Origin: Herbidospora cretacea
Lineage (GTDB): Bacteria; Actinomycetota; Actinomycetes; Streptosporangiales; Streptosporangiaceae
Assembly: GCF_001570605.1 (NCBI RefSeq)
Contig: NZ_BBXG01000006.1
Location: forward strand, 62,001 to 126,000
DNA length: 64,000 nucleotides
Direction: 5' to 3'
The position numbers and the translations under genes are program-made. Under the pieces are notes generated by a model, which was not told where the DNA came from, did not search any database, and worked only from the letters and a program-made list of their open reading frames with translations. Each line of letters starts with the position of its first letter. Within the stretch, counting starts at the first letter, position 1. This document shows positions 1-64,000 of this stretch, one piece after another.

Positions 1-2
1 AA

Positions 3-464
3 GCCACCCGCGCTTCCATAAAGGAGCGTCACCTCAACGAGCGCCGACCCCCGAGCAGTGCGCGCGGTCTGCACCACTTCGCCCTACTGTCCTCCAATGT
101 CGAACGCACGATCGAATTCTACCAGGGCCTTCTGGAGTTCCCGCTCACCGAGATCTTCGAGAACCGCGACTACAAGGGCTCCAACCACTTCTTCTTCGAC
201 ATCGGCAACGGCAACCTGCTGGCCTTCTTCGACTTCCCCGGCCTCGACCTCGGCCCCTACAAGGAGGTGCTCGGCGGCCTCCACCACATCGCGATCTCCG
301 TCGACCCGGTCGTGTGGGAGCGCCTGCGCGGCAAGCTGGAGGCCGCCGGGGTGCCGTACATCATGGAGAGCGGCGCGTCCATCTACTTCAGCGACCCCGA
401 CGGCGCCCGCCTCGAACTCCTCGCCGATCCCCTCGGCGAGATGTACGGCTCCCGCGTGCTCTGA
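3..464 (+). CDS. VOC family (glyoxalase-like) protein, 5' end outside window
   Basis: The frame is open from the first bases of the window to the TGA at 462-464, so the start lies upstream. The visible part has the vicinal-oxygen-chelate layout of two beta-alpha-beta-beta-beta modules. Module one begins with GLHHFALLSSNVERTIEFYQ and module two with GGLHHIAISVD. It closes with YFSDPDGARLELL, the usual end of a VOC metal-site strand. Members are metal-dependent lyases, dioxygenases or resistance proteins; the substrate cannot be read from the sequence. The metal ligands of this copy (His in HHF and HHI, Glu in LEL) look kept. No obvious link to the recA block downstream. Confidence 0.8.
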   Translation, partial: ATRASIKERHLNERRPPSSARGLHHFALLSSNVERTIEFYQGLLEFPLTEIFENRDYKGSNHFFFDIGNGNLLAFFDFPGLDLGPYKEVLGGLHHIAISVDPVVWERLRGKLEAAGVPYIMESGASIYFSDPDGARLELLADPLGEMYGSRVL

Positions 465-495
465 CCACCCTCACGACCCGGCCATACTGGGGGCC

Positions 496-690
496 ATGCG
501 ACTCACGGATTTCTGGAACCGCATGTCCAGCCATTTCGGCCAGACGTACGCCGAGTCCTGGGCGAAGGACTACGTGATCGCAGGACTCGGCGGCCGGACC
601 GTCGAACAGGCCCTGGCCGACGGCTTCGCGGCCAAGCAGGTCTGGCAGGCGGTCTGCCAGGTCGTCGACGTCGACCCCCGGCTCCGCTAA
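496..690 (+). CDS. DUF3046 family small protein
   Basis: This 64-residue protein starts MRLTDFWNRM and carries the DUF3046 pattern: an FWxRM-type N-terminus, a central SWAKDYVIAGLGGRT segment and an ending VWQAVCQVVDVDPRLR. The family is confined to actinobacteria, is of unknown function, and typically sits just upstream of recA, as it does here about 1.6 kb away. No membrane segment or signal is visible. The ATG at 496 is the only start that keeps the family N-terminus; the ribosome-binding site is weak. Identification rests on the conserved core and the context. Confidence 0.85.
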   Translation: MRLTDFWNRMSSHFGQTYAESWAKDYVIAGLGGRTVEQALADGFAAKQVWQAVCQVVDVDPRLR

Positions 691-719
691 CCCCCCGAGA
701 AGCAGGAGAAGACCGGCCG

Positions 720-1013
720 ATGACCCTCCCCGCGCCCACGCGCACCCCGCTCACGGCAGACGAGAAGATCCGCGCCGAGGCGAACTTCGTCCCCCTGGTG
801 GCCGGACACCTGGCCGCCAGCGGCCGGTTCCGGATCAGCGCCGACACCCCCGAGCTGGTGGAGCTGTTCCAGAACGTGGCCCACACCGTGGGCGAGCGGC
901 TCGGGCGGCCCGTGGTCAGCTACGCCAACGGCCGATACATGGTGATCACCTTCGCCGGCTCAGACGATGAGCCCGCCGGTGGCCCTCAGGTTCTGACCGG
1001 TGATCCACTGTGA
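720..1013 (+). CDS. conserved hypothetical protein (97 aa)
   Basis: A 97-residue acidic soluble protein of unknown function. A good ribosome-binding site (AGGAGAAG) lies upstream of the ATG. The middle part, with AEANFVPLVAGHLAASGRFR and SADTPELVELFQNVAHTVGE, reads like a compact helical domain with normal high GC3. The last 54 bases overlap, tail to tail, the 3' end of the minus-strand SDR gene, and this C-terminal tail (after ITFAG) has little character. It lies 29 bases after the DUF3046 gene and may be co-transcribed with it. No family recognised. Confidence 0.6.
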   Translation: MTLPAPTRTPLTADEKIRAEANFVPLVAGHLAASGRFRISADTPELVELFQNVAHTVGERLGRPVVSYANGRYMVITFAGSDDEPAGGPQVLTGDPL

Positions 1014-1712
1014 GTCGGGCCCGGCCAGGAACGCCACCACGTTGGCGATGTCGGCCGGTTCGCCCAGCCGGCGCAGCGCGGTCTTGGCGGTGATCCCGTC
1101 GAAGGTCTCGTCGGCGCTCACCCCCGACGACTCGCGCATCAGCTCGGTGTCGGTCACCCCGGGAGAGACCGCGTTAACGGTGATCCCGCGCTCCCCGAGC
1201 TCCCGCGCGGCCACGGCGGTCAGCAGCTCCAGCGCCGCCTTGCTGGCCAGATAGAGCGACAGCCCCTCGGCGGGCGCGCGGGTGCCGAAGGACGAGACGT
1301 TCACGATCCGCCCGCCCGCGCGCAGAATGCGGGACGCCGCCTGGATGGCCAGGAACGGCCCTCTCGCGTTCACGCCCATGACCCGGTCGAAGTCGTCGGC
1401 CGTGGCGTCGATGATGCGCCGGACCGGGTTGATCGCCGCGTTGTTGACGAGGATGTCGAGGCCGCCCAACCGGCGTAACACCTGCTCGAAGAGCAGTTTC
1501 ACGTCGTCGGGGCAGCCCATGTCGGCGCGGACCGCGTGAGCGGTGCCGCCGAACCTGGCCACCTGCTCGACGACCTCCTCGGCCGCCGACCGGTTCTCGT
1601 TGAAACTGAAGACCACATGAGCGCCTTCGCGAGCCAGTTTCTGTACGACGGCCCGCCCGATCCCCCGCGAACCACCCGTCACCAGAGCCGCCTTCGTCTC
1701 CAGTGCGCCCAT
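960..1712 (-). CDS. SDR family oxidoreductase, FabG-like
   Basis: This 250-residue classical short-chain dehydrogenase has the cofactor motif TGGSRGIG near residue 12, NNAA near residue 90, a Ser in NVSSF, and the catalytic pair Tyr-x-x-x-Lys in LYLASK. The C-terminus has the PADIANVVAFLAGPDSQWITGQ block of the 3-oxoacyl-ACP reductase-like group, so NAD(P)H-dependent reduction of a keto group is expected; the substrate is unknown. The ATG at 1712 has a strong GAGGAG site upstream. It follows the 87-residue hypothetical gene on the same strand by 62 bases and probably forms a two-gene unit with it. Confidence 0.88.
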   Translation of the reverse strand: MGALETKAALVTGGSRGIGRAVVQKLAREGAHVVFSFNENRSAAEEVVEQVARFGGTAHAVRADMGCPDDVKLLFEQVLRRLGGLDILVNNAAINPVRRIIDATADDFDRVMGVNARGPFLAIQAASRILRAGGRIVNVSSFGTRAPAEGLSLYLASKAALELLTAVAARELGERGITVNAVSPGVTDTELMRESSGVSADETFDGITAKTALRRLGEPADIANVVAFLAGPDSQWITGQNLRATGGLIV

Positions 1713-1774
1713 GTGTCGTCTCCTCACCGCTGGGGCCCAACGGCAGCGTGCCACACATTCGTGGAGACGGGGTG

Positions 1775-2038
1775 TCAAGCCGCCTGAGAGAGGAGCTTCT
1801 CCAGGGTGTCGGCGGCGGCATCGGGGGAGTCGGCGTTCTCCTGGCCGTCGGGCGACCAGAGGAACAGCCATCCGCCACCCGACTGCGTGGCGAAGACGAT
1901 CGTCTGCCGGCTCGTGCGGGGATGCCAGATCCACAGCACGGGCTCGCCCCCGCCCAGCATCCTGCCCTGGAGCCCGCGCCCGGGAAGCCGCTCGGCGAGC
2001 GTCTCCAGAAGAGCACGGCGTTCGTTTTCCATCGACAC
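1775..2038 (-). CDS. conserved hypothetical protein (87 aa)
   Basis: A short soluble protein of unknown function. It contains an aromatic beta-rich core with VLWIWHPRTSRQTIVFAT followed by GGGWLFLWSPDGQ, then an acidic helical tail ending LEKLLSQAA. This resembles a small beta-sheet regulatory or immunity-type fold, but no family is recognised. Start choice: GTG at 2038 has GAAGG about nine bases upstream and is preferred to the ATG two codons later. It is the first gene of the minus-strand pair with the SDR and diverges from recA; the spacer carries the SOS-like dyad. Confidence 0.6.
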   Translation of the reverse strand: MSMENERRALLETLAERLPGRGLQGRMLGGGEPVLWIWHPRTSRQTIVFATQSGGGWLFLWSPDGQENADSPDAAADTLEKLLSQAA

Positions 2039-2210
2039 GGCGCCGCCTTCTCACTCGCGGGTCTGGTCTGGCTGATTCGCCCGTCTCCTCCAGGATCGCC
2101 GCAGGTCAGCGGCATGGCAACAGTCTGATCACAATGCCCGGGAATGTGACCTTCCGGATGGGTTCCCTTTCCTTCTCCGTACGCGAACTCATAGGCTGTT
2201 CGTGGTGTGA

Positions 2211-2226
2211 TCGAACAGCCGTTCGG
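2211..2226 (+). promoter_or_regulatory. SOS box (LexA operator) upstream of recA
   Basis: TCGAACAGCCGTTCGG is a dyad matching the actinobacterial/Bacillus-type LexA site (CGAAC, four bases, GTTCG) with only the last outer base off. It lies about 110 bases before the recA start codon, in the spacer that recA shares with the divergent hypothetical gene. An SOS box upstream of recA is expected from known actinobacterial regulation; binding itself is inferred. Confidence 0.8.
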
Positions 2227-2334
2227 CTATATTTGGGACCGCCGCCCGGAGGCAGCGTCTCCAGAAAATGTCAGTGGCACCTCATAGCGTTCCGTTGACC
2301 GGAACAACCCACGACCCTCACAGGGGGCACCCCA

Positions 2335-3432
2335 ATGGCAGTGAACGACCGCGAGAAGGCCCTCGAGACCGCCCTCGCCCAGATCGAGCGGCAGTTCGGC
2401 AAGGGCTCCGTCATGCGCCTGGGTGAAGACGCCCGCGCCCCCGTCGAGGTGATCCCGACCGGCGCGATCGCCCTCGACGTCGCCCTCGGCATCGGCGGCT
2501 TCCCCCGCGGCCGGATCGTCGAGGTCTACGGCCCCGAATCGTCCGGTAAGACCACCGTCGCCCTCCACGCCGTGGCCAACGCCCAGCGCCAGGGCGGCAT
2601 CGCCGCCTTCATCGACGCCGAACACGCGCTCGACCCCGAATACGCCAAGAAGCTCGGCGTCGACGTCGACGCGCTGCTCGTCTCCCAGCCCGACACGGGT
2701 GAGCAGGCGCTGGAGATCGCCGACATGCTGATCCGCTCCGGCGCGGTCGACATCATCGTCATCGACTCGGTGGCGGCCCTGGTGCCCAAGGCGGAGATCG
2801 AGGGCGAGATGGGCGACAGCCACGTGGGTCTCCAGGCCCGCCTGATGTCCCAGGCCCTCCGCAAGGTCGCCGGCGCGCTCAACAACACCGGCACCACCGC
2901 GATCTTCATCAACCAGCTCCGCGAGAAGATCGGCGTCATGTTCGGCTCGCCCGAGACCACGACCGGCGGCAAGGCGCTGAAGTTCTACGCCTCGGTCCGC
3001 CTCGACGTGCGCCGCATCGAGACCCTCAAAGACGGCACCGAGCCCGTCGGCAACCGCACCCGCGTGAAGGTCGTCAAGAACAAGATGGCCCCGCCCTTCC
3101 GCACGGCCGACTTCGACATCCTCTACGGCTTCGGCATCAGCCGCGAGGGCGGCCTGATCGACATGGGCGTGGAACACGGCTTCGTCCGCAAGGCCGGCGC
3201 CTGGTACACCTACGAGGGCGACCAACTCGGCCAGGGCAAGGAGAACGCCCGCAACTTCCTGAAGAACAACCCCGACATCGCCAACGAGATCGAGAAGAAG
3301 ATCAAGGAGAAGCTCGGCGTCGGCCCCCGCCTCGACGCCCAGCCCGAGACCCCCGCCGTCCCCGTGGCCGCCCCGGCCCCGACCGGCCGAGGTTCCAAGG
3401 CCTCCGCCACCCCGAAGCCGGGTGACGTCTGA
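2335..3432 (+). CDS. recA: recombinase RecA
   Basis: A 365-residue RecA, full length for actinobacteria and without an intein. The Walker A motif GPESSGKT lies at residues 66-73. The Walker B segment [12 protein letters not shown] lies near 138-150, followed by the L1 and L2 DNA-binding loop regions ([34 protein letters not shown]). It drives homologous strand exchange and acts as co-protease for LexA self-cleavage. The C-terminal tail is Pro/Ala-rich and weakly conserved. The ATG at 2335 has an AGGGGG ribosome-binding site. A LexA-type box sits upstream and recX follows after 8 bases, so the pair is likely SOS-regulated and co-transcribed. Confidence 0.98.
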
Positions 3433-3440
3433 CCGATCCG

Positions 3441-5144
3441 GTGCGACCTTCCGACCCCTGGGACGACGACGACCCGGCCACCCGGTCCCGCTCCGGGTGG
3501 CCGTACGACGACGACCGCGAACAGGGATGGGGCTTCGGTGATGCGCGCTCGGAGTGGTCCTCAGGCTCGACGTGGTCGGAGATCGACCCGGAGAACGTAC
3601 GTGGGGGTGGCGGGTGGCCGGGTCTCTTCGGCGACGACGGGGATCCTCGTGACCTGAGCGACCCCGCTCCCGGCGGCGATCGGTGGGGCCGATCGCCCGA
3701 CGACGACGGACCGGTGTCCTCTCACCGGTCCACGGGGCGCGCGGGTCGGCCCGCTCGTGAGGATTCGGATCACTCCCTCGGGGAGGCCGATCGGCGTCCC
3801 GGCGGCGGTGATCCGGAGGCTGCTCATCTGTCCGCGCCGCCTGATCATGGCGAACACGCTGTCGGCATTCCTGATGCCGAGGGGTTCTCCACGGGTGACG
3901 GGCGGCGGAGTGGGGGCCGGACCTCTCGTGCCGGTGGTTCTCGCCGTGACGGCCGGGGGAGTGCGGGCAGGGCTTCCGGTGATCAGAGTCGGTGGCGTCG
4001 GGCCCCTCTCTCGGCTGATGCTGATGAGCGGGGGTCGGTAGACCACGCTTCTGAGGGTGATCGGCCTGAATCCTTGAGTCCCCCCTCGACCGCTGATGGC
4101 GGAGGGTGGCCGTCCGGTGAGGCTGGCGAGGAACACGGGCGCATCGGCCGGGATCCTGTCCCGTCCGCTGACGCCGAGCTGGGGTCGGCAGGCTGTGTGC
4201 CCGATGGAGATGAGCTGGGGCAGGCAGGCCGCATGGCCGAGGGGGATGAGCTGGGGCAGGCAGGCCGCATGCCTGATGGGGATGAGCTGGGGCAGGCCCG
4301 CCATGTCTTTGATGGTGATGAATTTGAGCTCCCGGGCGGTGCATCCGATGGTGATGGGCGCGGACGCCTGAGCTCGTCCTCTATTGCTGATGGCGGGGAC
4401 GGTAGGGCCGCTCGTGAGGCACCGAACGATCGGCCGAACCCCCGTGACTGGGGCGGGTTGCCGGACGACGAACCCGCTGGCCGGCGGCGGTCACGGAACG
4501 GTAAGACGGGTCGGCGTGGGTCCCGTCGTGGTGAGCCGGATGGCGATGGTCCCCCCGAGGGGGATGCGCTCTTCGGCGGTGGTGACACCGGTCGTCGGTC
4601 CAAGCGGCGGGGGGCGACGTCCGAGGAGCAGAGTTCCGATCCTGAAGCTCGGGCGCGGGCGATCTGCCTTCGGCTGCTCACTCTCGCTCCCCGGACTCGG
4701 GCACAGCTCTCCGAGGCGCTGCTGAAGCGGGAGATCCCCGAGGAGGTGGCCGAACGGGTTCTCGAACGGTACTCCGAGGTCGGCCTGATCGACGATCAGG
4801 CGTTCGCGGCCGCGTGGGTCAGTTCACGGCACCACGGGCGAGGGCTCGCCCGGTGGGCGCTGGCGCAGGAGTTGCGGCATCGCGGGGTCGAGGAGGAGAC
4901 CGTCAAGGAGGCCGTCGAGCAGCTCGATCCCGATGAGGAGGTCGAGACGGCCCGGCGGCTCGTGGCCCGGAAGCTGAGGTCGACCAGGGGCGCCGATCCG
5001 CTCGTCCGGACGCGGAAGCTGGTGGGCATGCTGGCGCGGAAGGGATATTCGGCCGGGCTGGCCTTCCGCATCGTCAGAGAGGCACTCGAAGCTGAGGGCG
5101 AAGAGACCGACGACGCCGAAGGCGGCTACCTGGACTCTCTGTGA
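3441..5144 (+). CDS. recX: RecX regulatory protein with a long disordered N-terminal extension
   Basis: Residues about 400-560 form a normal RecX domain of three-helix repeats (ARAICLRLLTLAPRTRAQL, EVGLIDDQAFAAAWVSSR, ARKGYSAGLAFRIVREAL). RecX caps RecA filaments and inhibits RecA. The first 400 residues are unusual: a Gly/Asp/Arg/Ser-rich, probably disordered region with a five-fold 12-residue repeat (DGDELGQAGRM type). RecX proteins are usually 150-260 residues, so this one is more than twice as long. GC3 is visibly lower in the extension than in the RecX domain. The GTG start 8 bases after recA has no clear ribosome-binding site, which suggests coupling to recA. A shorter form starting inside the extension cannot be excluded. 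Confidence 0.85.
   Translation: MRPSDPWDDDDPATRSRSGWPYDDDREQGWGFGDARSEWSSGSTWSEIDPENVRGGGGWPGLFGDDGDPRDLSDPAPGGDRWGRSPDDDGPVSSHRSTGRAGRPAREDSDHSLGEADRRPGGGDPEAAHLSAPPDHGEHAVGIPDAEGFSTGDGRRSGGRTSRAGGSRRDGRGSAGRASGDQSRWRRAPLSADADERGSVDHASEGDRPESLSPPSTADGGGWPSGEAGEEHGRIGRDPVPSADAELGSAGCVPDGDELGQAGRMAEGDELGQAGRMPDGDELGQARHVFDGDEFELPGGASDGDGRGRLSSSSIADGGDGRAAREAPNDRPNPRDWGGLPDDEPAGRRRSRNGKTGRRGSRRGEPDGDGPPEGDALFGGGDTGRRSKRRGATSEEQSSDPEARARAICLRLLTLAPRTRAQLSEALLKREIPEEVAERVLERYSEVGLIDDQAFAAAWVSSRHHGRGLARWALAQELRHRGVEEETVKEAVEQLDPDEEVETARRLVARKLRSTRGADPLVRTRKLVGMLARKGYSAGLAFRIVREALEAEGEETDDAEGGYLDSL
4167..4346 (+). repeat. five 36-bp tandem repeats inside recX
   Basis: Five consecutive 36-base units (starting at 4167, 4203, 4239, 4275 and 4311) each encode 12 residues of the pattern x-G-D-E-L-G-Q-A-G-R-M-x. 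Units two to four are near-identical; the outer two are diverged. The length keeps the recX frame. They lie in the low-complexity N-terminal extension and look like a recent slippage or unequal-crossing expansion. Confidence 0.9.
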
Positions 5145-5662
5145 TCGTTGGGCCCGCTCGGCGTCTTCGGCGGCGGACGATCCCCGCACCCGCCGAGGCG
5201 CGGGCGTCACAATGGGGGATCTGTGCCTGTGCGGTCGGGGCGTGTCTTGACGCGGGGTATGACCGTGCCCGTGCTCGAATGATCCTGATCGTGGTTCTTG
5301 GCCATCTCTGGGGCCTTGTCATACCGGGGCTTTCGGGGCATCTCCGGCCCATCGGTCATGACGTTCGGAAGCGGGGTAAATCCGCTGCGTCATCGGGTGC
5401 CCCGTCCGGCTCGTCCGGAAACCGGGAAATGATGATCGAGAAAAACTCGCCACCTGCCGCGTCTTTGCTTGCTCGTTACCCGAATGACGCTTAACCTCGA
5501 CCGCAGTGAGGAGTTACTCCGCGCAGCGCGGATTGCCATAACGGTGAACCACGGGCCTCGATCTTGTCGGGGTACGAATATATTTCCTGGTGGTGCCACC
5601 AGGTGTCTTCGTGCTGTGCTGGTGACCCCTTGTCGGCTTGAGGCTAGAAGGGGTGGGTGCGC
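5145..5662. other. intergenic region recX-rny
   Basis: About 520 bases with no convincing gene. A frame open from 5141 has poor composition and no family resemblance. The region becomes AT-richer around 5430-5600, where promoter elements for rny would be expected. It also holds the perfect dyad listed separately at 5586-5603. Confidence 0.6.
5586..5603. promoter_or_regulatory. perfect inverted repeat upstream of rny
   Basis: CCTGGTGG-TG-CCACCAGG is an 18-base perfect palindrome 60 bases before the rny start. It has no T-run behind it, so an operator or an mRNA 5' hairpin is more likely than a terminator. No regulator can be assigned. Confidence 0.45.
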
Positions 5663-7303
<1,641 letters not shown>

Positions 7304-8099
7304 CCGCTCACCTCGATCTCAGGCATCCCCAATGACCGGGACGAGCCACTGTCGGCGGACTGGAAACGCTGCGACCTGAGACCTGTGGCTCAATGAGGAC
7401 TGGTCATAGCCACTGATCCGATGCTGCGGCCCGAGGGCCTGGTAAGCAGCCGGTGGCCTGTGGCTAGCGAGGATCGGTCGGGACGAATGTTCCGATGTCG
7501 AGGCGCGATGGTGCTTGGCTCCTGCGGCTCGGCTGGGTTTTGCCGGGATGACCGATCCGATGCCGAGGCGCGAGATGCCCGGAACTGTACCTGAATGCAG
7601 GCTTGCCGGGGCGGCCTGTCCGGTCAGCCGTGCTTGTTGGCTCCTGCGCTCGACCTGGTGGAAACCGTGTCTTCTGCGCATGAAAACTGGTCCGCTGCCA
7701 GGGAGCCGATGAGAGCGTCGCCCGGCCTCCGGCTTCGACGTATCGAGTCACCACCCCCGTGACGATCGCAATCTGACACAAGGCCCGTGAAGCGAGTGGG
7801 GAACGGTTCCGAGGCATCGCGGGGAAGGTCGATGTCGCGTAGCCCGGCAGCTTCCGCAGCCGCACCAGAGCTCGTGGGAAGAAGAAGCGGCCGCCTCGGC
7901 AGCGCCCGGGGCGGATCTGGCTGAGCACCATGGCGACCAGGCGTTCAACCACCAGCAAGCCACTGGGCGCGCTGTCCGTGGACACGGAGACTACGTGACG
8001 AAGCCTCGCCAAGCACCGCAAGACTACGAAGACCACATGATTCGCCCGTGGTGCCGTCCGGCGCACGATGAGCGGGTTGTCACGACTCCAAGGAGCATG
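7304..8099. other. gene-poor region with degenerate direct repeats
   Basis: About 790 bases without a gene that can be supported. Between 7382 and 7580 a motif beginning CCTGTGGCT and ending near TCCGATG recurs with an exact 75-base offset, and a third half-copy follows at about 7555. The part from about 7750 to 8040 is open in one minus-strand frame but has weak codon bias; it may be the remains of an old mobile element or gene. No terminal inverted repeats were found. Confidence 0.5.
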
Positions 8100-8891
8100 A
8101 TGTCCCGCTTACTGAAGTCCCTTGTCGCCGCCTTCCTGCTGGCCGGCCTGACCTTCTCCGTCCCGGCCCAGGCGGTGAGCACGCCCAAGCCCAAACCGAC
8201 CATCGTGCTGGTCCACGGCGCCTTCGCCGACTCCAGCGGGTGGAACACCGTCGCCGGTCAGCTGATCCGCAAGGGCTACACCGTCACCGCGTTCTCCAAC
8301 CCGCTGCGGGGGCCGCTGGCCGACGCGGAGTACCTGCGGCTGTTCCTGTCCACCATCACGGGGCCGGTCGTCCTGGTCGGCCACTCCTACGGCGGGGCGG
8401 TCATCTCCAACGCCGCCACGGGGAACGCCAACGTCAAGTCCCTGGTGTACGTCGCCGCCTACGCGCTCGACGAGGGCGAGAGCGTGAGCGACGCCAACCA
8501 CCTGGCCGGCGGCGAGACCGAGGTCACCAGCCACCTGAAGACCGCGCCGTTCCCGGGCGCTCAGGGCCAGGACGCGGACGCGTACATCGACCCGGCGCAC
8601 TTCCACCGGCTGTTCGCCCAGGACCTGCCCCGCAGCGTGACCTCGGTGATGGCCGCGACGCAGCGGCCGGGGGCGCTGGCCGCGCTGGTGTCCGCTTCGG
8701 GGCCGGCGGCGTGGAAGACGATCCCGAGCTACTTCGTGGTCGCCAAGCAGGACAACATCATCCCGACGGTGGCCGAGCGGGCGATGGCCAAGCGCGCCAA
8801 GGGCGTCATCGTCGAGATCGACAGCTCGCACGTGCCGATGATGAGCCACCCCGACGTGGTGACCTCGCTCATCGTGCGCGCGGCTCGCTGA
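8100..8891 (+). CDS. secreted alpha/beta hydrolase
   Basis: This 263-residue exported esterase-like protein has a Sec signal peptide (SRLLKSLVAAFLLAGLTFS, probable cleavage after PAQA). The mature part starts with the strand TIVLVHGAFADSS (oxyanion region), then the nucleophile elbow GHSYGG near residue 95, an acid in AKQDN near 215 and the His of SSHVP near 243. The group includes salicylate-esterase-like hydrolases. Two adjacent ATGs occur, at 8097 and 8100; AGGAG at 8091 suits the second better. An upstream extension to 7995 is open but lacks signal-peptide logic. A strong terminator follows. Confidence 0.87.
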   Translation: MSRLLKSLVAAFLLAGLTFSVPAQAVSTPKPKPTIVLVHGAFADSSGWNTVAGQLIRKGYTVTAFSNPLRGPLADAEYLRLFLSTITGPVVLVGHSYGGAVISNAATGNANVKSLVYVAAYALDEGESVSDANHLAGGETEVTSHLKTAPFPGAQGQDADAYIDPAHFHRLFAQDLPRSVTSVMAATQRPGALAALVSASGPAAWKTIPSYFVVAKQDNIIPTVAERAMAKRAKGVIVEIDSSHVPMMSHPDVVTSLIVRAAR

Positions 8892-8904
8892 CCTCGTGAC
8901 ACGG

Positions 8905-8929
8905 AAGGCCCGCCTGCCAGGCGGGCCTT
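8905..8929 (+). terminator. hairpin terminator after the hydrolase
   Basis: An 11-bp perfect stem, AAGGCCCGCCT pairing with AGGCGGGCCTT around a GCC loop, begins 13 bases after the hydrolase stop and is followed by TTCC. It insulates the hydrolase from the cqsA-like gene. Confidence 0.8.
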
Positions 8930-9002
8930 TCCGCGGTTCCGGGGTGATCTTGACGTGGCCGGGGTGGCATCTTTCGTCCGGCGCGTTGTATCACTCTGAG
9001 TT

Positions 9003-10148
9003 ATGAAAACGTCACCCCAGCCCGCCACCGCTCGTGTCCGGGCCCGGGTCGAGCGGTTCCATCGCCACCGGGTCGCCGGGGAGTGGTCCGGCCGCGAACT
9101 GCTCTCCGGGCGGTCACCCCAACCCGGCGACGTCCGGGTCGACAGCAACGACTACCTCGCCCTCGCCGGTGACGAACGGGTCGCCAAGCGGATGGCCGAC
9201 TGCCTGCTCGGCGGGCAGGACCAGGTCGTACCGGAAGAGGATCTGACCTCGCACCTGCGGGCCCGCGCCGGGGTGCTGTGCCAGTCCGGGTGGGACGCCA
9301 ACCTCGGCCTGCTGCAGGCGATCGCCGACGAGCACACACCCGTGTACGTCGACCAGCTCGCCCACATGTCCCTCGCGGCCGGCGCGAAACTGGCGCGCGC
9401 GCCGCTGCGGCCGTTCCGGCACAACGACCTCGGGCACCTGCGGCGGCGGATCGAGCGCCACGGCCCCGGCGTGGTCGCCGTCGACGCGCTCTACAGCACG
9501 AACGGGAGCCTGTGCCCGCTGGCCGAGATGTGCGACCTGGTCGAGGAGACCGGCTGCGTGCTCGTGGTCGACGAGTCGCACTCCCTCGGCACGTCCGGCC
9601 CGCTGGGCGCCGGTCTGGTGGTGGAGCTGGGCCTGACCGGGCGCGTGCACTTCCGGATCGCCAGCCTCTCCAAGGCGTTCGCCGGGCGGGCCGGGTTCGT
9701 CGCGGCCCAGGACCCGGCGTTCGTGCCCTACTTCCGGCTGGAGTCCTTCCCGGCGGTGTTCTCCTCGCGGCTGCTGCCCCACGACCTGGCGGGGCTGGCG
9801 GCGACCTTGGAGGCGGTGCGGACCGACGAGTGGCGGCGCGACCGGCTGCGCGAGGTGTCGGCGTGGGTGCGCGAGGAGGTCGCCGAGCTGGGGTTCGACC
9901 TGGAGGGTTCGGCGAGCCAGATCGTCGCGCTCCAGACGGGGACCGAACGGCACACCATCGATGTCCGGGAGTCGCTGGAGGAGCACGGCGTGTTCGGCTC
10001 GGTCTTCGCGCCGCCCGCGACGGCCCGCAACCGGTCGCTCATCCGGCTGTCGCTGCACTGCGGGCTGGGCGACGACGACGTGACGCGGATCGTCGAGGCC
10101 TGCCGGGACGTGCGCGACCGGTTCGGGGTCGAACCCGCTCGCCCGTGA
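9003..10148 (+). CDS. cqsA: CqsA-type alpha-hydroxyketone quorum-sensing signal synthase
   Basis: A 381-residue PLP enzyme of the alpha-oxoamine synthase fold. It carries the segments that mark CqsA/LqsA rather than BioF or KBL: CQSGWDANLGLLQAI, DQLAHMSLAAGAK, FRHNDLGHLRRRIERHGPG, DALYSTNGSLCPL, DESHSLGTSGPLGAGLV and FSSRLLPHDLAGLAATLE. The PLP lysine is K224 in SLSKAFAGRAG; D190 and H193 lie in VVDESHS. CqsA joins an acyl-CoA to an aminobutyrate or SAM-derived unit to give CAI-1-like alpha-hydroxyketone signals. A bioF role is less likely because the CqsA-specific blocks are so complete and no biotin genes are nearby. No ribosome-binding site is obvious before ATG 9003. A GTGA overlap couples it to a short frame behind it. 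No cqsS-like receptor is adjacent. Confidence 0.85.
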   Translation: MKTSPQPATARVRARVERFHRHRVAGEWSGRELLSGRSPQPGDVRVDSNDYLALAGDERVAKRMADCLLGGQDQVVPEEDLTSHLRARAGVLCQSGWDANLGLLQAIADEHTPVYVDQLAHMSLAAGAKLARAPLRPFRHNDLGHLRRRIERHGPGVVAVDALYSTNGSLCPLAEMCDLVEETGCVLVVDESHSLGTSGPLGAGLVVELGLTGRVHFRIASLSKAFAGRAGFVAAQDPAFVPYFRLESFPAVFSSRLLPHDLAGLAATLEAVRTDEWRRDRLREVSAWVREEVAELGFDLEGSASQIVALQTGTERHTIDVRESLEEHGVFGSVFAPPATARNRSLIRLSLHCGLGDDDVTRIVEACRDVRDRFGVEPARP

Positions 10149-10360
10149 GATGCCCGGTCTGCGAGGGGACCGACGCCGCTCCGGCGCCGGAGGTCGCCGA
10201 GCGGCGGCCGATCCGATGGTGGGACCTCGGCTGGGCTGATGCCGGCCTGTCTGACCGCGACGCTGCGCCACATATCGATCGCGTTCTTGCCCGGAAGCGA
10301 GTGGCTGATCGGCTACTGGCTGGTGCTGGGTGCGTCCGTCGCCGTCATCGGGCTCGCGTC
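10145..10360 (+). pseudogene. coupled but apparently broken small gene behind cqsA
   Basis: A GTG at 10145 overlaps the cqsA stop (GTGA) and opens a frame beginning VRCPVCEGTDAAPAPEVAER, with a CxxC pair. For about 30 codons GC3 is high, to around WWDLGWAD. High GC3 then shifts to another frame, from about 10230, reading MPACLTATLRHISIAFLPG and then a hydrophobic stretch (LIGYWLVLGASVAVIGLAS) up to the convergent peptidase stop. The simplest reading is a frameshifted or truncated gene, perhaps a zinc-ribbon-type N-terminus and a membrane helix, once translated with cqsA. No family recognised; a sequencing indel is also possible. Confidence 0.35.
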
Positions 10361-12179
10361 AGCCGAATATCTGCAGGTAGAACGAGAGCTCGGCGGCGAG
10401 GGCGGCGGTTCTGGTCTCGACGCGGCGGAACCCGTGGCTCTCGCCCTCGAAGGCGAGGTAGGTGCAGGGCACCCCCCGGGCGGTCAGGGCGGCGGCGAAC
10501 GTCTCGGCCTGTGACGGCGGCACGACCGGATCGTTCTGCCCCTGCAACAGCAACACGGGACAGTCGATCTCCTCGACCCGGGCCAGCGGTTCGCGGCGCG
10601 GGCCGTCGGGCCCGGCGAGCCACGTCGCGTACTGCGACTCGAAGTCGTGCGTCGCCTCCAGCAGGGGGCCGAGCGAGGTCACCCCCGCGATCGACACACC
10701 CCCGGCGAACACGTCGGAGGCCGCGCAGGCGGCCAGCACGGTCCAGCCTCCGGCGCTGCCGCCCCGGATGGCGATCCGGTCGGGGTCGGCGTGGCCCGAG
10801 AAGGCCAGCCACTCGGCCGCCGCGATGACGTCGTCGACGTCGACCACGCCCCACTGGCCGCGCAGTTTCTCCCGGTAGGCCCGCCCGTATCCGGTCGACC
10901 CGCCGTAGTTCACGTCGAGCACGCCGATGCCGCGCGTGGTGAAGAAGGCGCGCGCCAGGCTCAGTTCCGTCGTCACGTGGGCGGTCGGCCCGCCGTGGGC
11001 GAACACCACGAACGGCGAGGGTCCGGTCGCGTCGAGGGGCTGATAGAGGTGGGCGGGCACGCGGTGGTCGATCATCACTGTCGACGGCCGGGGCAGGTAG
11101 GCGACGTCGGGGAGTTCGGCGATGTCCCGCCGCAGGCCCTCGACCCGTCCGGTCACCGTGTCGACGCGGACCACCGACCGGGGCACGTCCCAGCCGTATC
11201 CGATGCCGACCAGCATCCGCCCGTCGGCCGACAGCGCCGGGTGGAACCCGTCGTAGGGCACGTCGAGGTCCTCCAGCAGGCCCGACTCCACGTCGAGGAC
11301 CCCCAGCCGCAGGTTGCCCTGCCCGTGCAGCACGCCGAGCCGCCCGTCGCCGAGCACCACGTAGGGCCGGCCGCCGAGCTGCCACAGCGGCCCGGCGAAC
11401 TCCTCCTCGGAGGGGAAGAGCGCCTGGGGCGAGGTCCCGAACATGCCGATCCGGTAGAGGTTCCACCAGCCGGACCAGTCGGAGACCAGGTAGAGGTTGC
11501 GGTCGTCCTTCCACGTGGGGGCGAGCACCGATTCGGTCTGGCCGCCCTTGACCGTCCACGACGAGCCGTCGTCGATGCGGGTGATCCGGACTTCGGTCCC
11601 TGCCCACGGCATGCGCGGGTGGTTCCAGCAGACGTACGCCACGTGCTCCCCGTCGGGCGAGACCGTGGGCGAGGCGTAGAAGTCGAAGCCGGACGCGACC
11701 ACCGAGACCGTGCCGTCGAGCGAGACGGCGACGACGGCCCGCTCGACCTTCCCGTCGTCGTGGTGCCTCTCCTGGACGGCGAAGACGCGCCCCCCGGCCC
11801 AGGACAGGTCGGCGTAGCGGCAGTCGGGCTCGTCGGTGACGGCCCGGGGTTCGCCGTCGGAGACCAGGTAGAGCCGCTGGTCGGAGTGTTCGGCGAAGAC
11901 GACGCCGTGTTCGGGGATGACGAGGTAGGACCGCCCGCCGTATTCGTGCACCCGGGTCCGCGCGTCCCACGGCGCGGGCAGGATCTCCCGCCGCTGCCCG
12001 TCGGCGGCGCGGTGGACGATGGTCCGGCGGCCGTTCTGGGCGGGCCGGTCCTCCTCCCACCACACCTCGTCGCCGATCACGGTGGGGAAGCCGAGGTCCA
12101 GTCCGGAACGGGCGACGTCGGCGGTGGATATGCGGGCGGCGTACGGCAGCGGCGCGCGCTCGGGGAGCATGGACGGCAT
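10359..12179 (-). CDS. S9 family peptidase (prolyl oligopeptidase-like)
   Basis: This 606-residue protein has an N-terminal beta-propeller (repeated strands such as VSPDGEHVAYVCW and LVSDWSGWWNLYRIG) and a C-terminal alpha/beta-hydrolase domain from about residue 360. The catalytic Ser is in GGSAGG near 470, the Asp in GQNDPVVPPSQ near 555 and the His in ESHGF near 587. The family cleaves short peptides, often dipeptidyl or acylaminoacyl units. No signal peptide, so cytoplasmic. The ATG at 12179 (or 12170) lacks a clear ribosome-binding site. It starts 32 bases after the second binding-protein gene and may be the last gene of the ABC operon. Its 3' end meets the broken frame from cqsA. Confidence 0.9.
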   Translation of the reverse strand: MPSMLPERAPLPYAARISTADVARSGLDLGFPTVIGDEVWWEEDRPAQNGRRTIVHRAADGQRREILPAPWDARTRVHEYGGRSYLVIPEHGVVFAEHSDQRLYLVSDGEPRAVTDEPDCRYADLSWAGGRVFAVQERHHDDGKVERAVVAVSLDGTVSVVASGFDFYASPTVSPDGEHVAYVCWNHPRMPWAGTEVRITRIDDGSSWTVKGGQTESVLAPTWKDDRNLYLVSDWSGWWNLYRIGMFGTSPQALFPSEEEFAGPLWQLGGRPYVVLGDGRLGVLHGQGNLRLGVLDVESGLLEDLDVPYDGFHPALSADGRMLVGIGYGWDVPRSVVRVDTVTGRVEGLRRDIAELPDVAYLPRPSTVMIDHRVPAHLYQPLDATGPSPFVVFAHGGPTAHVTTELSLARAFFTTRGIGVLDVNYGGSTGYGRAYREKLRGQWGVVDVDDVIAAAEWLAFSGHADPDRIAIRGGSAGGWTVLAACAASDVFAGGVSIAGVTSLGPLLEATHDFESQYATWLAGPDGPRREPLARVEEIDCPVLLLQGQNDPVVPPSQAETFAAALTARGVPCTYLAFEGESHGFRRVETRTAALAAELSFYLQIFG

Positions 12180-12211
12180 CCTGCCCGAACGCGGCTGATG
12201 ATGTCGTGCGG

Positions 12212-12991
12212 TTACCGCTTTTCCAGGGCGGGCGGCATCTCGTACTGGGTGGCCAGCTCGCCGAGGTAGTCGATGACGGCCCGGTGCCACGAGCCGTCGT
12301 CGAACATCTGCCGGAGCGCCTCCTCGATGTCGTCGCGCCACGACTCGGTCCGCTCCGACAGGCCGATGCCGTAGCGTTCCTGCGCCAGGGCGCGCCCGAC
12401 CAGGCGGAACCGGCCCGGGTACTGCGCCGAGAGCCCGGCCAGGACGGGCGCGTCCGCGATGATCGCGTCGGTGCGCCGGTCGGCCAGCAGCGGCCCGCAC
12501 GCGGCCGGCACGTTGGCCTCGGCCAGGTGGGCGGCCCGCCACTCGGCGCCGAACCGGCCGCTGAGGCCCAAGGTGTCGGCCCGGGTGCCGCAGACCAGGC
12601 CGGCGGCCAGGTCCTTCAGCGTCCGGTCGCGGTCGCGGGCCCGGACCAGGATGTCCTTGGTCGCGACGAGGTAGGGGCCGACATACGGCTCCCGCGCGGG
12701 GCCCATCACCAGGTCGGCGGATTCCAGATCGGTGGTGTACCGGATCTGGTCCCTCCGGTAACCGAGCTGCCGGGCCACGTAGTGGGCCACGGCGATGTCG
12801 AAGCCGGACCAGCCGCCGCCGGGCAGCTGTTCGGCCAGGCCGGGCTGGCCCGCGCGGACGCCGATCAGAAGGCCGGTGCCCGAACAGCCCGCGAGCCCGG
12901 CCGCGATCGAGAGGGCCGCGATACCCGCAGCCAGGACGCGCCACACCCGATCAGGATCAGATCTTGATCGCCCGTGAGGCGGATACGACAC
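12212..12991 (-). CDS. second amino-acid-type substrate-binding lipoprotein of the glu-like ABC operon
   Basis: A bacterial extracellular solute-binding family 3 protein with a lipoprotein signal (AAGLAGC lipobox) and a binding domain containing GWSGFDIAVAHYVARQLGY and VGPYLVATKDILVR. It ends PPALEKR, almost the same tail as the first binding protein of this operon (PPALEKY), and parallels it throughout, so the two look like an old tandem duplication. It is more diverged, with Arg-rich substitutions in the DILVRARDRDRT region. The start is uncertain: GTG 12991 lies 8 bases after the permease stop; GTG 12946, closer to the signal peptide, is the alternative. Confidence 0.85.
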   Translation of the reverse strand: MSYPPHGRSRSDPDRVWRVLAAGIAALSIAAGLAGCSGTGLLIGVRAGQPGLAEQLPGGGWSGFDIAVAHYVARQLGYRRDQIRYTTDLESADLVMGPAREPYVGPYLVATKDILVRARDRDRTLKDLAAGLVCGTRADTLGLSGRFGAEWRAAHLAEANVPAACGPLLADRRTDAIIADAPVLAGLSAQYPGRFRLVGRALAQERYGIGLSERTESWRDDIEEALRQMFDDGSWHRAVIDYLGELATQYEMPPALEKR

Positions 12992-12999
12992 GTAAAGGC

Positions 13000-13854
13000 T
13001 TACCCCACACCGACCGACTGGGGGGCCTCGACGGGCTTGATCGTGGTCTTGCGACTGCGGCGGGAGCGGCGTTCCAGCCAGTTGGCGAGCAGCCCGACCA
13101 GGACGTTGATGATGATGTAAATGATCGCCACGACGATGACCGCCGGGATCAGGTTGCGGAAGTTGGCCGGGAGGATCCGGGCGCCCGCGTTGAGCAGGTC
13201 CTCGAACGCCACGATGAACCCGAGCGCGGTGTCCTTCAGCAGCACGATGAGCTGGCTGACGATGGCCGGCATCATCGCGGTGACCGCCTGCGGCAGCAGG
13301 ATGAGCCGCATCACGTCGCCCTTGCGCAGCCCGATGGCCAGCGCGGCCTCGGTCTGCCCGCGCGGCAGCGACTGGATCCCGGCCCGGACGATCTCCGCCA
13401 GCACCGACCCGTTGTAGAGCACCAGCCCGAAGACCACGGCCGTGAACGAGGTCACGGTGAGCCCGAGCACGGCCGAGCCGCCGTACTGCGCGAAGAAGAT
13501 CATGATGAGCAGCGGGATGGCGCGGAAGAACTCCACGACCGCCCCGGCGGGCACCCTGATCCACGCGTGCTCCGACAGCCGGGCGATGCCGAACACGAAC
13601 CCGAACGGCACCGCGATCAGCGTGGCCACGGCGGCGGCCGACAGCGTGTTGAGCAGGCCCGGGATGATCAGGTTCACCCAGACGTCGGCCTGCAGGAACG
13701 GCTCCCACAGGGCGGCGTCGAACTGGCCCTTCTCGTCGAACTTCAGGTAGACGTACCAGGCCGCCACGATCAGCAGGGCGGCGAACACGAACGTCAGGAT
13801 CCGGTTGCGCAGGATGCCGCGGGGGCCGGGGGCGTCGTACAGGACGGAGCTCAT
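13000..13854 (-). CDS. amino acid ABC transporter permease (GluD-like)
   Basis: A 284-residue inner-membrane permease of the HisM/GluD type. It has an N-terminal helix (RILTFVFAALLIVAAWYVYL), a periplasmic loop, then four to five further helices. The ATPase-contact EAA loop reads TEAALAIGLRKGDVMRLILL. The ATG at 13854 overlaps the upstream permease stop as ATGA, so the two permeases are translationally coupled. With GluC it forms the heteromeric channel of a glutamate-type polar amino acid importer; substrate assignment is by similarity to Corynebacterium gluABCD. Confidence 0.9.
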   Translation of the reverse strand: MSSVLYDAPGPRGILRNRILTFVFAALLIVAAWYVYLKFDEKGQFDAALWEPFLQADVWVNLIIPGLLNTLSAAAVATLIAVPFGFVFGIARLSEHAWIRVPAGAVVEFFRAIPLLIMIFFAQYGGSAVLGLTVTSFTAVVFGLVLYNGSVLAEIVRAGIQSLPRGQTEAALAIGLRKGDVMRLILLPQAVTAMMPAIVSQLIVLLKDTALGFIVAFEDLLNAGARILPANFRNLIPAVIVVAIIYIIINVLVGLLANWLERRSRRSRKTTIKPVEAPQSVGVG

Positions 13855-14534
13855 CGGGCCACCTTCAGCCATCGGGCCAGCCGGCCGAACAGCAGGCCGG
13901 TGGGGAGGGTCAGCACCAGGAAGGCCAGCGCGAACCCGAAGAAGATCGCCACCACCGAGTCCTGGTGCTGCTCGAACAGCGACTTCATCGTCAGCGACGC
14001 CTCGGCCACGCCGATCGCGGCGGCGACCGTGGTGTTCTTGGTCAGCGCGATCAGCAGGCTGCCCAGCGGCGCGATGATCGCCCGGAACGCCTGCGGCAGC
14101 ACGACGAACCGCAGGTTCTGGGTGAACGTCAGCCCCAGCGCCCGCGCCGCCTCGGCCTGCCCGACCGGGACGGTGTTGATGCCCGACCTGATCGCCTCAC
14201 AGACGAAGGCGGCCGTGTACGCCGACAGCCCGATGATCGACAGCCACAGGTAGTTGGTCGACAGCGACTCGGAGAACGACACGTCGAGCACCAGCCCGAG
14301 GCCGAGCCCGCAGAACACGATCACCAGGGTCAGCGGGGTGTTGCGCAGGGTGTTGACGTACACCGTGGCCGCCCCGCGCAGCACGCCGAACGGGCTGACC
14401 CGCATGGCGGCCAGGACGGTGCCCAGCACCAGCGCCACCACGGCGCTGGCCAGCGTGAGCCGGATGGTCAGCCAGAACGCGCCCAGGATGACCGGGAACT
14501 CTTCGATCAGGGCGCCCAACGCCCCACCTCCCAC
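13851..14534 (-). CDS. amino acid ABC transporter permease (GluC-like)
   Basis: A 227-residue permease of the HisQ/GluC type. It starts MGGGALGALIEEFPVILGAF, has five predicted membrane helices and a canonical EAA loop AEAARALGLTFTQNLRFVVLPQ. GTG 14534 has GGGGAGGG about ten bases before it, partly supplied by the descending arm of the hairpin between it and the binding-protein gene. The stop overlaps the GluD start. It works with gluD, gluA and the lipoproteins in this operon. Confidence 0.9.
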   Translation of the reverse strand: MGGGALGALIEEFPVILGAFWLTIRLTLASAVVALVLGTVLAAMRVSPFGVLRGAATVYVNTLRNTPLTLVIVFCGLGLGLVLDVSFSESLSTNYLWLSIIGLSAYTAAFVCEAIRSGINTVPVGQAEAARALGLTFTQNLRFVVLPQAFRAIIAPLGSLLIALTKNTTVAAAIGVAEASLTMKSLFEQHQDSVVAIFFGFALAFLVLTLPTGLLFGRLARWLKVAR

Positions 14535-14540
14535 GAGAAA

Positions 14541-14565
14541 CGGCCCTCCCCGCAGGGGAGGGCCG
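14541..14565 (-). promoter_or_regulatory. intercistronic stem-loop between binding protein and permease genes
   Basis: CGGCCCTCCCC and GGGGAGGGCCG form an 11-bp perfect stem around a 3-base loop in the 44-base gap between gluB and gluC. Such hairpins commonly protect or partly terminate the mRNA so that the binding protein is made in excess over the permeases. The arm nearest gluC also contains the GGGGAGGG ribosome-binding sequence, so folding could limit permease translation. Confidence 0.75.
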
Positions 14566-14578
14566 CGAGCCGGTCAGA

Positions 14579-15385
14579 TCAGTACTTCTCCAGCGCCGGC
14601 GGGGTCGCGAAGGCGCTGGCGAACTCGCCGAAGTTGGCGTCCACGGCCTTCTTCCAGGAGCCGTCGGCGAACATCTTCTCGATGGCCGCGTTCACCTTGT
14701 CGCGGGTCTCCTTGTCGTCCTTCTTGAGGCCGACGCCGTACTTCTCCTCGGAGAAGGGCTGGCCCACGAGGCGGAACTTGCCGGGCTGCTGCGCGGCGAA
14801 GCCGGCCAGGATGGTGGCGTCGGTGGAGATCGCGTCGACCTGCTTCTGGTCGAGCAGCGGCAGGCAGGCGCCGTAGCCCTGCTGCTCGGTCAGGAACTGG
14901 CCCTTCCACTCCTCGCCGAACTTCTCGACCAGGCGGGCGGGGGAGCTGGAGCCCTGGGCGCCGCAGACCTTCTTGGTCTGGAGGCTGTCCTGGCCGGTGA
15001 TCGTGGTGTCGTCGGCGCGGGTCAGGATGTCCTGGCCGGTGACGAGGTAGGGACCGGCGAAGGAGATGACCTCCTTGCGCTTGTCGGTGATCGAGTAGGT
15101 GGCCACCACCATGTCGACCTGGCCCTGCTGGATGAAGGGCTCGCGGTTGGCCGACACGGTCTCCTTCCACTCGATCTGGTCACCCGTGTAGCCGAGCTCC
15201 TTGGCGATGTAGGTGGCGACGTCGACGTCGAAGCCCTTCACCGACCCGTCGGTCTGCTTCAATCCCAGGCCGGGCTGGTCGAACTTCACGCCGATGACGA
15301 ACTTGTCGTCGCCACCGCACGCGGTCAGGGTCGCCGCGAGCGTTGCGGCGGTCAGCAGGAGAGCACCAATACGACGGACACGCAT
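14579..15385 (-). CDS. glutamate-type ABC transporter substrate-binding lipoprotein (GluB-like)
   Basis: A 268-residue solute-binding family 3 lipoprotein. The signal peptide RRIGALLLTAATLAATLTAC ends in a lipobox with Cys as the lipid anchor. The binding domain has GFDVDVATYIAKELGY, the family-3 motif (G-[FYIL]-[DE]-[LIVMT]-[DE]), then DMVVATYSITDKRKEVISF. ATG 15385 has GAAGG at the right distance. It binds a polar amino acid, most likely glutamate, outside the membrane and delivers it to the permeases. Second gene of the operon, 11 bases after the ATPase. Confidence 0.92.
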   Translation of the reverse strand: MRVRRIGALLLTAATLAATLTACGGDDKFVIGVKFDQPGLGLKQTDGSVKGFDVDVATYIAKELGYTGDQIEWKETVSANREPFIQQGQVDMVVATYSITDKRKEVISFAGPYLVTGQDILTRADDTTITGQDSLQTKKVCGAQGSSSPARLVEKFGEEWKGQFLTEQQGYGACLPLLDQKQVDAISTDATILAGFAAQQPGKFRLVGQPFSEEKYGVGLKKDDKETRDKVNAAIEKMFADGSWKKAVDANFGEFASAFATPPALEKY

Positions 15386-15396
15386 GACAGCCACCT

Positions 15397-16152
<756 letters not shown>

Positions 16153-16304
16153 GGCCTTCAAAGTAAAGGGGCCGATATCTCCAAGTCAGCAGCGGAGTTA
16201 TACCGATCACATCACGACTCTGTCCTGGTCATCCCGGCTGCCCGGGACATTTTTCCCGAGTCTGACTCATGAGATTTGGGGCCGGAGGTCGGTTGGCTGA
16301 GGGC

Positions 16305-16934
16305 ATGACCGATACCTACCGGCGCACCGTCGCCGCCGGCGCGCTGATCGCGTGGCCCGTCCTGCTGTTCGCCGCCTTCCTCACCTCACCGCCCAGCGAG
16401 GAGCACGACCCCGTCCTGTTCGCCTCCATGCCGGGCCAGGTGCAGGTCAGCGGCCTGCTCTTCCTGTACGCCACCCTCGCCATGATCCCGGCGCTGTTCG
16501 GCCTGGCCGCGCCCCTCTATCCGAGGGCCAGGGCGCTGGCCAACACGGGCCTGACCCTGGGCCTGTTCGGCGCGGCCTCGGCGTGCACCCTGTTCATGAC
16601 CGACTTCTACGACCTGGCGCTGGCCCAGACCGTGCCCGCCGAGACGGCCCGGCAGGTCACGGCCGCCGCCGGCGAGCTGCCGGGCTTCGTGTTCGGCATG
16701 CTGCTGCCCGGCTTCCTCACCCACGTGGGCACCCTGGTCCTGGTCGTCGGACTGGCGGTCAAGAGGGCCGCGCCGTGGTGGGTGCCGGTCGCGGTGGTCG
16801 CCGGGATCGTCTGGCCGTTCGTGGTGGCGAGCACCTCGCCCGCCATGCAGTCGATCGGCTCGCTGCTGGAGCTGGCCGCGCTTGCCTGGGTGGCGCGCGC
16901 GGTGATCAGAACCCCGAGTCCCGTGCCCGCGTGA
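16305..16934 (+). CDS. hypothetical multi-pass membrane protein
   Basis: A 209-residue protein with five or six hydrophobic segments (AGALIAWPVLLFAAFLT; VSGLLFLYATLAMIPALFGL; TGLTLGLFGAASACTLFM; LVLVVGLAVK; VPVAVVAGIVWPFVVAS). No family is certain; the layout resembles DUF4386-like membrane proteins. ATG 16305 follows GAGGG closely. The last 29 bases overlap the 3' end of the response-regulator gene on the other strand. It is divergent from the glu-like operon. Function unknown. Confidence 0.7.
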   Translation: MTDTYRRTVAAGALIAWPVLLFAAFLTSPPSEEHDPVLFASMPGQVQVSGLLFLYATLAMIPALFGLAAPLYPRARALANTGLTLGLFGAASACTLFMTDFYDLALAQTVPAETARQVTAAAGELPGFVFGMLLPGFLTHVGTLVLVVGLAVKRAAPWWVPVAVVAGIVWPFVVASTSPAMQSIGSLLELAALAWVARAVIRTPSPVPA

Positions 16935-17541
16935 TCGCCTCGGCCCGGTCGGCGACCTGGAGCTTGGCGAAGATGTTGGACACGTGGTTGCGGACCGTCT
17001 TGCCGCTCAGCCCGAGCCGCTCGGAGATGTGCGGGTTGGTCATGTGAGCGGCCATCAGGGAGAGGATCTCCCGCTCCCGTACGGTCAGCTCGGGGAACCC
17101 CTGCTCCCGCTTGGCCAGGCCGGTGAAGTAGCCGGTCAGCCGGGACGCGATGGCCGGCCCGAAGATCGCCTCACCGCCGTGGACGGCCAGGATCGACCGC
17201 ACCAGCTCGGCCTTCCTGGCCCCCTTCAGCACGTAGCCGAGGGCGCCCGCCCGCAGCGCCGCGAAGACCGAGTCGTCGTCGTCGGCCATGCTCAGCACCA
17301 GCACCCGGATGTGCGGGTGGTCGCGGACCAGCCGTTCGGTCGCGGCCACCCCGCCCATCCCCGGCATCGCCAGGTCCATCAGGACGACGTCGGGCTGCAC
17401 CTGGCCGACGAGGGCCAGGGCCTGCTCACCCGAGGACGCCTCGTCGGCGATCTGGATGCCGGCCACCGGTTTGAGCAGGGCCGTCAGGCCCGCCCGGAAC
17501 GCGGCGTGGTCGTCGACGAGCAGGACGCGGATCTGTTCCAT
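16906..17541 (-). CDS. NarL/LuxR-type response regulator
   Basis: A 211-residue regulator. The receiver domain spans residues 1-120 with acidic pocket DD at 10-11, phospho-acceptor D56 in VLMDLAMPG and a Lys in YVLKGARK. The C-terminal LuxR-type HTH is LTVREREILSLMAAHMTNPH followed by LSGKTVRNHVSNIFAKLQV. The start codon abuts the stop of the histidine kinase gene directly, so the two are coupled and surely cognate. Targets are unknown. Confidence 0.95.
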   Translation of the reverse strand: MEQIRVLLVDDHAAFRAGLTALLKPVAGIQIADEASSGEQALALVGQVQPDVVLMDLAMPGMGGVAATERLVRDHPHIRVLVLSMADDDDSVFAALRAGALGYVLKGARKAELVRSILAVHGGEAIFGPAIASRLTGYFTGLAKREQGFPELTVREREILSLMAAHMTNPHISERLGLSGKTVRNHVSNIFAKLQVADRAEAITRARDSGF

Positions 17542-19443
17542 TCAGGCTCCCATTGGCAACTGCGCGCGAACGGTCGTGCCGCGCGCAGTGATGATCACAA
17601 AGGAGCCGCCCAACTCGGTGGCCCGTTCGCGCATGGACGTCAGGCCGATGCCCGGAGGCCCATCGGCCCCGCAGCCGTCGTCGACGACTTCGACCAGCAG
17701 ATTCTTCCAGGGGACAAGCCGGAGCGTGACGGTCCCGGCGCCGGAGTGGCGGCGGGCGTTGTTCATCGCCTCGACAGCAATATGGTAGGCCGCCACTTCG
17801 GTCGCCGCCGACAGTTCGGGCAGCTCGACGGGCAGATCGAGACCTACGCGCGGCTCTCCCGGCAGTCCCGCCACGTGGGCCCGGAGCGCCCCGAGGAGCC
17901 CGAGGGTGTCGAGCGCGGGCGGCCGCAGCCCCTCGATGAGGGCCCGCACGTCGGCGGTGGCGGCCTGGGCCGCCCCGATCATCTCCTCCAGCAGGGCCCG
18001 CGCCCGTGGGTCGGCGACCAGGTCCTGGACCGCCTCGGCGCGCATCGTCAGCGCGGCCAGCGTCGGCCCGAGCCCGTCGTGCAGGTCTCGCCGCAGCCGT
18101 CTGCGCTCCTCCTCCCGGGCCAGCACCAGCCGCTCCCGGGAGACCCGCAGGTCGGCGGCCAGCCGTTCGGCGTGCACGACCGGCCCCATCTGCCGGGCCA
18201 GATCCTCCAGCAGCCGCAGGTCGCGGGCGCTGAAGCCCTTCTGCCCCGCCCGGGGCGCGAGGGCGAGATGCCCGACGAGCTCGTTCCGGTACGTGAGCGG
18301 CAGGCGCACCAGCCCCGGGTCCCCGGCCACCCCGAGAGGCTCCACCGCCGCGTGGGGGAGCTTCAGCGCCTCGGCCACCGACTCGGCCGCCGCCTGGGCG
18401 CCGGGCCGGACCTCCAGGCTGCGGCCCAGGTGGGCGATGGCGGCGTAGGGGTCGTCGCGGCGGCCGTACATGAGCACGTTGACGGCGCGCTGCACCCGCG
18501 CCCGGAGCGGCGCGAAGACGAGGGCGACCACCCCGGCGGCGGTCACCGCCAGCGGGAGCCCCTGACTCTGGAAGACCGCGCCCAGATAGGCGACGACGGC
18601 GACGTATCCGCCGGTCACGAAGGCGGTGAGGACGGCGTAGACGAGCGTGCGGTTGATGACCAGCTCGATGTCGAACAGGCCGTGCCGCACGATCGCGATG
18701 CCGATGGCGGCCATCACGAAGGTGATCGCGGCTGTTCCGGCGATCTCCCAGAAGCCGCTGTCGATCGGCCAGATGGCGTCCGGGATGTCGTCGTTCAGGC
18801 CCGCGAACAAGCGGAGCACGATCATCAGGCCGGCGATCGTGACGGCGTAGACGAGCCACTGGACCTGGGCCCGCTCGATCCGCCGCGCCCTCCTGACCAG
18901 GTCGGCGGCGCCGACGAGGAAGATCAGCCCCGCGACCACGGTGATCGCGGGCTCGGTGAACCTCGCGACACCGGCCAGGGCCTCGATCCCGAAGGGGTTG
19001 CGCATCGCGGTGCCGTAGCCGAGCTGCTGGTTGGTCCCCGGCGCGAACGCGCAGGGGAGCGCGGCGAGCGCCACGAGGGCGACCGTGATCCTCGGGGCGG
19101 GGAGCGGCCGGTCGGGGAAGCAGAAGGGGATCGCGGCCATCGCCAGGTTGGCGGGCACCCACAGGAAGGTCTGCGGCCAGGCCAGCAGCGACAGCTCCGG
19201 CCGCCAGAGCGCGAGCTGCCCGCAGAAGTCGAGGGCGGTGAACGAGAGCCCGGCGGTCAGCAGGAGCGTTCCCACGGCGTTGCGGGGCCGGTTCGCCTTG
19301 ATGATCGCGCCGATCAGCACGCACGCCGCCGCGTAGACCAGATGACTGAGCGCGACCACGCCGAGCCCGTTGACCAGCCCGAGGACGAGCGCCACGGCCG
19401 CCGCCGCGAGCCCGCTCACCCCGACGGCCCATCTCGTTGTCAT
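17542..19443 (-). CDS. membrane sensor histidine kinase (HisKA_3 / DesK class)
   Basis: A 633-residue kinase. The first about 330 residues contain eight to ten hydrophobic segments in place of a classic periplasmic sensor. A GAF-like linker around 340-420 includes [16 protein letters not shown], a short coiled coil follows, then the HisKA_3 dimerisation motif [19 protein letters not shown] with phospho-His near 452. The C-terminal HATPase has N-box [12 protein letters not shown] and G-box DDGCGAD with [11 protein letters not shown]. It signals to the adjoining response regulator. The multi-helix input resembles sensors for lipophilic or membrane signals; the ligand is unknown. Confidence 0.92.
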
Positions 19444-19546
19444 CGCACGTCAGGATATAGACAGACATGCCCGAGTACCCGGGACAATGTCCCGGAGCTC
19501 CGCGGGCTCGGCGGGCTCCCGGGAGCGCCTAGGCTTGTGGACTGAG

Positions 19547-21028
19547 ATGACTGCGACAGAGGAGAGCACCCGCACGTACGAAGTACGGACCTACGGGTGC
19601 CAGATGAACGTCCACGACTCCGAGCGCCTCTCCGGCCTGCTCGAAGACGCCGGCTACGTCCGCGCCCCCGAGGGTGACACCCCGGACGTGCTCGTGTTCA
19701 ACACCTGCGCCGTGCGCGAGAACGCCGACAACCGCCTCTACGGCAACCTCGGCCACCTGCGCCCGGTCAAGGCCGCCCGCGAGGGCATGCAGATCGCCGT
19801 GGGCGGCTGCATGGCGCAGAAGGACCAGGGCGAGATCGTCCGGCGCGCGCCGTGGGTCGACGTGGTCTTCGGCACCCACAACATCGGCTCCCTGCCGGCC
19901 CTCCTCGAACGCGCCCGCATCGCGCAGGAGTCGCAGGTCGAGCTGGAGGAGTCGCTCACCGTCTTCCCGTCGACCCTGCCGACCAAGCGCGAGTCGGCCT
20001 ACGCCGCGTGGGTCGCCATCTCCGTGGGCTGCAACAACACCTGCACCTTCTGCATCGTGCCCGCGCTGCGCGGCAAGGAGAAGGACCGCCGCCCCGGCGA
20101 CATCCTGGGCGAGATCCAGGCCTTGGTCGACCAGGGCGTCATGGAGGTCACGCTCCTCGGGCAGAACGTGAACACCTACGGCGTCGAGTTCGGCGACCGG
20201 CTCGCGTTCGGCAAGCTGCTGCGGTCGTGCGGCGACATCTCCGGGCTGGAGCGGGTGCGGTTCACCTCGCCCCACCCCGCCGCCTTCACCGACGACGTGA
20301 TCGCGGCGATGGCCGAGACGCCCAACGTGATGCACCAGCTCCACATGCCGCTCCAGTCGGGATCCGACCGGGTCCTCAAGGCGATGCGGCGCTCCTACCG
20401 CGCGGAGAAGTACCTGGGGATCATCTCCCGGGTCCGCGCCGCGATGCCCGACGCCGCCATCTCGACCGACATCATCGTCGGGTTCCCCGGCGAGACCGAG
20501 GACGACTTCCAGGCCACCCTCGACGTGGTGCGCGAGTCGCGCTTCGCCAACGCCTTCACCTTCCAGTATTCGATCCGGCCCGGCACCCCGGCGGCGACCA
20601 TGCCCGACCAGGTGCCGAAGGAGGTCGTCCGGGAGCGGTACGACCGCCTCATCGCCGTCCAGGAGGAGATCGCCTGGGCCGAGAACCGGGCGCAGACCGG
20701 GCGGGTCGTCGAGGTGCTGATCGCCGAGGGCGAGGGCCGCAAGGACGACGCGACCCGGCGTCTGTCGGGCCGCGCCCCCGACAACCGGCTCGTCCACGTG
20801 GCGTGGGCCGATGCCCGGCCCGGCGACATGGTGACGGCCGAGGTGACCTACGCGGCGCCGCACCACCTGGTGGCCGACAAGGTCGTGTCGGTCCGGCGCA
20901 CCCGGTCGGGCGACGCGTGGGAGGCCCGGCAGGGGCGGCCCGCCGCGTCCAAGGGGGTCAGCCTGGGCATGCCGACCATCGGCCGGCCCGCGCCGCTGCC
21001 GGTGGTCTCGGGGTGCGAGGTCTCCTAG
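19547..21028 (+). CDS. miaB: tRNA-2-methylthio-N6-dimethylallyladenosine synthase MiaB
   Basis: A 493-residue radical-SAM methylthiotransferase. The N-terminal UPF0004 domain has cysteines in TYGCQMN (C18), NTCAVRE and GGCMAQ for the auxiliary cluster. The radical-SAM motif CNNTCTFC lies near residues 161-168, and a TRAM domain sits at the C-terminus (about 385-450). It adds the methylthio group to i6A37 of tRNAs reading UNN codons, acting after MiaA, whose gene lies 4.4 kb downstream. The ATG at 19547 fits the family N-terminus ([12 protein letters not shown]). The Ala/Gly/Pro-rich tail after 450 is weakly conserved. Confidence 0.96.
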
Positions 21029-21148
21029 CTCCGCCACCTGCGACGACCGGTTCCGAGATGTCGTGATTCTTTCGTGATTCGCGTGCGGCGAATTCGTTAC
21101 TGGGATTAGTGTGTCACCCGTTCGCGGAGTGACACAGGAAGGTCCCGG

Positions 21149-21793
21149 ATGCCCTCGTTCCGGCAGCGTGGCTGGCTTCTTCTGGTGCCCGCGCTCCTGA
21201 CGGCCTGCGGGAGCGGGCAGACCGGGGCGTTCGACATGGCCAGCGAGCCGCCCGTGCCGGTCGACTCCTACACGGTCCCGAGCGCGGAGCCCAGCCCCGT
21301 CCCGCCCAAGCAGAAGCCGACGGTCCGGGTGAAGACCAACAAGCCCGCCCGGAAGACGGCCAAGGAGCGCGCCGGCACCGCCCCCGTCGCCGCCACCGCG
21401 CCCTCCAGCTCGCTGAAGACCGCCGAAGACGAGGTGGTCCGGCTGACCAACGTGGCCCGCCGGGCCGAGGGCTGCCGGTCGCTGCGGATCGACGAACGCC
21501 TCCGCAAGGCGGCCCGGCTCCACTCGTCGGACATGTCGGCCCGCGACTACTTCAGCCACGACTCCCTCGACGGCCGCTCCCCGTGGGACCGCATCGAGGC
21601 GGCCGGCTACGACTATCCCGCCGCCGAGAACATCGCGCGAGGCCAGACGACGCCGCGCGAGGTGGTCCAGGCCTGGCTCGACAGCCCCGGCCACCGGGCC
21701 AACATCCTCAACTGCGACCTGGCCGCGATCGGGGTCGGCCTGAAGCTGGGGGCCGAGGGGCCGTGGTGGACCCAGGACTTCGGGTACCGCTGA
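21149..21793 (+). CDS. secreted CAP-domain (SCP/PR-1-like) lipoprotein
   Basis: A 214-residue protein with lipoprotein signal LVPALLTAC, then a Pro/Lys-rich linker (residues 25-90) and a C-terminal CAP domain. The domain shows RLTNVARRAEGC, ARLHSSDMSARDYFSHDS, the AENIARG core and GHRANILNCDLAAIGVGL. The His and Glu of the CAP cavity are present. CAP proteins are extracellular and bind lipids or cell-wall material; the enzymatic role is unclear. ATG 21149 has GGAAGG upstream. Its own promoter region lies in the 120-base gap after miaB. Confidence 0.9.
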   Translation: MPSFRQRGWLLLVPALLTACGSGQTGAFDMASEPPVPVDSYTVPSAEPSPVPPKQKPTVRVKTNKPARKTAKERAGTAPVAATAPSSSLKTAEDEVVRLTNVARRAEGCRSLRIDERLRKAARLHSSDMSARDYFSHDSLDGRSPWDRIEAAGYDYPAAENIARGQTTPREVVQAWLDSPGHRANILNCDLAAIGVGLKLGAEGPWWTQDFGYR

Positions 21794-21883
21794 TTTGTAC
21801 CTATATCGGCATTTATAGGCCTAGATTTCGGGATTGTGGCTAGGCTGCTGGGACCCTCAACCAAGCAGCATGGAGTCACCCTC

Positions 21884-22387
21884 ATGAACCGATCCGCGCC
21901 GAAGGCATCCCCGCCCCGCCGCGCACGGTCAGGCGGCAACACCAAGACGATCGCGATCGTCGCAGGCGCTCTGGTGGCGGTCGTCGGCGGAGCCGGCATC
22001 GGCCTCGCCCTCAACGGAAACTCGGCACCCCCCGCCTCCGGCCCCGCGCCCGTCGCGACCTCGGCCGCGCCCCAGGACGTCGAAGAGGCCGGCCCGCCCG
22101 AGGCGGAGTCGCCCCCCGACGTGGCGGCCGACGGCGGCGAGGCCCCCGCCGTGCCGGAAGACGTGCAGGACGACGTGCGGGAGGACACCCCGGTCGCTTC
22201 GGGAGGCTCCTCGGAGCCGGACGACCAGGGCAGCGGCAGCGCCAGCGGACAGCAGAAGCCCGCCCTCAAGCCGACCAAGAAGCCCGCGGCCAGACCGACC
22301 CAGGCCCCCCAGGAAGACCCGGACGTCATCGACCGGACCGGCGACGCGGGCGCGGTCGAGCCTGGAGGGCCGATCGGCGGGTACTGA
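21884..22387 (+). CDS. hypothetical single-pass membrane protein with acidic Pro-rich ectodomain
   Basis: A 167-residue protein with a short Arg/Lys-rich N-terminus, one membrane helix (TIAIVAGALVAVVGGAGIGL, about residues 20-40), then an extracytoplasmic low-complexity tail of Pro, Ala, Glu and Asp that turns Lys-rich (ALKPTKKPAARPTQAPQ) and acidic again. No folded domain is visible. A wall-associated or spacer role is possible but not shown. ATG 21884 has GGAG nine bases upstream; a GTG at 21836 gives a less likely longer form. Confidence 0.6.
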   Translation: MNRSAPKASPPRRARSGGNTKTIAIVAGALVAVVGGAGIGLALNGNSAPPASGPAPVATSAAPQDVEEAGPPEAESPPDVAADGGEAPAVPEDVQDDVREDTPVASGGSSEPDDQGSGSASGQQKPALKPTKKPAARPTQAPQEDPDVIDRTGDAGAVEPGGPIGGY

Positions 22388-22578
22388 TCTGTCAGAGCCC
22401 GCAGCGACTTCTTGAGCGTCCAGGCCCGAGTGGTGGCGCCGACCTCGACGGGGTCCGGGCCAGAATCACAGGCCATCAGCTGTGACTGCGCGAGGCCATA
22501 GACCTTGGCCGGCTGGGCTGTGAGACGGGGACCTGATCGGGGGCCTCCGGACCGATCAGCGGTGGATACGCTGAGGCG

Positions 22579-23235
22579 GTGCTCGTCGCCGCTGCCGTGT
22601 GCCCGAATCCACCGCTGATCGTCCCCTCTCTCGCCGGGGCCGCGTCGGCCGAGCTCGACCCCCTCCGGGCGGCCTGCGCCCGGGCCGTGGCGGTGCTCCA
22701 CTCCGCGTCCCCGGATCTGATCGCGGTCGTGGGCGGCGCCGACGCCGGGCGGGTCCATCCCCCCACCGCCGCCGGGACGCTGCGGCCGTGGGGCGGCGAC
22801 GTCACCGTCGGGAGCGGGACGCCGGTCCTGCCGCTCTCGCTCACGATCGGGCGCTGGCTCCTGGCCTCCTCCGAGGTGCCGCTGCACCTCGAATCCCTCC
22901 GCCACGACACCGCCCCCGCCGACTGCCGCGCCCTCGGATCACGGGTGGGCGAGCTGGCCGGCCGGGTGGCGCTGCTGGTCATGGGCGACGGCTCTGCCCG
23001 GCTGACCGAGAAGTCGCCCGGATACCTCCACCCGGGGGCGGCGGCCTACGCGCGGCGGATGGAGGCGGCGCTGGTGACCGGCGAGACCGCCTCGCTCGAC
23101 CCCGGCGAGGCGGCCGAGATGTGGGCCGAAGGGCGTGCGGCCTTCCAGACGCTGCCCGACCGGCCCGCCGAACTGCTCTATTCGGACGCGCCCTACGGCG
23201 TGGCCTACTACGTCACGGCCGCGCTCACCGCATAG
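22579..23235 (+). CDS. class III extradiol dioxygenase-like protein
   Basis: A 218-residue protein starting LVAAAVCPNPPLIVPSLAG, matching the actinobacterial class III extradiol ring-cleavage dioxygenase (LigB/MEMO-like) group found between miaB and miaA. The usual metal ligand CPHPP is CPNPP here, a His-to-Asn change, so catalytic iron binding may be lost. Later motifs are SPDLIAVVGGAD and ALLVMGDGSARLTEKSPGY. GTG 22579 has GAGG a few bases upstream. The stop faces the rnz stop with a 3-base gap. Function unproven. Confidence 0.75.
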   Translation: MLVAAAVCPNPPLIVPSLAGAASAELDPLRAACARAVAVLHSASPDLIAVVGGADAGRVHPPTAAGTLRPWGGDVTVGSGTPVLPLSLTIGRWLLASSEVPLHLESLRHDTAPADCRALGSRVGELAGRVALLVMGDGSARLTEKSPGYLHPGAAAYARRMEAALVTGETASLDPGEAAEMWAEGRAAFQTLPDRPAELLYSDAPYGVAYYVTAALTA

Positions 23236-23238
23236 GGG

Positions 23239-24150
23239 TCATCGGCCGCGTTTCGGCACGGGCACCCGCATAAGGTCCCGGGCCACCACGATGTCGCCCG
23301 AATAGGCCTTCGCGGCCTCATCGCCGAAACGGCGCTCGTCGTCGTGGACGTAGCGCTCGGAGAAATGGGTCAGCACCAGTTTCCGCACACCCGCCGCCGC
23401 CGCGACCTGCCCGGCCTGGGCGGCGGTCAGATGGCCGTAGTCGCGGGCGAAGGCCGACTCCGACGACAGGAACGTCGACTCGATGACGAGCAGGTCGACC
23501 CCCTCGGCCAGGGCGTGGACGTTGTCGCACATCCTGGTGTCCATGACGAACGCCATGCTCTGGCCGACACGGGGTTCGCTGACCTGGTCGAGGGTGACCT
23601 CGCCGAGGCGGCCCTCCCGCTGGATCTCGCCCACCTGAGCGCCGCTGATCCCGTGCCGGGCGAGTTCGGCGGGGATCATCCGGCGGCCCGACGGCTCGTC
23701 GAGCCGGTAGCCGTAGGCGTCGACCGGGTGGGACAGCGGCCGGGCCGTCAGCGTGAGGCCCTTCATCGGAAGGGCCGCGACCTCGCCCTCGACCGGGCGC
23801 GGGGTGATGACCGAGGTGTCGCCGAAGGCGGTGGCGTGGCGGAGCCGCCGCCAGTAGTCCTCGCCGCTCGCCGGGTAGACGGCCGTGACCTCGTGAGGCA
23901 CGCCGTCACGCGCGATCCGCTGGATGACCCCGGGCAGGCCCAGGCAGTGGTCGCCGTGGAAGTGGGTGACGCAGATCCAGGTGACGTCGTGGGCGCTGAC
24001 CCCCGCGAGCCGCATCTGCCGCTGGGTGCCCTCGCCGGGGTCGAACAGGACGCCCTGGTCGTCCCAGCGGAGGAAGTAGCCGTTGTGGTTGCGCGACCGC
24101 GTCGGCACCGCACTCGACGTGCCGAGAACGATCAGCTCACGGTTGGACAT
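23239..24150 (-). CDS. rnz: ribonuclease Z
   Basis: A 303-residue metallo-beta-lactamase-fold nuclease. The metal motif [13 protein letters not shown] lies near residue 62, followed by GYRLDEP, the RNase Z block [20 protein letters not shown] and a final LTHFSERY histidine. It cleaves the 3' trailer of tRNA precursors; together with miaA and miaB nearby this makes a tRNA-maturation neighbourhood. The ATG at 24150 gives the expected [21 protein letters not shown]-terminus. It is transcribed against its neighbours. Confidence 0.94.
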
Positions 24151-24329
24151 CGCCTCATGGTAGGAGGTCCGCTTCTGTCGGGGGCGCGGACTAGGGTCGA
24201 TGCGGGCGCCCGCCCGGCCGCGGACAGCCCGGCCGAAGGGCAGCTCCGGGAATCGGCCGCGGGTTCGGGGTGGATCCGCGCGCTCCGCTTGCTGTGACAG
24301 ATTCCGGCACGAACCGCAGGAGGATGCGC

Positions 24330-24872
24330 ATGGGTCTGAGTTTCGTGTCCGTGCCGACCGACGTCGGTCTCGTCGTGGCGGCGGTGACCCCCCTGGGTGT
24401 GGTGGCCACCTCGTTCGAGGACACTCCGGAGTTCCGTGAACGCGTCCAGGAGCGGATGCGTCCTTTCCTCGGTGATCCGTCCGAAGCCGGTGATGAGCCG
24501 GGTCGCTCCGAGGATGACGTCCGCGACGACGTGGGCGACCAGCTCGCCGCCTATTTCGCCGGGGAGCTGAAGGAGTTCACCGTTCCCATCGACTGGCGGC
24601 TGATGTCCAAGACGCAGCGCCGGGTGCTCGGGCTGCTCTTCGAGAGCGTGCCCTACGGGCGGGCGGTGACCTATGGCGACCTGGCCGGCGAGACGGGGAT
24701 CCCGGCGCGGGCCATCGGGTCGATCATGGGCAGCAATCCCATCCCGATCATCGTGCCGTGCCACCGGGTCGTGGCCGGCGGCGGGCTGGGCGGGTTCTCC
24801 GGCGGCACCGGTGTCGAGTCGAAGAGATGGCTCCTGACCATGGAGGGCCACCTGCCCCCCACCCTCTTCTGA
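24330..24872 (+). CDS. ogt: methylated-DNA--protein-cysteine S-methyltransferase (Ogt type)
   Basis: A 180-residue suicide repair protein. The N-terminal ribonuclease-H-like part ends near residue 90. The C-terminal DNA-binding/active-site domain has [13 protein letters not shown], the Arg/Asn region [16 protein letters not shown] and the alkyl-accepting Cys in PCHRVV near residue 142. It transfers O6-alkyl groups from guanine to itself. Acidic insertion [16 protein letters not shown] lies around residues 50-70. AGGAGG at 24318 fits the ATG at 24330, six bases on, better than the ATG at 24324. Confidence 0.93.
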
Positions 24873-24890
24873 GGATCGGGGTCCCCGAGG

Positions 24891-24916
24891 GCCCGCCCTC
24901 GGGCGTGAGGGCGGGC
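24891..24916. terminator. bidirectional hairpin terminator between ogt and the antitoxin-like pair
   Basis: GCCCGCCCTC and GAGGGCGGGC form a 10-bp perfect stem with a 6-base loop, 18 bases after the ogt stop and 14 bases from the end of the convergent small gene. GC-rich, without a long T-run, as is common for actinomycete terminators. Confidence 0.75.
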
Positions 24917-24930
24917 GGGGCAGAGGGAGC

Positions 24931-25191
24931 CTAGTCCCGCTTGCCGTCGATCTTGTCGGCGGCGTTCCTGGCGGAGCCCGCGGTGCGGTTGATCTGGTCG
25001 CGGTACTTGCCCTTGGTCATCTCGTCGGCCTTGCGTGCGGTGGAGTCGATGCCGTTCTTCACGGAATCCTCCACCTTGTCACGGAAGCCCTCTTTCTCGG
25101 TTCCGGGCATGCGCTGGGGTCCAGGAGATGTCGGGTCGGAGTGGGTGTGGTGTCCGCCGAACATGTCCTTGACCTTGTCAATGAACGACAT
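24931..25191 (-). CDS. MT0933/Rv0909-like antitoxin family small protein
   Basis: An 86-residue charged helical protein. It starts MSFIDKVKDMFGG, has a His/Pro-rich hinge (HHTHSDPTSPGPQRMP), then amphipathic helices with DKVEDSVKNGID and ADEMTKGKYRDQI. This matches the MT0933_antitox pattern of Lys/Asp heptads. It follows the 63-residue paralogue by 11 bases. AGGGGG upstream of ATG 25191. No toxin gene is adjacent, so a true toxin-antitoxin role is doubtful; a stress-associated CsbD-like role is the alternative. Confidence 0.7.
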   Translation of the reverse strand: MSFIDKVKDMFGGHHTHSDPTSPGPQRMPGTEKEGFRDKVEDSVKNGIDSTARKADEMTKGKYRDQINRTAGSARNAADKIDGKRD

Positions 25192-25202
25192 CAGAGTTCC
25201 CC

Positions 25203-25394
25203 CTACCGCTGGTCGTCGATCTTGTCGGCCGCGTCCTTGGCCTTGTCGGCGACCTTGTCGATCTTGTCGTCGTGCTTGCCGCCGGTCGCGTGGCGAGCGG
25301 TCTCCGAGACCTTGTCGACGCCCTTCTTGGCGGCTTCCTCCACCTTCTCGGAGTTCTCGCCGAGTTTGTCCTTGGCCTTGTCGAACATGGACAT
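25203..25394 (-). CDS. MT0933/Rv0909-like antitoxin family small protein (paralogue)
   Basis: A 63-residue protein of almost pure Lys/Asp/Ala amphipathic helix: MSMFDKAKDKLGENSEKVEE, then DKVSETARHATGGKHDDKID, then DKAKDAADKIDDQR. The family (MT0933_antitox) is widespread in actinobacteria and named after a predicted M. tuberculosis antitoxin. First gene of a two-gene unit with the longer paralogue. GGGGG seven bases before ATG 25394. No partner toxin is seen within several kilobases. Confidence 0.72.
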   Translation of the reverse strand: MSMFDKAKDKLGENSEKVEEAAKKGVDKVSETARHATGGKHDDKIDKVADKAKDAADKIDDQR

Positions 25395-25469
25395 GTCGTA
25401 CCCCCGATCGTGACGCTGACGGGCGCCACTCGTCTCATTGTTACCCCGGACCTTGGGACACTGGAGGGC

Positions 25470-26375
25470 GTGGGGCAGCTACCAGTCATCGCCGTCGTGG
25501 GGCCCACGGCGGCCGGGAAGTCCGATCTGGCCGTGGAATTGGCGATCCGTCTCGGGGGCGAGGCGGTGAACGCCGACTCGATGCAGCTTTACCGAGGAAT
25601 GGATATCGGCACCGCCAAATTGACCGTCCCCGAACGAAAAGGTGTCATCCACCATTTGTTCGACATCTGGGACGTCGATCAGACGGCCAGCGTCGCCGAA
25701 TACCAGCGGATCGCCCGCCCGCTGATCGACGGGCTCCTCGCCCGCGAGGTCACCCCCGTGATCGTGGGCGGTTCCGGCCTGTACGTCCGGGCGATCCTCG
25801 ACGACCTGGAGTTCCCCGGCACCGACAGCGCGATCCGGGCCAGGCTGGAGCGGGAGCTGGCCGACGGGGGCGTCGCGCCCCTCTACGCCCGCCTCCAGGC
25901 CGAAGACCCGGTGGCCGCCGCGGCGATCCTGCCCAGCAACGGCCGCCGGGTGGTCCGCGCCCTGGAGGTCATCGAGCTGTCCGGGCGGCCCTTCTCGGCC
26001 ACCATGCCGTCCTACGAGTCGGTGTACAGATCCGTACAGATCGGACTCCAGATCCCCCGGCCGGTGCTCGACGAGCGCATCGGGCTCCGGGTTCACCGCA
26101 TGTGGGCGGCCGGTTTCGTGGAAGAGACACGGAAACTGCACGCGGCCGGTCTCGGCCCGACCGCGTCGCGGGCGCTCGGATACGCGCAGGTGATCAAATA
26201 CCTCGACGGCGAATGGACCGAGGAGCAGGCCGTCGACGAGACGATCAGGGCCACCAGGCGCTTCGCGCGCAGGCAGGAGTCGTGGTTCCGCCGCGATCCA
26301 AGGGTGGTCTGGCTGCCCTACGACGCCCCGGACCTGCCCGCACGAGCGATTAGAGTTGTCTCATGCGCTTCGTGA
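25470..26375 (+). CDS. miaA: tRNA dimethylallyltransferase MiaA
   Basis: A 301-residue enzyme with P-loop GPTAAGKS at residues 11-18, DSMQLYRGMDIGTAK, the DMAPP-binding region IVGGSGLYVRAILDDLEFP, SNGRRVVRALEV and a C-terminal RRFARRQESWFRRD. It prenylates A37 of tRNAs and provides the substrate for MiaB upstream. GTG 25470 is the best start because GGAGGG precedes it, though tightly. Its last 13 bases overlap dapF. Confidence 0.95.
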   Translation: MGQLPVIAVVGPTAAGKSDLAVELAIRLGGEAVNADSMQLYRGMDIGTAKLTVPERKGVIHHLFDIWDVDQTASVAEYQRIARPLIDGLLAREVTPVIVGGSGLYVRAILDDLEFPGTDSAIRARLERELADGGVAPLYARLQAEDPVAAAAILPSNGRRVVRALEVIELSGRPFSATMPSYESVYRSVQIGLQIPRPVLDERIGLRVHRMWAAGFVEETRKLHAAGLGPTASRALGYAQVIKYLDGEWTEEQAVDETIRATRRFARRQESWFRRDPRVVWLPYDAPDLPARAIRVVSCAS

Positions 26376-27169
26376 AGGGTCATGGGACCGAGAACGACTT
26401 CGTCCTGCTGCCCGACCCAGAGGGGCGTCTCGACCTCCCCGCCCCCCTTGTCGCCCGGATCTGCGACCGCAGGGCGGGGATCGGCGGCGACGGCGTCCTC
26501 CACGTGGTGCCGACCAAGCTGGTCCCCGAGGTGGAGTCCCAGGCTCCCGACGCCGAGTGGTTCATGGACTACCGCAACGCCGACGGCAGCCTCGCAGAGA
26601 TGTGCGGCAACGGGGTGCGCGTGTTCGCCCGCTACCTGGTCGACGCGGGCCTGGCCGATCCCGGCGAGTTCGGCGTGGCGACCAGGAACGGGGTCCGCAA
26701 GGTCAGTCTCGGGGCCACCGGCGACGTCCGGGTCGACATGGGACGGCCGTCGGTCTCCGGCGAGAGCCGGACCGTCCTCAACGGCCGCGAATACCGGGGC
26801 CTGCGGGTCAACGTCGGCAACCCCCACCTGGCCTGCGTCATCACCGACCCGGTGACCGAGCTCGACCTCTCCGCCCAGCCCTCCTTCGACCGCCGCGCGT
26901 TCCCCGAGGGGGTCAACATCGAGTTGATCAACCCCATCGGCGACCACTCGGTCTCGATGCGCGTCTACGAGCGCGGCTCCGGCGAGACCCGGTCGTGCGG
27001 GACCGGCGCGGTGGCGACGGCGGTGGCGGCGGCCCACGCGGCGGGCGAGACCGAGGGCGTCTGGTCTGTGCGGGTCCTCGGCGGAACCCTGACGATCACC
27101 CTCGACGCCGACACGAGCTACCTGGCCGGCCCGGCCGAGCTCGTGGCCAGTGGCGACTACCACGGCTGA
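26363..27169 (+). CDS. dapF: diaminopimelate epimerase
   Basis: A 268-residue cofactor-independent epimerase converting LL- to meso-diaminopimelate for lysine and peptidoglycan. The two catalytic cysteines are in EMCGNG (about residue 81) and SCGTGA (about residue 212). The fold halves start FVKGHGTENDFVLL and NPHLACVI. It starts 13 bases inside the 3' end of miaA, so the pair is coupled; miaA-dapF is a conserved actinobacterial arrangement. Confidence 0.95.
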   Translation: MRFVKGHGTENDFVLLPDPEGRLDLPAPLVARICDRRAGIGGDGVLHVVPTKLVPEVESQAPDAEWFMDYRNADGSLAEMCGNGVRVFARYLVDAGLADPGEFGVATRNGVRKVSLGATGDVRVDMGRPSVSGESRTVLNGREYRGLRVNVGNPHLACVITDPVTELDLSAQPSFDRRAFPEGVNIELINPIGDHSVSMRVYERGSGETRSCGTGAVATAVAAAHAAGETEGVWSVRVLGGTLTITLDADTSYLAGPAELVASGDYHG

Positions 27170-27248
27170 TTCCCGACACGATCGCTAGGTTGCCGAATAT
27201 TGTTCTGTCTTCCATCCTGGGTTCGCTACATAGACCTAGGAGGCGGAC

Positions 27249-27983
27249 GTGTACAAGAAGGCGATCGGGTCGCTCGGAGGCAGGTTCATGATCTCCCGCG
27301 AGGTCAAGGCGCTCTGCGACGAGCACGGCCTCGGGCAGTGGGAGATGTACTTCCGCGGCCGCTGCGGCGTCCTGGGCGAGGTCGACGCCGAGGTGGTCAT
27401 CGCCGTCGCGACGTTCTTCGAGCCCGGCTTCGTCCGCGCGCGGTGGGAGGGCGGCCGGTCGCTCCCGGCCGAGAAGGCCGCTCTCCTGTACGCCGGCGCC
27501 TGCGCCGCCTGGGGCCGCCGCAACCTGGCCTTCGACGGCGCCGGACGGCTGGCCGACCTCCTCACCAAGGCCACCTCGAACGCCTCCCCGCTGGCCGCGC
27601 CCCTGTTCGCCGGGTGGCGGGCGCTCCCGATGCCGGACGACGCGCCGGCCCGCGCGGCCCACGCCCTCCAGGTCGCGCGGGAGCACCGGGGCAGCATGCA
27701 CGCCATCGCGGTGGCCGCCGGGCTGCTCGACCCGCTCATGGCCACACTCGTCGGCAGCGCGGAGGCCGGCATGCCGCGCACGCCCGCCGGCACTGCCGAG
27801 GTCGCCAGGTTTCTGTCGTGGCCGGAGCCCTATCCCGTACCGGCGGAGGAGGACCTGGACAAGCGCGCCCGCGCCGAGGAGCTGACCGACGTGCTGGTCG
27901 CGCCCGCTTACACCGTGCTCACCGAGGGTGAGGCAAGGGAACTGGGCGAGCTGCTCAAGGTTGCACAGGCCAGTGTGAATTAG
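27249..27983 (+). CDS. SCO6745/SalK-like family protein
   Basis: A 244-residue helical protein of unknown biochemistry. The segment MYFRGRCGVLGEVDAEVVIAVATFFEPGFVRARW matches the conserved core (RGR..LG.V.AEVV.A.F.FF.P..V...W) of the SCO6745 family, related to SalK. Family members often sit near or within secondary-metabolite or stress loci, but this one lies in a housekeeping stretch. GTG 27249 has a perfect AGGAGG six bases upstream, making the start secure. No membrane segments. Confidence 0.65.
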   Translation: MYKKAIGSLGGRFMISREVKALCDEHGLGQWEMYFRGRCGVLGEVDAEVVIAVATFFEPGFVRARWEGGRSLPAEKAALLYAGACAAWGRRNLAFDGAGRLADLLTKATSNASPLAAPLFAGWRALPMPDDAPARAAHALQVAREHRGSMHAIAVAAGLLDPLMATLVGSAEAGMPRTPAGTAEVARFLSWPEPYPVPAEEDLDKRARAEELTDVLVAPAYTVLTEGEARELGELLKVAQASVN

Positions 27984-28041
27984 CGCGCCCGGCCGTGCGG
28001 ACGTTTGGGGCAGCCCTGGTGACCTGGCAGACTGGCTGCCC

Positions 28042-30327
28042 ATGGACGTGGACATCTGGTCGTGGGTCGGCGGCACCCAGCGGCAACTGCACGAAGCGGG
28101 AAATGTCGGGTTGGCGATGGCGCTGGGCGACGTTCCGGCGCAGGCCCTCGAAGGCCGCTACGGCCAGCTCGACGTCGTGGCCCCGGCGATCGCGCAGCAG
28201 GCCGAGACCATGGAGCAGCCGTGGCTTGAGCTGTTCGCCCGTTATTGGCATCTGATCGGCCGGGTCGGCGACCGCGCGAACGGGTCCGTCGCCATCGACG
28301 ACGCCCGTGAGCTCGTGAGTTTCGCCGCCCGCGCCGACGTGGCCGACTGCCCGGCGGCCTCCTGCGCCGTCGAGGTGCTGGCCATCGCTCAGGCCAACAC
28401 CGACGGGCCGGGCTACGCCGACGAGCGGCTCGGTTCGCTCGGCCGCGCGCTGCAGACCGTGGGGCCCGACTCGCTCGCCTTCTCGGGGCTGACCACTCAA
28501 TACGTGCTGGCGCTGCTCGACGCGGGCAAGCCCGCCGAGGCCGTCGCCTACGCCGAGGCCGCCGTCGAGCGGCTGCGCGGCGCCGGGCGCGAGGCGTCGT
28601 GGGAGCTCGCCGCGATGTCGGCCCGCGCGCTGCTGGCCTCCGGCCGCGCGCAGGACGCGCTCAACGCGCTCCACGCGGCCGGCGCCTTCAAGCCCGACGA
28701 CCCGGTCGCCAAGGCCCGGCGCGAGGGCATCCTGCACTCCCGGATCCTGGTCGAGCTCGGCCAGGTCCAGCACGCCGTCGAGTCGCTGCCCGACCTCGAC
28801 ATCGTGGGCGAACACCCGCGCGACTGGGTCGAGTGGGCCCAGGTCGTCTTCAAGCTGTCCGAGCAGGACGCCATCCAGAACTCCTGGCAGCTCGGCCGGA
28901 TCGTCCGCCAGTGGATGAGCTACTTCGAGACGATGGGCTCCCCGCGCGCCCGCCTCGAACTGGCCTTCACCGGCGCGCGGCTGGCGCTGCGCCGTCAGGG
29001 CGTCTGGCAGGCCCGGCTGCTCGCCGACCTGGCCGAGGCGGCCTCGCGTGACCTGAAGTCGGCCGACGACGTCGCCGAGCGGATCGCCGCGCTGCGCGCC
29101 GAGTGCGACGCCGCGATCGAGACGCCCGCCCCCGGCCCCGAGGGCGAGCTGGTCGCCTACTTCGACGCCGCCGACGGCCGCACCGCCGACCCCGAGCGCT
29201 GGGTCGGCTGGCTCTGGCCGCTCTCCGGCAAGGACCTGGAGGCGACCCGCCGCCACACCACGACGCTCGGCTTCCTCGGATACGCGCCGACCGGCGCCGA
29301 CATCTACTGGCGGATGGCGGCCGTCGACGGCGACCCGGCGCAGGCCGACACCGAGGACATCGCCTACCTGACCGGCCTGCTCATCGAGGCCGAGCAGGAC
29401 GAACGCGTCCACGACCTCGCCGGCCGCCTCAAGGCCCCCGCCTCCCACCTGGCCCTGGCCCGCCTCCACCGCGCGCGTGAGCGCTGGGAGGAGACGGGCG
29501 ACGAGGCCGAGAAGGCGGCCAAGGGCGGCGCCGGTCTGGAGGCCCTGCGCCTGTGGTCGGGCGCGGTGCAGCACCAGGGCGACAACGTCCGGGCCGCCGA
29601 GATCCTCCGCCCGGTCATCGACGGTGACGTGCAGGGCGAGGAAGAGGACATCTGGCGCGTGATCGTGCTGTCGACGGCGGCCGAGGACTGGGTGACCGTC
29701 CGCAAGGGCGCGGCCAAGCTCGGCATGCCGATCCAGTCGACCGAGGGCCCGATCGAGGAGGAGTGGCACCTCATCCGGACCATCCTCCCGGCCCCCGACG
29801 GCAGCCAGCGCGAGGTCCTCGCGGTCCGCACCGGCCCCGCCACCGCGCGGCTGGCCATCCCGCAGCCGCGCGGCATGGAGTACAACGCCGGTGACATCGT
29901 CGTCATCGACCCCCGCCCGCTGGAGCCGGTCCCGGAGAGCGAGGAGGAGAAGGAGAACTTCGTCATCCCGTTCGCCGGGGTCACGATGCTCCGTCCCGGC
30001 GGCTACACGAGCTGGTTCTTCGACGGCGCGGCCCCGACCGACGAAGAGTGGGCCGAGTTCGACGAGCTGATGGCCGAGCGCGGCTGGCCGATGTGGGTCT
30101 ACTCCGACAAGAACTACCAGGTCACCCACCCCGGCACCGGCGAGCAGCTCCCGGGCGTGTTCGGCTGGATCGCGATCCCGCCGGACGCGAGCCCGACCGA
30201 GCTCGACGCCGTCCTCGACGACGTGACCGAGACGTGGGTCCACCCGCTGGCCTGGCTCGACCTGGCCCGCGAGGTCGGCGTCGAGGCCGAGCGCCACGAG
30301 CACATCGTGAAGGAATACGGCCTCTAG
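28042..30327 (+). CDS. large TPR-containing hypothetical protein
   Basis: A 761-residue cytoplasmic protein. Residues about 1-560 are alpha-helical repeats of TPR type (for example GKPAEAVAYAEAAVERLRGA, SGRAQDALNALHAAGAFKPD, LALARLHRARERWEETGDEA). Residues about 565-761 form a distinct domain with LPAPDGSQREVLAVRTGPAT, FVIPFAGVTMLRPGGY, TSWFFDGAAPTDEEWAEFDE and GVFGWIAIPPDAS. The C-terminal domain is aromatic-rich and reads like a compact beta domain; no family recognised. Likely a scaffold or regulatory protein. Stands alone between the SCO6745-like gene and an SDR. Confidence 0.75.
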   Translation: MDVDIWSWVGGTQRQLHEAGNVGLAMALGDVPAQALEGRYGQLDVVAPAIAQQAETMEQPWLELFARYWHLIGRVGDRANGSVAIDDARELVSFAARADVADCPAASCAVEVLAIAQANTDGPGYADERLGSLGRALQTVGPDSLAFSGLTTQYVLALLDAGKPAEAVAYAEAAVERLRGAGREASWELAAMSARALLASGRAQDALNALHAAGAFKPDDPVAKARREGILHSRILVELGQVQHAVESLPDLDIVGEHPRDWVEWAQVVFKLSEQDAIQNSWQLGRIVRQWMSYFETMGSPRARLELAFTGARLALRRQGVWQARLLADLAEAASRDLKSADDVAERIAALRAECDAAIETPAPGPEGELVAYFDAADGRTADPERWVGWLWPLSGKDLEATRRHTTTLGFLGYAPTGADIYWRMAAVDGDPAQADTEDIAYLTGLLIEAEQDERVHDLAGRLKAPASHLALARLHRARERWEETGDEAEKAAKGGAGLEALRLWSGAVQHQGDNVRAAEILRPVIDGDVQGEEEDIWRVIVLSTAAEDWVTVRKGAAKLGMPIQSTEGPIEEEWHLIRTILPAPDGSQREVLAVRTGPATARLAIPQPRGMEYNAGDIVVIDPRPLEPVPESEEEKENFVIPFAGVTMLRPGGYTSWFFDGAAPTDEEWAEFDELMAERGWPMWVYSDKNYQVTHPGTGEQLPGVFGWIAIPPDASPTELDAVLDDVTETWVHPLAWLDLAREVGVEAERHEHIVKEYGL

Positions 30328-30352
30328 AACTTGGTTCGGTAGGGTGGCGGCC

Positions 30353-31114
30353 GTGATTCTTGAACGTTTCCGTCTCGACGGGAAAGTCGCGGTCGTCACC
30401 GGGGCCTCGTCCGGCCTGGGGGTGGCCTTCGCCCGCGGGCTCGCCGAGGCCGGCGCCGACGTCGCCATCGGGGCGCGCCGGGCCGAACGCCTGGAGGAGA
30501 CCCGGCGGCTGGTCGAGGAGACCGGCCGCCGTTGTGTCGCGGTGCCCACCGACGTGACCTCGCCCGCCGACTGCGCGGCTCTGGTCTCCGCGGCCGTCGC
30601 CGAGCTCGGCGGGGTCGACATCCTGATCAACAACGCCGGGGTCGGGACCGCCGTGCCCGCGCTGAAAGAGGCGCCCGAGGACTTCCGGGCGGTCGTCGAC
30701 GTCAACCTCAACGGGGCCTACTTCATGGCCCAGGCGTGCGCGCGGGTGATGAGGCCGGGCTCGTCGATCGTGAACATCGGCAGCATCCTCGGCGAGACCA
30801 CCGGCGGGCTGCCGCAGGCCGCCTACTCGGCGTCGAAGGCGGCGATCACCGGCCTGACCAGGGACCTGGCCCAGCAGTGGACGGGCCGCAAGGGGATCCG
30901 GGTCAACTGCCTGGAGCCGGGCTTCTTCGCCTCGGAGATGACCGACCAATATCCGGCGAGCTACCTGGAGACGATGCTCAAGCTCCGCGTCCCCGCCGGG
31001 CGCGCGGGCGAGGCCGAGGAGCTGGTCTGCGCGGCCGTCTTCCTGGCCTCGGACGCCGGCTCCTACGTGACCGGGGCCGTGATCCCGGTGGACGGCGGCA
31101 TCCTGATCACTTAA
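30353..31114 (+). CDS. SDR family oxidoreductase
   Basis: A 253-residue short-chain dehydrogenase with cofactor loop TGASSGLG, NNAGVG, a catalytic Ser in NIGSI, Tyr-x-x-x-Lys in AAYSASKAAI, and the SDR C-terminal block SDAGSYVTGAVIPVDGG. NAD(P)-dependent alcohol/ketone interconversion is expected; substrate unknown. GTG 30353 is chosen because AGGG lies eight bases before it; an in-frame GTG at 30344 is less well placed. It starts 25 bases after the TPR gene. Confidence 0.9.
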   Translation: MILERFRLDGKVAVVTGASSGLGVAFARGLAEAGADVAIGARRAERLEETRRLVEETGRRCVAVPTDVTSPADCAALVSAAVAELGGVDILINNAGVGTAVPALKEAPEDFRAVVDVNLNGAYFMAQACARVMRPGSSIVNIGSILGETTGGLPQAAYSASKAAITGLTRDLAQQWTGRKGIRVNCLEPGFFASEMTDQYPASYLETMLKLRVPAGRAGEAEELVCAAVFLASDAGSYVTGAVIPVDGGILIT

Positions 31115-31175
31115 GTCCCTAAATTTGGGCATTTGCTATACCTGGGCAGGAGATTTCATGACCTGGGGGTGAGCG

Positions 31176-31919
31176 GTGCTGCGAAAGCTGGGCGCCGGGT
31201 TCGTGCTGGCGGGATTACTCGTGTCGGGTTGCGGCGCGATCGAGGCGGCGGCGCCTCCGGGCGACACCGGGGGAGGGGGCGGCTCGTCGTCCGGGACCAA
31301 CCCCCTCGACAACCCCGAAGGCACCAAGGCGGGCCTCAAGGCGATCACGTCGGAGGCCGACCTCAAGGAGGCCCGCGAGGTGATCGGCAAGGTCGAGACC
31401 AAGGGCCGGGGCCCGAAGACCGGCTACGACCGCGACGAGTTCGGCTACGCCTGGGCCGACAACGCCGACGGCATCCCGCTGGCGCGCAACGGCTGCGACA
31501 CCCGCAACGACCTGCTCCAGCGCGACGGCGAGGACGTCGAGTTCCGCAGCGGCTCCGACTGCGTCGTGGTGGCGATGACCCTCGACGACCCGTATACGGG
31601 CAAGACCATCGACTTCCGGAAGGAAGACGCGTCGGAGGTCCAGATCGACCACGTCATCCCGCTGTCGTACAGCTGGCAGATGGGCTCCTCGCGCTGGAGC
31701 GACGCCGAGCGCAAGCGGCTCGCCAACGACCCGCTCAACCTGCTCCCGGTCGACGGCTCGACCAACTCCTCGAAGAGCGACTCCGGCCCGGCGTCGTGGT
31801 TACCGCCGGTGCGGAAGATCCGCTGCTCCTACGTGGTCAGGTTCGCCCAGGTCGCGCTGAAGTATGACCTCCCGGTCACCACGGCGGACAAGGAGACCAT
31901 GCTGAGCCAGTGTGCCTGA
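31176..31919 (+). CDS. HNH endonuclease family (DUF1524) lipoprotein
   Basis: A 247-residue protein with a lipoprotein signal (GFVLAGLLVSGC), a Gly/Ser linker (GGGGGSSSG) and a DUF1524-like nuclease domain. The domain contains QIDHVIPLSYSWQMG (catalytic DHV), FANDP-like RLANDPLNLLPV and NSSKSDSGPASWLPP, the usual HNH asparagines and lysine. Cys in NGCDTRN and SDCVVV probably form a disulphide. Family members of this form are extracellular nucleases of actinomycetes. GTG 31176 precedes the signal peptide directly. Confidence 0.87.
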   Translation: MLRKLGAGFVLAGLLVSGCGAIEAAAPPGDTGGGGGSSSGTNPLDNPEGTKAGLKAITSEADLKEAREVIGKVETKGRGPKTGYDRDEFGYAWADNADGIPLARNGCDTRNDLLQRDGEDVEFRSGSDCVVVAMTLDDPYTGKTIDFRKEDASEVQIDHVIPLSYSWQMGSSRWSDAERKRLANDPLNLLPVDGSTNSSKSDSGPASWLPPVRKIRCSYVVRFAQVALKYDLPVTTADKETMLSQCA

Positions 31920-31928
31920 TCGGGCCGG

Positions 31929-32144
31929 TCAGGCTTTCGCGCCGCGGACCTCCAGGGCCGCCAGCAGTTTGGCGCTGGCGGCGGTGATCTCCGCGACGGC
32001 CTCGTTGAAGGCCGCCGCGTTGTGGGCCGCCGGCGCGCGGAAACCGCTGATCTTGCGGACGTACTGGAGGGCGGCCGCCTCGACGTCGTTGTCGGTGACG
32101 TCGTCGGTGAACGGCGGGCGCAGCGTCTTGATGCTTCGGCACAT
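31929..32144 (-). CDS. DUF2277 family protein
   Basis: A 71-residue protein with the family start MCRSIKTLRPP (MCR-I-K-TL), the DUF2277 helices DVEAAALQYVRKISGFRAPA and NEAVAEITAASAKLLAALEV. Function unknown; the N-terminal Cys-Arg is conserved in the family. Stops convergent to the nuclease lipoprotein with a 9-base gap. Next upstream on the same strand is the iclR gene, 30 bases away, so it may be the last gene of the glycolate operon. Confidence 0.85.
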   Translation of the reverse strand: MCRSIKTLRPPFTDDVTDNDVEAAALQYVRKISGFRAPAAHNAAAFNEAVAEITAASAKLLAALEVRGAKA

Positions 32145-32174
32145 GCCCTCAACCTAACCGCGTCCCCCGACAAA

Positions 32175-32915
32175 CTAGCCGCGGGCTCCGTACACCTCCG
32201 CGCCGAAGTCGTCGGCGATCTTCCGCAGGCCCCGGGCCAGCTCGTCGCGGTCGAGGGCGGAGATCCGCTCGGCGGGGCCGGACACCGACATGGCCGCGAC
32301 CACGCGGGAGCCGTCGGCGACCGGGACGGCCAGGCAGTGCACCCCCGACTCCTCCTCGCCCAGGTCCATCGCGTATCCCTGGTGGGCCACCGCCGACAGC
32401 TCGCTCATCATCGCCGCGATCGAGGTGATGGTCCGGTCGGTCCGGCGGGGGAGCCCGGTCCGGCCGAAGACCGCCGCCGCGTGGGGGTGGTCGGCCAGCA
32501 GGACCTTGCCCACCGCCGTGCTGTGCGGCAGCACCCGCCTGCCCACCTCGGCGAACATCCGCAACCGGCGGGGTGAGGGCACCTGGGCGACGTACACCAC
32601 GAAGTCGCCTTCGAGCACCGCCATGTTGGCCGTCTCGCCGGACAGCTCCACCATCTTGGTCAGGTAGGGCTCGGCCCAGGCCCCCACCAGTCGCTCGGCC
32701 GCGCCGCCGATCCGGACCAGGGCCCCGCCCAGCGCGTAGCGGCGGTCGGACTCCTGCCGGACGTACCCGCGCAGCAGAAGGGTCTGCAACAGGCGGTGGA
32801 TCGTCCCGTAGGGCAGGCCCGTGCGGGCCGCGATCTCCGACAGGCCGGCCTCGCCGCCGTGGTCGGCGAGGGCTTCGAGCACGTCGAGGGCGCGTTCGAC
32901 CGACTGGACGCTCAC
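32175..32915 (-). CDS. IclR family transcriptional regulator of the glyoxylate operon
   Basis: A 246-residue IclR-type regulator. The N-terminal winged helix has QSVERALDVLEALADHGGEA, GLSEIAARTGLPYGTIHRLL; the C-terminal effector domain has LPHSTAVGKVLLA, GYAMDLGEEESGVHCLAVPV. GTG 32915 overlaps the glcF stop as GTGA, so it is the fifth coupled gene of aceB-glcD-glcE-glcF-iclR. It most likely controls that operon through the dyad just before aceB, sensing glyoxylate or a related small acid, as IclR and AllR do; that link is inferred. Confidence 0.9.
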   Translation of the reverse strand: MSVQSVERALDVLEALADHGGEAGLSEIAARTGLPYGTIHRLLQTLLLRGYVRQESDRRYALGGALVRIGGAAERLVGAWAEPYLTKMVELSGETANMAVLEGDFVVYVAQVPSPRRLRMFAEVGRRVLPHSTAVGKVLLADHPHAAAVFGRTGLPRRTDRTITSIAAMMSELSAVAHQGYAMDLGEEESGVHCLAVPVADGSRVVAAMSVSGPAERISALDRDELARGLRKIADDFGAEVYGARG

Positions 32916-34138
32916 CGCACCGCCCCGAGCCCCCGCAGCGAGGCGTCGAGCACCTGGGCGGTGTGGGCGACCGGCATCACCGGACGCCCGAGGCGCCGCA
33001 TCGCGGCGGTGATCTGCATCGTGCAGCCGGGGTTGGCCGAGACGAGCAGGTCGGCCCCGGTCTCCTCGACCCGGGCGGCCTTGCGTTCCCCCAGCTCCCG
33101 GGCGGGCGCGGGCTGGAACAGGTTGTACGTCCCGGCCGACCCGCAGCAGATGGCCGACTCGGCGATCTCCCGCACCTTCAGGTCGGGGATCCCCTCCAGC
33201 AGCTCACGCGGCTGCGCCCGCACCCCCTGGGCGTGGGCCAGGTGGCAGGCGTCGTGGTAGGCCACGGTCATCGGCAGCGGATGGCGTTCGGCGACCGGGC
33301 CGAGCTCGACCAGGTATTCGGCCAGGTCGCGCACCTTCAGCGACTCGGCCCGCCGCCGCCACCCGGGGTCGTCGGCGAGCACGTCGGCGTAGTCCTTCAT
33401 CGACGACCCGCACCCGGCCGCGTTCACCACGACGGTGTCGACCCCGGCCTTCTCGAACGTCTCGATGGTCCGCTTGGCGAACTTGTGGGCGTCGTACCCG
33501 GAATGCAGGGACAGCGCCCCGCAGCACCCCTGTCCCGGCGGGATGACGACGTCACACCCCTCCAGTGCCAGCACCCGGGCGGTGGCCCGGTTGACGTCGG
33601 GGAAGAACGCCCCCTGCACACACCCGGTCAGCAGGCCCACCCGCGCCCGCCGCCGCCCCCGGGCCCGCACCAGCGAGGGCAGCGGCCGGGTGCGGCTCCG
33701 GGGCGGGGTGAGCTCGGCCAGCGCCCCCAGGGTCGGATGCACCCGCGCCAGGAACGGCGCGAGCCGCCGGTTCAGCCGGGTGAACGGCTTGACGAGGCGC
33801 AGCCGCCGGGGATAGGGGAACAGCGCGAACACCAGCGCCCGGACCGCCCGGTCACGCGGCTCCCGGGTGTGCTCCCGCTCGACGACCGGACGGGTGTGCT
33901 CGATGAGCTTGTCGTACTGAACCCCCGAAGGGCAGGCCGTCACACACGCCATGCAGCCCAGGCACGCGTCGAAGTGGCCCGCCATCTCGGGCGACATCTC
34001 GGCGCCCTCGTTGTACTGGGCCATCAGGTGGATGCGGCCGCGCGGAGAGTCCATCTCCTCGCCCCACAGCAGGTAGGTCGGGCACGTCGGCAGGCAGAAC
34101 CCGCAGTGCACGCAGTCCTTGATCAGCTCTGGGTCCAT
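32912..34138 (-). CDS. glcF: glycolate oxidase iron-sulphur subunit GlcF
   Basis: A 408-residue subunit with two 4Fe-4S ferredoxin motifs (CVHCGFCLPTCP near residue 9 and CLGCMACVTACP near 59). Two cysteine-rich CCG domains follow (TGCVQG; PGQGCCGALSLHSG; AGCGSS; DACHLAHAQG; ICCGSAGTYN). With GlcD and GlcE it oxidises glycolate to glyoxylate and passes electrons to the membrane quinone pool. The ATG at 34138 comes one base after the glcE stop. Confidence 0.94.
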   Translation of the reverse strand: MDPELIKDCVHCGFCLPTCPTYLLWGEEMDSPRGRIHLMAQYNEGAEMSPEMAGHFDACLGCMACVTACPSGVQYDKLIEHTRPVVEREHTREPRDRAVRALVFALFPYPRRLRLVKPFTRLNRRLAPFLARVHPTLGALAELTPPRSRTRPLPSLVRARGRRRARVGLLTGCVQGAFFPDVNRATARVLALEGCDVVIPPGQGCCGALSLHSGYDAHKFAKRTIETFEKAGVDTVVVNAAGCGSSMKDYADVLADDPGWRRRAESLKVRDLAEYLVELGPVAERHPLPMTVAYHDACHLAHAQGVRAQPRELLEGIPDLKVREIAESAICCGSAGTYNLFQPAPARELGERKAARVEETGADLLVSANPGCTMQITAAMRRLGRPVMPVAHTAQVLDASLRGLGAVR

Positions 34139-34139
34139 C

Positions 34140-35252
34140 TCAGACGCCTCCCGCGAGCCGTCCGGGCGACATCCGCCGCCCGGGGTCGAAGCGCTCCTTG
34201 ACCCGCCGCATCAACGGCAGCGACGGGTTCGGGCCCCAGCGGTCGCCGGTGACCTCGCCCGACAGGCCCACCAGCCGGGCGTGGCCGGGCAGCTCCGAGC
34301 GCCACGCGTCGAGGTCGGCCGGGCCGGAGGCCAGGTAGACGCCGGTGGCGAGCGAGCCGCGTACCGAGACCCCGTCCGGGATGTGCGGCGCCACCCGGCA
34401 CCGCAGCGAGTGGAGCGGCTCACCCGGCGGCCGGCCCCACCACGGCGGCGACTCGGCGCAGACCTCCCCGCCGCCCAGCAGTTCCCGCGCCACCAGGGCG
34501 CGCTCCCGCGCGGCGGGCCCCTCGAACAGCGCCGCCACCATCGACATCCCCACGGCGGGACGGTCGATCTCGACCGCGCTCGGTTCGAGCTGGGACCTCA
34601 TCAGCACCCCGGCGTCCTCCCAGCCCTCGCACTCGAAGGTGAGCCAGCACCGGTCGGCCGCGATCGGGTGGAGCCGGAACGTCGCCTCGGCGATCACGCC
34701 GAGCGTCCCGTAGGAGCCGGTGAACAGCTTGCCGAGGTCGTATCCGGCGACGTTCTTGACGACCTTGCCGCCGGCCTTCGCGACCGTCCCGTCGGCCAGC
34801 ACGACCGTCACCCCGATGAGCAGGTCGCGCGCGTTGCCGTAGCGGTAGGCCCGGGGGCCCGGCGCCGGGGCCGCCAGGGTCCCGCCGACGGTCGCCTCGG
34901 GGAACGGCACGTCGAGCGCGAGCTCCTGCCCGGCCTTGGCCAGGATCTCGGCCAGCCGGGCCAGCGGGATGCCCGCCTGCACGCGGACCACCAGGTCACC
35001 GGCCACGTGTTCCAGCACGTCGTGCATGAGCGACAGGTCGAGCAGCACGTCGGCCCGCTCGGGCGGGGCCGCCCAGCCGAGCTTGCTGCGGCCCCCGGCG
35101 GGGACCACGGCCAGATCGGCGTCGGCGCAGGCGGCCAGGACGACCGAGATCTCGTCGACGGATTCGGGCCGGGCGACCCAGCGCGGCAGCACTCCGCCGA
35201 CCGCGTCGCCGGGTCCGGCCTCGCGGACCGTGACTCCTGTGTGGCCGAGCAT
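34140..35252 (-). CDS. glcE: glycolate oxidase FAD-binding subunit GlcE
   Basis: A 370-residue FAD_binding_4 protein: PAGGRSKLGWAAP, DLSLMHDVLEH, PFPEATVGGTLAAPAPGP and KVVKNVAGYDLGKLFTGSYG, followed by GTLGVIAEATFRLHP. It is shorter than GlcD and lacks the C-terminal catalytic cap, as is typical of GlcE. The ATG at 35252 shares its A with the glcD stop (TGATG), giving a one-base overlap. Confidence 0.93.
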   Translation of the reverse strand: MLGHTGVTVREAGPGDAVGGVLPRWVARPESVDEISVVLAACADADLAVVPAGGRSKLGWAAPPERADVLLDLSLMHDVLEHVAGDLVVRVQAGIPLARLAEILAKAGQELALDVPFPEATVGGTLAAPAPGPRAYRYGNARDLLIGVTVVLADGTVAKAGGKVVKNVAGYDLGKLFTGSYGTLGVIAEATFRLHPIAADRCWLTFECEGWEDAGVLMRSQLEPSAVEIDRPAVGMSMVAALFEGPAARERALVARELLGGGEVCAESPPWWGRPPGEPLHSLRCRVAPHIPDGVSVRGSLATGVYLASGPADLDAWRSELPGHARLVGLSGEVTGDRWGPNPSLPLMRRVKERFDPGRRMSPGRLAGGV

Positions 35253-36670
35253 CAGAAGATCTCCCCGGGTGAGCCCTTGCGGACGCGGGGCACCTCGCCG
35301 CACAACCTCGGCGTCGGGAACACCTTGCCCGGATTCGACCGTCCGCCGGGGTCGAAGGCGCAGCGCACGCGCTGCATGGTGTCGAGGTCGGCGTCGGTGA
35401 ACATGCGCGGCATGTAGCGGGCCTTGTCGACCCCGACGCCGTGTTCGCCGGTGATCGAGCCGCCGTGCAGGATGCACAGGTCGAGGATCCGCCCGCTGAC
35501 GATCTCGGCCCGGTGGCCCTCACCCGGCGCGGTGTCGTCGAACAGCACCAGCGGATGGAGGTTCCCGTCGCCGGCGTGGAAGACGTTGGCGACCCGGATG
35601 CCGAACTCCACCTGCAGCGCGTCGATCCCGGCCAGCACCTCGCCGAGCGAGGTCCGGGGCACGACGCCGTCCTGGACGATGTAGGCCGGGCTGATCCGGC
35701 CGACCGCGGCGAAGGCCGACTTGCGGCCCTTCCAGATCTTGGCCCGCTCGTCGGCCGAGGCGGCCACCCGCTGCTCGAACGAGCCGGTGCCCACGCAGAT
35801 GGCGATCACCTCGGCGAGCTGGGACTCCACCTCGGCGGCGGGCCCGTCGAGCTCGACGATCAGCACCGCTCCGGCCTCGGGCGGATAACCGCAGGCCACG
35901 GCTGCCTCGGCGGCCTCGATGGCGAGCGCGTCCATCATCTCGATCGCGGCCGGCACGATGCCCGCCCCGACGATCGCCGAGACCGCCTGGCCGCCCGCCT
36001 CGATGTTGGGGAACGCGGCCAGCAGGGTCGTCACAGCCTCGGGCGCCCGCATCAGCCTGACGGTGATCTTGGTGGCGATGCCGAGCGTGCCCTCGGACCC
36101 GACGAACGCGCCGAGCAGGTCGTAGCCGAAGTCGTCCTCGGAGATCTCCATGATCTCCCCGTTGGGGGTCACGACCTCCAGGGCCAGGACGTGGTTCACG
36201 GTGAACCCGTATTTGAGGCAGTGGGCCCCGCCCGAGTTCTCGGCCACGTTGCCGCCGATCGAGCAGATCTGCTGGCTCGACGGGTCGGGCGCGTAGTAGT
36301 AGCCCCGGTCGCGGACCGCCTCGGTGATCGCCAGATTGGTCACCCCCGGCTCCACCACGGCCCGCCGCTGGTCGAGGTCGATCGAGATGATCCGCCGCAT
36401 CCGCGACGTCACGATCAGCACCCCGTCGGATCGGGGCAGCGCGCCCCCGGACAGGCCCGTGCCCGAGCCGCGCGCCACGAAGGGCACGCCGAACTCGGCG
36501 CAGACCTTGACCACCGCCGCGATCTCCTCCGTGGTCTCCGGCAGGACCACGACCATCGGGGTCGCGCGGTGGTAGGTCAGGCCGTCGCACTCGTAGGTCC
36601 GCAGCCGGACCGGGTCGGTGATGACCCGGTCGGGCGGGAACAGCGCGTCGAGCCGGTCGATGACCGTCAC
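35252..36670 (-). CDS. glcD: glycolate oxidase catalytic FAD subunit GlcD
   Basis: A 472-residue FAD-linked oxidase. The PCMH FAD domain has [37 protein letters not shown] and [11 protein letters not shown]. The C-terminal domain has [36 protein letters not shown] (FAD-contacting His) and [17 protein letters not shown] 36670 overlaps the aceB stop as GTGA. D-lactate dehydrogenases share this fold, but glcE and glcF next door and aceB upstream point to glycolate. Confidence 0.94.
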
Positions 36671-38256
36671 GGCATCTGAGAATACGCCGGAAGGGTCAAA
36701 AACTCGGCGAAGTCATCGTCAAGAGCGACTTGTTTGAACAGGTCGGTGGCCTGGGTGAACAGCTTCTCGTCCCAGATCGGCTCGACTCTGATCTTGTCGA
36801 GCTCCTCGTCGATGATCCGCTCCACGAGCTCCTTGGTGACCACCTCGCGGGTGTCGGCGAGCTCGATGTCGTTGTGGATCCACTGCCAGATCTGCGACCG
36901 GGAGATCTCGGCGGTGGCGGCGTCCTCCATCAGGTTGTGGATCGCCACCGCGCCGCTGCCGCCCATCCAGGCCGCGAGATACCTGAGCGCGACGTCGACG
37001 TTGTTGCGCAGGCCCGTCTCGGTGATCTCGCCGGGCGTCTTGGAGACCGAGAGCAGGTCCTCGGCGGTGACCGACACCTCCTCGCGCTTGCGGTCGAGCT
37101 GGTTGGGCCGGTCGCCCAGGACCCCGTCGAAGACCTCTTTGCAGATCGGCACCAGGTCGGGGTGGGCCACCCACGAGCCGTCGAAGCCGTCGCCCGACTC
37201 GCGGGTCTTGTCGGCCCGCACCTTCTCCAGGGCGACCGCGTTCACCTCGGGGTCCCGCCGGGAGGGGATGAAGGCGGCCATCCCGCCGATGGCGTGGGCG
37301 CCGCGCTTGTGGCAGGTCCGCACCAGGAGTTCCGTGTACGCCCGCATGAAGGGCGCCGTCATCGTCACGGTGTTGCGCTCGGGGAGCAGGAACTCGCGGC
37401 CACGCGTGCGGAACTTCTTGATCACGCTGAACAGGTAGTCCCACCGGCCGGCGTTGAGACCGGCGGAGTGGTCGCGCAGTTCGTAGAGGATCTCCTCCAT
37501 CTCGAAGGCCGCCGGGTAGGTCTCGATCAGGACCGTGGCCCGGACGGTGCCCAGGGGCAGGCCGACCGCGTTCTGGGCGGCGACGAAGACGTCGTTCCAG
37601 AGGCGGGCCTCCAGGTGGGACTCGATCTTCGGAAGGTAGAAGTAGGGACCCTTGCCCTTGGCCAGCAGACGGCGGGCGTTGTGGAAGAAGTAGAGCGCGA
37701 AGTCGAAGATCGAGGCGGACACGGGGGCGCCGTCGACCGTCAGGTGCTTCTCGTCGAGGTGCCAGCCCCGGGGGCGGACCACGATCGTGGCCAGTTCCTC
37801 GTCGGGCTTCAGCGTGTAGGACTTGCCGCCGCTCTCGAAGTCGATCTCACGGTCGAGGGCCGCGCGCAGGTTGAGCTGGCCGTTGAGGTTGTTCTCCCAG
37901 GTGGGGGAGTTGGCGTCTTCGAAGTCGGCCAGCCAGACCTTGGCGCCCGAGTTGAGCGCGTTGATGGTCATCTTGCGGTCGACCGGCCCGGTGATCTCGA
38001 CCCTGCGGTCCTCCAGACCGAACGCCGGGGGCGCCACCTGCCAGTCGCCGCGCCTGATCTCTTCCGTTTCGGGAAGGAATCCGAGCGTCCCCCCCGCCGA
38101 CAGTTCGTCTTGGCGGGTCTGGCGGGCGGCCAGGAGCTCGCGGCGGCGGTCGTCGAAGGCACGGTGGAGATCCGCCACGAAGGCGAGGGCCTCGGGGCTG
38201 AGGATCTCGTCGAATCGGTCGGACATCGGGCCGTTGATCTCAACGCCGTTCGTCAT
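36667..38256 (-). CDS. aceB: malate synthase A
   Basis: A 529-residue malate synthase of the A type. It shows the substrate region [51 protein letters not shown], the catalytic [14 protein letters not shown] and [13 protein letters not shown], and ends SQMP. It condenses glyoxylate with acetyl-CoA to malate, which consumes the product of the glycolate oxidase genes in the same operon. First gene of the operon; ATG 38256 is preceded by GTGGGCG and, just upstream, the dyad operator. No isocitrate lyase in the window. Confidence 0.96.
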
Positions 38257-38266
38257 CGCCCACTCT

Positions 38267-38283
38267 TTTCCACTGTACGGAAA
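38267..38283 (-). promoter_or_regulatory. palindromic IclR-type operator upstream of aceB
   Basis: TTTCCACTGTACGGAAA: TTTCC and GGAAA arms, with 7 bases between, end 10 bases before the aceB start codon. The arms and spacing resemble IclR/AllR-type sites of glyoxylate genes. A second imperfect copy (TTCTGTCCAATGGAA, 38289-38303) lies next to it. The site overlaps the 5' leader, so bound protein would block transcription. The adjoining iclR gene is the obvious candidate regulator. Confidence 0.6.
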
Positions 38284-38395
38284 TTCGATTCTGTCCAATG
38301 GAAGATTATCAGAGGCGTTTCCTGAGGGTCGGCTCAGGGAGCCCTGGGGGCCATCCCCGATGGGAGCGGGGCGCCCGCGCTCCCAGACTGATGGC

Positions 38396-39088
38396 ATGAG
38401 AATGAAGAGCCTCGCGGCCGCGGGTCTGCTGGCCGGATCCGCGCTGGTCCTGACCGCCTGCGGCGACCTCCCCTTCGACCTGGACTTCGGCCCCCGCAAC
38501 CAGGCCGTCGAGAAGTACGACGTCAAGGACGCCGTCACCACCCTGCGCGTCCAGTCGGGGTCGGGCGACGTGGTCGTCAACGAGTCCGACCGCACCGGCA
38601 TCGCGGTGACCGAGACCCTCCACTACCGGGGCGACAAGCCGACCGACGGCCACGAGGTCGGCGACGGCACCCTGACCCTCGCCTACACCTGCGACGACTG
38701 CTCGATCGACTACAACGTCGAGGTCCCCAAGGGCCTGAACGTCAAGGTCGACACCGGCTCGGGCGAGATCACGCTGCGCGCCCTCAGCGGCCCGGTCGAC
38801 GTCTCGACGGGTTCGGGCGAGGTCGACGCCAGCGGCCTGCTGGGCAAGACCTTCGTCGCCGAGGCCGGTTCGGGCAACGTCGAGGCCAAGTTCGGCGCCG
38901 CGCCCGACTCGGTCACCATCGAGACCGGTTCGGGCGACGGCATCGCGTGGGTCCCCGGCGGCAGCTACCACGCCACCCTCCACACCGGCTCGGGAGAGCA
39001 GACCGTCGAGGTCACCAACGACCCGGCCGCCCCCAAGAAGATCGTCATCCAGACCGGTTCGGGCGACAGCAAGGTCCTCAAGCTCTAG
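38396..39088 (+). CDS. DUF4097 beta-helix lipoprotein
   Basis: A 230-residue exported protein. The lipoprotein signal [20 protein letters not shown] is followed by the lipobox AC. The body is a DUF4097 repeat domain in which a GSG turn recurs seven times ([62 protein letters not shown]), giving a right-handed beta-solenoid. One Cys pair is in [10 protein letters not shown]. Function unknown; such proteins are thought to act at the envelope. Its stop overlaps the facing flavoenzyme stop by four bases. Confidence 0.87.
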
Positions 39089-40437
39089 TTCCGGCCCACG
39101 GGGTGGTTGGACCGGAACGTGTTCAGGGGGTCGCGGCGGGCTTTGATCCGCCGCAGCCGGGCGAGGGTGCCCGGGGGGAAGGCGGCGTCGGCGGGTTCGT
39201 CGTGGCCGAGGAACGTGAAGGCCTTGCGGCCGGACGCGCAGGGTTCCAGTGCCCGCGCGATCGAGGCCTGCCGTTCCCTGATCGGCCCGGCCAGCTCCGG
39301 CCAGGGCAGCATGCCCGCCGCGTGGACCTGGTACTTCTCCGTCAGGTGGCCGCAGGCGCCCGCGCCGGGACGCTCCCGCGCCAGCGCCCCGCCGAGGTGG
39401 CGGACCATGACGAAGGTGAGCGGGGCGACCGTGCCGGGCCCGGCCGCGGCGAGCAGCGTGGCGGCCGCCCGGTCGTCGAGGTCGGTCAGCAGGTGTGAGG
39501 TGACCAGCGCGGGGGTGGGGTCGGTCGGCTCCATGCAGATCTCGCCGAGCCGGTCGAGCGGCATCGTGCCGCGGGTGTCCACGATCGCGCCGGGGATCGC
39601 GTCGAAGCGGGCCAGCAGCTCCCGGGCCCGCTCCTCCCCGCCCAGGTAGGTGGCGTCCAGGCAGACGGCCGACAGGCCGCGCAGCGGCTCGGGCAGTTCG
39701 GGGAACGGCGGCAGCTGGAGCAGCGTGAACCACAGGGTGAGCTCGTCGGGGGCGGTCGCGGTCGCCTCGCGGAAGGCCGTCAGCACCTCGGCGGCGCGGG
39801 CGGCGGGCCACATCATCCGGCCGCCGAACAGCTCGGGGGCGGAGAACAGGCCGATCTCGACGGCGGTGACGACCGCGAAGTCGCCGCCGCCTCCGCGCAG
39901 CGCCCAGAACAGGTCGGGGTCGGTGTGCGCGGTCACCCGCCGGTGCTCGCCCTGGGCGTCGACCAGCTCGAAGGCCACCACGTTGTTCGCGGCGAAGCCG
40001 TGCCTGCGGCCGAACCAGCTCAGCCCGCCGCCCAGCACGAACCCGGTCACGCTGACCGCGCCGGTGCTCCCGGCCAGTCCGGTCAGGCCGTGCTTGGCCG
40101 CGGCGGTCAGCACCTCCTGCCACGACGCGCCGGCCTCCACGCGGGCCACCCGCTCCTCGGGCCGCACGTGCACCGCGCGCATCCGCGAGGTGCGCAGCAG
40201 GATCGCGTCCTCGAACCCGGCCGAGGGCGCGTGGCCGTTGGGCTGGGTGGCGACGGCCAGGCCGTAGAGGCTCGCGTGGCGGACCACGGCGGCCACGTCG
40301 GCGGCGTCCTCGGCCTCCACGACGGCTGAGACGCGCTGGTCGACCGCGCCGTCCCAGGGCTCACGGGCCCGGTCGAAACCCTCGTCGCCGGCGGTGAGCA
40401 CCCGTCCCCGGACCGCTTGGCGCAGATCATTGATCAT
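39085..40437 (-). CDS. FAD-binding oxidoreductase (berberine-bridge-enzyme type)
   Basis: A 450-residue flavoenzyme. The FAD domain has VATQPNGHAPSAGF, RPEERVARVEAGASWQEV, LAGSTGAVSVTGFVLGGGLS and DLFWALRGGGGDFAVVT. The C-terminal BBE segment is RRIKARRDPLNTFRSNHPV. A His in the NGHAPS motif is positioned for covalent FAD; the second Cys link of bicovalent members is not evident. Family members oxidise alcohols, sugars or alkaloid-like compounds; substrate unknown. ATG 40437 follows a strong AGGAGGA. Diverges from hflX. Confidence 0.88.
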   Translation of the reverse strand: MINDLRQAVRGRVLTAGDEGFDRAREPWDGAVDQRVSAVVEAEDAADVAAVVRHASLYGLAVATQPNGHAPSAGFEDAILLRTSRMRAVHVRPEERVARVEAGASWQEVLTAAAKHGLTGLAGSTGAVSVTGFVLGGGLSWFGRRHGFAANNVVAFELVDAQGEHRRVTAHTDPDLFWALRGGGGDFAVVTAVEIGLFSAPELFGGRMMWPAARAAEVLTAFREATATAPDELTLWFTLLQLPPFPELPEPLRGLSAVCLDATYLGGEERARELLARFDAIPGAIVDTRGTMPLDRLGEICMEPTDPTPALVTSHLLTDLDDRAAATLLAAAGPGTVAPLTFVMVRHLGGALARERPGAGACGHLTEKYQVHAAGMLPWPELAGPIRERQASIARALEPCASGRKAFTFLGHDEPADAAFPPGTLARLRRIKARRDPLNTFRSNHPVGRN

Positions 40438-40627
40438 GATTCCTCCTCGTTCGTCTGGACCGAGGATCCGGGGAGGCGTTTGGTGCCGGGTTGGCATGGA
40501 GTTGGAGGACGGCGTGAGACGGCCGCCCCTCCGTGCTGAGCTGGGAGCTTAACGGGATGCGCGGGATTCGTGTGTCATGCCACCATCGACGGGAAGACAC
40601 GGTGGTGTCGCATTGTTGTCAGGAGAA

Positions 40628-42034
40628 ATGACGTATATGCATAACGAGCCAGAAGACATCGGCGATTACGAACTCGAAGAGCGTCAGGCGCTAAGGCGGG
40701 TCGCGGGTCTTTCGACAGAGCTCGAAGATGTCACCGAGGTCGAATACCGGCAGCTCCGCCTCGAACGGGTCGTCCTGGTCGGGGTGTGGACCAGCGGCAC
40801 CGTCTTCGACGCCGAGAACTCCCTCCAGGAACTCAAGCTGCTGGCCGAGACGGCCGGCTCCGAGATCCTCGAAGGCCTCATCCAGCGACGCGACCGCCCC
40901 GACGCCGCCACCTACATCGGCTCGGGCAAGGCGATCGAGCTGCGCGACGTCGTCGCCTCGACCGGCGCCGACACCGTGATCTGCGACGGTGAGCTGACCC
41001 CCGGCCAGCTGCGCCAGCTCGAGGAGATCGTCAAGGTCAAGGTCATCGACCGGACCGCCCTGATCCTCGACATCTTCGCCCAGCACGCCAAGAGCCGCGA
41101 GGGCAAGGCCCAGGTCGAACTGGCCCAGCTCTCCTACCTGCTGCCGCGCCTGCGCGGCTGGGGTGGCAACCTGTCCCGCCAGGTCGGCGGCCGGGCGGCC
41201 GGTGGCGTCGGCATCGGTGGCCGAGGCCCCGGTGAGACGAAGATCGAGCTCGACCGCCGCCGCATCCGCGAGCGCATGTCCAAGCTCCGCCGTCAGATCA
41301 AGGAGATGTCCACCGCCCGCGACACGATGCGCAACCGCCGTCAGCGCCGCGAGGTCCCGGCCGTCGCCATCGCCGGCTACACCAACGCCGGCAAGTCGTC
41401 GCTGCTGAACCGGCTGACCGGTGCGGGTGTGCTGGTGGAGGACGCCCTGTTCGCCACGCTGGATCCGACGGTACGCCGCGCGCGCACCCCCGAAGGCCGC
41501 CTGTTCACCCTGGCCGACACGGTGGGTTTCGTGCGTCACCTGCCCCACCAGCTCGTCGAGGCGTTCCGCTCGACCCTGGAGGAGGTCGGCGACGCCGACC
41601 TGATCCTCCACGTGGTCGACGGCTCCCACCCCGACCCCGAGTCGCAGCTCGCGGCGGTCCGTGAGGTCTTCGGCGAGATCGAGGGCGCCAGGGACATCCC
41701 CGAGATCGTCGTGATCAACAAGGCCGACGCCGCCAGCCCCGAGGTGATCGACCGCCTGACGCTGCGCGAGCGCCACAGCATCGTGGTCAGCGCGCGCACC
41801 GGCCAGGGCATCACCGAGCTGATGGACCTCATCGAGAAGGAGCTCCCGCACCTCGACCACGAGGTCCACCTGCTCGTCCCCTACGACCGGGGCGACCTGG
41901 TCGCACGGGCCCACAAGGAGGGCGAGGTCCTGTCGGTCGACCACACCGGCGACGGCACCGTCCTGCACGCCCGGGTCCCGTCGGCGCTGCTCCACGAGCT
42001 GGACAGGGTGGCCAAGCCGGTAGAAACCGTCTAA
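40628..42034 (+). CDS. hflX: ribosome-associated GTPase HflX
   Basis: A 468-residue HflX. The N-terminal HflX domain has AATYIGSGKAIELRDVV, DRTALILDIFAQHAKSREGK and RGPGETKIELDRRRI. The G domain has G1 GYTNAGKSS near residue 250, G3 DTVGFVRHLP and G4 NKAD. HflX splits stalled or stress-inactivated ribosomes. ATG 40628 directly follows AGGAGAA; the ATG at 40637 is an alternative. It stands alone, with its promoter in the 190 bases shared with the divergent flavoenzyme gene. Confidence 0.95.
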   Translation: MTYMHNEPEDIGDYELEERQALRRVAGLSTELEDVTEVEYRQLRLERVVLVGVWTSGTVFDAENSLQELKLLAETAGSEILEGLIQRRDRPDAATYIGSGKAIELRDVVASTGADTVICDGELTPGQLRQLEEIVKVKVIDRTALILDIFAQHAKSREGKAQVELAQLSYLLPRLRGWGGNLSRQVGGRAAGGVGIGGRGPGETKIELDRRRIRERMSKLRRQIKEMSTARDTMRNRRQRREVPAVAIAGYTNAGKSSLLNRLTGAGVLVEDALFATLDPTVRRARTPEGRLFTLADTVGFVRHLPHQLVEAFRSTLEEVGDADLILHVVDGSHPDPESQLAAVREVFGEIEGARDIPEIVVINKADAASPEVIDRLTLRERHSIVVSARTGQGITELMDLIEKELPHLDHEVHLLVPYDRGDLVARAHKEGEVLSVDHTGDGTVLHARVPSALLHELDRVAKPVETV

Positions 42035-42373
42035 TTTCGTACCTATTCCGTAAACTGGCAGGAAAGCGGCGGTAGCTAGCAAGCTTCGCCGTTGGTACGA
42101 TATGCCGAAACTTACGGCGACTTTCGCTGTGAGTGCCGTTACGCGTGGGGGACGCGCGCTTTACCGGGCCCTACCTGGGGGAATGGGTCCCGGCGTGACA
42201 GGAGAGCAGGACGGGCCAACCGGATGCCCAGGAGGCGAACCGGCGTTCTTCTCAATAACCCTGTACAGCGAGCCGACCTGTGAAATAACGTAACTGGACT
42301 GAAATCGCCGAGGTGACCCCCGGCGATTGGTCCATCGCACAACCCGGTGCGCGATGAGAGCAGGAGACCCCCA
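42035..42373. other. leader region between hflX and hutI
   Basis: About 340 bases without a supported gene. Two short overlapping frames (42092-42293) have no family resemblance and no ribosome-binding site. From 42322 the sequence can form a hairpin (CATCGCAC against GTGCGCGATG, one bulge) just before the leader frame. The region should hold the hutI promoter; no known riboswitch pattern was recognised. Confidence 0.5.
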
Positions 42374-42454
42374 ATGACGTCCGGACACGGAGCGGACCCA
42401 GTGGGTCCATCAGTGGCGACGGCATTGGCGTCCACACTGGTGGTGGTCGGATGA
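42374..42454 (+). CDS. 26-codon leader peptide coupled to hutI
   Basis: A short frame encodes MTSGHGADPVGPSVATALAS and six more residues (TLVVVG). Its ATG has a textbook AGGAG seven bases upstream, better than any site directly before hutI. Its TGA overlaps the hutI ATG (ATGA), so ribosomes finishing it can restart on hutI. It is rich in Val, Ala and Gly and has one His. It may be a regulatory leader peptide or a device for coupled translation. No homologue can be named. Confidence 0.5.
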   Translation: MTSGHGADPVGPSVATALASTLVVVG

Positions 42455-43659
42455 CCGTTCGGCTGCTCACGAACATCGGCCGTCTCTGGACCGGCCACGA
42501 TGTCTGCAGCAACGCCTCGATTCTCGTCCACAACGACCGGATCGCCTGGGTCGGCCGCGCGGCCGACCTGCCGCAATCCGTTCCCGGAGTCGTCGACGAC
42601 ATCACCGACGTCGACCAGGTGGAGAACCTGGGCGGCGCCCTGGTGACCCCCGGCCTCATCGACGCGCACACCCATCCCGTCTACGCGGGCAACCGCTATG
42701 CGGAACTGGCGATGCGCTCGGGCGGCTCCTCGGCCTCCGCGATCACCGCCGCGGGCGGCGGCATCGGTTCCACGGTCACCGTGACCCGCGGCACCGACCC
42801 CTGGACGCTGTGCAACGGCGTCCGCGAACGCCTGCGCGAATGGCTCCTCAGCGGCACGACCACCGTCGAGGCCAAGACGGGCTACCACCTGACGCGCGAC
42901 GGCGAACTCGCCGACGTGCGCCTTCTCCGCGAGCTGGAGAAGGAACCCATGATGCCGCGCGTCCACGTGACCTTCATGGCCGCCCACGTGGTCCCGCCGG
43001 AATACTTCGGCCGCCAGCGCGACTACGTCGAGGCCGTGGCGGCGTGGTGCGCCGACGCCGCCGCAGCCGGCGCGGACTCGGTGGACGTCTACTGCGACGA
43101 CGGCCACTTCTCCACGGAGGAGGCCCGCTGGGTCCTCGCCTCCGGCCGGAACGTGGGCCTGCTGCCCCGGGTCCACGCCGGCGCCTACGCCAAGCGCGGC
43201 GCCGTCCAGCTCGCCGCCGAGATGGGCTGCGCCTCCGCCGACCTGCTCCACCACGTGACCGACGAGGACATCGCCCTGATGGCCCGCTACGGCGTGCCCG
43301 CGGTCGTCTGCCCCGGCACCGCCCTCCAGCAGGGCTCGCTCCCGCCGGTCCGCCGCCTGCTCTCGCAGCACGTCCCCGTCGCGCTCGGCAGCGACCACAA
43401 CCCCGGCCACTGCGGCATCACCTCGATGTCCCTCGTCATCAGCCTCGCCGTGGCCGCGTTCGGCATGAGCGTCGGCGACGCCCTCCGCGCCGCCACCCTC
43501 GGCGGGGCGCAGGTCCTCGGCGCCCCCGACCGGGGCATCCTCGCGCCCGGACGGCTCGCGGACATCGTTCAGTGGGACGCCGACCACGAGGGCGCCTTCG
43601 CCTGGGCCTTCGGACTGAAGCCGCGCCGCGTCTGGCGCGGCGGCACGCCCGTGCAGTAG
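42451..43659 (+). CDS. hutI: imidazolonepropionase
   Basis: A 402-residue amidohydrolase. The metal site is LIDAHTHPVYAG, followed by GGGIGSTVTVTRG, the substrate Tyr/Glu region TTTVEAKTGYHL, a conserved FMAAHVVPPEY, later metal ligands HAGAY and GSDHNPG. It opens 4-imidazolone-5-propionate to N-formimino-glutamate in histidine breakdown. hutU and hutH are not nearby. ATG 42451 overlaps the leader-peptide stop; degV begins at the base after the hutI stop. Confidence 0.93.
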   Translation: MTVRLLTNIGRLWTGHDVCSNASILVHNDRIAWVGRAADLPQSVPGVVDDITDVDQVENLGGALVTPGLIDAHTHPVYAGNRYAELAMRSGGSSASAITAAGGGIGSTVTVTRGTDPWTLCNGVRERLREWLLSGTTTVEAKTGYHLTRDGELADVRLLRELEKEPMMPRVHVTFMAAHVVPPEYFGRQRDYVEAVAAWCADAAAAGADSVDVYCDDGHFSTEEARWVLASGRNVGLLPRVHAGAYAKRGAVQLAAEMGCASADLLHHVTDEDIALMARYGVPAVVCPGTALQQGSLPPVRRLLSQHVPVALGSDHNPGHCGITSMSLVISLAVAAFGMSVGDALRAATLGGAQVLGAPDRGILAPGRLADIVQWDADHEGAFAWAFGLKPRRVWRGGTPVQ

Positions 43660-44499
43660 ATGACGGTCGCCGTCGTCACCGACTCGACCGCGTACCTCCC
43701 CGCAGCCGAGCTCTCCCGATACGGGATAGCGGTGGTCCCGGTGACGGTCGTCGTCGGCGGACGCGAGTTCCTGGACGGCGCCCAGATCTCCGCCGAGGCG
43801 GTTCAAGGGGCCCTGCGGGAGTCCGGCGCGGTTTCCACCTCGCGGCCGTCTCCGGCACAGTTCGCGGACGTGTACGAGGCCTGCGCGGGGCGTGGTTTCA
43901 CCGAGGTGGTGTCACTCCATCTGTCCGGGGCCATGTCCGGGACCGTCGAAGCGGCGCGACTGGCCGCACAGTCCGCCCCGCTGCCGGTCGAGGTGGTGGA
44001 CAGCCGGTCGGTGGGGATGGGCCTGGGATTCTCCGTTCTCGCCGCGGCCATCGCCGCTTCGCGGGGGGAGTCCCTTTCCGCGGTGGTGTCCCGGGCGCGG
44101 TGGTGCGCCTACGGGACGCGGTCGTTCTTCTACGTGGACACGCTGGAGCACCTGCGGCGGAGCGGCCGGATCGGCGCCGCCGCCAATCTCCTCGGGACGG
44201 CGCTCGCCGTGAAACCCCTGCTGCACGTCAACAACGGCGCCGTTTCTCTCCTGGAGAAGGTCCGGACCGCTTCGCGGGCGCTGTCGCGGCTGGAGGACCT
44301 GGCCGTGGTGGCGGCGGGGGCCGACGTGGTGAACGTGGGGGTGCAGCACATGGGGGCCACCGAGCGGGCCGAAGCGCTGGTGGAACGGTTGCGGGGGCGG
44401 GTGCCGAAGCTGGGTGCCGTATGGGTGGGGGAGATCGGGGCGGCGATCGGGGTCCATACGGGGCCTGGTGTCGTGGGGGTCACGGTTTCGCCGGCTTGA
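43660..44499 (+). CDS. DegV family fatty-acid-binding protein
   Basis: A 279-residue DegV protein: DSTAYLPAAELSRYGIAVVP near the start, STSRPSPAQFADVYEACAGR, LHLSGAMSGTVEAARLAA and VVDSRSVGMGLGFSVLAAA, then RRSGRIGAAANLLGTALAVKPLL. These bind a fatty acid carboxylate and supply it to FakA-type kinases. No fakA is adjacent. DegV upstream of comEA/comEC is common in actinobacteria, and here comEA follows after 1.8 kb of mostly non-coding DNA and the isochorismatase gene. It abuts hutI with no gap. Confidence 0.92.
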   Translation: MTVAVVTDSTAYLPAAELSRYGIAVVPVTVVVGGREFLDGAQISAEAVQGALRESGAVSTSRPSPAQFADVYEACAGRGFTEVVSLHLSGAMSGTVEAARLAAQSAPLPVEVVDSRSVGMGLGFSVLAAAIAASRGESLSAVVSRARWCAYGTRSFFYVDTLEHLRRSGRIGAAANLLGTALAVKPLLHVNNGAVSLLEKVRTASRALSRLEDLAVVAAGADVVNVGVQHMGATERAEALVERLRGRVPKLGAVWVGEIGAAIGVHTGPGVVGVTVSPA

Positions 44500-44962
44500 A
44501 CTCGGCGGGTGTCGTGCCTCGCTGGTGTGGGTCCCTGTATGGCGCCCGGTGATCTGGACCTTCGGATGATGAGTCCGATGATCTGGCAGCTCGCCGGGTC
44601 CTTATATTTCCTCCGGTTCTCTTATGTCGGCATCCAGCTTATATCGGCATCCAGTGCAGAGTAGATCATTCTTCCGGCCTTGTTCGGGGCGGAAGACTTG
44701 GTGGTCTCATTATTTGGCTGTATCTGCTATGTGTTCTTTGAGGGGATAACGCTTTTCTCCGCTTGATAACAACTTGCGTAGTGCACCACCGAATTCGGAG
44801 GCATTTACATCCTGTGTATTGCGGATTGCGTCGTTCAGGTGTTACACCAGGTTGGGGTGCTTTCGTCGGCCAAGCGGCGGACATGTTGTCGATCCCCACG
44901 AGGTGAATCGTGAGCACGCGTCGTCGTCTCTCGTTGGTCTGGATGAGGTCACGTCGTGAGGG
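44500..44962. other. AT-richer non-coding spacer
   Basis: About 460 bases with markedly lower GC than the surroundings, especially 44575-44860, and no gene. TCGGCATCCAG occurs twice within 25 bases (44628-44638 and 44645-44655). No tRNA, terminal repeats or transposase remnants recognised. It may be an insertion scar or a promoter-rich spacer. Confidence 0.5.
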
Positions 44963-45516
44963 TCAGGTCGTGAAGGTCACGTCGGCTGCGTCAACGACGG
45001 ATGCTTCGCGGCCGGGGGCGGACTGGAACTTCCAGTACAGGTTCGTGTGGGCGATGACCTGGTCGACCGGCGGAGCGCCGTAGGCGGTGAGGTCTTCGGT
45101 GGTGTGGGCATCGCCGACGAGGGTGACGTCGTAGCCGCGGGTGAAGGCGCCGTGCAGGGTCGAGCGGATGCACGCGTCGGTCTGGGCCCCGTTGACGATC
45201 AGGCGGCCTACGCCTCGGGCGGCGAGCTGGGTCTCCAGGTCGGTGTCCTCGAACGAGTCGCCGTAGAGCTTGTGGACCACGGGCTCGGAGTCCTCCCGGA
45301 CCAGTTCGGCGACGTACTCCCAGCTCTCGCTGCCGTATTTGAGGCCGTCGTCGGAGTGCTGGACCCAGACGACCGGGACCTCTTCCGCGCGGGCCTTGCC
45401 GAGCAGAGTGTTGATGTTGGCGATCACTTCGTCGCGGCGGAGTGCGCCTTCCACCACGCCCTTCTGCACGTCGACGATGAGAAGGGCGGTGTTCGGGCGG
45501 TTGGACAGGGTCGTCA
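44963..45516 (-). CDS. isochorismatase family cysteine hydrolase
   Basis: A 184-residue hydrolase with the catalytic Asp in ALLIVDVQKGVVEG, a Lys in VVHKLYGDSF and the nucleophile Cys in VNGAQTDACIRSTLHGAFTR (near residue 123). The family includes isochorismatases, nicotinamidases and many uncharacterised amidohydrolases. The lack of an aryl-carrier domain and of siderophore genes argues against a role in siderophore synthesis. ATG 45516 has AGGAGG five bases upstream. The tandem-repeat tract begins 190 bases upstream. Confidence 0.88.
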
Positions 45517-45702
45517 TGGGACCTCCTGTGCCTTGCATGGGTGCGGTCGCACTCATGGCGGGGCGGGTTCGTAGTGGTCTGGCCTGGCCTTGTGCGGCAG
45601 GCGTTGTGCCCGTCCAGCCTAGGGCGGGCCACCGACAAAATCCGGCCCCGCTACCGGAGGCCTGGCTTGACCAGGGCCACTGAGCCAGGCTTGATCGTCG
45701 CC

Positions 45703-45828
45703 GGTGCCCGGTGCCCGGTGCCCGGTGCCCGGTGCCCGGTGCCCGGTGCCCGGTGCCCGGTGCCCGGTGCCCGGTGCCCGGTGCCCGGTGCCCGGTGCCC
45801 GGTGCCCGGTGCCCGGTGCCCGGTGCCC
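45703..45828. repeat. 18 perfect copies of a 7-bp unit (GGTGCCC)
   Basis: GGTGCCC is repeated 18 times without a mismatch, then passes directly into the 15-bp repeat block. Perfect identity points to recent or ongoing slippage. The 7-base period does not keep a reading frame from copy to copy, which speaks against a coding role. Confidence 0.97.
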
Positions 45829-45933
45829 GGTGCCTGATGGGGCGGTGCCTGATGGGGCGGTGCCTGATGGGGCGGTGCCTGATGGGGCGGTGCCTGATGG
45901 GGCGGTGCCTGATGGGGCGGTGCCTGATGGGGC
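45829..45933. repeat. 7 perfect copies of a 15-bp unit (GGTGCCTGATGGGGC)
   Basis: Seven exact 15-base units immediately follow the 7-bp block. The unit begins GGTGCCT, one base different from the 7-bp unit, so it probably arose from it by an insertion of GATGGGGC and then expanded. Total repeat tract 231 bases. Confidence 0.97.
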
Positions 45934-46239
45934 GGTGGGTGGAGGTTCATGGCCGGCTCTGTGGCCAGTTGCTTGGTCGTTGGCCGGTGTTTGGCAGTGG
46001 GGACGCAGTTCTTCCTAGGCTGTTTCGGTGCCTGAGCCGACGGCTTGAAGGTTTTTGTGTCGATCGATTTCGATCCGTTCTGCGGTGCGACTTTCGTGGC
46101 GAGTGGGAGGTGCAGCGCGTCGAGTTCAATTTCTCCTTCTTTGGGATGTGTGGATCTTGCCGGCTTGGAACTGGGGCTGGGGAAAACGGTGGCGTTAAGT
46201 TCCGCTCTGTCGGTATTGCGGTGGTTTGTTTCTGGTGGG

Positions 46240-46248
46240 TTATCCACA
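46240..46248 (+). promoter_or_regulatory. isolated DnaA box
   Basis: TTATCCACA matches the classic DnaA-box consensus exactly (TTATNCACA), in an AT-richer stretch 53 bases before comEA. A single box cannot be an origin; it could titrate DnaA, tie this promoter to replication, or be chance. Confidence 0.4.
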
Positions 46249-46300
46249 GACTTGCGAGCTGTGCGGGCGGGATCATTGTGTGAGGCTTTACCTTCTCCGG

Positions 46301-47203
46301 GTGCGTAGCAGGGAGCGGGAAAGTCGCCAGGCCGTGGCGCAGGCGCGTCTCAACCAGATCGTCGATCGGCCGCCGCCTTCTTTCGGGGCCGATCAGCCTC
46401 TGCCCAAATATCCGGTGCATTCGGAATCCAGAGCGCCACGACCTGCGAGACCTCGGGGCCGGGACCCTTACCAGCCCGAGCAGCCGACCGATCTCCGAGA
46501 CGGCGCGTCGTCGTTGGTGCCCGGTGGCATTCCGCCCTCGTTCGGAAAGGCGCCGCCGTTGTCGAGGTGGCCACTTCCCGACGAAGACGAGTTGGCAGAC
46601 GACCTCGACGGTCCGCTCGATCCCGGCCGCCGGGGCGTCAAAGGGCTGATCCTGGTGGGCGTTGTGGCCGCTCTGGTGGCGGTGTCCATCGCGATCTGGA
46701 CGCGTCCACGTGAGGAGCCGCTGGCAGCGCCCACTCCCATGACCGGGTCATCAGTCGCGCCTTCACCATCGCGATCGGCTCCTGCAACGGCCGAGGTGAC
46801 GATCTACGTGACGGGCAAGGTCAGGCGGCCGGGGGTGATCGCTCTGCCCCTCGGGTCGCGCGTGGTCGACGCGATCATGGCGGCGGGCGGGCTCAAGAAG
46901 GACGCCGATCCCGGTGGGCTGAACCTTGCCCGTCGGGTGATCGACGGGGAGCAGATCGCCGTGGGAGAGCCAGGGGCGGCGGCCGCTGCGCCGGCAGTGG
47001 CTGCGGAGTCGGGGGTGGTCAGTCTCAACACGGGCACGGTCGAACAGCTCGACCAATTGCCCGGCGTGGGGGAGGTGCTGGCGCAACGGATCGTCGAATA
47101 TCGGGACACCAACGGTGGCTTCCAAAGCATCGAGCAATTACGCGAGGTGGAGGGAATCGGAGAGGCGAAGTTCGCCGACCTGAAGGACCAGGTCACGCTG
47201 TGA
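46301..47203 (+). CDS. comEA: ComEA family helix-hairpin-helix DNA-binding protein
   Basis: A protein of about 300 residues. A Pro/Arg-rich cytoplasmic N-terminus (to about 110) is followed by one membrane helix (GLILVGVVAALVAVSIAIW), a Pro/Ser linker, an SLBB domain (TIYVTGKVRRPGVIALPLGS) and a C-terminal ComEA helix-hairpin-helix pair (LDQLPGVGEVLAQRIVEYRD, LREVEGIGEAKFADLKD). It binds incoming DNA outside the membrane and hands it to ComEC. The start is uncertain: GTG 46301 is chosen, but the frame stays open to 46226. Confidence 0.88.
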   Translation: MRSRERESRQAVAQARLNQIVDRPPPSFGADQPLPKYPVHSESRAPRPARPRGRDPYQPEQPTDLRDGASSLVPGGIPPSFGKAPPLSRWPLPDEDELADDLDGPLDPGRRGVKGLILVGVVAALVAVSIAIWTRPREEPLAAPTPMTGSSVAPSPSRSAPATAEVTIYVTGKVRRPGVIALPLGSRVVDAIMAAGGLKKDADPGGLNLARRVIDGEQIAVGEPGAAAAAPAVAAESGVVSLNTGTVEQLDQLPGVGEVLAQRIVEYRDTNGGFQSIEQLREVEGIGEAKFADLKDQVTL

Positions 47204-47757
47204 CAAATCCATCTATTGTTCGTATGACTGAATCGTATTCCTTTATGCCCCCTGGTGTTCTCTGATCGCCCTGCTGATGGGGCCGTAGGCGTCGAGCAGT
47301 GGGCTGGGCCTTGTGCAGCCATGTGATGCTGCGTTGACAATTCGCTTTGTTTGTAGGTGGCCAGCAAGCCTGTCTATTGCACCGTTCTTTTTCCGTCACA
47401 GCTGGGCTCGTGGTTGAGAGGGTTTCATAGTCGTCTCGGGTCGACGTCGGGCTGTTGCGCATCAAGAGGAGCCGCTGCTCCTTTGTCTCTCCTCGTTGGT
47501 GGACCGGTCTTTGGGTGGAGGAGGCCATTTGTCGCCGCCGCTACCCATCGTCGGCCGCGAGGCCGCCGCCCGCGCTCATGCCGCCGACGGCGATCTTCCT
47601 TAGGCCGGTGTCGGCGAAGCCGGCGCAGCACGGTGGAAGTTACGAGCCCTGGTGCAAAGAACGGAGTTCTAGTGAGTAGCCGGTTCTGTCGAAGTCGTGG
47701 CTGGCTATCTGTCATCCTCACGACGAACCGGCAGTCCCCACCGGAGGTCGGCTTCTG
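47204..47757. other. spacer between comEA and comEC
   Basis: 550 bases without a supported gene; in many actinobacteria comEC follows comEA closely. The first 200 bases are AT-richer than average. A plus-strand frame (47357-47758) ends on the comEC start but is Arg/Ser-rich and lacks any recognised domain. No hairpin terminator is clear after comEA. Confidence 0.5.
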
Positions 47758-50100
47758 ATGGGCGCTCGGCTGAAGCTCGAACTGGTCGAGGGGCTGAGAA
47801 CCAGGGTTCAGCAGCGGAGGGATCGGTATCGTCCCAAGCGGCCTGACGCCGACGACGAGGTCGTCCCGCCACCGGCCAATGTCTGGCAGGGTCACTCTGT
47901 CGAGTTGGTCGTCCCCGCCGTGGTCGCCTGGCTGGCCGCGCTCTTCCTGATCGGGTTGCCTGCCTGGGCCTCCTTCCTCGCCGCCGGTGTCTTCTGCCTC
48001 GTCGCGCTGACCAAAAGGAGGATGCTCGTCGCGGCCGCCATCGCGGGCTGTGCCGTCTCGGTCATCGTCGGGATCAAGGTCCATGGCGTCACCTCAGGTC
48101 CGCTGGCCGCCATGGCGGAGCGGAACGCCACCGTCTCCGCGGAACTGGTCATCGCCGCCGACCCGCGCGCCAAAGGAGACCTCGTCTTCGTCGAGGCCCA
48201 CGTCGTCACCGTCGACCGCCTCACGCTCGACGCCCCGGTGCTCGTCTTCGCCCGCGGCGACACCTGGCGCAGCCTGCTCCCCAGCCAGCGCGTGAGAGTC
48301 TCCGGCCGTCTCGGCGTCGCGGAGCCGGGGGAGTTGCTCGCGGCCGTCTTCATGGCCCGGGGCGAGCCGCAGATCCTCACGCCACCGTCGACTTCACATG
48401 GGCTGGCGGGCGTCATCAGGGCCGGTCTCCGCGAGGCCAGTTCCGTGCTCGGCCCGGCCGAACGCGGGCTCCTCCCCGGTCTGGTCGTCGGCGATGTGAC
48501 CAATCTCAGCGAAGACGTCAAGGCCGACTTCAAGACCGCCGGGCTCTCGCACCTCACGGCGGTCAGCGGGGCCAATCTCGCGATCATGGGTGGGGCGGTG
48601 CTGCTCCTGGGCCGGGCCGTCGGGCTCACGCTCGTCTGGCGGGCCGTGCTGGTCGTGCTCGCCATGGTTGCGTCCGCGTTCGTCGCGCGGTTCTCGCCCA
48701 GCGTGCTGCGTGCCCTCGTCATGGGGACCGTCGCCGCGCTCGCCCTCGGCGCCGGACGCCAGCGGGACGGCGTGTCCGCCCTCTCCGTCGCCGTGCTGCT
48801 GCTGTTGCTGTTCAACCCGGGGCTGGCCAGGGAGTACGGCTTCGCGCTCTCGGTGTGCGCCACCGCCGGCATCATCCTGCTGGCCCCCTGCTGGCGGGAT
48901 CGGATGGCCACCCGGATGCCGAAATGGTGCGCCGAGGCCATCGCGGTCCCGGCGGCGGCGCAGGTGGCGGTCACGCCGGTGCTGGTGCTCATGTCGGGGC
49001 AGATCGGGCTCGTCGCCATCCCCGCCAACCTGTTCGCCGGTCCCGCCGTCGCCCCGGCCACGATCCTCGGGTTCGTCGCCGCGATCATCGCGCCGATCAG
49101 CATGGATCTCGCTCAGCTCGTCACACGTCCGGCGGGGCTCGCCATCGGGTGGATCATCCTGGTCGCCGACCGGGCGGCCGACGTGCCGGCGGCGACCATC
49201 GGGTGGCCCGGCGGGCTGGTGGGGGTGGCGTTGCTCGTGCCGATCGGGGTCGCCCTGTGGCATCGCGGGGCCAGGCGGGTCAGTCTCGCCGTGGCGGGAG
49301 GGGTGCTGGTCGCGACGCTCGTGGCGGGGCCGGTGGTGTCCGGTTGGCCGCCCAGCGGGTGGCTCATGGTGATGTGTGACGTCGGGCAGGGTGATGCGAT
49401 CGTGCTCGACGCGGGGGACGGGAAGGGTGTCGTCGTGGACGCGGGGCCCGAGCCCGATCTCGTCGACGCGTGTCTCGATCGGCTCGGGATCGAGGCGGTG
49501 CCGCTGCTCGTGCTGACCCATCCGCACGCCGATCACATCGGCGGGCTCGCCGGCGTCTTGCGCGACCGGCAGGTGGGGGCCGTCGTGGTCAGCCCGCGCC
49601 GGGTCGCCATGCCGGAACTCGCCGCCCGCCGTGTCCCGGAATGGGTGGTCACGCCCGGTACCACCTGGAAGTTCGGCGAACTGGTGCTCACCGTGGTCTC
49701 GCCCGCGCCGGACGCGCCGCCCAAGGGCGCGGGTGAGGGGGCGGTGCTGAACAACGCCAGTGTGGTGCTCCATGCCAAGTGGCCCGGGACGTCGGCGCTG
49801 CTCGCGGGTGACCTGGAGACCGAGGCGGAGTCCGCTCTCGTACGGATACTCCCGCAGGCCGACATCCTCAAGGTCCCCCACCACGGCAGCGCGCGCCAGG
49901 ACCCGGCCTTCCTGGCCGCCGCGCGTTCCCGGCTGGCGCTGATCAGCGTGGGCGCGGGAAACGACTACGGCCACCCCGCGACCTCGACGGTCGACACGCT
50001 GACCATGCTCGGCAACCGGATCCACCGCACCGACGTACAGGGGGACATAGCGGTCGTGACCAGGGAGGGCGTGCTGGCCGTGGTCGCGCGGGGGCCGTGA
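47758..50100 (+). CDS. comEC: ComEC/Rec2 family DNA-uptake channel
   Basis: A 780-residue polytopic protein. A short cytoplasmic N-terminus is followed by two helices and the DUF4131-like domain (to about 220), the Competence membrane domain with 8-10 helices (GLSHLTAVSGANLAIMGG motif near 265), and a C-terminal metallo-beta-lactamase domain with DVGQGDAIVLDAG, THPHADHIGGLAG near 585 and KVPHHGSARQD. It forms the channel for single-stranded DNA; the nuclease domain may degrade the other strand. ATG 47758 has GGAGG nine bases upstream. Overlaps holA. Confidence 0.93.
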   Translation: MGARLKLELVEGLRTRVQQRRDRYRPKRPDADDEVVPPPANVWQGHSVELVVPAVVAWLAALFLIGLPAWASFLAAGVFCLVALTKRRMLVAAAIAGCAVSVIVGIKVHGVTSGPLAAMAERNATVSAELVIAADPRAKGDLVFVEAHVVTVDRLTLDAPVLVFARGDTWRSLLPSQRVRVSGRLGVAEPGELLAAVFMARGEPQILTPPSTSHGLAGVIRAGLREASSVLGPAERGLLPGLVVGDVTNLSEDVKADFKTAGLSHLTAVSGANLAIMGGAVLLLGRAVGLTLVWRAVLVVLAMVASAFVARFSPSVLRALVMGTVAALALGAGRQRDGVSALSVAVLLLLLFNPGLAREYGFALSVCATAGIILLAPCWRDRMATRMPKWCAEAIAVPAAAQVAVTPVLVLMSGQIGLVAIPANLFAGPAVAPATILGFVAAIIAPISMDLAQLVTRPAGLAIGWIILVADRAADVPAATIGWPGGLVGVALLVPIGVALWHRGARRVSLAVAGGVLVATLVAGPVVSGWPPSGWLMVMCDVGQGDAIVLDAGDGKGVVVDAGPEPDLVDACLDRLGIEAVPLLVLTHPHADHIGGLAGVLRDRQVGAVVVSPRRVAMPELAARRVPEWVVTPGTTWKFGELVLTVVSPAPDAPPKGAGEGAVLNNASVVLHAKWPGTSALLAGDLETEAESALVRILPQADILKVPHHGSARQDPAFLAAARSRLALISVGAGNDYGHPATSTVDTLTMLGNRIHRTDVQGDIAVVTREGVLAVVARGP

Positions 50101-51083
50101 TGTGGCATGCTGCCGGGATGGGGAACGCCGCGCCGGTGACGCTCGTGTCGGGTGACGAGGAACTGCTCGCCGACCGGGCGGTCGCGTCGGTGGTCTCCGC
50201 CGTACGCGCCGAGGAGCCCACCGCCGAGGTCCACGATCTCACCGGGGGGAAGGTCGAGCCGGGCGAGCTGACCCGGCTGATGTCGCCCTCGCTGTTCGGC
50301 GACCGGTCGGTCGTGGTGATCCGCAACGCCCAGGACCTGTCGAAAGAGGTCATCACCGAGACGGTGAAGTACGCCGCCCATCCGTCCGACGACGTGACGC
50401 TCGTGCTGGTCCATCCGGGCGGGGTGAAGGGGAAGGCGCTGGTCGACGGGCTGAAGAAGTCCGGCGCGCAGGTCGTCACGGTGGCCAAGCTCACCAAAGC
50501 GGGCGAACGCATCGACTTCATCCGCAACGAGTTCCGCAACCTCGGCCGGGCGATCGCGCCCGCCGCCGCCCACGCCCTGCTCGACGCGGTCGGCAGCGAC
50601 CTGCGTGAGCTCGCGGCGGCGTGCAGCCAGCTCGCGTTCGACACCCAGGAGAAAACGGTCGGCGAGGCCGCCGTGGCCCGCTACCACCGGGGGCGGGCCG
50701 AGGTGAGCGGCTTCAACGTGGCCGACATGGCGGTCGAGGGCAAGCTCGCCGAAGCCCTGGAGCAGCTGCGCTGGGCGCTGTCGACGGGGGTGGCCCCGGT
50801 GCTCATCGTCAGTGCCCTGGCGGGTGGGCTGCGCAGCCTGGCGAAGGTGTCCGGCGCTCCGCGGAACGCCAACGAGAACCAGCTCGCCGGCCGGTTGGGC
50901 ATGCCACCCTGGAAGATCCGCAACGCCCGCCGCCAGCTCAACGGCTGGGGCCCCGAAGGGCTGTCCCGCGCCATCCAGGCGGTGGCGACGGCCGACGAAC
51001 AGGTCAAGGGCGGCGGAACCGACGCCGCCTACGCCCTGGAGAACACCGTCCAGACCGTCGTCCGCAGCCGGAACGGCCGCTGA
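50100..51083 (+). CDS. holA: DNA polymerase III subunit delta
   Basis: A 327-residue clamp-loader delta subunit. It begins with the domain TLVSGDEELLADRAVASVVS and continues with SLFGDRSVVVIRNAQDLSKE, GERIDFIRNEFRNLGRAIAP, LRELAAACSQLAFD and a C-terminal collar region NQLAGRLGMPPWKIRNARRQ. It opens the beta clamp during loading. ATG 50100 shares its A with the comEC stop (TGATG) and has GGGGG upstream; GTG 50097 and ATG 50118 are alternatives. comEC-holA coupling is conserved; rpsT normally follows but lies 9.7 kb away here. Confidence 0.92.
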   Translation: MWHAAGMGNAAPVTLVSGDEELLADRAVASVVSAVRAEEPTAEVHDLTGGKVEPGELTRLMSPSLFGDRSVVVIRNAQDLSKEVITETVKYAAHPSDDVTLVLVHPGGVKGKALVDGLKKSGAQVVTVAKLTKAGERIDFIRNEFRNLGRAIAPAAAHALLDAVGSDLRELAAACSQLAFDTQEKTVGEAAVARYHRGRAEVSGFNVADMAVEGKLAEALEQLRWALSTGVAPVLIVSALAGGLRSLAKVSGAPRNANENQLAGRLGMPPWKIRNARRQLNGWGPEGLSRAIQAVATADEQVKGGGTDAAYALENTVQTVVRSRNGR

Positions 51084-51091
51084 GCGGCGGC

Positions 51092-51556
51092 ATGCGCCGT
51101 CCGCCGATCCTGTTCCTGGACGTCGACGGCCCCCTGATCCCCTTCGGCGGCTGGCACCCCGCGAGGAACACCCACGTGCCCGAGGGCGCGAGCCCGCTGC
51201 TGGCCCGACTCGACCCCGGCCTGGGTCCCCGGCTCGCCGCCCTGCCCTGCGAACTGGTCTGGGCCACCACCTGGACGTCCCACGCCAACGACGTGATCGC
51301 CCCGGTCCTCGGCCTGCCCGGCCTCCCCTACGTCGACTGGCCGGACGCCGACCACTGGGGCGAACTCCACTGGAAGACCGCCCACCTGGTCGAGTGGGCA
51401 GAGGGCCGCCCCTTCGTCTGGGTCGACGACGAGACCACGGACCTCGACCGCCGCTGGATCGCCCGCCACCACCCCGCCGACGCCTTGATCCACACCGTCG
51501 ACCCTGCCACCGGTCTCACCGTCGCTGACCTGGACGTCATCCAGTCATGGCTGTAG
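51092..51556 (+). CDS. HAD-like domain protein
   Basis: A 154-residue protein with HAD motif I in LFLDVDGPLIPFGGW (nucleophile Asp and acid Asp two residues apart), ATTWTSHAND as motif II, and WVDDETTDLDRRW as motif IV. It lacks a clear cap domain. It resembles the actinobacterial HAD-domain proteins often called hypothetical phosphatases; substrate unknown. ATG 51092 comes 8 bases after holA, so co-transcription is likely. Confidence 0.82.
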   Translation: MRRPPILFLDVDGPLIPFGGWHPARNTHVPEGASPLLARLDPGLGPRLAALPCELVWATTWTSHANDVIAPVLGLPGLPYVDWPDADHWGELHWKTAHLVEWAEGRPFVWVDDETTDLDRRWIARHHPADALIHTVDPATGLTVADLDVIQSWL

Positions 51557-51705
51557 AAGCCGCCTCCTGGCTCGCCGAGATGGCCAGGCCAGGATCAGAC
51601 GACGGCGATCGGGAGGCCACTTCGGATCAACCCTGGCTCTGGCGGAGCGCCGGGTGCAAGGAGGCCGGCATCCGTTCGGCCAGGCTCAGACCGGCTCCGG
51701 CGTCA

Positions 51706-52401
51706 TCACGGCGTGGCCGAAGCCGCTGGTTCTGCTTCCAGGAAGACGCCGTCTCGTAGTTCCAGCACCCGGTCGGCCAAGGTGATCAAACTGGGGTCGT
51801 GGGTGGCCACGACCGCTGTGACGCCCTCGCTGCGGACCAGCGCCCGGATGAGCTGCATGATCTGACGGGCCGTCTGCGAGTCGAGCTGGCCCGTGGGCTC
51901 GTCCGCGATCAGCAGTTTCGGCCGGTTCGCCAGGGACCGGGCGAGCGCCACCCGCTGCTGCTGGCCGCCCGACAGCTCGTAGGGCCGCTGGTTGGCATGG
52001 GCCTCCAGGCCGACCAGCGCGAGCAGCGCCTTCACCCGTTCGTCCCGTTCGGCGGGGGCGGTGCGGCTCAGGCGCATGGGGACGCCCACGTTCTCCGCCG
52101 CCGACAGCACCGGGATCAGGCCGAACGACTGGAACACGAACCCGATCACGTCGCGCCGCAGCTCCAGCAGGCCCGCCTCGGGAAGGGCCGTGACCTCCTT
52201 TCCGTTGACGAAGACCCGGCCCTCGGTGGGCGCGTCGAGGCCTCCGAGCAGGTTGAGCAGGGTCGTTTTGCCCGACCCCGACCGGCCGCGGACGGCGACC
52301 AGTTCGCCGGGGGAGGCGGTGAAGGACACCCCCCGCAACGCCTCGACCCCGCGCGGGTAGACCTTCCGCAAGCTTTCGACCACAACAAGCGGTTCGCTCA
52401 T
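51706..52401 (-). CDS. ABC exporter ATP-binding protein (LolD/MacB type), downstream of the IS
   Basis: A 231-residue ABC ATPase: Walker [20 protein letters not shown]-loop [19 protein letters not shown], signature [19 protein letters not shown], Walker [16 protein letters not shown] and switch His in VVATHDPSL. This is the LolD/MacB/FtsE class that partners FtsX-type permeases. It is the last gene of the exporter operon but is cut off from the rest by the tnpB element. ATG 52401 keeps its own ribosome-binding site (GGAGAAG), which lies just outside the element. Confidence 0.93.
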
Positions 52402-52502
52402 CAAAACTTCTCCACTGGGGAAACCCGGTCCTTCAGGGCCGGGAGACGCGGCACGACAGCGCACCGTGTATGGGAACCATTACCTTCTGTTATGATTCGA
52501 AC

Positions 52503-53714
52503 GTGCGTACGGCTTACAAAGTTCGGCTCTGCCCCACCCCCGAACAGGCCGCGGTGCTGAACCGCACGTTCGGTTGTGTGCGCGTGGTGTGGAACCGAAC
52601 CTTGGCCTGGCGGCGCGCCCGCTACCACGGCGAATGTGTGAAGACGAACTTCACTCAGGCCAACGCGTATCTGACCGCGATGAAAGCCTTCGACGATCTG
52701 GCGTGGCTCAACGAGGTGTCCTCGGTTCCCCTCCACCAGGCGATCCGCCACCAGCAGGTCGCGTTCAGCAACTTCTTCGCCGACCGCGCCCGCCATCCGC
52801 GACACAAGTCCCGCAATGGGCGGCAGAGCGCCGAATACACCCGCTCGGGCTTCCGATGGCGCGACGGAACGCTGACCCTGGCCAAGATGAATGTCCCGCT
52901 GGCATTCGTCTGGTCCTGGCCCGACGTCGACCCCGCCGCACTCGACCCGACCACGGTGACCGTCTCGAAAGACCCTTGCGGACGCTGGTACGCGTCTCTC
53001 GCGATGGACGTAGCCGATCCGGAGCAGGCCCCGGCCGCGGGCGCGGCGGTCGGGGTGGACCTTGGTGTCACCGACTTCGCGGTCACGTCCGACGGCGAGA
53101 AGATCGCCAACCCGCGCCACCTGGCCAGGCGTGAGCGGAACCTGGCCCACTACCAGCGGCGCATGGCCCGCAAACAGCGAGGGTCGGCCAACCGCGGCGA
53201 GGCCAGGGCCAAGGTGGCCCGCGCCCACCGCAAGGTCGCCGCGGCCCGGGCCGACTTCCTGCACAAGACCAGCACCCGGCTGGTCCGCGACCACGACCTG
53301 ATCGTGATCGAAGACCTCAACGTGCGGGGAATGGTCGGCAACCGGCCCCTGGCCAAGGCGATCTCCGACTGCGGGTGGGGTGCCTTTCGCCGCATGCTGG
53401 AGTACAAGACCGCAAAGCACGGCCGTCGCCTGATCGTGGTCGACCGCTGGTTCCCCAGTTCCAAGACCTGCAGTGCGTGCGGGCACCTGCTCGCCTCGTT
53501 GTCCTTGAGCGCCCGGACGTGGCAGTGCCCGTCCTGCGGCACCCGGCATGACCGGGACGTCAACGCCGCGAAGAACATCCTGGCGGCAGGTCGTGCCGTG
53601 TCCGCCTGTGGAGCCGACGTCAGACATTCGGGGTCCTCCCGGGTGCGGTCGGCCGTGAAGCAGGAACCCCGGCCCGCGAGGGCCGGAGCCCCCGTCCTTC
53701 GGCGCGGGGAGTAG
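52503..53714 (+). CDS. tnpB: RNA-guided endonuclease TnpB (IS605 OrfB family)
   Basis: A 403-residue intact TnpB. The N-terminal HTH/wedge region starts RTAYKVRLCPTPEQAAVLNR. The RuvC-like nuclease has all three acids: Asp in GVDLGVTDF (about 186), Glu in IVIEDLNVRGM (about 270) and Asp in DRDVNAAKNI (about 352). The zinc ribbon is CSACGH and CPSCGT. GTG 52503 gives the family start. TnpB is a guide-RNA-directed DNA nuclease using an RNA from the element's right end. There is no tnpA, so movement would need one in trans. The gene runs opposite to the exporter operon. Confidence 0.94.
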   Translation: MRTAYKVRLCPTPEQAAVLNRTFGCVRVVWNRTLAWRRARYHGECVKTNFTQANAYLTAMKAFDDLAWLNEVSSVPLHQAIRHQQVAFSNFFADRARHPRHKSRNGRQSAEYTRSGFRWRDGTLTLAKMNVPLAFVWSWPDVDPAALDPTTVTVSKDPCGRWYASLAMDVADPEQAPAAGAAVGVDLGVTDFAVTSDGEKIANPRHLARRERNLAHYQRRMARKQRGSANRGEARAKVARAHRKVAAARADFLHKTSTRLVRDHDLIVIEDLNVRGMVGNRPLAKAISDCGWGAFRRMLEYKTAKHGRRLIVVDRWFPSSKTCSACGHLLASLSLSARTWQCPSCGTRHDRDVNAAKNILAAGRAVSACGADVRHSGSSRVRSAVKQEPRPARAGAPVLRRGE

Positions 53715-53718
53715 TCAA
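53600..53718 (+). ncRNA. candidate omega/reRNA scaffold at the TnpB right end
   Basis: By analogy with characterised TnpB systems, the guide RNA overlaps the 3' end of tnpB, ends at the element border and takes its guide from the flank beyond. Here the 3' 120 bases hold a GNRA-capped 7-bp hairpin (53669-53686) and a second stem (53690-53709), with the predicted guide starting at 53719 inside the exporter ATPase gene. The 5' limit is a guess. Confidence 0.4.
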
Positions 53719-54638
53719 TCGCCGTTCTCCTCACCAGCGCCGGCCGGCCACACCCCGATGTGGTCGCGCTCGAGTTCGAGCCGTACGCGCCGCTCCATCG
53801 CCAGCGCGTTCGTGAAGTCGCGGGGGAGCTGCAGGCGGCCCACCCGGTCGAGGACCGCGTACTCCTCGGCGATCACGTCGCCGTCCTCGGAGGTGCGGCG
53901 CAGGGTCTCGCTGGAGGTGCGGCCGTCGCGGATGCCGACCGTGCGGTCGACCTGCTCCGACACCAGGGGGTCGTGGGTCACGATCACGGCGGTCACGCCC
54001 AGTTCCCGGTTGGCCCGGCGCAGCGCGCCGAACACCTCTTCGGAGGTGTCGCTGTCGAGCTCGCCCGTGGGCTCGTCGGCCAGGATGACCTCGGGGGAGT
54101 TGGCCAGGGCCACCGCGATGGCCACCCGCTGCTGCTCGCCGCCGGACATCTGGCCCGGTCGCCGGGGCGCGCAGTCGGCGACGCCGAGCAGGTCGAGGAG
54201 CTCGTCGGCGCGGTCGCGGCCGGCCTTCTTCCCGGCCAGTTTCATGGGGAGCATGACGTTCTCGCGCGCGGTCAGATAGGGGAGCAGGTTGCGCGCGGTC
54301 TGCTGCCAGATGAAGCCGACGACCGAGCGGCGGTAGCGCAGCCGGTCCTTGGCCGTCATCGACAGCAGGTCCATCCCGGCCACCCGGGCCAGGCCCGCCG
54401 TAGGCACGTCCAAGCCTGACAGCACGTTCAGCAGGGTCGACTTGCCCGAGCCCGACGCGCCGACGATCGCGATCAGCTCACCCTTCTCGATCAGCAGGTC
54501 CAGGCCCTGGAGGGCGACGACCTCCACGCCCTCGGTCTTGTAGATGCGGACCAGGTTGTCGCACAGGATGTGGGCGTGCTCGCCGAACGCGGGCGCGCGC
54601 CGGGTCGCCTGGGCCTCCAGGTCGGACAGTGTGGTCAT
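53715..54638 (-). CDS. ABC exporter ATP-binding protein with C-terminal extension
   Basis: A 307-residue ATPase. Residues about 20-250 are a LolD/MacB-type ABC domain: Walker A GASGSGKSTLLNVLSGLD, Q-loop in FIWQQTARNLLPYL, signature MSGGEQQRVAIAVALANSP, Walker B VILADEPTGELDSDT, switch IVTHDPL. A 50-residue C-terminal extension (EEYAVLDRVGRLQLPRDFTN and following) is unusual for this class. Its TGA is formed by the terminal TCA of the IS right end read on this strand, so the last codon or codons may differ from the ancestor. ATG 54638 overlaps the permease stop (ATGA). Confidence 0.92.
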   Translation of the reverse strand: MTTLSDLEAQATRRAPAFGEHAHILCDNLVRIYKTEGVEVVALQGLDLLIEKGELIAIVGASGSGKSTLLNVLSGLDVPTAGLARVAGMDLLSMTAKDRLRYRRSVVGFIWQQTARNLLPYLTARENVMLPMKLAGKKAGRDRADELLDLLGVADCAPRRPGQMSGGEQQRVAIAVALANSPEVILADEPTGELDSDTSEEVFGALRRANRELGVTAVIVTHDPLVSEQVDRTVGIRDGRTSSETLRRTSEDGDVIAEEYAVLDRVGRLQLPRDFTNALAMERRVRLELERDHIGVWPAGAGEENGD

Positions 54639-57310
54639 GAGGATTCCCCCACTCGGAGTGCGGTGGTGACGCGGCGGCCGGCGGTCGCGTGGGCGAAGGC
54701 GCCGAGGATCGAGACGGCGGTCAGGCCCGCGGCCAGCAGGGCGGGCGTGGTGAAGGTCAGCGGGAAGTCGGTGACGGCCAGGCCCGCGAAGGCCGACAGG
54801 TCGAGGCCGGGGCCGAGCACCAGGGGCAGCACCAGGCCGAGCGCGAGACCGGCCACGGCGGTCAGGACGATCAGCGGCGCCACCTCCAGCACGGTCAGCG
54901 TGCGGGCCTGCTGCTGGGACAGCCCCAGCGTACGCAGGAACGACAGCGCCTTGGTCCGGTCGGCCGCGCCGATGACCAGGGCCACGATCACCGCGATCAG
55001 CGCGTAGACGCCCATGGCCACGGTGGCGATGGTGAAGGCGAGCGTGATGGCGCCGGTCAGCGGGGTGTCCCGCACGTCGACCAGCGACGTCGCGTAGGTC
55101 TCGATCTCCGCGTCGTTCAGGCCCACCGTGCGCTCCAGCGTCGCCCGGTCGACGTCGCCGTCGATGAGCAGGATGTTCGTGTACGTCCGCAGCCCCGCCC
55201 TCTTCGGCCCGTCGAACGGCATCACGATGAGGTTCTCGCCGGGGAACGACAGCCCGGGGAGCTCGTCGAGCCGGCCCATGTTGCGGACCTTCATCCGGGT
55301 GTGCCACCCGATCTCCAGCTCCTTGTACGGCGTCAGCGTCTTCGACATCAGCGCGGGGATGCCGAGCCCGCGCGGCGGGTCGGGCACCGTCAGGGGCGAG
55401 CCCGCGACGAGCTCGCGGTAGTCCTTCAGGTCTATGGACAGCACCGTGGCGCGGAGCCCGCCGATCCCGACCTGGACGTTGCCCTTGCCCGCCCGCACCA
55501 CCGAGTTCACCCCGGGCAGCGCCTCGACCCTGGCCACCACGTCCTCGGGGATCTCGGCCGACCGCTCGACCCGGGCCGACGCGCCGACGTCCTGCCAGGC
55601 GGCCCGGCTCTGGGTGTCGCCGATCGCGCCGGAGACCAGCGCCCCGAACACCGACACGGCCAGCGCGGGCAGCAGGATCAGCACCGGCAGCGCCGCCCCG
55701 CCGCGCGACCGGGCGGCCAGCGTGAGGCCGAGGAACGGGACCGCGCCCGGCCGCCGTCCGGCGATCCTGGTGAACAGCCGCAGCGGCAGCGGGTAGAGGC
55801 GCAGGGTCAGGATCCCGGCCGCCAGGGCCAGCCCGGCGGGCGCGAGCATCAGGAACGGGTCGGCGCCCAGCTCCTGCGCGTCGCTCGCCACCCCCCGCGA
55901 GCGCAGCAGGTAGGCCCCGCCCAGCCCGAGGAGCACCACGAGGACCTCCAGGGCGACGCGGCGGGGCGAAGACCGTGCCGACACGACGTCGGCGCGGGTG
56001 TCCTTCAGGGGACGCCGGTGCGCCAGCGCGAGCCGGCCGACCGCGAACAGGACCGTCGTCAGGGTCAGCACGACCGGCACCAGGTGCCCGACGAGCGTCG
56101 CCGGGCCGGGCACCAGGTAGGACAGGCCGTACCCGAGCAGGGTCGCGGGCAGCACGGCCAGCGCGATCACCGCCGCCCCGGTCCGCACGACCTGGCCGAG
56201 GGACGCGCCCCGGGCGCGCACCAGGGACAGGGCCGTGCGCATCCGCTCGGTGAGCAGCTGGACGGCCAGCGCCAGCACCCCGATCGACACCACCGCGAGC
56301 CCGCCGAGCAGCAGGTAGAGCAGCGTCTCGGCGGTGCGCAGCACGCTCAGGAAGTCGGTCAGGACCAGGTCGAGGCCGGTCACCAGCTCGTACCGCAGGG
56401 TGGTGAACATGCTGCTGTAGGGGCCGCCGGCCAGGTCGGTCAGGATCCGGGAGTAGTCGTCGACCTGGGCGATCATCGCCCCGGAGTCGGCGGCGCTGAC
56501 CGCGTCACGGTCCAGTCCGTAGACCCACGAGTAGCTGAGCTCGCGCCGCTCGTCGAGGCTGGCCAGGCCCTCGTCGCTCACCAGGCCGGTGGTCAGCCAC
56601 TCGCTCTCGGTGTCGCCGGGGATCGGCCGGATGATCGCCCGGGTGACCTCGTAGTTGTGCTCCCAGAACCGGTCGGCCGGGTCGTCGACCTCGTAGATCC
56701 CGGTGACGCGGGCCACGACCGGGTAGCTGTTGCCGAGCAGCAGGACCGCGCCGGCGTCGATCTTCATCTTGTCGCGGGCCTCGGTCACCAGCCCGATCTC
56801 GATCACCTTGAGGTTCCGCAGCTCGGGGTGGCCCGGCACCCGGGCGAGCGTCGACGAGGGGCCGGGCGGGGTGCCCTCGACCCACGTCACCCGGTCGGCC
56901 GCGGCAGGGACCCAGGCGAAGTCGACGTACTCGTGCGAGGCCCCCTTGGAGCCGTCGAGACGGGTGTCGACCGGGGTGCCGGTGGTCTTGGCGGAGAAGT
57001 GGGAGGTGCCCTGGCCGAGCGGGACGACGGCCTCGCGGAGGTCCCGGGGCAGGTGCTTGGCGAACTCCGCGTAGCGGGTCTCGAAGTCGGCCGGATTCCC
57101 GATCAGCGCCTCGGCCGACAGCGGCCGGGCGGTGACGTCCAGGTCGGTCTGCTGGGCGGAGACGTCGCGGAGCATGCCGTGCACGGCCTCGTCGTAGGCC
57201 GTCTCGAACCCTCTCGGCAACGCCGCGAGCAGCAGCGACGCGGAAAGCGCCAGCAGCGCCAGCACCAGGGCGGCGGCCCGGTGCACCTTGACGAGCTGCC
57301 AGACGTTCAC
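54635..57310 (-). CDS. FtsX-type ABC exporter permease (891 aa)
   Basis: A large permease with an N-terminal membrane helix (AAALVLALLALSASLLLAAL), a big extracytoplasmic domain (about 40-320), and a central four-helix block including LLYLLLGGLAVVSIGVLALA. A second extracytoplasmic domain (about 590-740) and a C-terminal FtsX block with LSFLRTLGLSQQQARTLTVL complete the duplicated FtsX architecture of MacB-like/LolCE-like exporters. It probably exports a lipid, lipoprotein or peptide from the membrane, but the substrate is unknown. GTG 57310 abuts the stop of the larger permease. Confidence 0.88.
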   Translation of the reverse strand: MNVWQLVKVHRAAALVLALLALSASLLLAALPRGFETAYDEAVHGMLRDVSAQQTDLDVTARPLSAEALIGNPADFETRYAEFAKHLPRDLREAVVPLGQGTSHFSAKTTGTPVDTRLDGSKGASHEYVDFAWVPAAADRVTWVEGTPPGPSSTLARVPGHPELRNLKVIEIGLVTEARDKMKIDAGAVLLLGNSYPVVARVTGIYEVDDPADRFWEHNYEVTRAIIRPIPGDTESEWLTTGLVSDEGLASLDERRELSYSWVYGLDRDAVSAADSGAMIAQVDDYSRILTDLAGGPYSSMFTTLRYELVTGLDLVLTDFLSVLRTAETLLYLLLGGLAVVSIGVLALAVQLLTERMRTALSLVRARGASLGQVVRTGAAVIALAVLPATLLGYGLSYLVPGPATLVGHLVPVVLTLTTVLFAVGRLALAHRRPLKDTRADVVSARSSPRRVALEVLVVLLGLGGAYLLRSRGVASDAQELGADPFLMLAPAGLALAAGILTLRLYPLPLRLFTRIAGRRPGAVPFLGLTLAARSRGGAALPVLILLPALAVSVFGALVSGAIGDTQSRAAWQDVGASARVERSAEIPEDVVARVEALPGVNSVVRAGKGNVQVGIGGLRATVLSIDLKDYRELVAGSPLTVPDPPRGLGIPALMSKTLTPYKELEIGWHTRMKVRNMGRLDELPGLSFPGENLIVMPFDGPKRAGLRTYTNILLIDGDVDRATLERTVGLNDAEIETYATSLVDVRDTPLTGAITLAFTIATVAMGVYALIAVIVALVIGAADRTKALSFLRTLGLSQQQARTLTVLEVAPLIVLTAVAGLALGLVLPLVLGPGLDLSAFAGLAVTDFPLTFTTPALLAAGLTAVSILGAFAHATAGRRVTTALRVGESS

Positions 57311-60300
57311 TCAGTCCTCCCCGATGCGCAGCGCGCGGCCGAGACCCTGGCGGCGGAGCGTGCGGGCCAGGCCCGCGACCACCGCGAACAGCAGCAGCGC
57401 CACCGCTGCGAGCAGGGCGGCCGTCGCGCCCCACGGGATGTCCAGCAGCACGCCCGGTGTCACCGCGGTCGCCTGACCGGTGAGCACGATGTGCGGCACG
57501 ACGAGGGTGGCCACGGCGACCGCGAGCGCCGTACCGCCCAGCAGGGACAGCCCGATGATGAAGGTCTGCTCGACGGCGAGCAGCCCGAAGACCTGGTTGA
57601 AGCTCACCCCGAGCGCGCGCAGCAGCGCGAACTCGGTGGTGCGTTCGCGGGCCGCGACCGCCGCGTTGACGAGGAAGCCGAGCACCGCGAAGACCAGCGC
57701 CGCCGCGAAGCCGAGGATCAGCGCGCCCTGCAGGCCGCTGGCCAGCGGGTCGTCCTGGAGCTGGGTGGTCAGCGCGGCCCGCGAGACGATCGTCTGGTCC
57801 CATTCGAGGTGCCTGGTCATCTCCGCCTCGGCGCGCGGGCCGTCGGTGGCCAGCCACCACTCCGTGGCCTGATGGGGGACGTACGCCCCGGCGAGGTCCC
57901 CGGCCTGGACGGTCTCCAGGTCGGCGAGCACGGCCGGCTGGTCGCCCTCGGTCCCGGGCATCGCGTCCAGGACGGCGATCGGCGTCACCGGGGTCTGCAC
58001 CCCGTCGATCGCCATGGTCGTCGTCCTGCCGATCACGAGCTTCGCGCTCGCGGCCAGGTCGGCGGTGACCGCGACCGGCAGCGCCTGGGGCGCGACCGGG
58101 CTGGGCGCCATCGCGAGGTGCTCCCCCTCGACCGGCACGTCGGCGGGGTGCGGCTTGGGCCGGTCGGTCTTCAGCGTCAGGAACCCGCCGGGGGTGACCG
58201 CGGGCTTGCCGAGGTTCTGCTTGCCGCGCTGCGCCACCGACCAGGCCGGGGCGGTCAGCGCGGCCCCGGCGTCGGTGGTGACCGTGTCGACGGCCACGGT
58301 GATCGGGCTGCCCTCGGGCGGGATCGGCACGTCGAGCAGCACGCCCTCCACCGTCAGCGGGTAGGCGATCGCACCCGAGCGCCCGGCCAGCGCCTTCAGG
58401 TCGGCGGTGAGCTGGTGGAGCTCGCCGTCGGGGGTGAGCAGGCCGGTCCGCGCCTCGGCGCGGGCGCCCAGCCGGTCGCGGACGACCAGGCTCAGCGACA
58501 GGTTCGTGTAACCGGCCGCGCGGGCCGGGTCGTCGAGCGTGAGCCGGACCCCCAGCTTCAGCGCGGCGGGCTCGCCGGGAATCTCGATCGAGGCCGGGTC
58601 GGGCCGGGCCGAGGTGAGCTCGCCCGCCAGCTCCGGCACGGTCAATGCGGTCAGGTCGGGGCGCAGGTGCAGCAGCCCGTCGAGCCGGCCCGCGTCGGCG
58701 GCCAGGAACACCGCGTCGTCGTCGCCCGTCTCGATCGTGCCCCGGTAGACCGGGCTGATCCCGGTGACGCCGGGCAGGGCCGCGTACGCGCTGCCCCGGC
58801 CGAGCGAGCCGAGTTCGGCGCCCGAGACCGGCCCGGCGACCCGCAGGTCGGCGGCGGCGATGTGGCGGGCCTGGTCGATCTGGGAGCCGCGCCAGGTCGC
58901 GGCGGTCGCGATCGACACCACGCCGATCGCGATGGCCATCGTCAGCAGCAGCACCGGCCCCGAGTAGCGCATGGGGCGGCGGCTGACCTGCCAGGCGCCC
59001 AGCGCCGGCGCGAGACTGGACCTGCGGCTCGTCCACCGTTCGGCGATGCCCGAGACGATCGGGACGAGCCGCAGGCCCAGCATGCCCCCGCACAGAAGGG
59101 CCAGTGCCGGTCCCGTCACGATCAGCGGGTCGATGCCGAGCCCGCCGCTCGTCGTGGACGTGACCGGAGCTCCGTACCGCTGGAGTTGCCAGACCGCGAG
59201 GGCCGCGACCGCGAGCAGGACCAGGTCGCCGCCGGCGCGCTGGATGATGCCCTGCTTCTCACCGCGTCCCCGCGAGGACTGTTCCTCTATGTACGTCCGC
59301 CGCGCCCCCCGCAACGCCGGCAGCGCCAGCAGCACGGCACACGCGACCGCGACCCCCGCCGAGACGAGGAACGTCGACAGGTCCGGCGTCGGGGTGAGCC
59401 GCACGCCGGTGGCCCGCAGCCACGGCAGCGACCCGATGAGCGTCAGCAGGGGCGGCGCCAGGAACGGCGCGACGATCGCGCACGGCAGCGCGACCAGCAG
59501 CGACTCGGCCCCCGCCAGCAGCCCGAGGCGCAGCGACCCGGCGCCGCGCGAGCGCAGCAGCGCCACCTCCATGCGGCGGTGGTCGGCCAGCAGCCGCGCC
59601 GTCAGCATCAGCGCGTACGCCGCCAGCACCAGCAGCTGCAGCACCGGCACCAGCATCGTCGACCGGGCGACGAGCGCGGCCTGGTCGAGCTGGCCCAGCA
59701 TCTCGGGCAGGTTGCTGCTGGCCGAGCAGCCCGTGCAGTCCTTCTTGAGCTCGTCGTTCAGCCCCGCCACCGACCCGGCGAACGGCCGCAGCTCCTCGCG
59801 CGGCAGGTCCCGCAGGTCGGGCACCACGAACCAGGTCGCCGTCACGTTCGTCGCGAACCGCTGCACGAACGTCCCCGGCTCAACCATCATCGGCCCGAAC
59901 GTGGTGTAGTTGCGGACCTCCGAGCCGCGTCGCAGCAGCTCGTCGCCGTTCCACCGGTCGCTGTAGGGGTCGTCGAGCTGGTAGACCCCGCTGACCCGCA
60001 CGTCGACCGGCTTCTTGTCGAGCCGTCCGGTGATGGTGAAGGTCGCGCCGGTGGCCAGGTTCATCGCCTGCGCGGCCGGCTGCGACAGCGCGACCTCGAC
60101 CGTCCCCGACGGGGAGGCGGCCGGCCAGGCGCCGTCGACGAGCTGGGCGTGCCGGTCGAAGTTCTGGTAGGTCGCGAACCGGGTCAGCTCGGGCTGCTCC
60201 AGCTTCTCCTGGCCCGGCATGGCGTAGGAGTCCGACCGGATGCCGACCGTGATCTCGGCGGGCACGTCACCGTAGGTCTCGGCGAGTTTCTTCCGGATGA

Positions 60301-60535
60301 GCGCGTCGCGCTCGGGATAGGACGTCGCGTCGACCGGAGTCGTCACCCTGGCCGAGGTGGTCTTGATGGGAGCCGTCTCCATGCTCCGGCGGACGCCGAC
60401 CTCGGCGACGGTGACGGCGTACATGATGAGCGCCACGAGAGCCGTGGTGGCCAGCAGGATCGAGCCGAACGCGGCGACGAGCAGGAGCGGCTGGCTGAGA
60501 GCGCGCCGCAGGACCAGCGGAATACGCCCCCGCAT
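57311..60535 (-). CDS. FtsX-type ABC exporter permease (1074 aa)
   Basis: First gene of the exporter operon. An N-terminal helix (LLLVAAFGSILLATTALVAL), a large ectodomain with a Cys pair in KKDCTGCSASS, several central helices and a second ectodomain are followed by a final FtsX block with TTEFALLRALGVSFNQVFGL (the ATPase-contact motif). It parallels the neighbouring permease but has about 180 more residues, suggesting a heterodimeric pair. ATG 60535 is chosen because AGGAG lies seven bases upstream; a longer form from 60571 is less likely. Confidence 0.9.
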   Translation of the reverse strand: MRGRIPLVLRRALSQPLLLVAAFGSILLATTALVALIMYAVTVAEVGVRRSMETAPIKTTSARVTTPVDATSYPERDALIRKKLAETYGDVPAEITVGIRSDSYAMPGQEKLEQPELTRFATYQNFDRHAQLVDGAWPAASPSGTVEVALSQPAAQAMNLATGATFTITGRLDKKPVDVRVSGVYQLDDPYSDRWNGDELLRRGSEVRNYTTFGPMMVEPGTFVQRFATNVTATWFVVPDLRDLPREELRPFAGSVAGLNDELKKDCTGCSASSNLPEMLGQLDQAALVARSTMLVPVLQLLVLAAYALMLTARLLADHRRMEVALLRSRGAGSLRLGLLAGAESLLVALPCAIVAPFLAPPLLTLIGSLPWLRATGVRLTPTPDLSTFLVSAGVAVACAVLLALPALRGARRTYIEEQSSRGRGEKQGIIQRAGGDLVLLAVAALAVWQLQRYGAPVTSTTSGGLGIDPLIVTGPALALLCGGMLGLRLVPIVSGIAERWTSRRSSLAPALGAWQVSRRPMRYSGPVLLLTMAIAIGVVSIATAATWRGSQIDQARHIAAADLRVAGPVSGAELGSLGRGSAYAALPGVTGISPVYRGTIETGDDDAVFLAADAGRLDGLLHLRPDLTALTVPELAGELTSARPDPASIEIPGEPAALKLGVRLTLDDPARAAGYTNLSLSLVVRDRLGARAEARTGLLTPDGELHQLTADLKALAGRSGAIAYPLTVEGVLLDVPIPPEGSPITVAVDTVTTDAGAALTAPAWSVAQRGKQNLGKPAVTPGGFLTLKTDRPKPHPADVPVEGEHLAMAPSPVAPQALPVAVTADLAASAKLVIGRTTTMAIDGVQTPVTPIAVLDAMPGTEGDQPAVLADLETVQAGDLAGAYVPHQATEWWLATDGPRAEAEMTRHLEWDQTIVSRAALTTQLQDDPLASGLQGALILGFAAALVFAVLGFLVNAAVAARERTTEFALLRALGVSFNQVFGLLAVEQTFIIGLSLLGGTALAVAVATLVVPHIVLTGQATAVTPGVLLDIPWGATAALLAAVALLLFAVVAGLARTLRRQGLGRALRIGED

Positions 60536-60708
60536 GAACCGACTCCTATCGTTTTCGCCGTTGTGCGGCACACGATAGGGGAGTGCGAACCCTTGACGAC
60601 GGGTCAGGGAAGACGGTGACCTAGCCGGTACGCTGCGGCGATGCCAATGTGATATCGAAAACGTGACATATTACGGGTTGAATCGCGGCATCCCCGCCCA
60701 TGAAACGC

Positions 60709-60744
60709 GGAAGCCGTGTCCCGGTGATTCGGGACACGGCTTCC
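60709..60744 (-). terminator. rpsT terminator
   Basis: A 15-bp perfect stem (GGAAGCCGTGTCCCG with CGGGACACGGCTTCC, loop GTGATT) lies 22 bases after the rpsT stop on its strand. It is the strongest hairpin seen in the window and shields the exporter operon from rpsT read-through. Confidence 0.9.
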
Positions 60745-60765
60745 GGAAGCGTGGGAACGCAGGGC

Positions 60766-61035
60766 CTAGCTGGCCGCGAGGGCGGCGGCGCGCTTGGCGA
60801 TCGCCGACTTGCGGTTGGCGGCCTGGTTCTTGTGGATGACGCCCTTGCTCACGGCCTTGTCGAGCTGGCGGCTGGCCACCAGCATCGCCGCGGACGCCGC
60901 GGCGGCGTCGCCGGCCTCGGCGGCCTCGCGGAACTTGCGGACAGCCGTCTTCAGGGACGACTTGACGGCCTTGTTGCGCATCCGGGCCTTCTCGTTCTGC
61001 CGGTTGCGCTTGATCTGGGACTTGATGTTCGCCAC
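60766..61035 (-). CDS. rpsT: 30S ribosomal protein S20
   Basis: An 89-residue basic helical protein: [20 protein letters not shown] at the start, [18 protein letters not shown], and the S20 signature [20 protein letters not shown]. It binds 16S rRNA early in 30S assembly. GTG 61035 has GAGG eight bases upstream. rpsT beside lepA is the actinobacterial order; here a GH18-like gene lies between them. Confidence 0.97.
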
Positions 61036-61127
61036 GAAGAAGCCTCGAAATGAAGTCTGGGTTTTGGTATGGGCCGCGCTGGCTCGTGAGAGGGCGTGCC
61101 ATACGCAGTTATCTAGGCTACCAGGAC

Positions 61128-62135
61128 TCAGTTCGTGGGGCGGACCCATGAGCTCTCGTACTCCCGCCAATCCTCCTCGGTGGCGGCGAAGTCGACGTAG
61201 AGGGCCAGGCCCGTGTCCTCGCGCGGGGTCTCGCTGATCACCAGCCGCAGGCCCTCGGCGGCCATCTCGACACTCTCGGCGTAGTCGCTCACGCCGACCT
61301 TGTGGTCGTGGTAGGCCGGGGCGCCGATCAGCACCCCCGTCGATTCGGGGGCCAGCGCGAACGCCTTGCGGGCCTGGCGGGCCACCCAGCCGCCGTAGAC
61401 GGTCTGGAGGGGCGTCCACGAGTCGTAGGTCATGATCGCGACCTGGTCGACCCGTTCGGCCACGGTCCTGAAATAGGGCTCCGACCAGTACTTGCCGTGC
61501 CCCACCACGGCGTTCCAGCCGGTCACCGCGCCGGGGAAGGGCTCGATCTGGTGGCTGGAGACGGAGATGCGGGCGTTGGGGATGGCGGCCCGGGTCTCGT
61601 CGAGCAGTTTCAGGTAGGAGGCGTCGCCGTCCGGGACCGGCTCGAAGTTGTAGTGGACCCCGTCGTAGCCGAGCGCCACGATCTCCCTGGCGCCGGCGAT
61701 GATGTTCGCCCGGGTGGCCGGGTCGTCGAGGTCGAGGAACCCTTGGTCGTCCTCGTTGACCGTCTGGCCGAGCCACGGCAGCACCCGCACTCCGGGGACC
61801 TGGGCCCTCACCCAGGTCAGGAAATCCCGGGACTTGGGGTGGAGATTCGGGTCGAGCCGCCCGTCCGGGCCGTAGGGCCCGGTGTGCACGAACAGGTCCC
61901 GCATGTGGGTGAGGCGCGGCCTGAGCTCCTGGAGATCCTTCTCGGTACGCCGCCCGTCCACCCACATGTGCCCCATCCACAGCGCGTCGGTCCCCGCCGA
62001 GCGCGCCGAGGCCGAGGGAGTGCCCAGGTAGTCGGCCCGCAGAACGGCCATCCCGGTCACCGCGAGCACCAGCGGAACGGCCACGACGATCAATAAGCCG
62101 AGCACCGCACGGCGGCGCGTGGTCGAGGCAAGCAT
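61128..62135 (-). CDS. GH18-like glycosidase, membrane-anchored or secreted
   Basis: A 335-residue protein with an N-terminal signal anchor ([21 protein letters not shown]) and a TIM-barrel of the GH18 type. The active-site strand reads [13 protein letters not shown], corresponding to the DxxDxDxE motif with the catalytic Glu kept but the inner Asp positions replaced by His and Asn. Later barrel strands are [23 protein letters not shown] and [12 protein letters not shown]. The usual substrate-assisting Asp may be missing, so hydrolysis is uncertain; a chi-lectin-like role is possible. Diverges from lepA by 74 bases. Confidence 0.75.
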
Positions 62136-62209
62136 GGGGACATGCCACCATGGAGGGTGGCTGCCTCGCCAGCCGACGACCGCCTCAAACCCTGCTGAAA
62201 CGGACCTCG

Positions 62210-64000
<1,791 letters not shown>

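Follow-up and report, generated by a model that had tools for sequence, protein, structure and literature searches.

The alpha-hydroxyketone signals of Vibrio and Legionella are made by CqsA-type synthases, and a gene in the actinomycete genus Herbidospora raises the question of whether such a signal, or some other product, is made there too. The gene lies in a 64,000-nucleotide stretch (the window) of an 8.28 Mb genome, and a preliminary description had read it as a CqsA-type quorum-sensing signal synthase, with either an unknown receptor or a different use of the acyloin product. A review of actinobacterial quorum sensing (PMC4748050) nowhere mentions CqsA, LqsA or hydroxyketone, and a literature search, which most subscription papers lay beyond, gave no match joining Herbidospora, Actinomadura or Nocardia with an autoinducer synthase or hydroxyketone; an apparent CqsA match in the accessible part of PMC12838073 is a formula and not a gene.

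A CqsA-family protein outside BioF and Kbl

The open reading frame (Table 1; GC at codon positions 1, 2 and 3 of 0.76, 0.49 and 0.94) encodes a protein that scores 451.3 bits against the family model NF005526, above its curated cut-off of 428. The BioF, Kbl, ALAS and serine palmitoyltransferase enzymes share with it the common fold type I PLP family (PF00155), but it falls far under their cut-offs, with 197.6 bits on BioF (TIGR00858, cut-off 426), 166.1 on the Kbl model PRK06939 (cut-off 460), 129 on TIGR01822 (cut-off 493) and 127.1 on ALAS; for ALAS and serine palmitoyltransferase the comparison is by profile score only. The best BioF of the same genome is a different gene (381 bits, itself below the BioF cut-off). 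Among known structures the top PDB matches are those of Vibrio cholerae CqsA (312–313 bits), with serine palmitoyltransferase as the next family at 118 bits.

The sequence blocks agree with the scores. The preliminary description had listed CqsA/LqsA hallmark segments beyond the generic BioF fold, and all are present, as QSGWDAN, AHMSL, FRHN, RHGPG, YSTNG and FSSRLLP. This set is not generic, since the aligned places differ in Escherichia coli BioF (ISGFAAN/SHASL/FAHN/SPCPG/FSMDG/YSTSMPP), in E. coli Kbl (SSCFDAN/NHASI/YANN/EAREA/FSMDG/FSNSLAP) and in the genome's own BioF (SSGYLAN/NHASI/TPHG/TRTEE/FSVDG/FDTGLAP), the single actinobacterial BioF in this block comparison. For AHMSL and FRHN the specificity to the CqsA type is only partial. 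A quick maximum-likelihood analysis of 102 rows, with the loop columns taken out, separates 97 CqsA-type rows including Vibrio CqsA from five BioF/Kbl rows (BioF and Kbl of E. coli, two BioF-domain proteins and the best BioF of the genome itself) with an SH-aLRT value of 100, and the window protein lies inside neither BioF nor Kbl. Two rows had been left out beforehand, one cut by a contig end (L023) and one identical to another (L018, identical to L061). An earlier tree of 73 rows agrees, and both carry a warning of long outgroup branches. Profile scores, structure matches, blocks and tree thus bear out the assignment to the CqsA type.

Table 1. Features of the CqsA-type locus, in window coordinates
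Feature	Position	Strand	Basis or remark
Alpha/beta hydrolase gene, upstream neighbour	7995..8891	+	No link: no tblastn match beside cqsA in H. yilanensis (L014); present in G006, which has no cqsA
Terminator-like hairpin after the hydrolase gene	8905..8930	+	Read by eye, no tool score
Upstream element TCTTGAC...TTGTATCACTCTGAGTT (also as TCTTGAC...TTGTATCACTCTG), putative promoter	8948..9002	+	Largely conserved in 6/6 Herbidospora orthologues; promoter role inferred
CqsA-type (NF005526) PLP-fold protein, 381 aa, ATG start	9003..10148	+	Open reading frame, profile scores, PDB matches, tree, block comparison
Start region	9003..9012	+	Leader of ~40 nt gone, ATG directly behind the upstream element
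Glu32 (CqsA His30 position) to Leu34 (Val32 position), acyl pocket	9096..9104	+	Alignment
Site of lost loop, covering the CqsA Phe79 position	9207..9221, near 9214	+	39 nt missing relative to H. yilanensis L014; V. cholerae CqsA has 14 more residues in this segment
His121 (AHMSL)	9363..9365	+	Alignment
DESH, Asp190 to His193	9570..9581	+	Alignment
Lys224, equivalent of PLP-binding CqsA Lys236, retained	9672..9674	+	Alignment; Lys236 from the accessible part of PMC3376566
LuxR-type response regulator and HisKA_3 kinase	16909-17541, 17545-19443 (~7 kb from cqsA)	-	No evidence of a tie

Repeated loss of the acyl loop

With Vibrio CqsA, Legionella LqsA and Janthinobacterium JqsA the window protein shares the sequence family, the hallmark blocks and the PLP lysine (the sequence comparison being with CqsA), but it lacks the acyl loop that carries Phe79, and has Glu for His30 and Ala for Cys346. 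The loop segment, counted from before 'ADCLL' to after 'QSGW' and called short at 56 residues or fewer, has 47 residues in the window protein, whereas V. cholerae CqsA and the genome's own BioF have 61; it is of full length in the five BioF/Kbl rows, has 60 residues in a second Herbidospora copy and 57–63 in the other rows called full. Among the six Herbidospora orthologues it measures 60 (H. yilanensis), 52, 49, 49, 49 and 47 residues, so that five of the six are shortened, by 39, 33 or 24 nt relative to H. yilanensis and always in frame, and the largest loss (39 nt, 13 codons) is that of the window copy. Sequence error is ruled out as its source by the in-frame losses of other lengths in four other species.

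Because H. yilanensis, with its full-length segment, pairs in the tree with the 52-residue row (SH-aLRT 98–99), the loop has either been lost several times within the genus or been lost once with subsequent recombination. Across the tree a short loop occurs in 26 of the 102 rows and requires at least six changes: it is found in 5/6 Herbidospora rows, 18/39 Nocardia rows, 2/2 rows of group g4 and 1/39 rows of group g315, and in none of the remaining 16 (five proteobacterial, three of the second Herbidospora copy, three of a subbranch linked to acyl carrier protein or EF-hand genes, and the five BioF/Kbl rows).

AlphaFold2 models of the window protein and of the H. yilanensis orthologue, made with 14 related rows each, reached a mean pLDDT of 47 and 54, too poor to show the pocket. 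The segment lost from the window protein presumably aligns with the one that holds Thr83 in ALAS. In that enzyme Thr83 positions succinyl-CoA, according to the accessible part of PMC4525017; the substrates of CqsA are given as SAM and fatty acyl-CoA in the portion seen of PMC10491745. The acyl-chain pocket of CqsA is believed to be lined by H30, V32, F79, F257, I263, F264, C346, P348 and A349 (PMC3285556, in its accessible part), and at these places the window protein reads E, L, deleted, L, V, F, A, P and A. Five of the positions (H30, F79, I263, F264 and C346) are kept in 5/5 proteobacterial rows. Since H30 and C346 vary in most actinobacterial groups, including rows with a full loop (the second Herbidospora copy, for instance, has Arg and Val), our argument depends mainly on the loop. 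In one row with a partly shortened loop, L010, a Tyr is still aligned with F79.

An intact cofactor site and a possible change of chemistry

Against the loss of the loop stands a cofactor site that is kept: the PLP lysine, the aspartate and both histidines are present in all six Herbidospora orthologues, the window copy included. We take His121 to occupy the position of the PLP-ring histidine of the alpha-oxoamine-synthase fold, and the DESH motif to be part of the PLP site.

These observations lead us to favour, tentatively and with confidence a little short of even, the reading that the window protein is a derived CqsA-family PLP protein that makes no CAI-1-type fatty ketone and performs other PLP chemistry. 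As a derived member of the family with the alpha-oxoamine-synthase fold, it would still bind PLP and would probably form an external aldimine with an amino acid or SAM, and condensation with a free medium-chain fatty acyl-CoA would have been lost; the acyl donor may be short, polar or protein-bound, or the protein may carry out a PLP half-reaction only. It would then be neither an autoinducer synthase of the CAI-1 or LAI-1 type nor half of a CqsA/CqsS circuit. We count against this reading that other parts of the protein could make up for a shorter loop, and that the highest dN/dS of the locus and a lost leader, described below, also fit decay.

Loss of catalytic residues in constrained relatives

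The Herbidospora and Nocardia rows form one clade (SH-aLRT 98–99), which holds the window gene together with proteins that have lost the PLP lysine itself. Among the 39 Nocardia rows the lysine is replaced by Thr in five (L016, L017, L024, L059 and L062) and by Gly in two (L068 and L069), and in one of 39 g315 rows (L134) by Arg, giving eight lysine-less relatives through three changes on the tree; the AHMSL histidine is Asn in 6/39 Nocardia rows, through two changes. The lysine-less Nocardia proteins keep their loop length, whereas the window copy keeps Lys224.

These genes are under constraint. Pairwise dN/dS (Nei–Gojobori) is 0.11–0.19 in six pairs of lysine-less Nocardia rows, 0.10 and 0.17 in two pairs of His-less rows, and 0.20 for L076 and L079, one of which has lost the histidine, values too low for the lysine-less and His-less Nocardia genes to be ordinary pseudogenes. 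L134, paired with L138, is more weakly constrained (0.48); purifying selection is found in tested pairs that cover seven of the eight lysine-less relatives.

Such relatives suggest that the window protein, too, might be a pseudoenzyme or regulator, its fold retained in order to bind PLP, an acyl compound or a partner protein and its catalysis no longer under selection. The seven lysine-less and six His-less Nocardia rows of the same clade and their low dN/dS speak for this, as does the position of the five Thr-for-Lys genes between response-regulator and histidine-kinase genes in 5/5 genomes, although these shared neighbours weigh little, the five Nocardia genomes being closely related. The window copy itself, however, keeps Lys, Asp and both His and has no regulator or kinase neighbour, and the sole lysine-less row outside Nocardia belongs to the less constrained pair, so that we consider this explanation unlikely for the window gene.

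A wider version concerns the branch as a whole, which would consist of former autoinducer synthases turned to non-synthesising roles, for example as sensors or regulators that bind PLP or the acyl signal of others: the acyl loop would have been lost repeatedly and the PLP lysine in two Nocardia lineages, with the rest held under purifying selection, and the window copy would stand halfway, without acyl binding but with its cofactor site kept. This idea, too, we think improbable, if worth stating. Should the loop loss reflect a new function, related species within the branch would together document the passage from a synthase to a different kind of protein, some members having the full loop, others lacking it and others again lacking the lysine.

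The same relatives bear on annotation. One Thr-for-Lys protein, L016, scores 471.5 bits on NF005526, above the cut-off and above the window protein, so the model does not test for activity; because a cut-off named for an 'alpha-hydroxyketone-type quorum-sensing autoinducer synthase' passes a protein without the catalytic lysine, actinomycete genomes may be annotated with a signalling system that they perhaps do not possess. Of the initial label, 'CqsA-type' therefore stands, and 'signal synthase' is weakened both by this and by the deletion of the Phe79 loop.

Several features of these Nocardia loci are recorded here in their own right. Genes of one type, marked by a SLATAF motif (L016, L017, L024, L147 and L148; dN/dS 0.12–0.19), lie between genes for an OmpR-type regulator and a HAMP histidine kinase in 5/5 genomes and are flanked by further kinase- and regulator-like frames, recognised by similarity or by eye only. 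In L149 and L150, the same genes as L068 and L069, the change of Lys to Gly is accompanied by DE(S/T)R in place of DESH (dN/dS 0.11), and by eye their neighbours resemble housekeeping genes.

Neighbours and the receptor search

In known systems the synthase and sensor genes are linked, according to the accessible parts of PMC3566124 and PMC3376566. The preliminary description had remarked that no cqsS or lqsS receptor adjoins the window gene; this is borne out, no sensor gene being found among the neighbours, and extends to the genome. A profile of the six-helix sensor, built from only three kinases (two Vibrio CqsS and one from Cupriavidus), recovered 3/3 positive controls, namely two of the three source records and an independent Tistrella plasmid kinase (E 4e-32), but matched none of seven Herbidospora genomes at E ≤ 0.1; in Nocardia it gave only weak matches (E 0.004–0.07), in two of eight genomes. 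The window gene thus differs from the CqsA/CqsS, Lqs and Jqs circuits in having neither an adjacent nor a genomic match to a CqsS/LqsS-type sensor, and the linked cognate sensor with six transmembrane helices that marks those circuits was not found. The protein has the scaffold of a CqsA synthase, but because no such sensor was matched and the acyl pocket departs from the known pattern, we do not file the gene as an alpha-hydroxyketone synthase or as part of a quorum-sensing system. In Tistrella (L031 and L037, NC_017958.1) a cqsA-type gene has no neighbouring sensor, and a CqsS-type sensor lies ~35 kb away on the same plasmid.

The kinase and LuxR-type regulator of Table 1 were considered as a receptor and set aside. 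The kinase is present in 7/7 Herbidospora congeners, including G006, which has no cqsA, and the pair's own genome has no CqsS sensor match. Since the kinase hardly occurs outside the genus (1/30 other genomes at E ≤ 1e-100, 8/37 overall), the argument against a tie comes from the single genome G006; the preliminary description had likewise seen nothing to tie the two, a view that G006 supports and that the near-confinement to the genus speaks against.

Gene order around cqsA is stable within the genus: recA, rny, cqsA and an S9 peptidase gene follow one another in the same order in five named Herbidospora species, and the hydrolase gene accompanies them in four of the five. The hydrolase was rejected as an operon partner (Table 1), H. 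yilanensis having only short DNA matches to it and the terminator-like hairpin lying between the two genes. In G006 cqsA is absent between the hydrolase and S9 peptidase genes, where ~0.9 kb of largely unmatched DNA stands in its place (L144, ~4056-4945). Conserved neighbours had been proposed as a check on the gene, and with a crude ORF caller we saw none shared by Herbidospora and Nocardia or by distant Nocardia species.

The suggestion with which we began, that the protein is an active alpha-hydroxyketone synthase whose acyl specificity has changed and whose signal acts through a receptor unrelated to CqsS/LqsS, can now be weighed. It would account for the score above the NF005526 cut-off, the clade shared with proteobacterial CqsA apart from BioF and Kbl, the intact PLP site and a sequence under constraint. 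But the Phe79 loop is deleted, with His30 changed to Glu and Cys346 to Ala; no CqsS-type sensor was matched in any of the seven Herbidospora genomes searched; no neighbour was seen to be conserved across genera; and the model that supplies the score passes a lysine-less protein as well. We regard a working synthase as rather unlikely.

Relaxed constraint and a lost leader

The window copy is under purifying, though relaxed, selection. Its dN/dS against five orthologues is 0.36–0.41, which argues against neutral evolution and is nevertheless the highest of eight local genes, recA and rny having 0.04–0.07, the S9 peptidase 0.13–0.16, the regulator 0.22–0.29, the kinase 0.24–0.30, a binding protein 0.21–0.31 and the hydrolase 0.20–0.30 (four species). 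It also has the longest end branch of the Herbidospora group (0.14–0.16 against 0.02–0.06), part of this length following from its position as sister to the other five. Outside the loop, 50 columns are near-invariant (conserved at 95% or more among 91 other family rows), and the window copy keeps 47 of them; the polarised changes on its lineage (six) are not clearly more numerous than those on the stem of the other five (four). A TTA codon was looked for in the gene, and none is present.

Upstream, the window copy alone has lost a leader of ~40 nt that in the five orthologues contains a Shine–Dalgarno-like AGAGAAAG and the original start; its own start codon lies at the equivalent place. With the leader and AGAGAAAG missing, translation would be leaderless or very short-leadered, and we infer a leaderless transcript or, alternatively, a loss of expression.

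The gene might therefore be decaying in this Herbidospora strain. The highest local dN/dS, the long end branch, the loss of a leader with a ribosome-binding-site-like motif, the largest loop loss and the absence of the gene from one congener would all suit such a course, but the frame is open with dN/dS well under 1, the start codon sits at the equivalent place behind an upstream element kept in 6/6 orthologues, and neither the 47 of 50 columns retained nor the polarised changes (6 versus 4) suggest a breakdown. Decay seems to us distinctly unlikely, and a derived protein with altered PLP chemistry remains the reading that we prefer.

Distribution and related copies

Relatives of the window gene are not rare, and the CqsA-type family is patchy across the phylum and frequent in a few genera. 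In a search of 60 genomes, the gene's own genome and five of six congeners matched at E ≤ 1e-60, and none of 53 others did. By NF005526 at E ≤ 1e-80, matches occur in at least 49 of 341 genomes of the family (six of the genus itself, two of g4 and 41 of g315), at least 26 of the 341 lying over the curated cut-off; in Nocardia the figures are at least 39 of 150 genomes, with at least 22 over the cut-off, and in an even draw of the phylum at least one of 396, namely the window's own. All these counts are lower bounds, because only part of the candidates was scored in some genomes.

In addition to the relatives in Nocardia, g4 and g315, there is a second copy in the genome itself (G000:C2:46572-47708), 51–53% identical to the first and found also in two congeners. 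It belongs to the same NF005526 model but to a separate branch of the tree, and unlike the loop-less window copy it has a full-length loop with Phe at the F79 position, along with Arg and Val at H30 and C346; its PLP lysine is kept and its dN/dS is 0.18. In 3/3 genomes it lies directly downstream of a gene for a 180-aa EF-hand protein. A CqsA-type gene of Nocardia transvalensis, from another branch, likewise stands behind an EF-hand gene (34% identical, E 2.7e-25). We consider the second, EF-hand-linked copy the better candidate for a synthase, though it too is altered. Whether actinomycetes use alpha-hydroxyketones at all becomes testable with the genes described here.

The arrangement with an EF-hand gene directly upstream was seen in L025 (9010-10759, on G000:C2), L026, L027 and L119 (1118-3155), on two branches of the tree. 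Searches by tblastn were made at E ≤ 1 and E ≤ 1e-3; a strict motif scan of 154 sequences found only the N. transvalensis EF-hand gene and missed that of Herbidospora, so that it is not exhaustive. The literature gave no paper that treats EF-hand and CqsA together, most subscription papers lying beyond the search.

Two g315 CqsA-type genes have a gene for an acyl carrier protein beside them, and at one of the two loci a FabF-like synthase and bioA are present too; because of this company CqsA-type proteins may serve biosynthesis as well. EF-hand, acyl carrier protein and regulator or kinase partners are all absent from directly beside the window gene. The loci with acyl carrier protein genes (L140, 7693-11420; L121, 3299-4567; L141, 9142-10620) hint that a carrier-bound acyl group may be used in biosynthesis, and two Nocardia genomes hold open frames of ~1450 residues with a BioF-type domain (L057 and L058).
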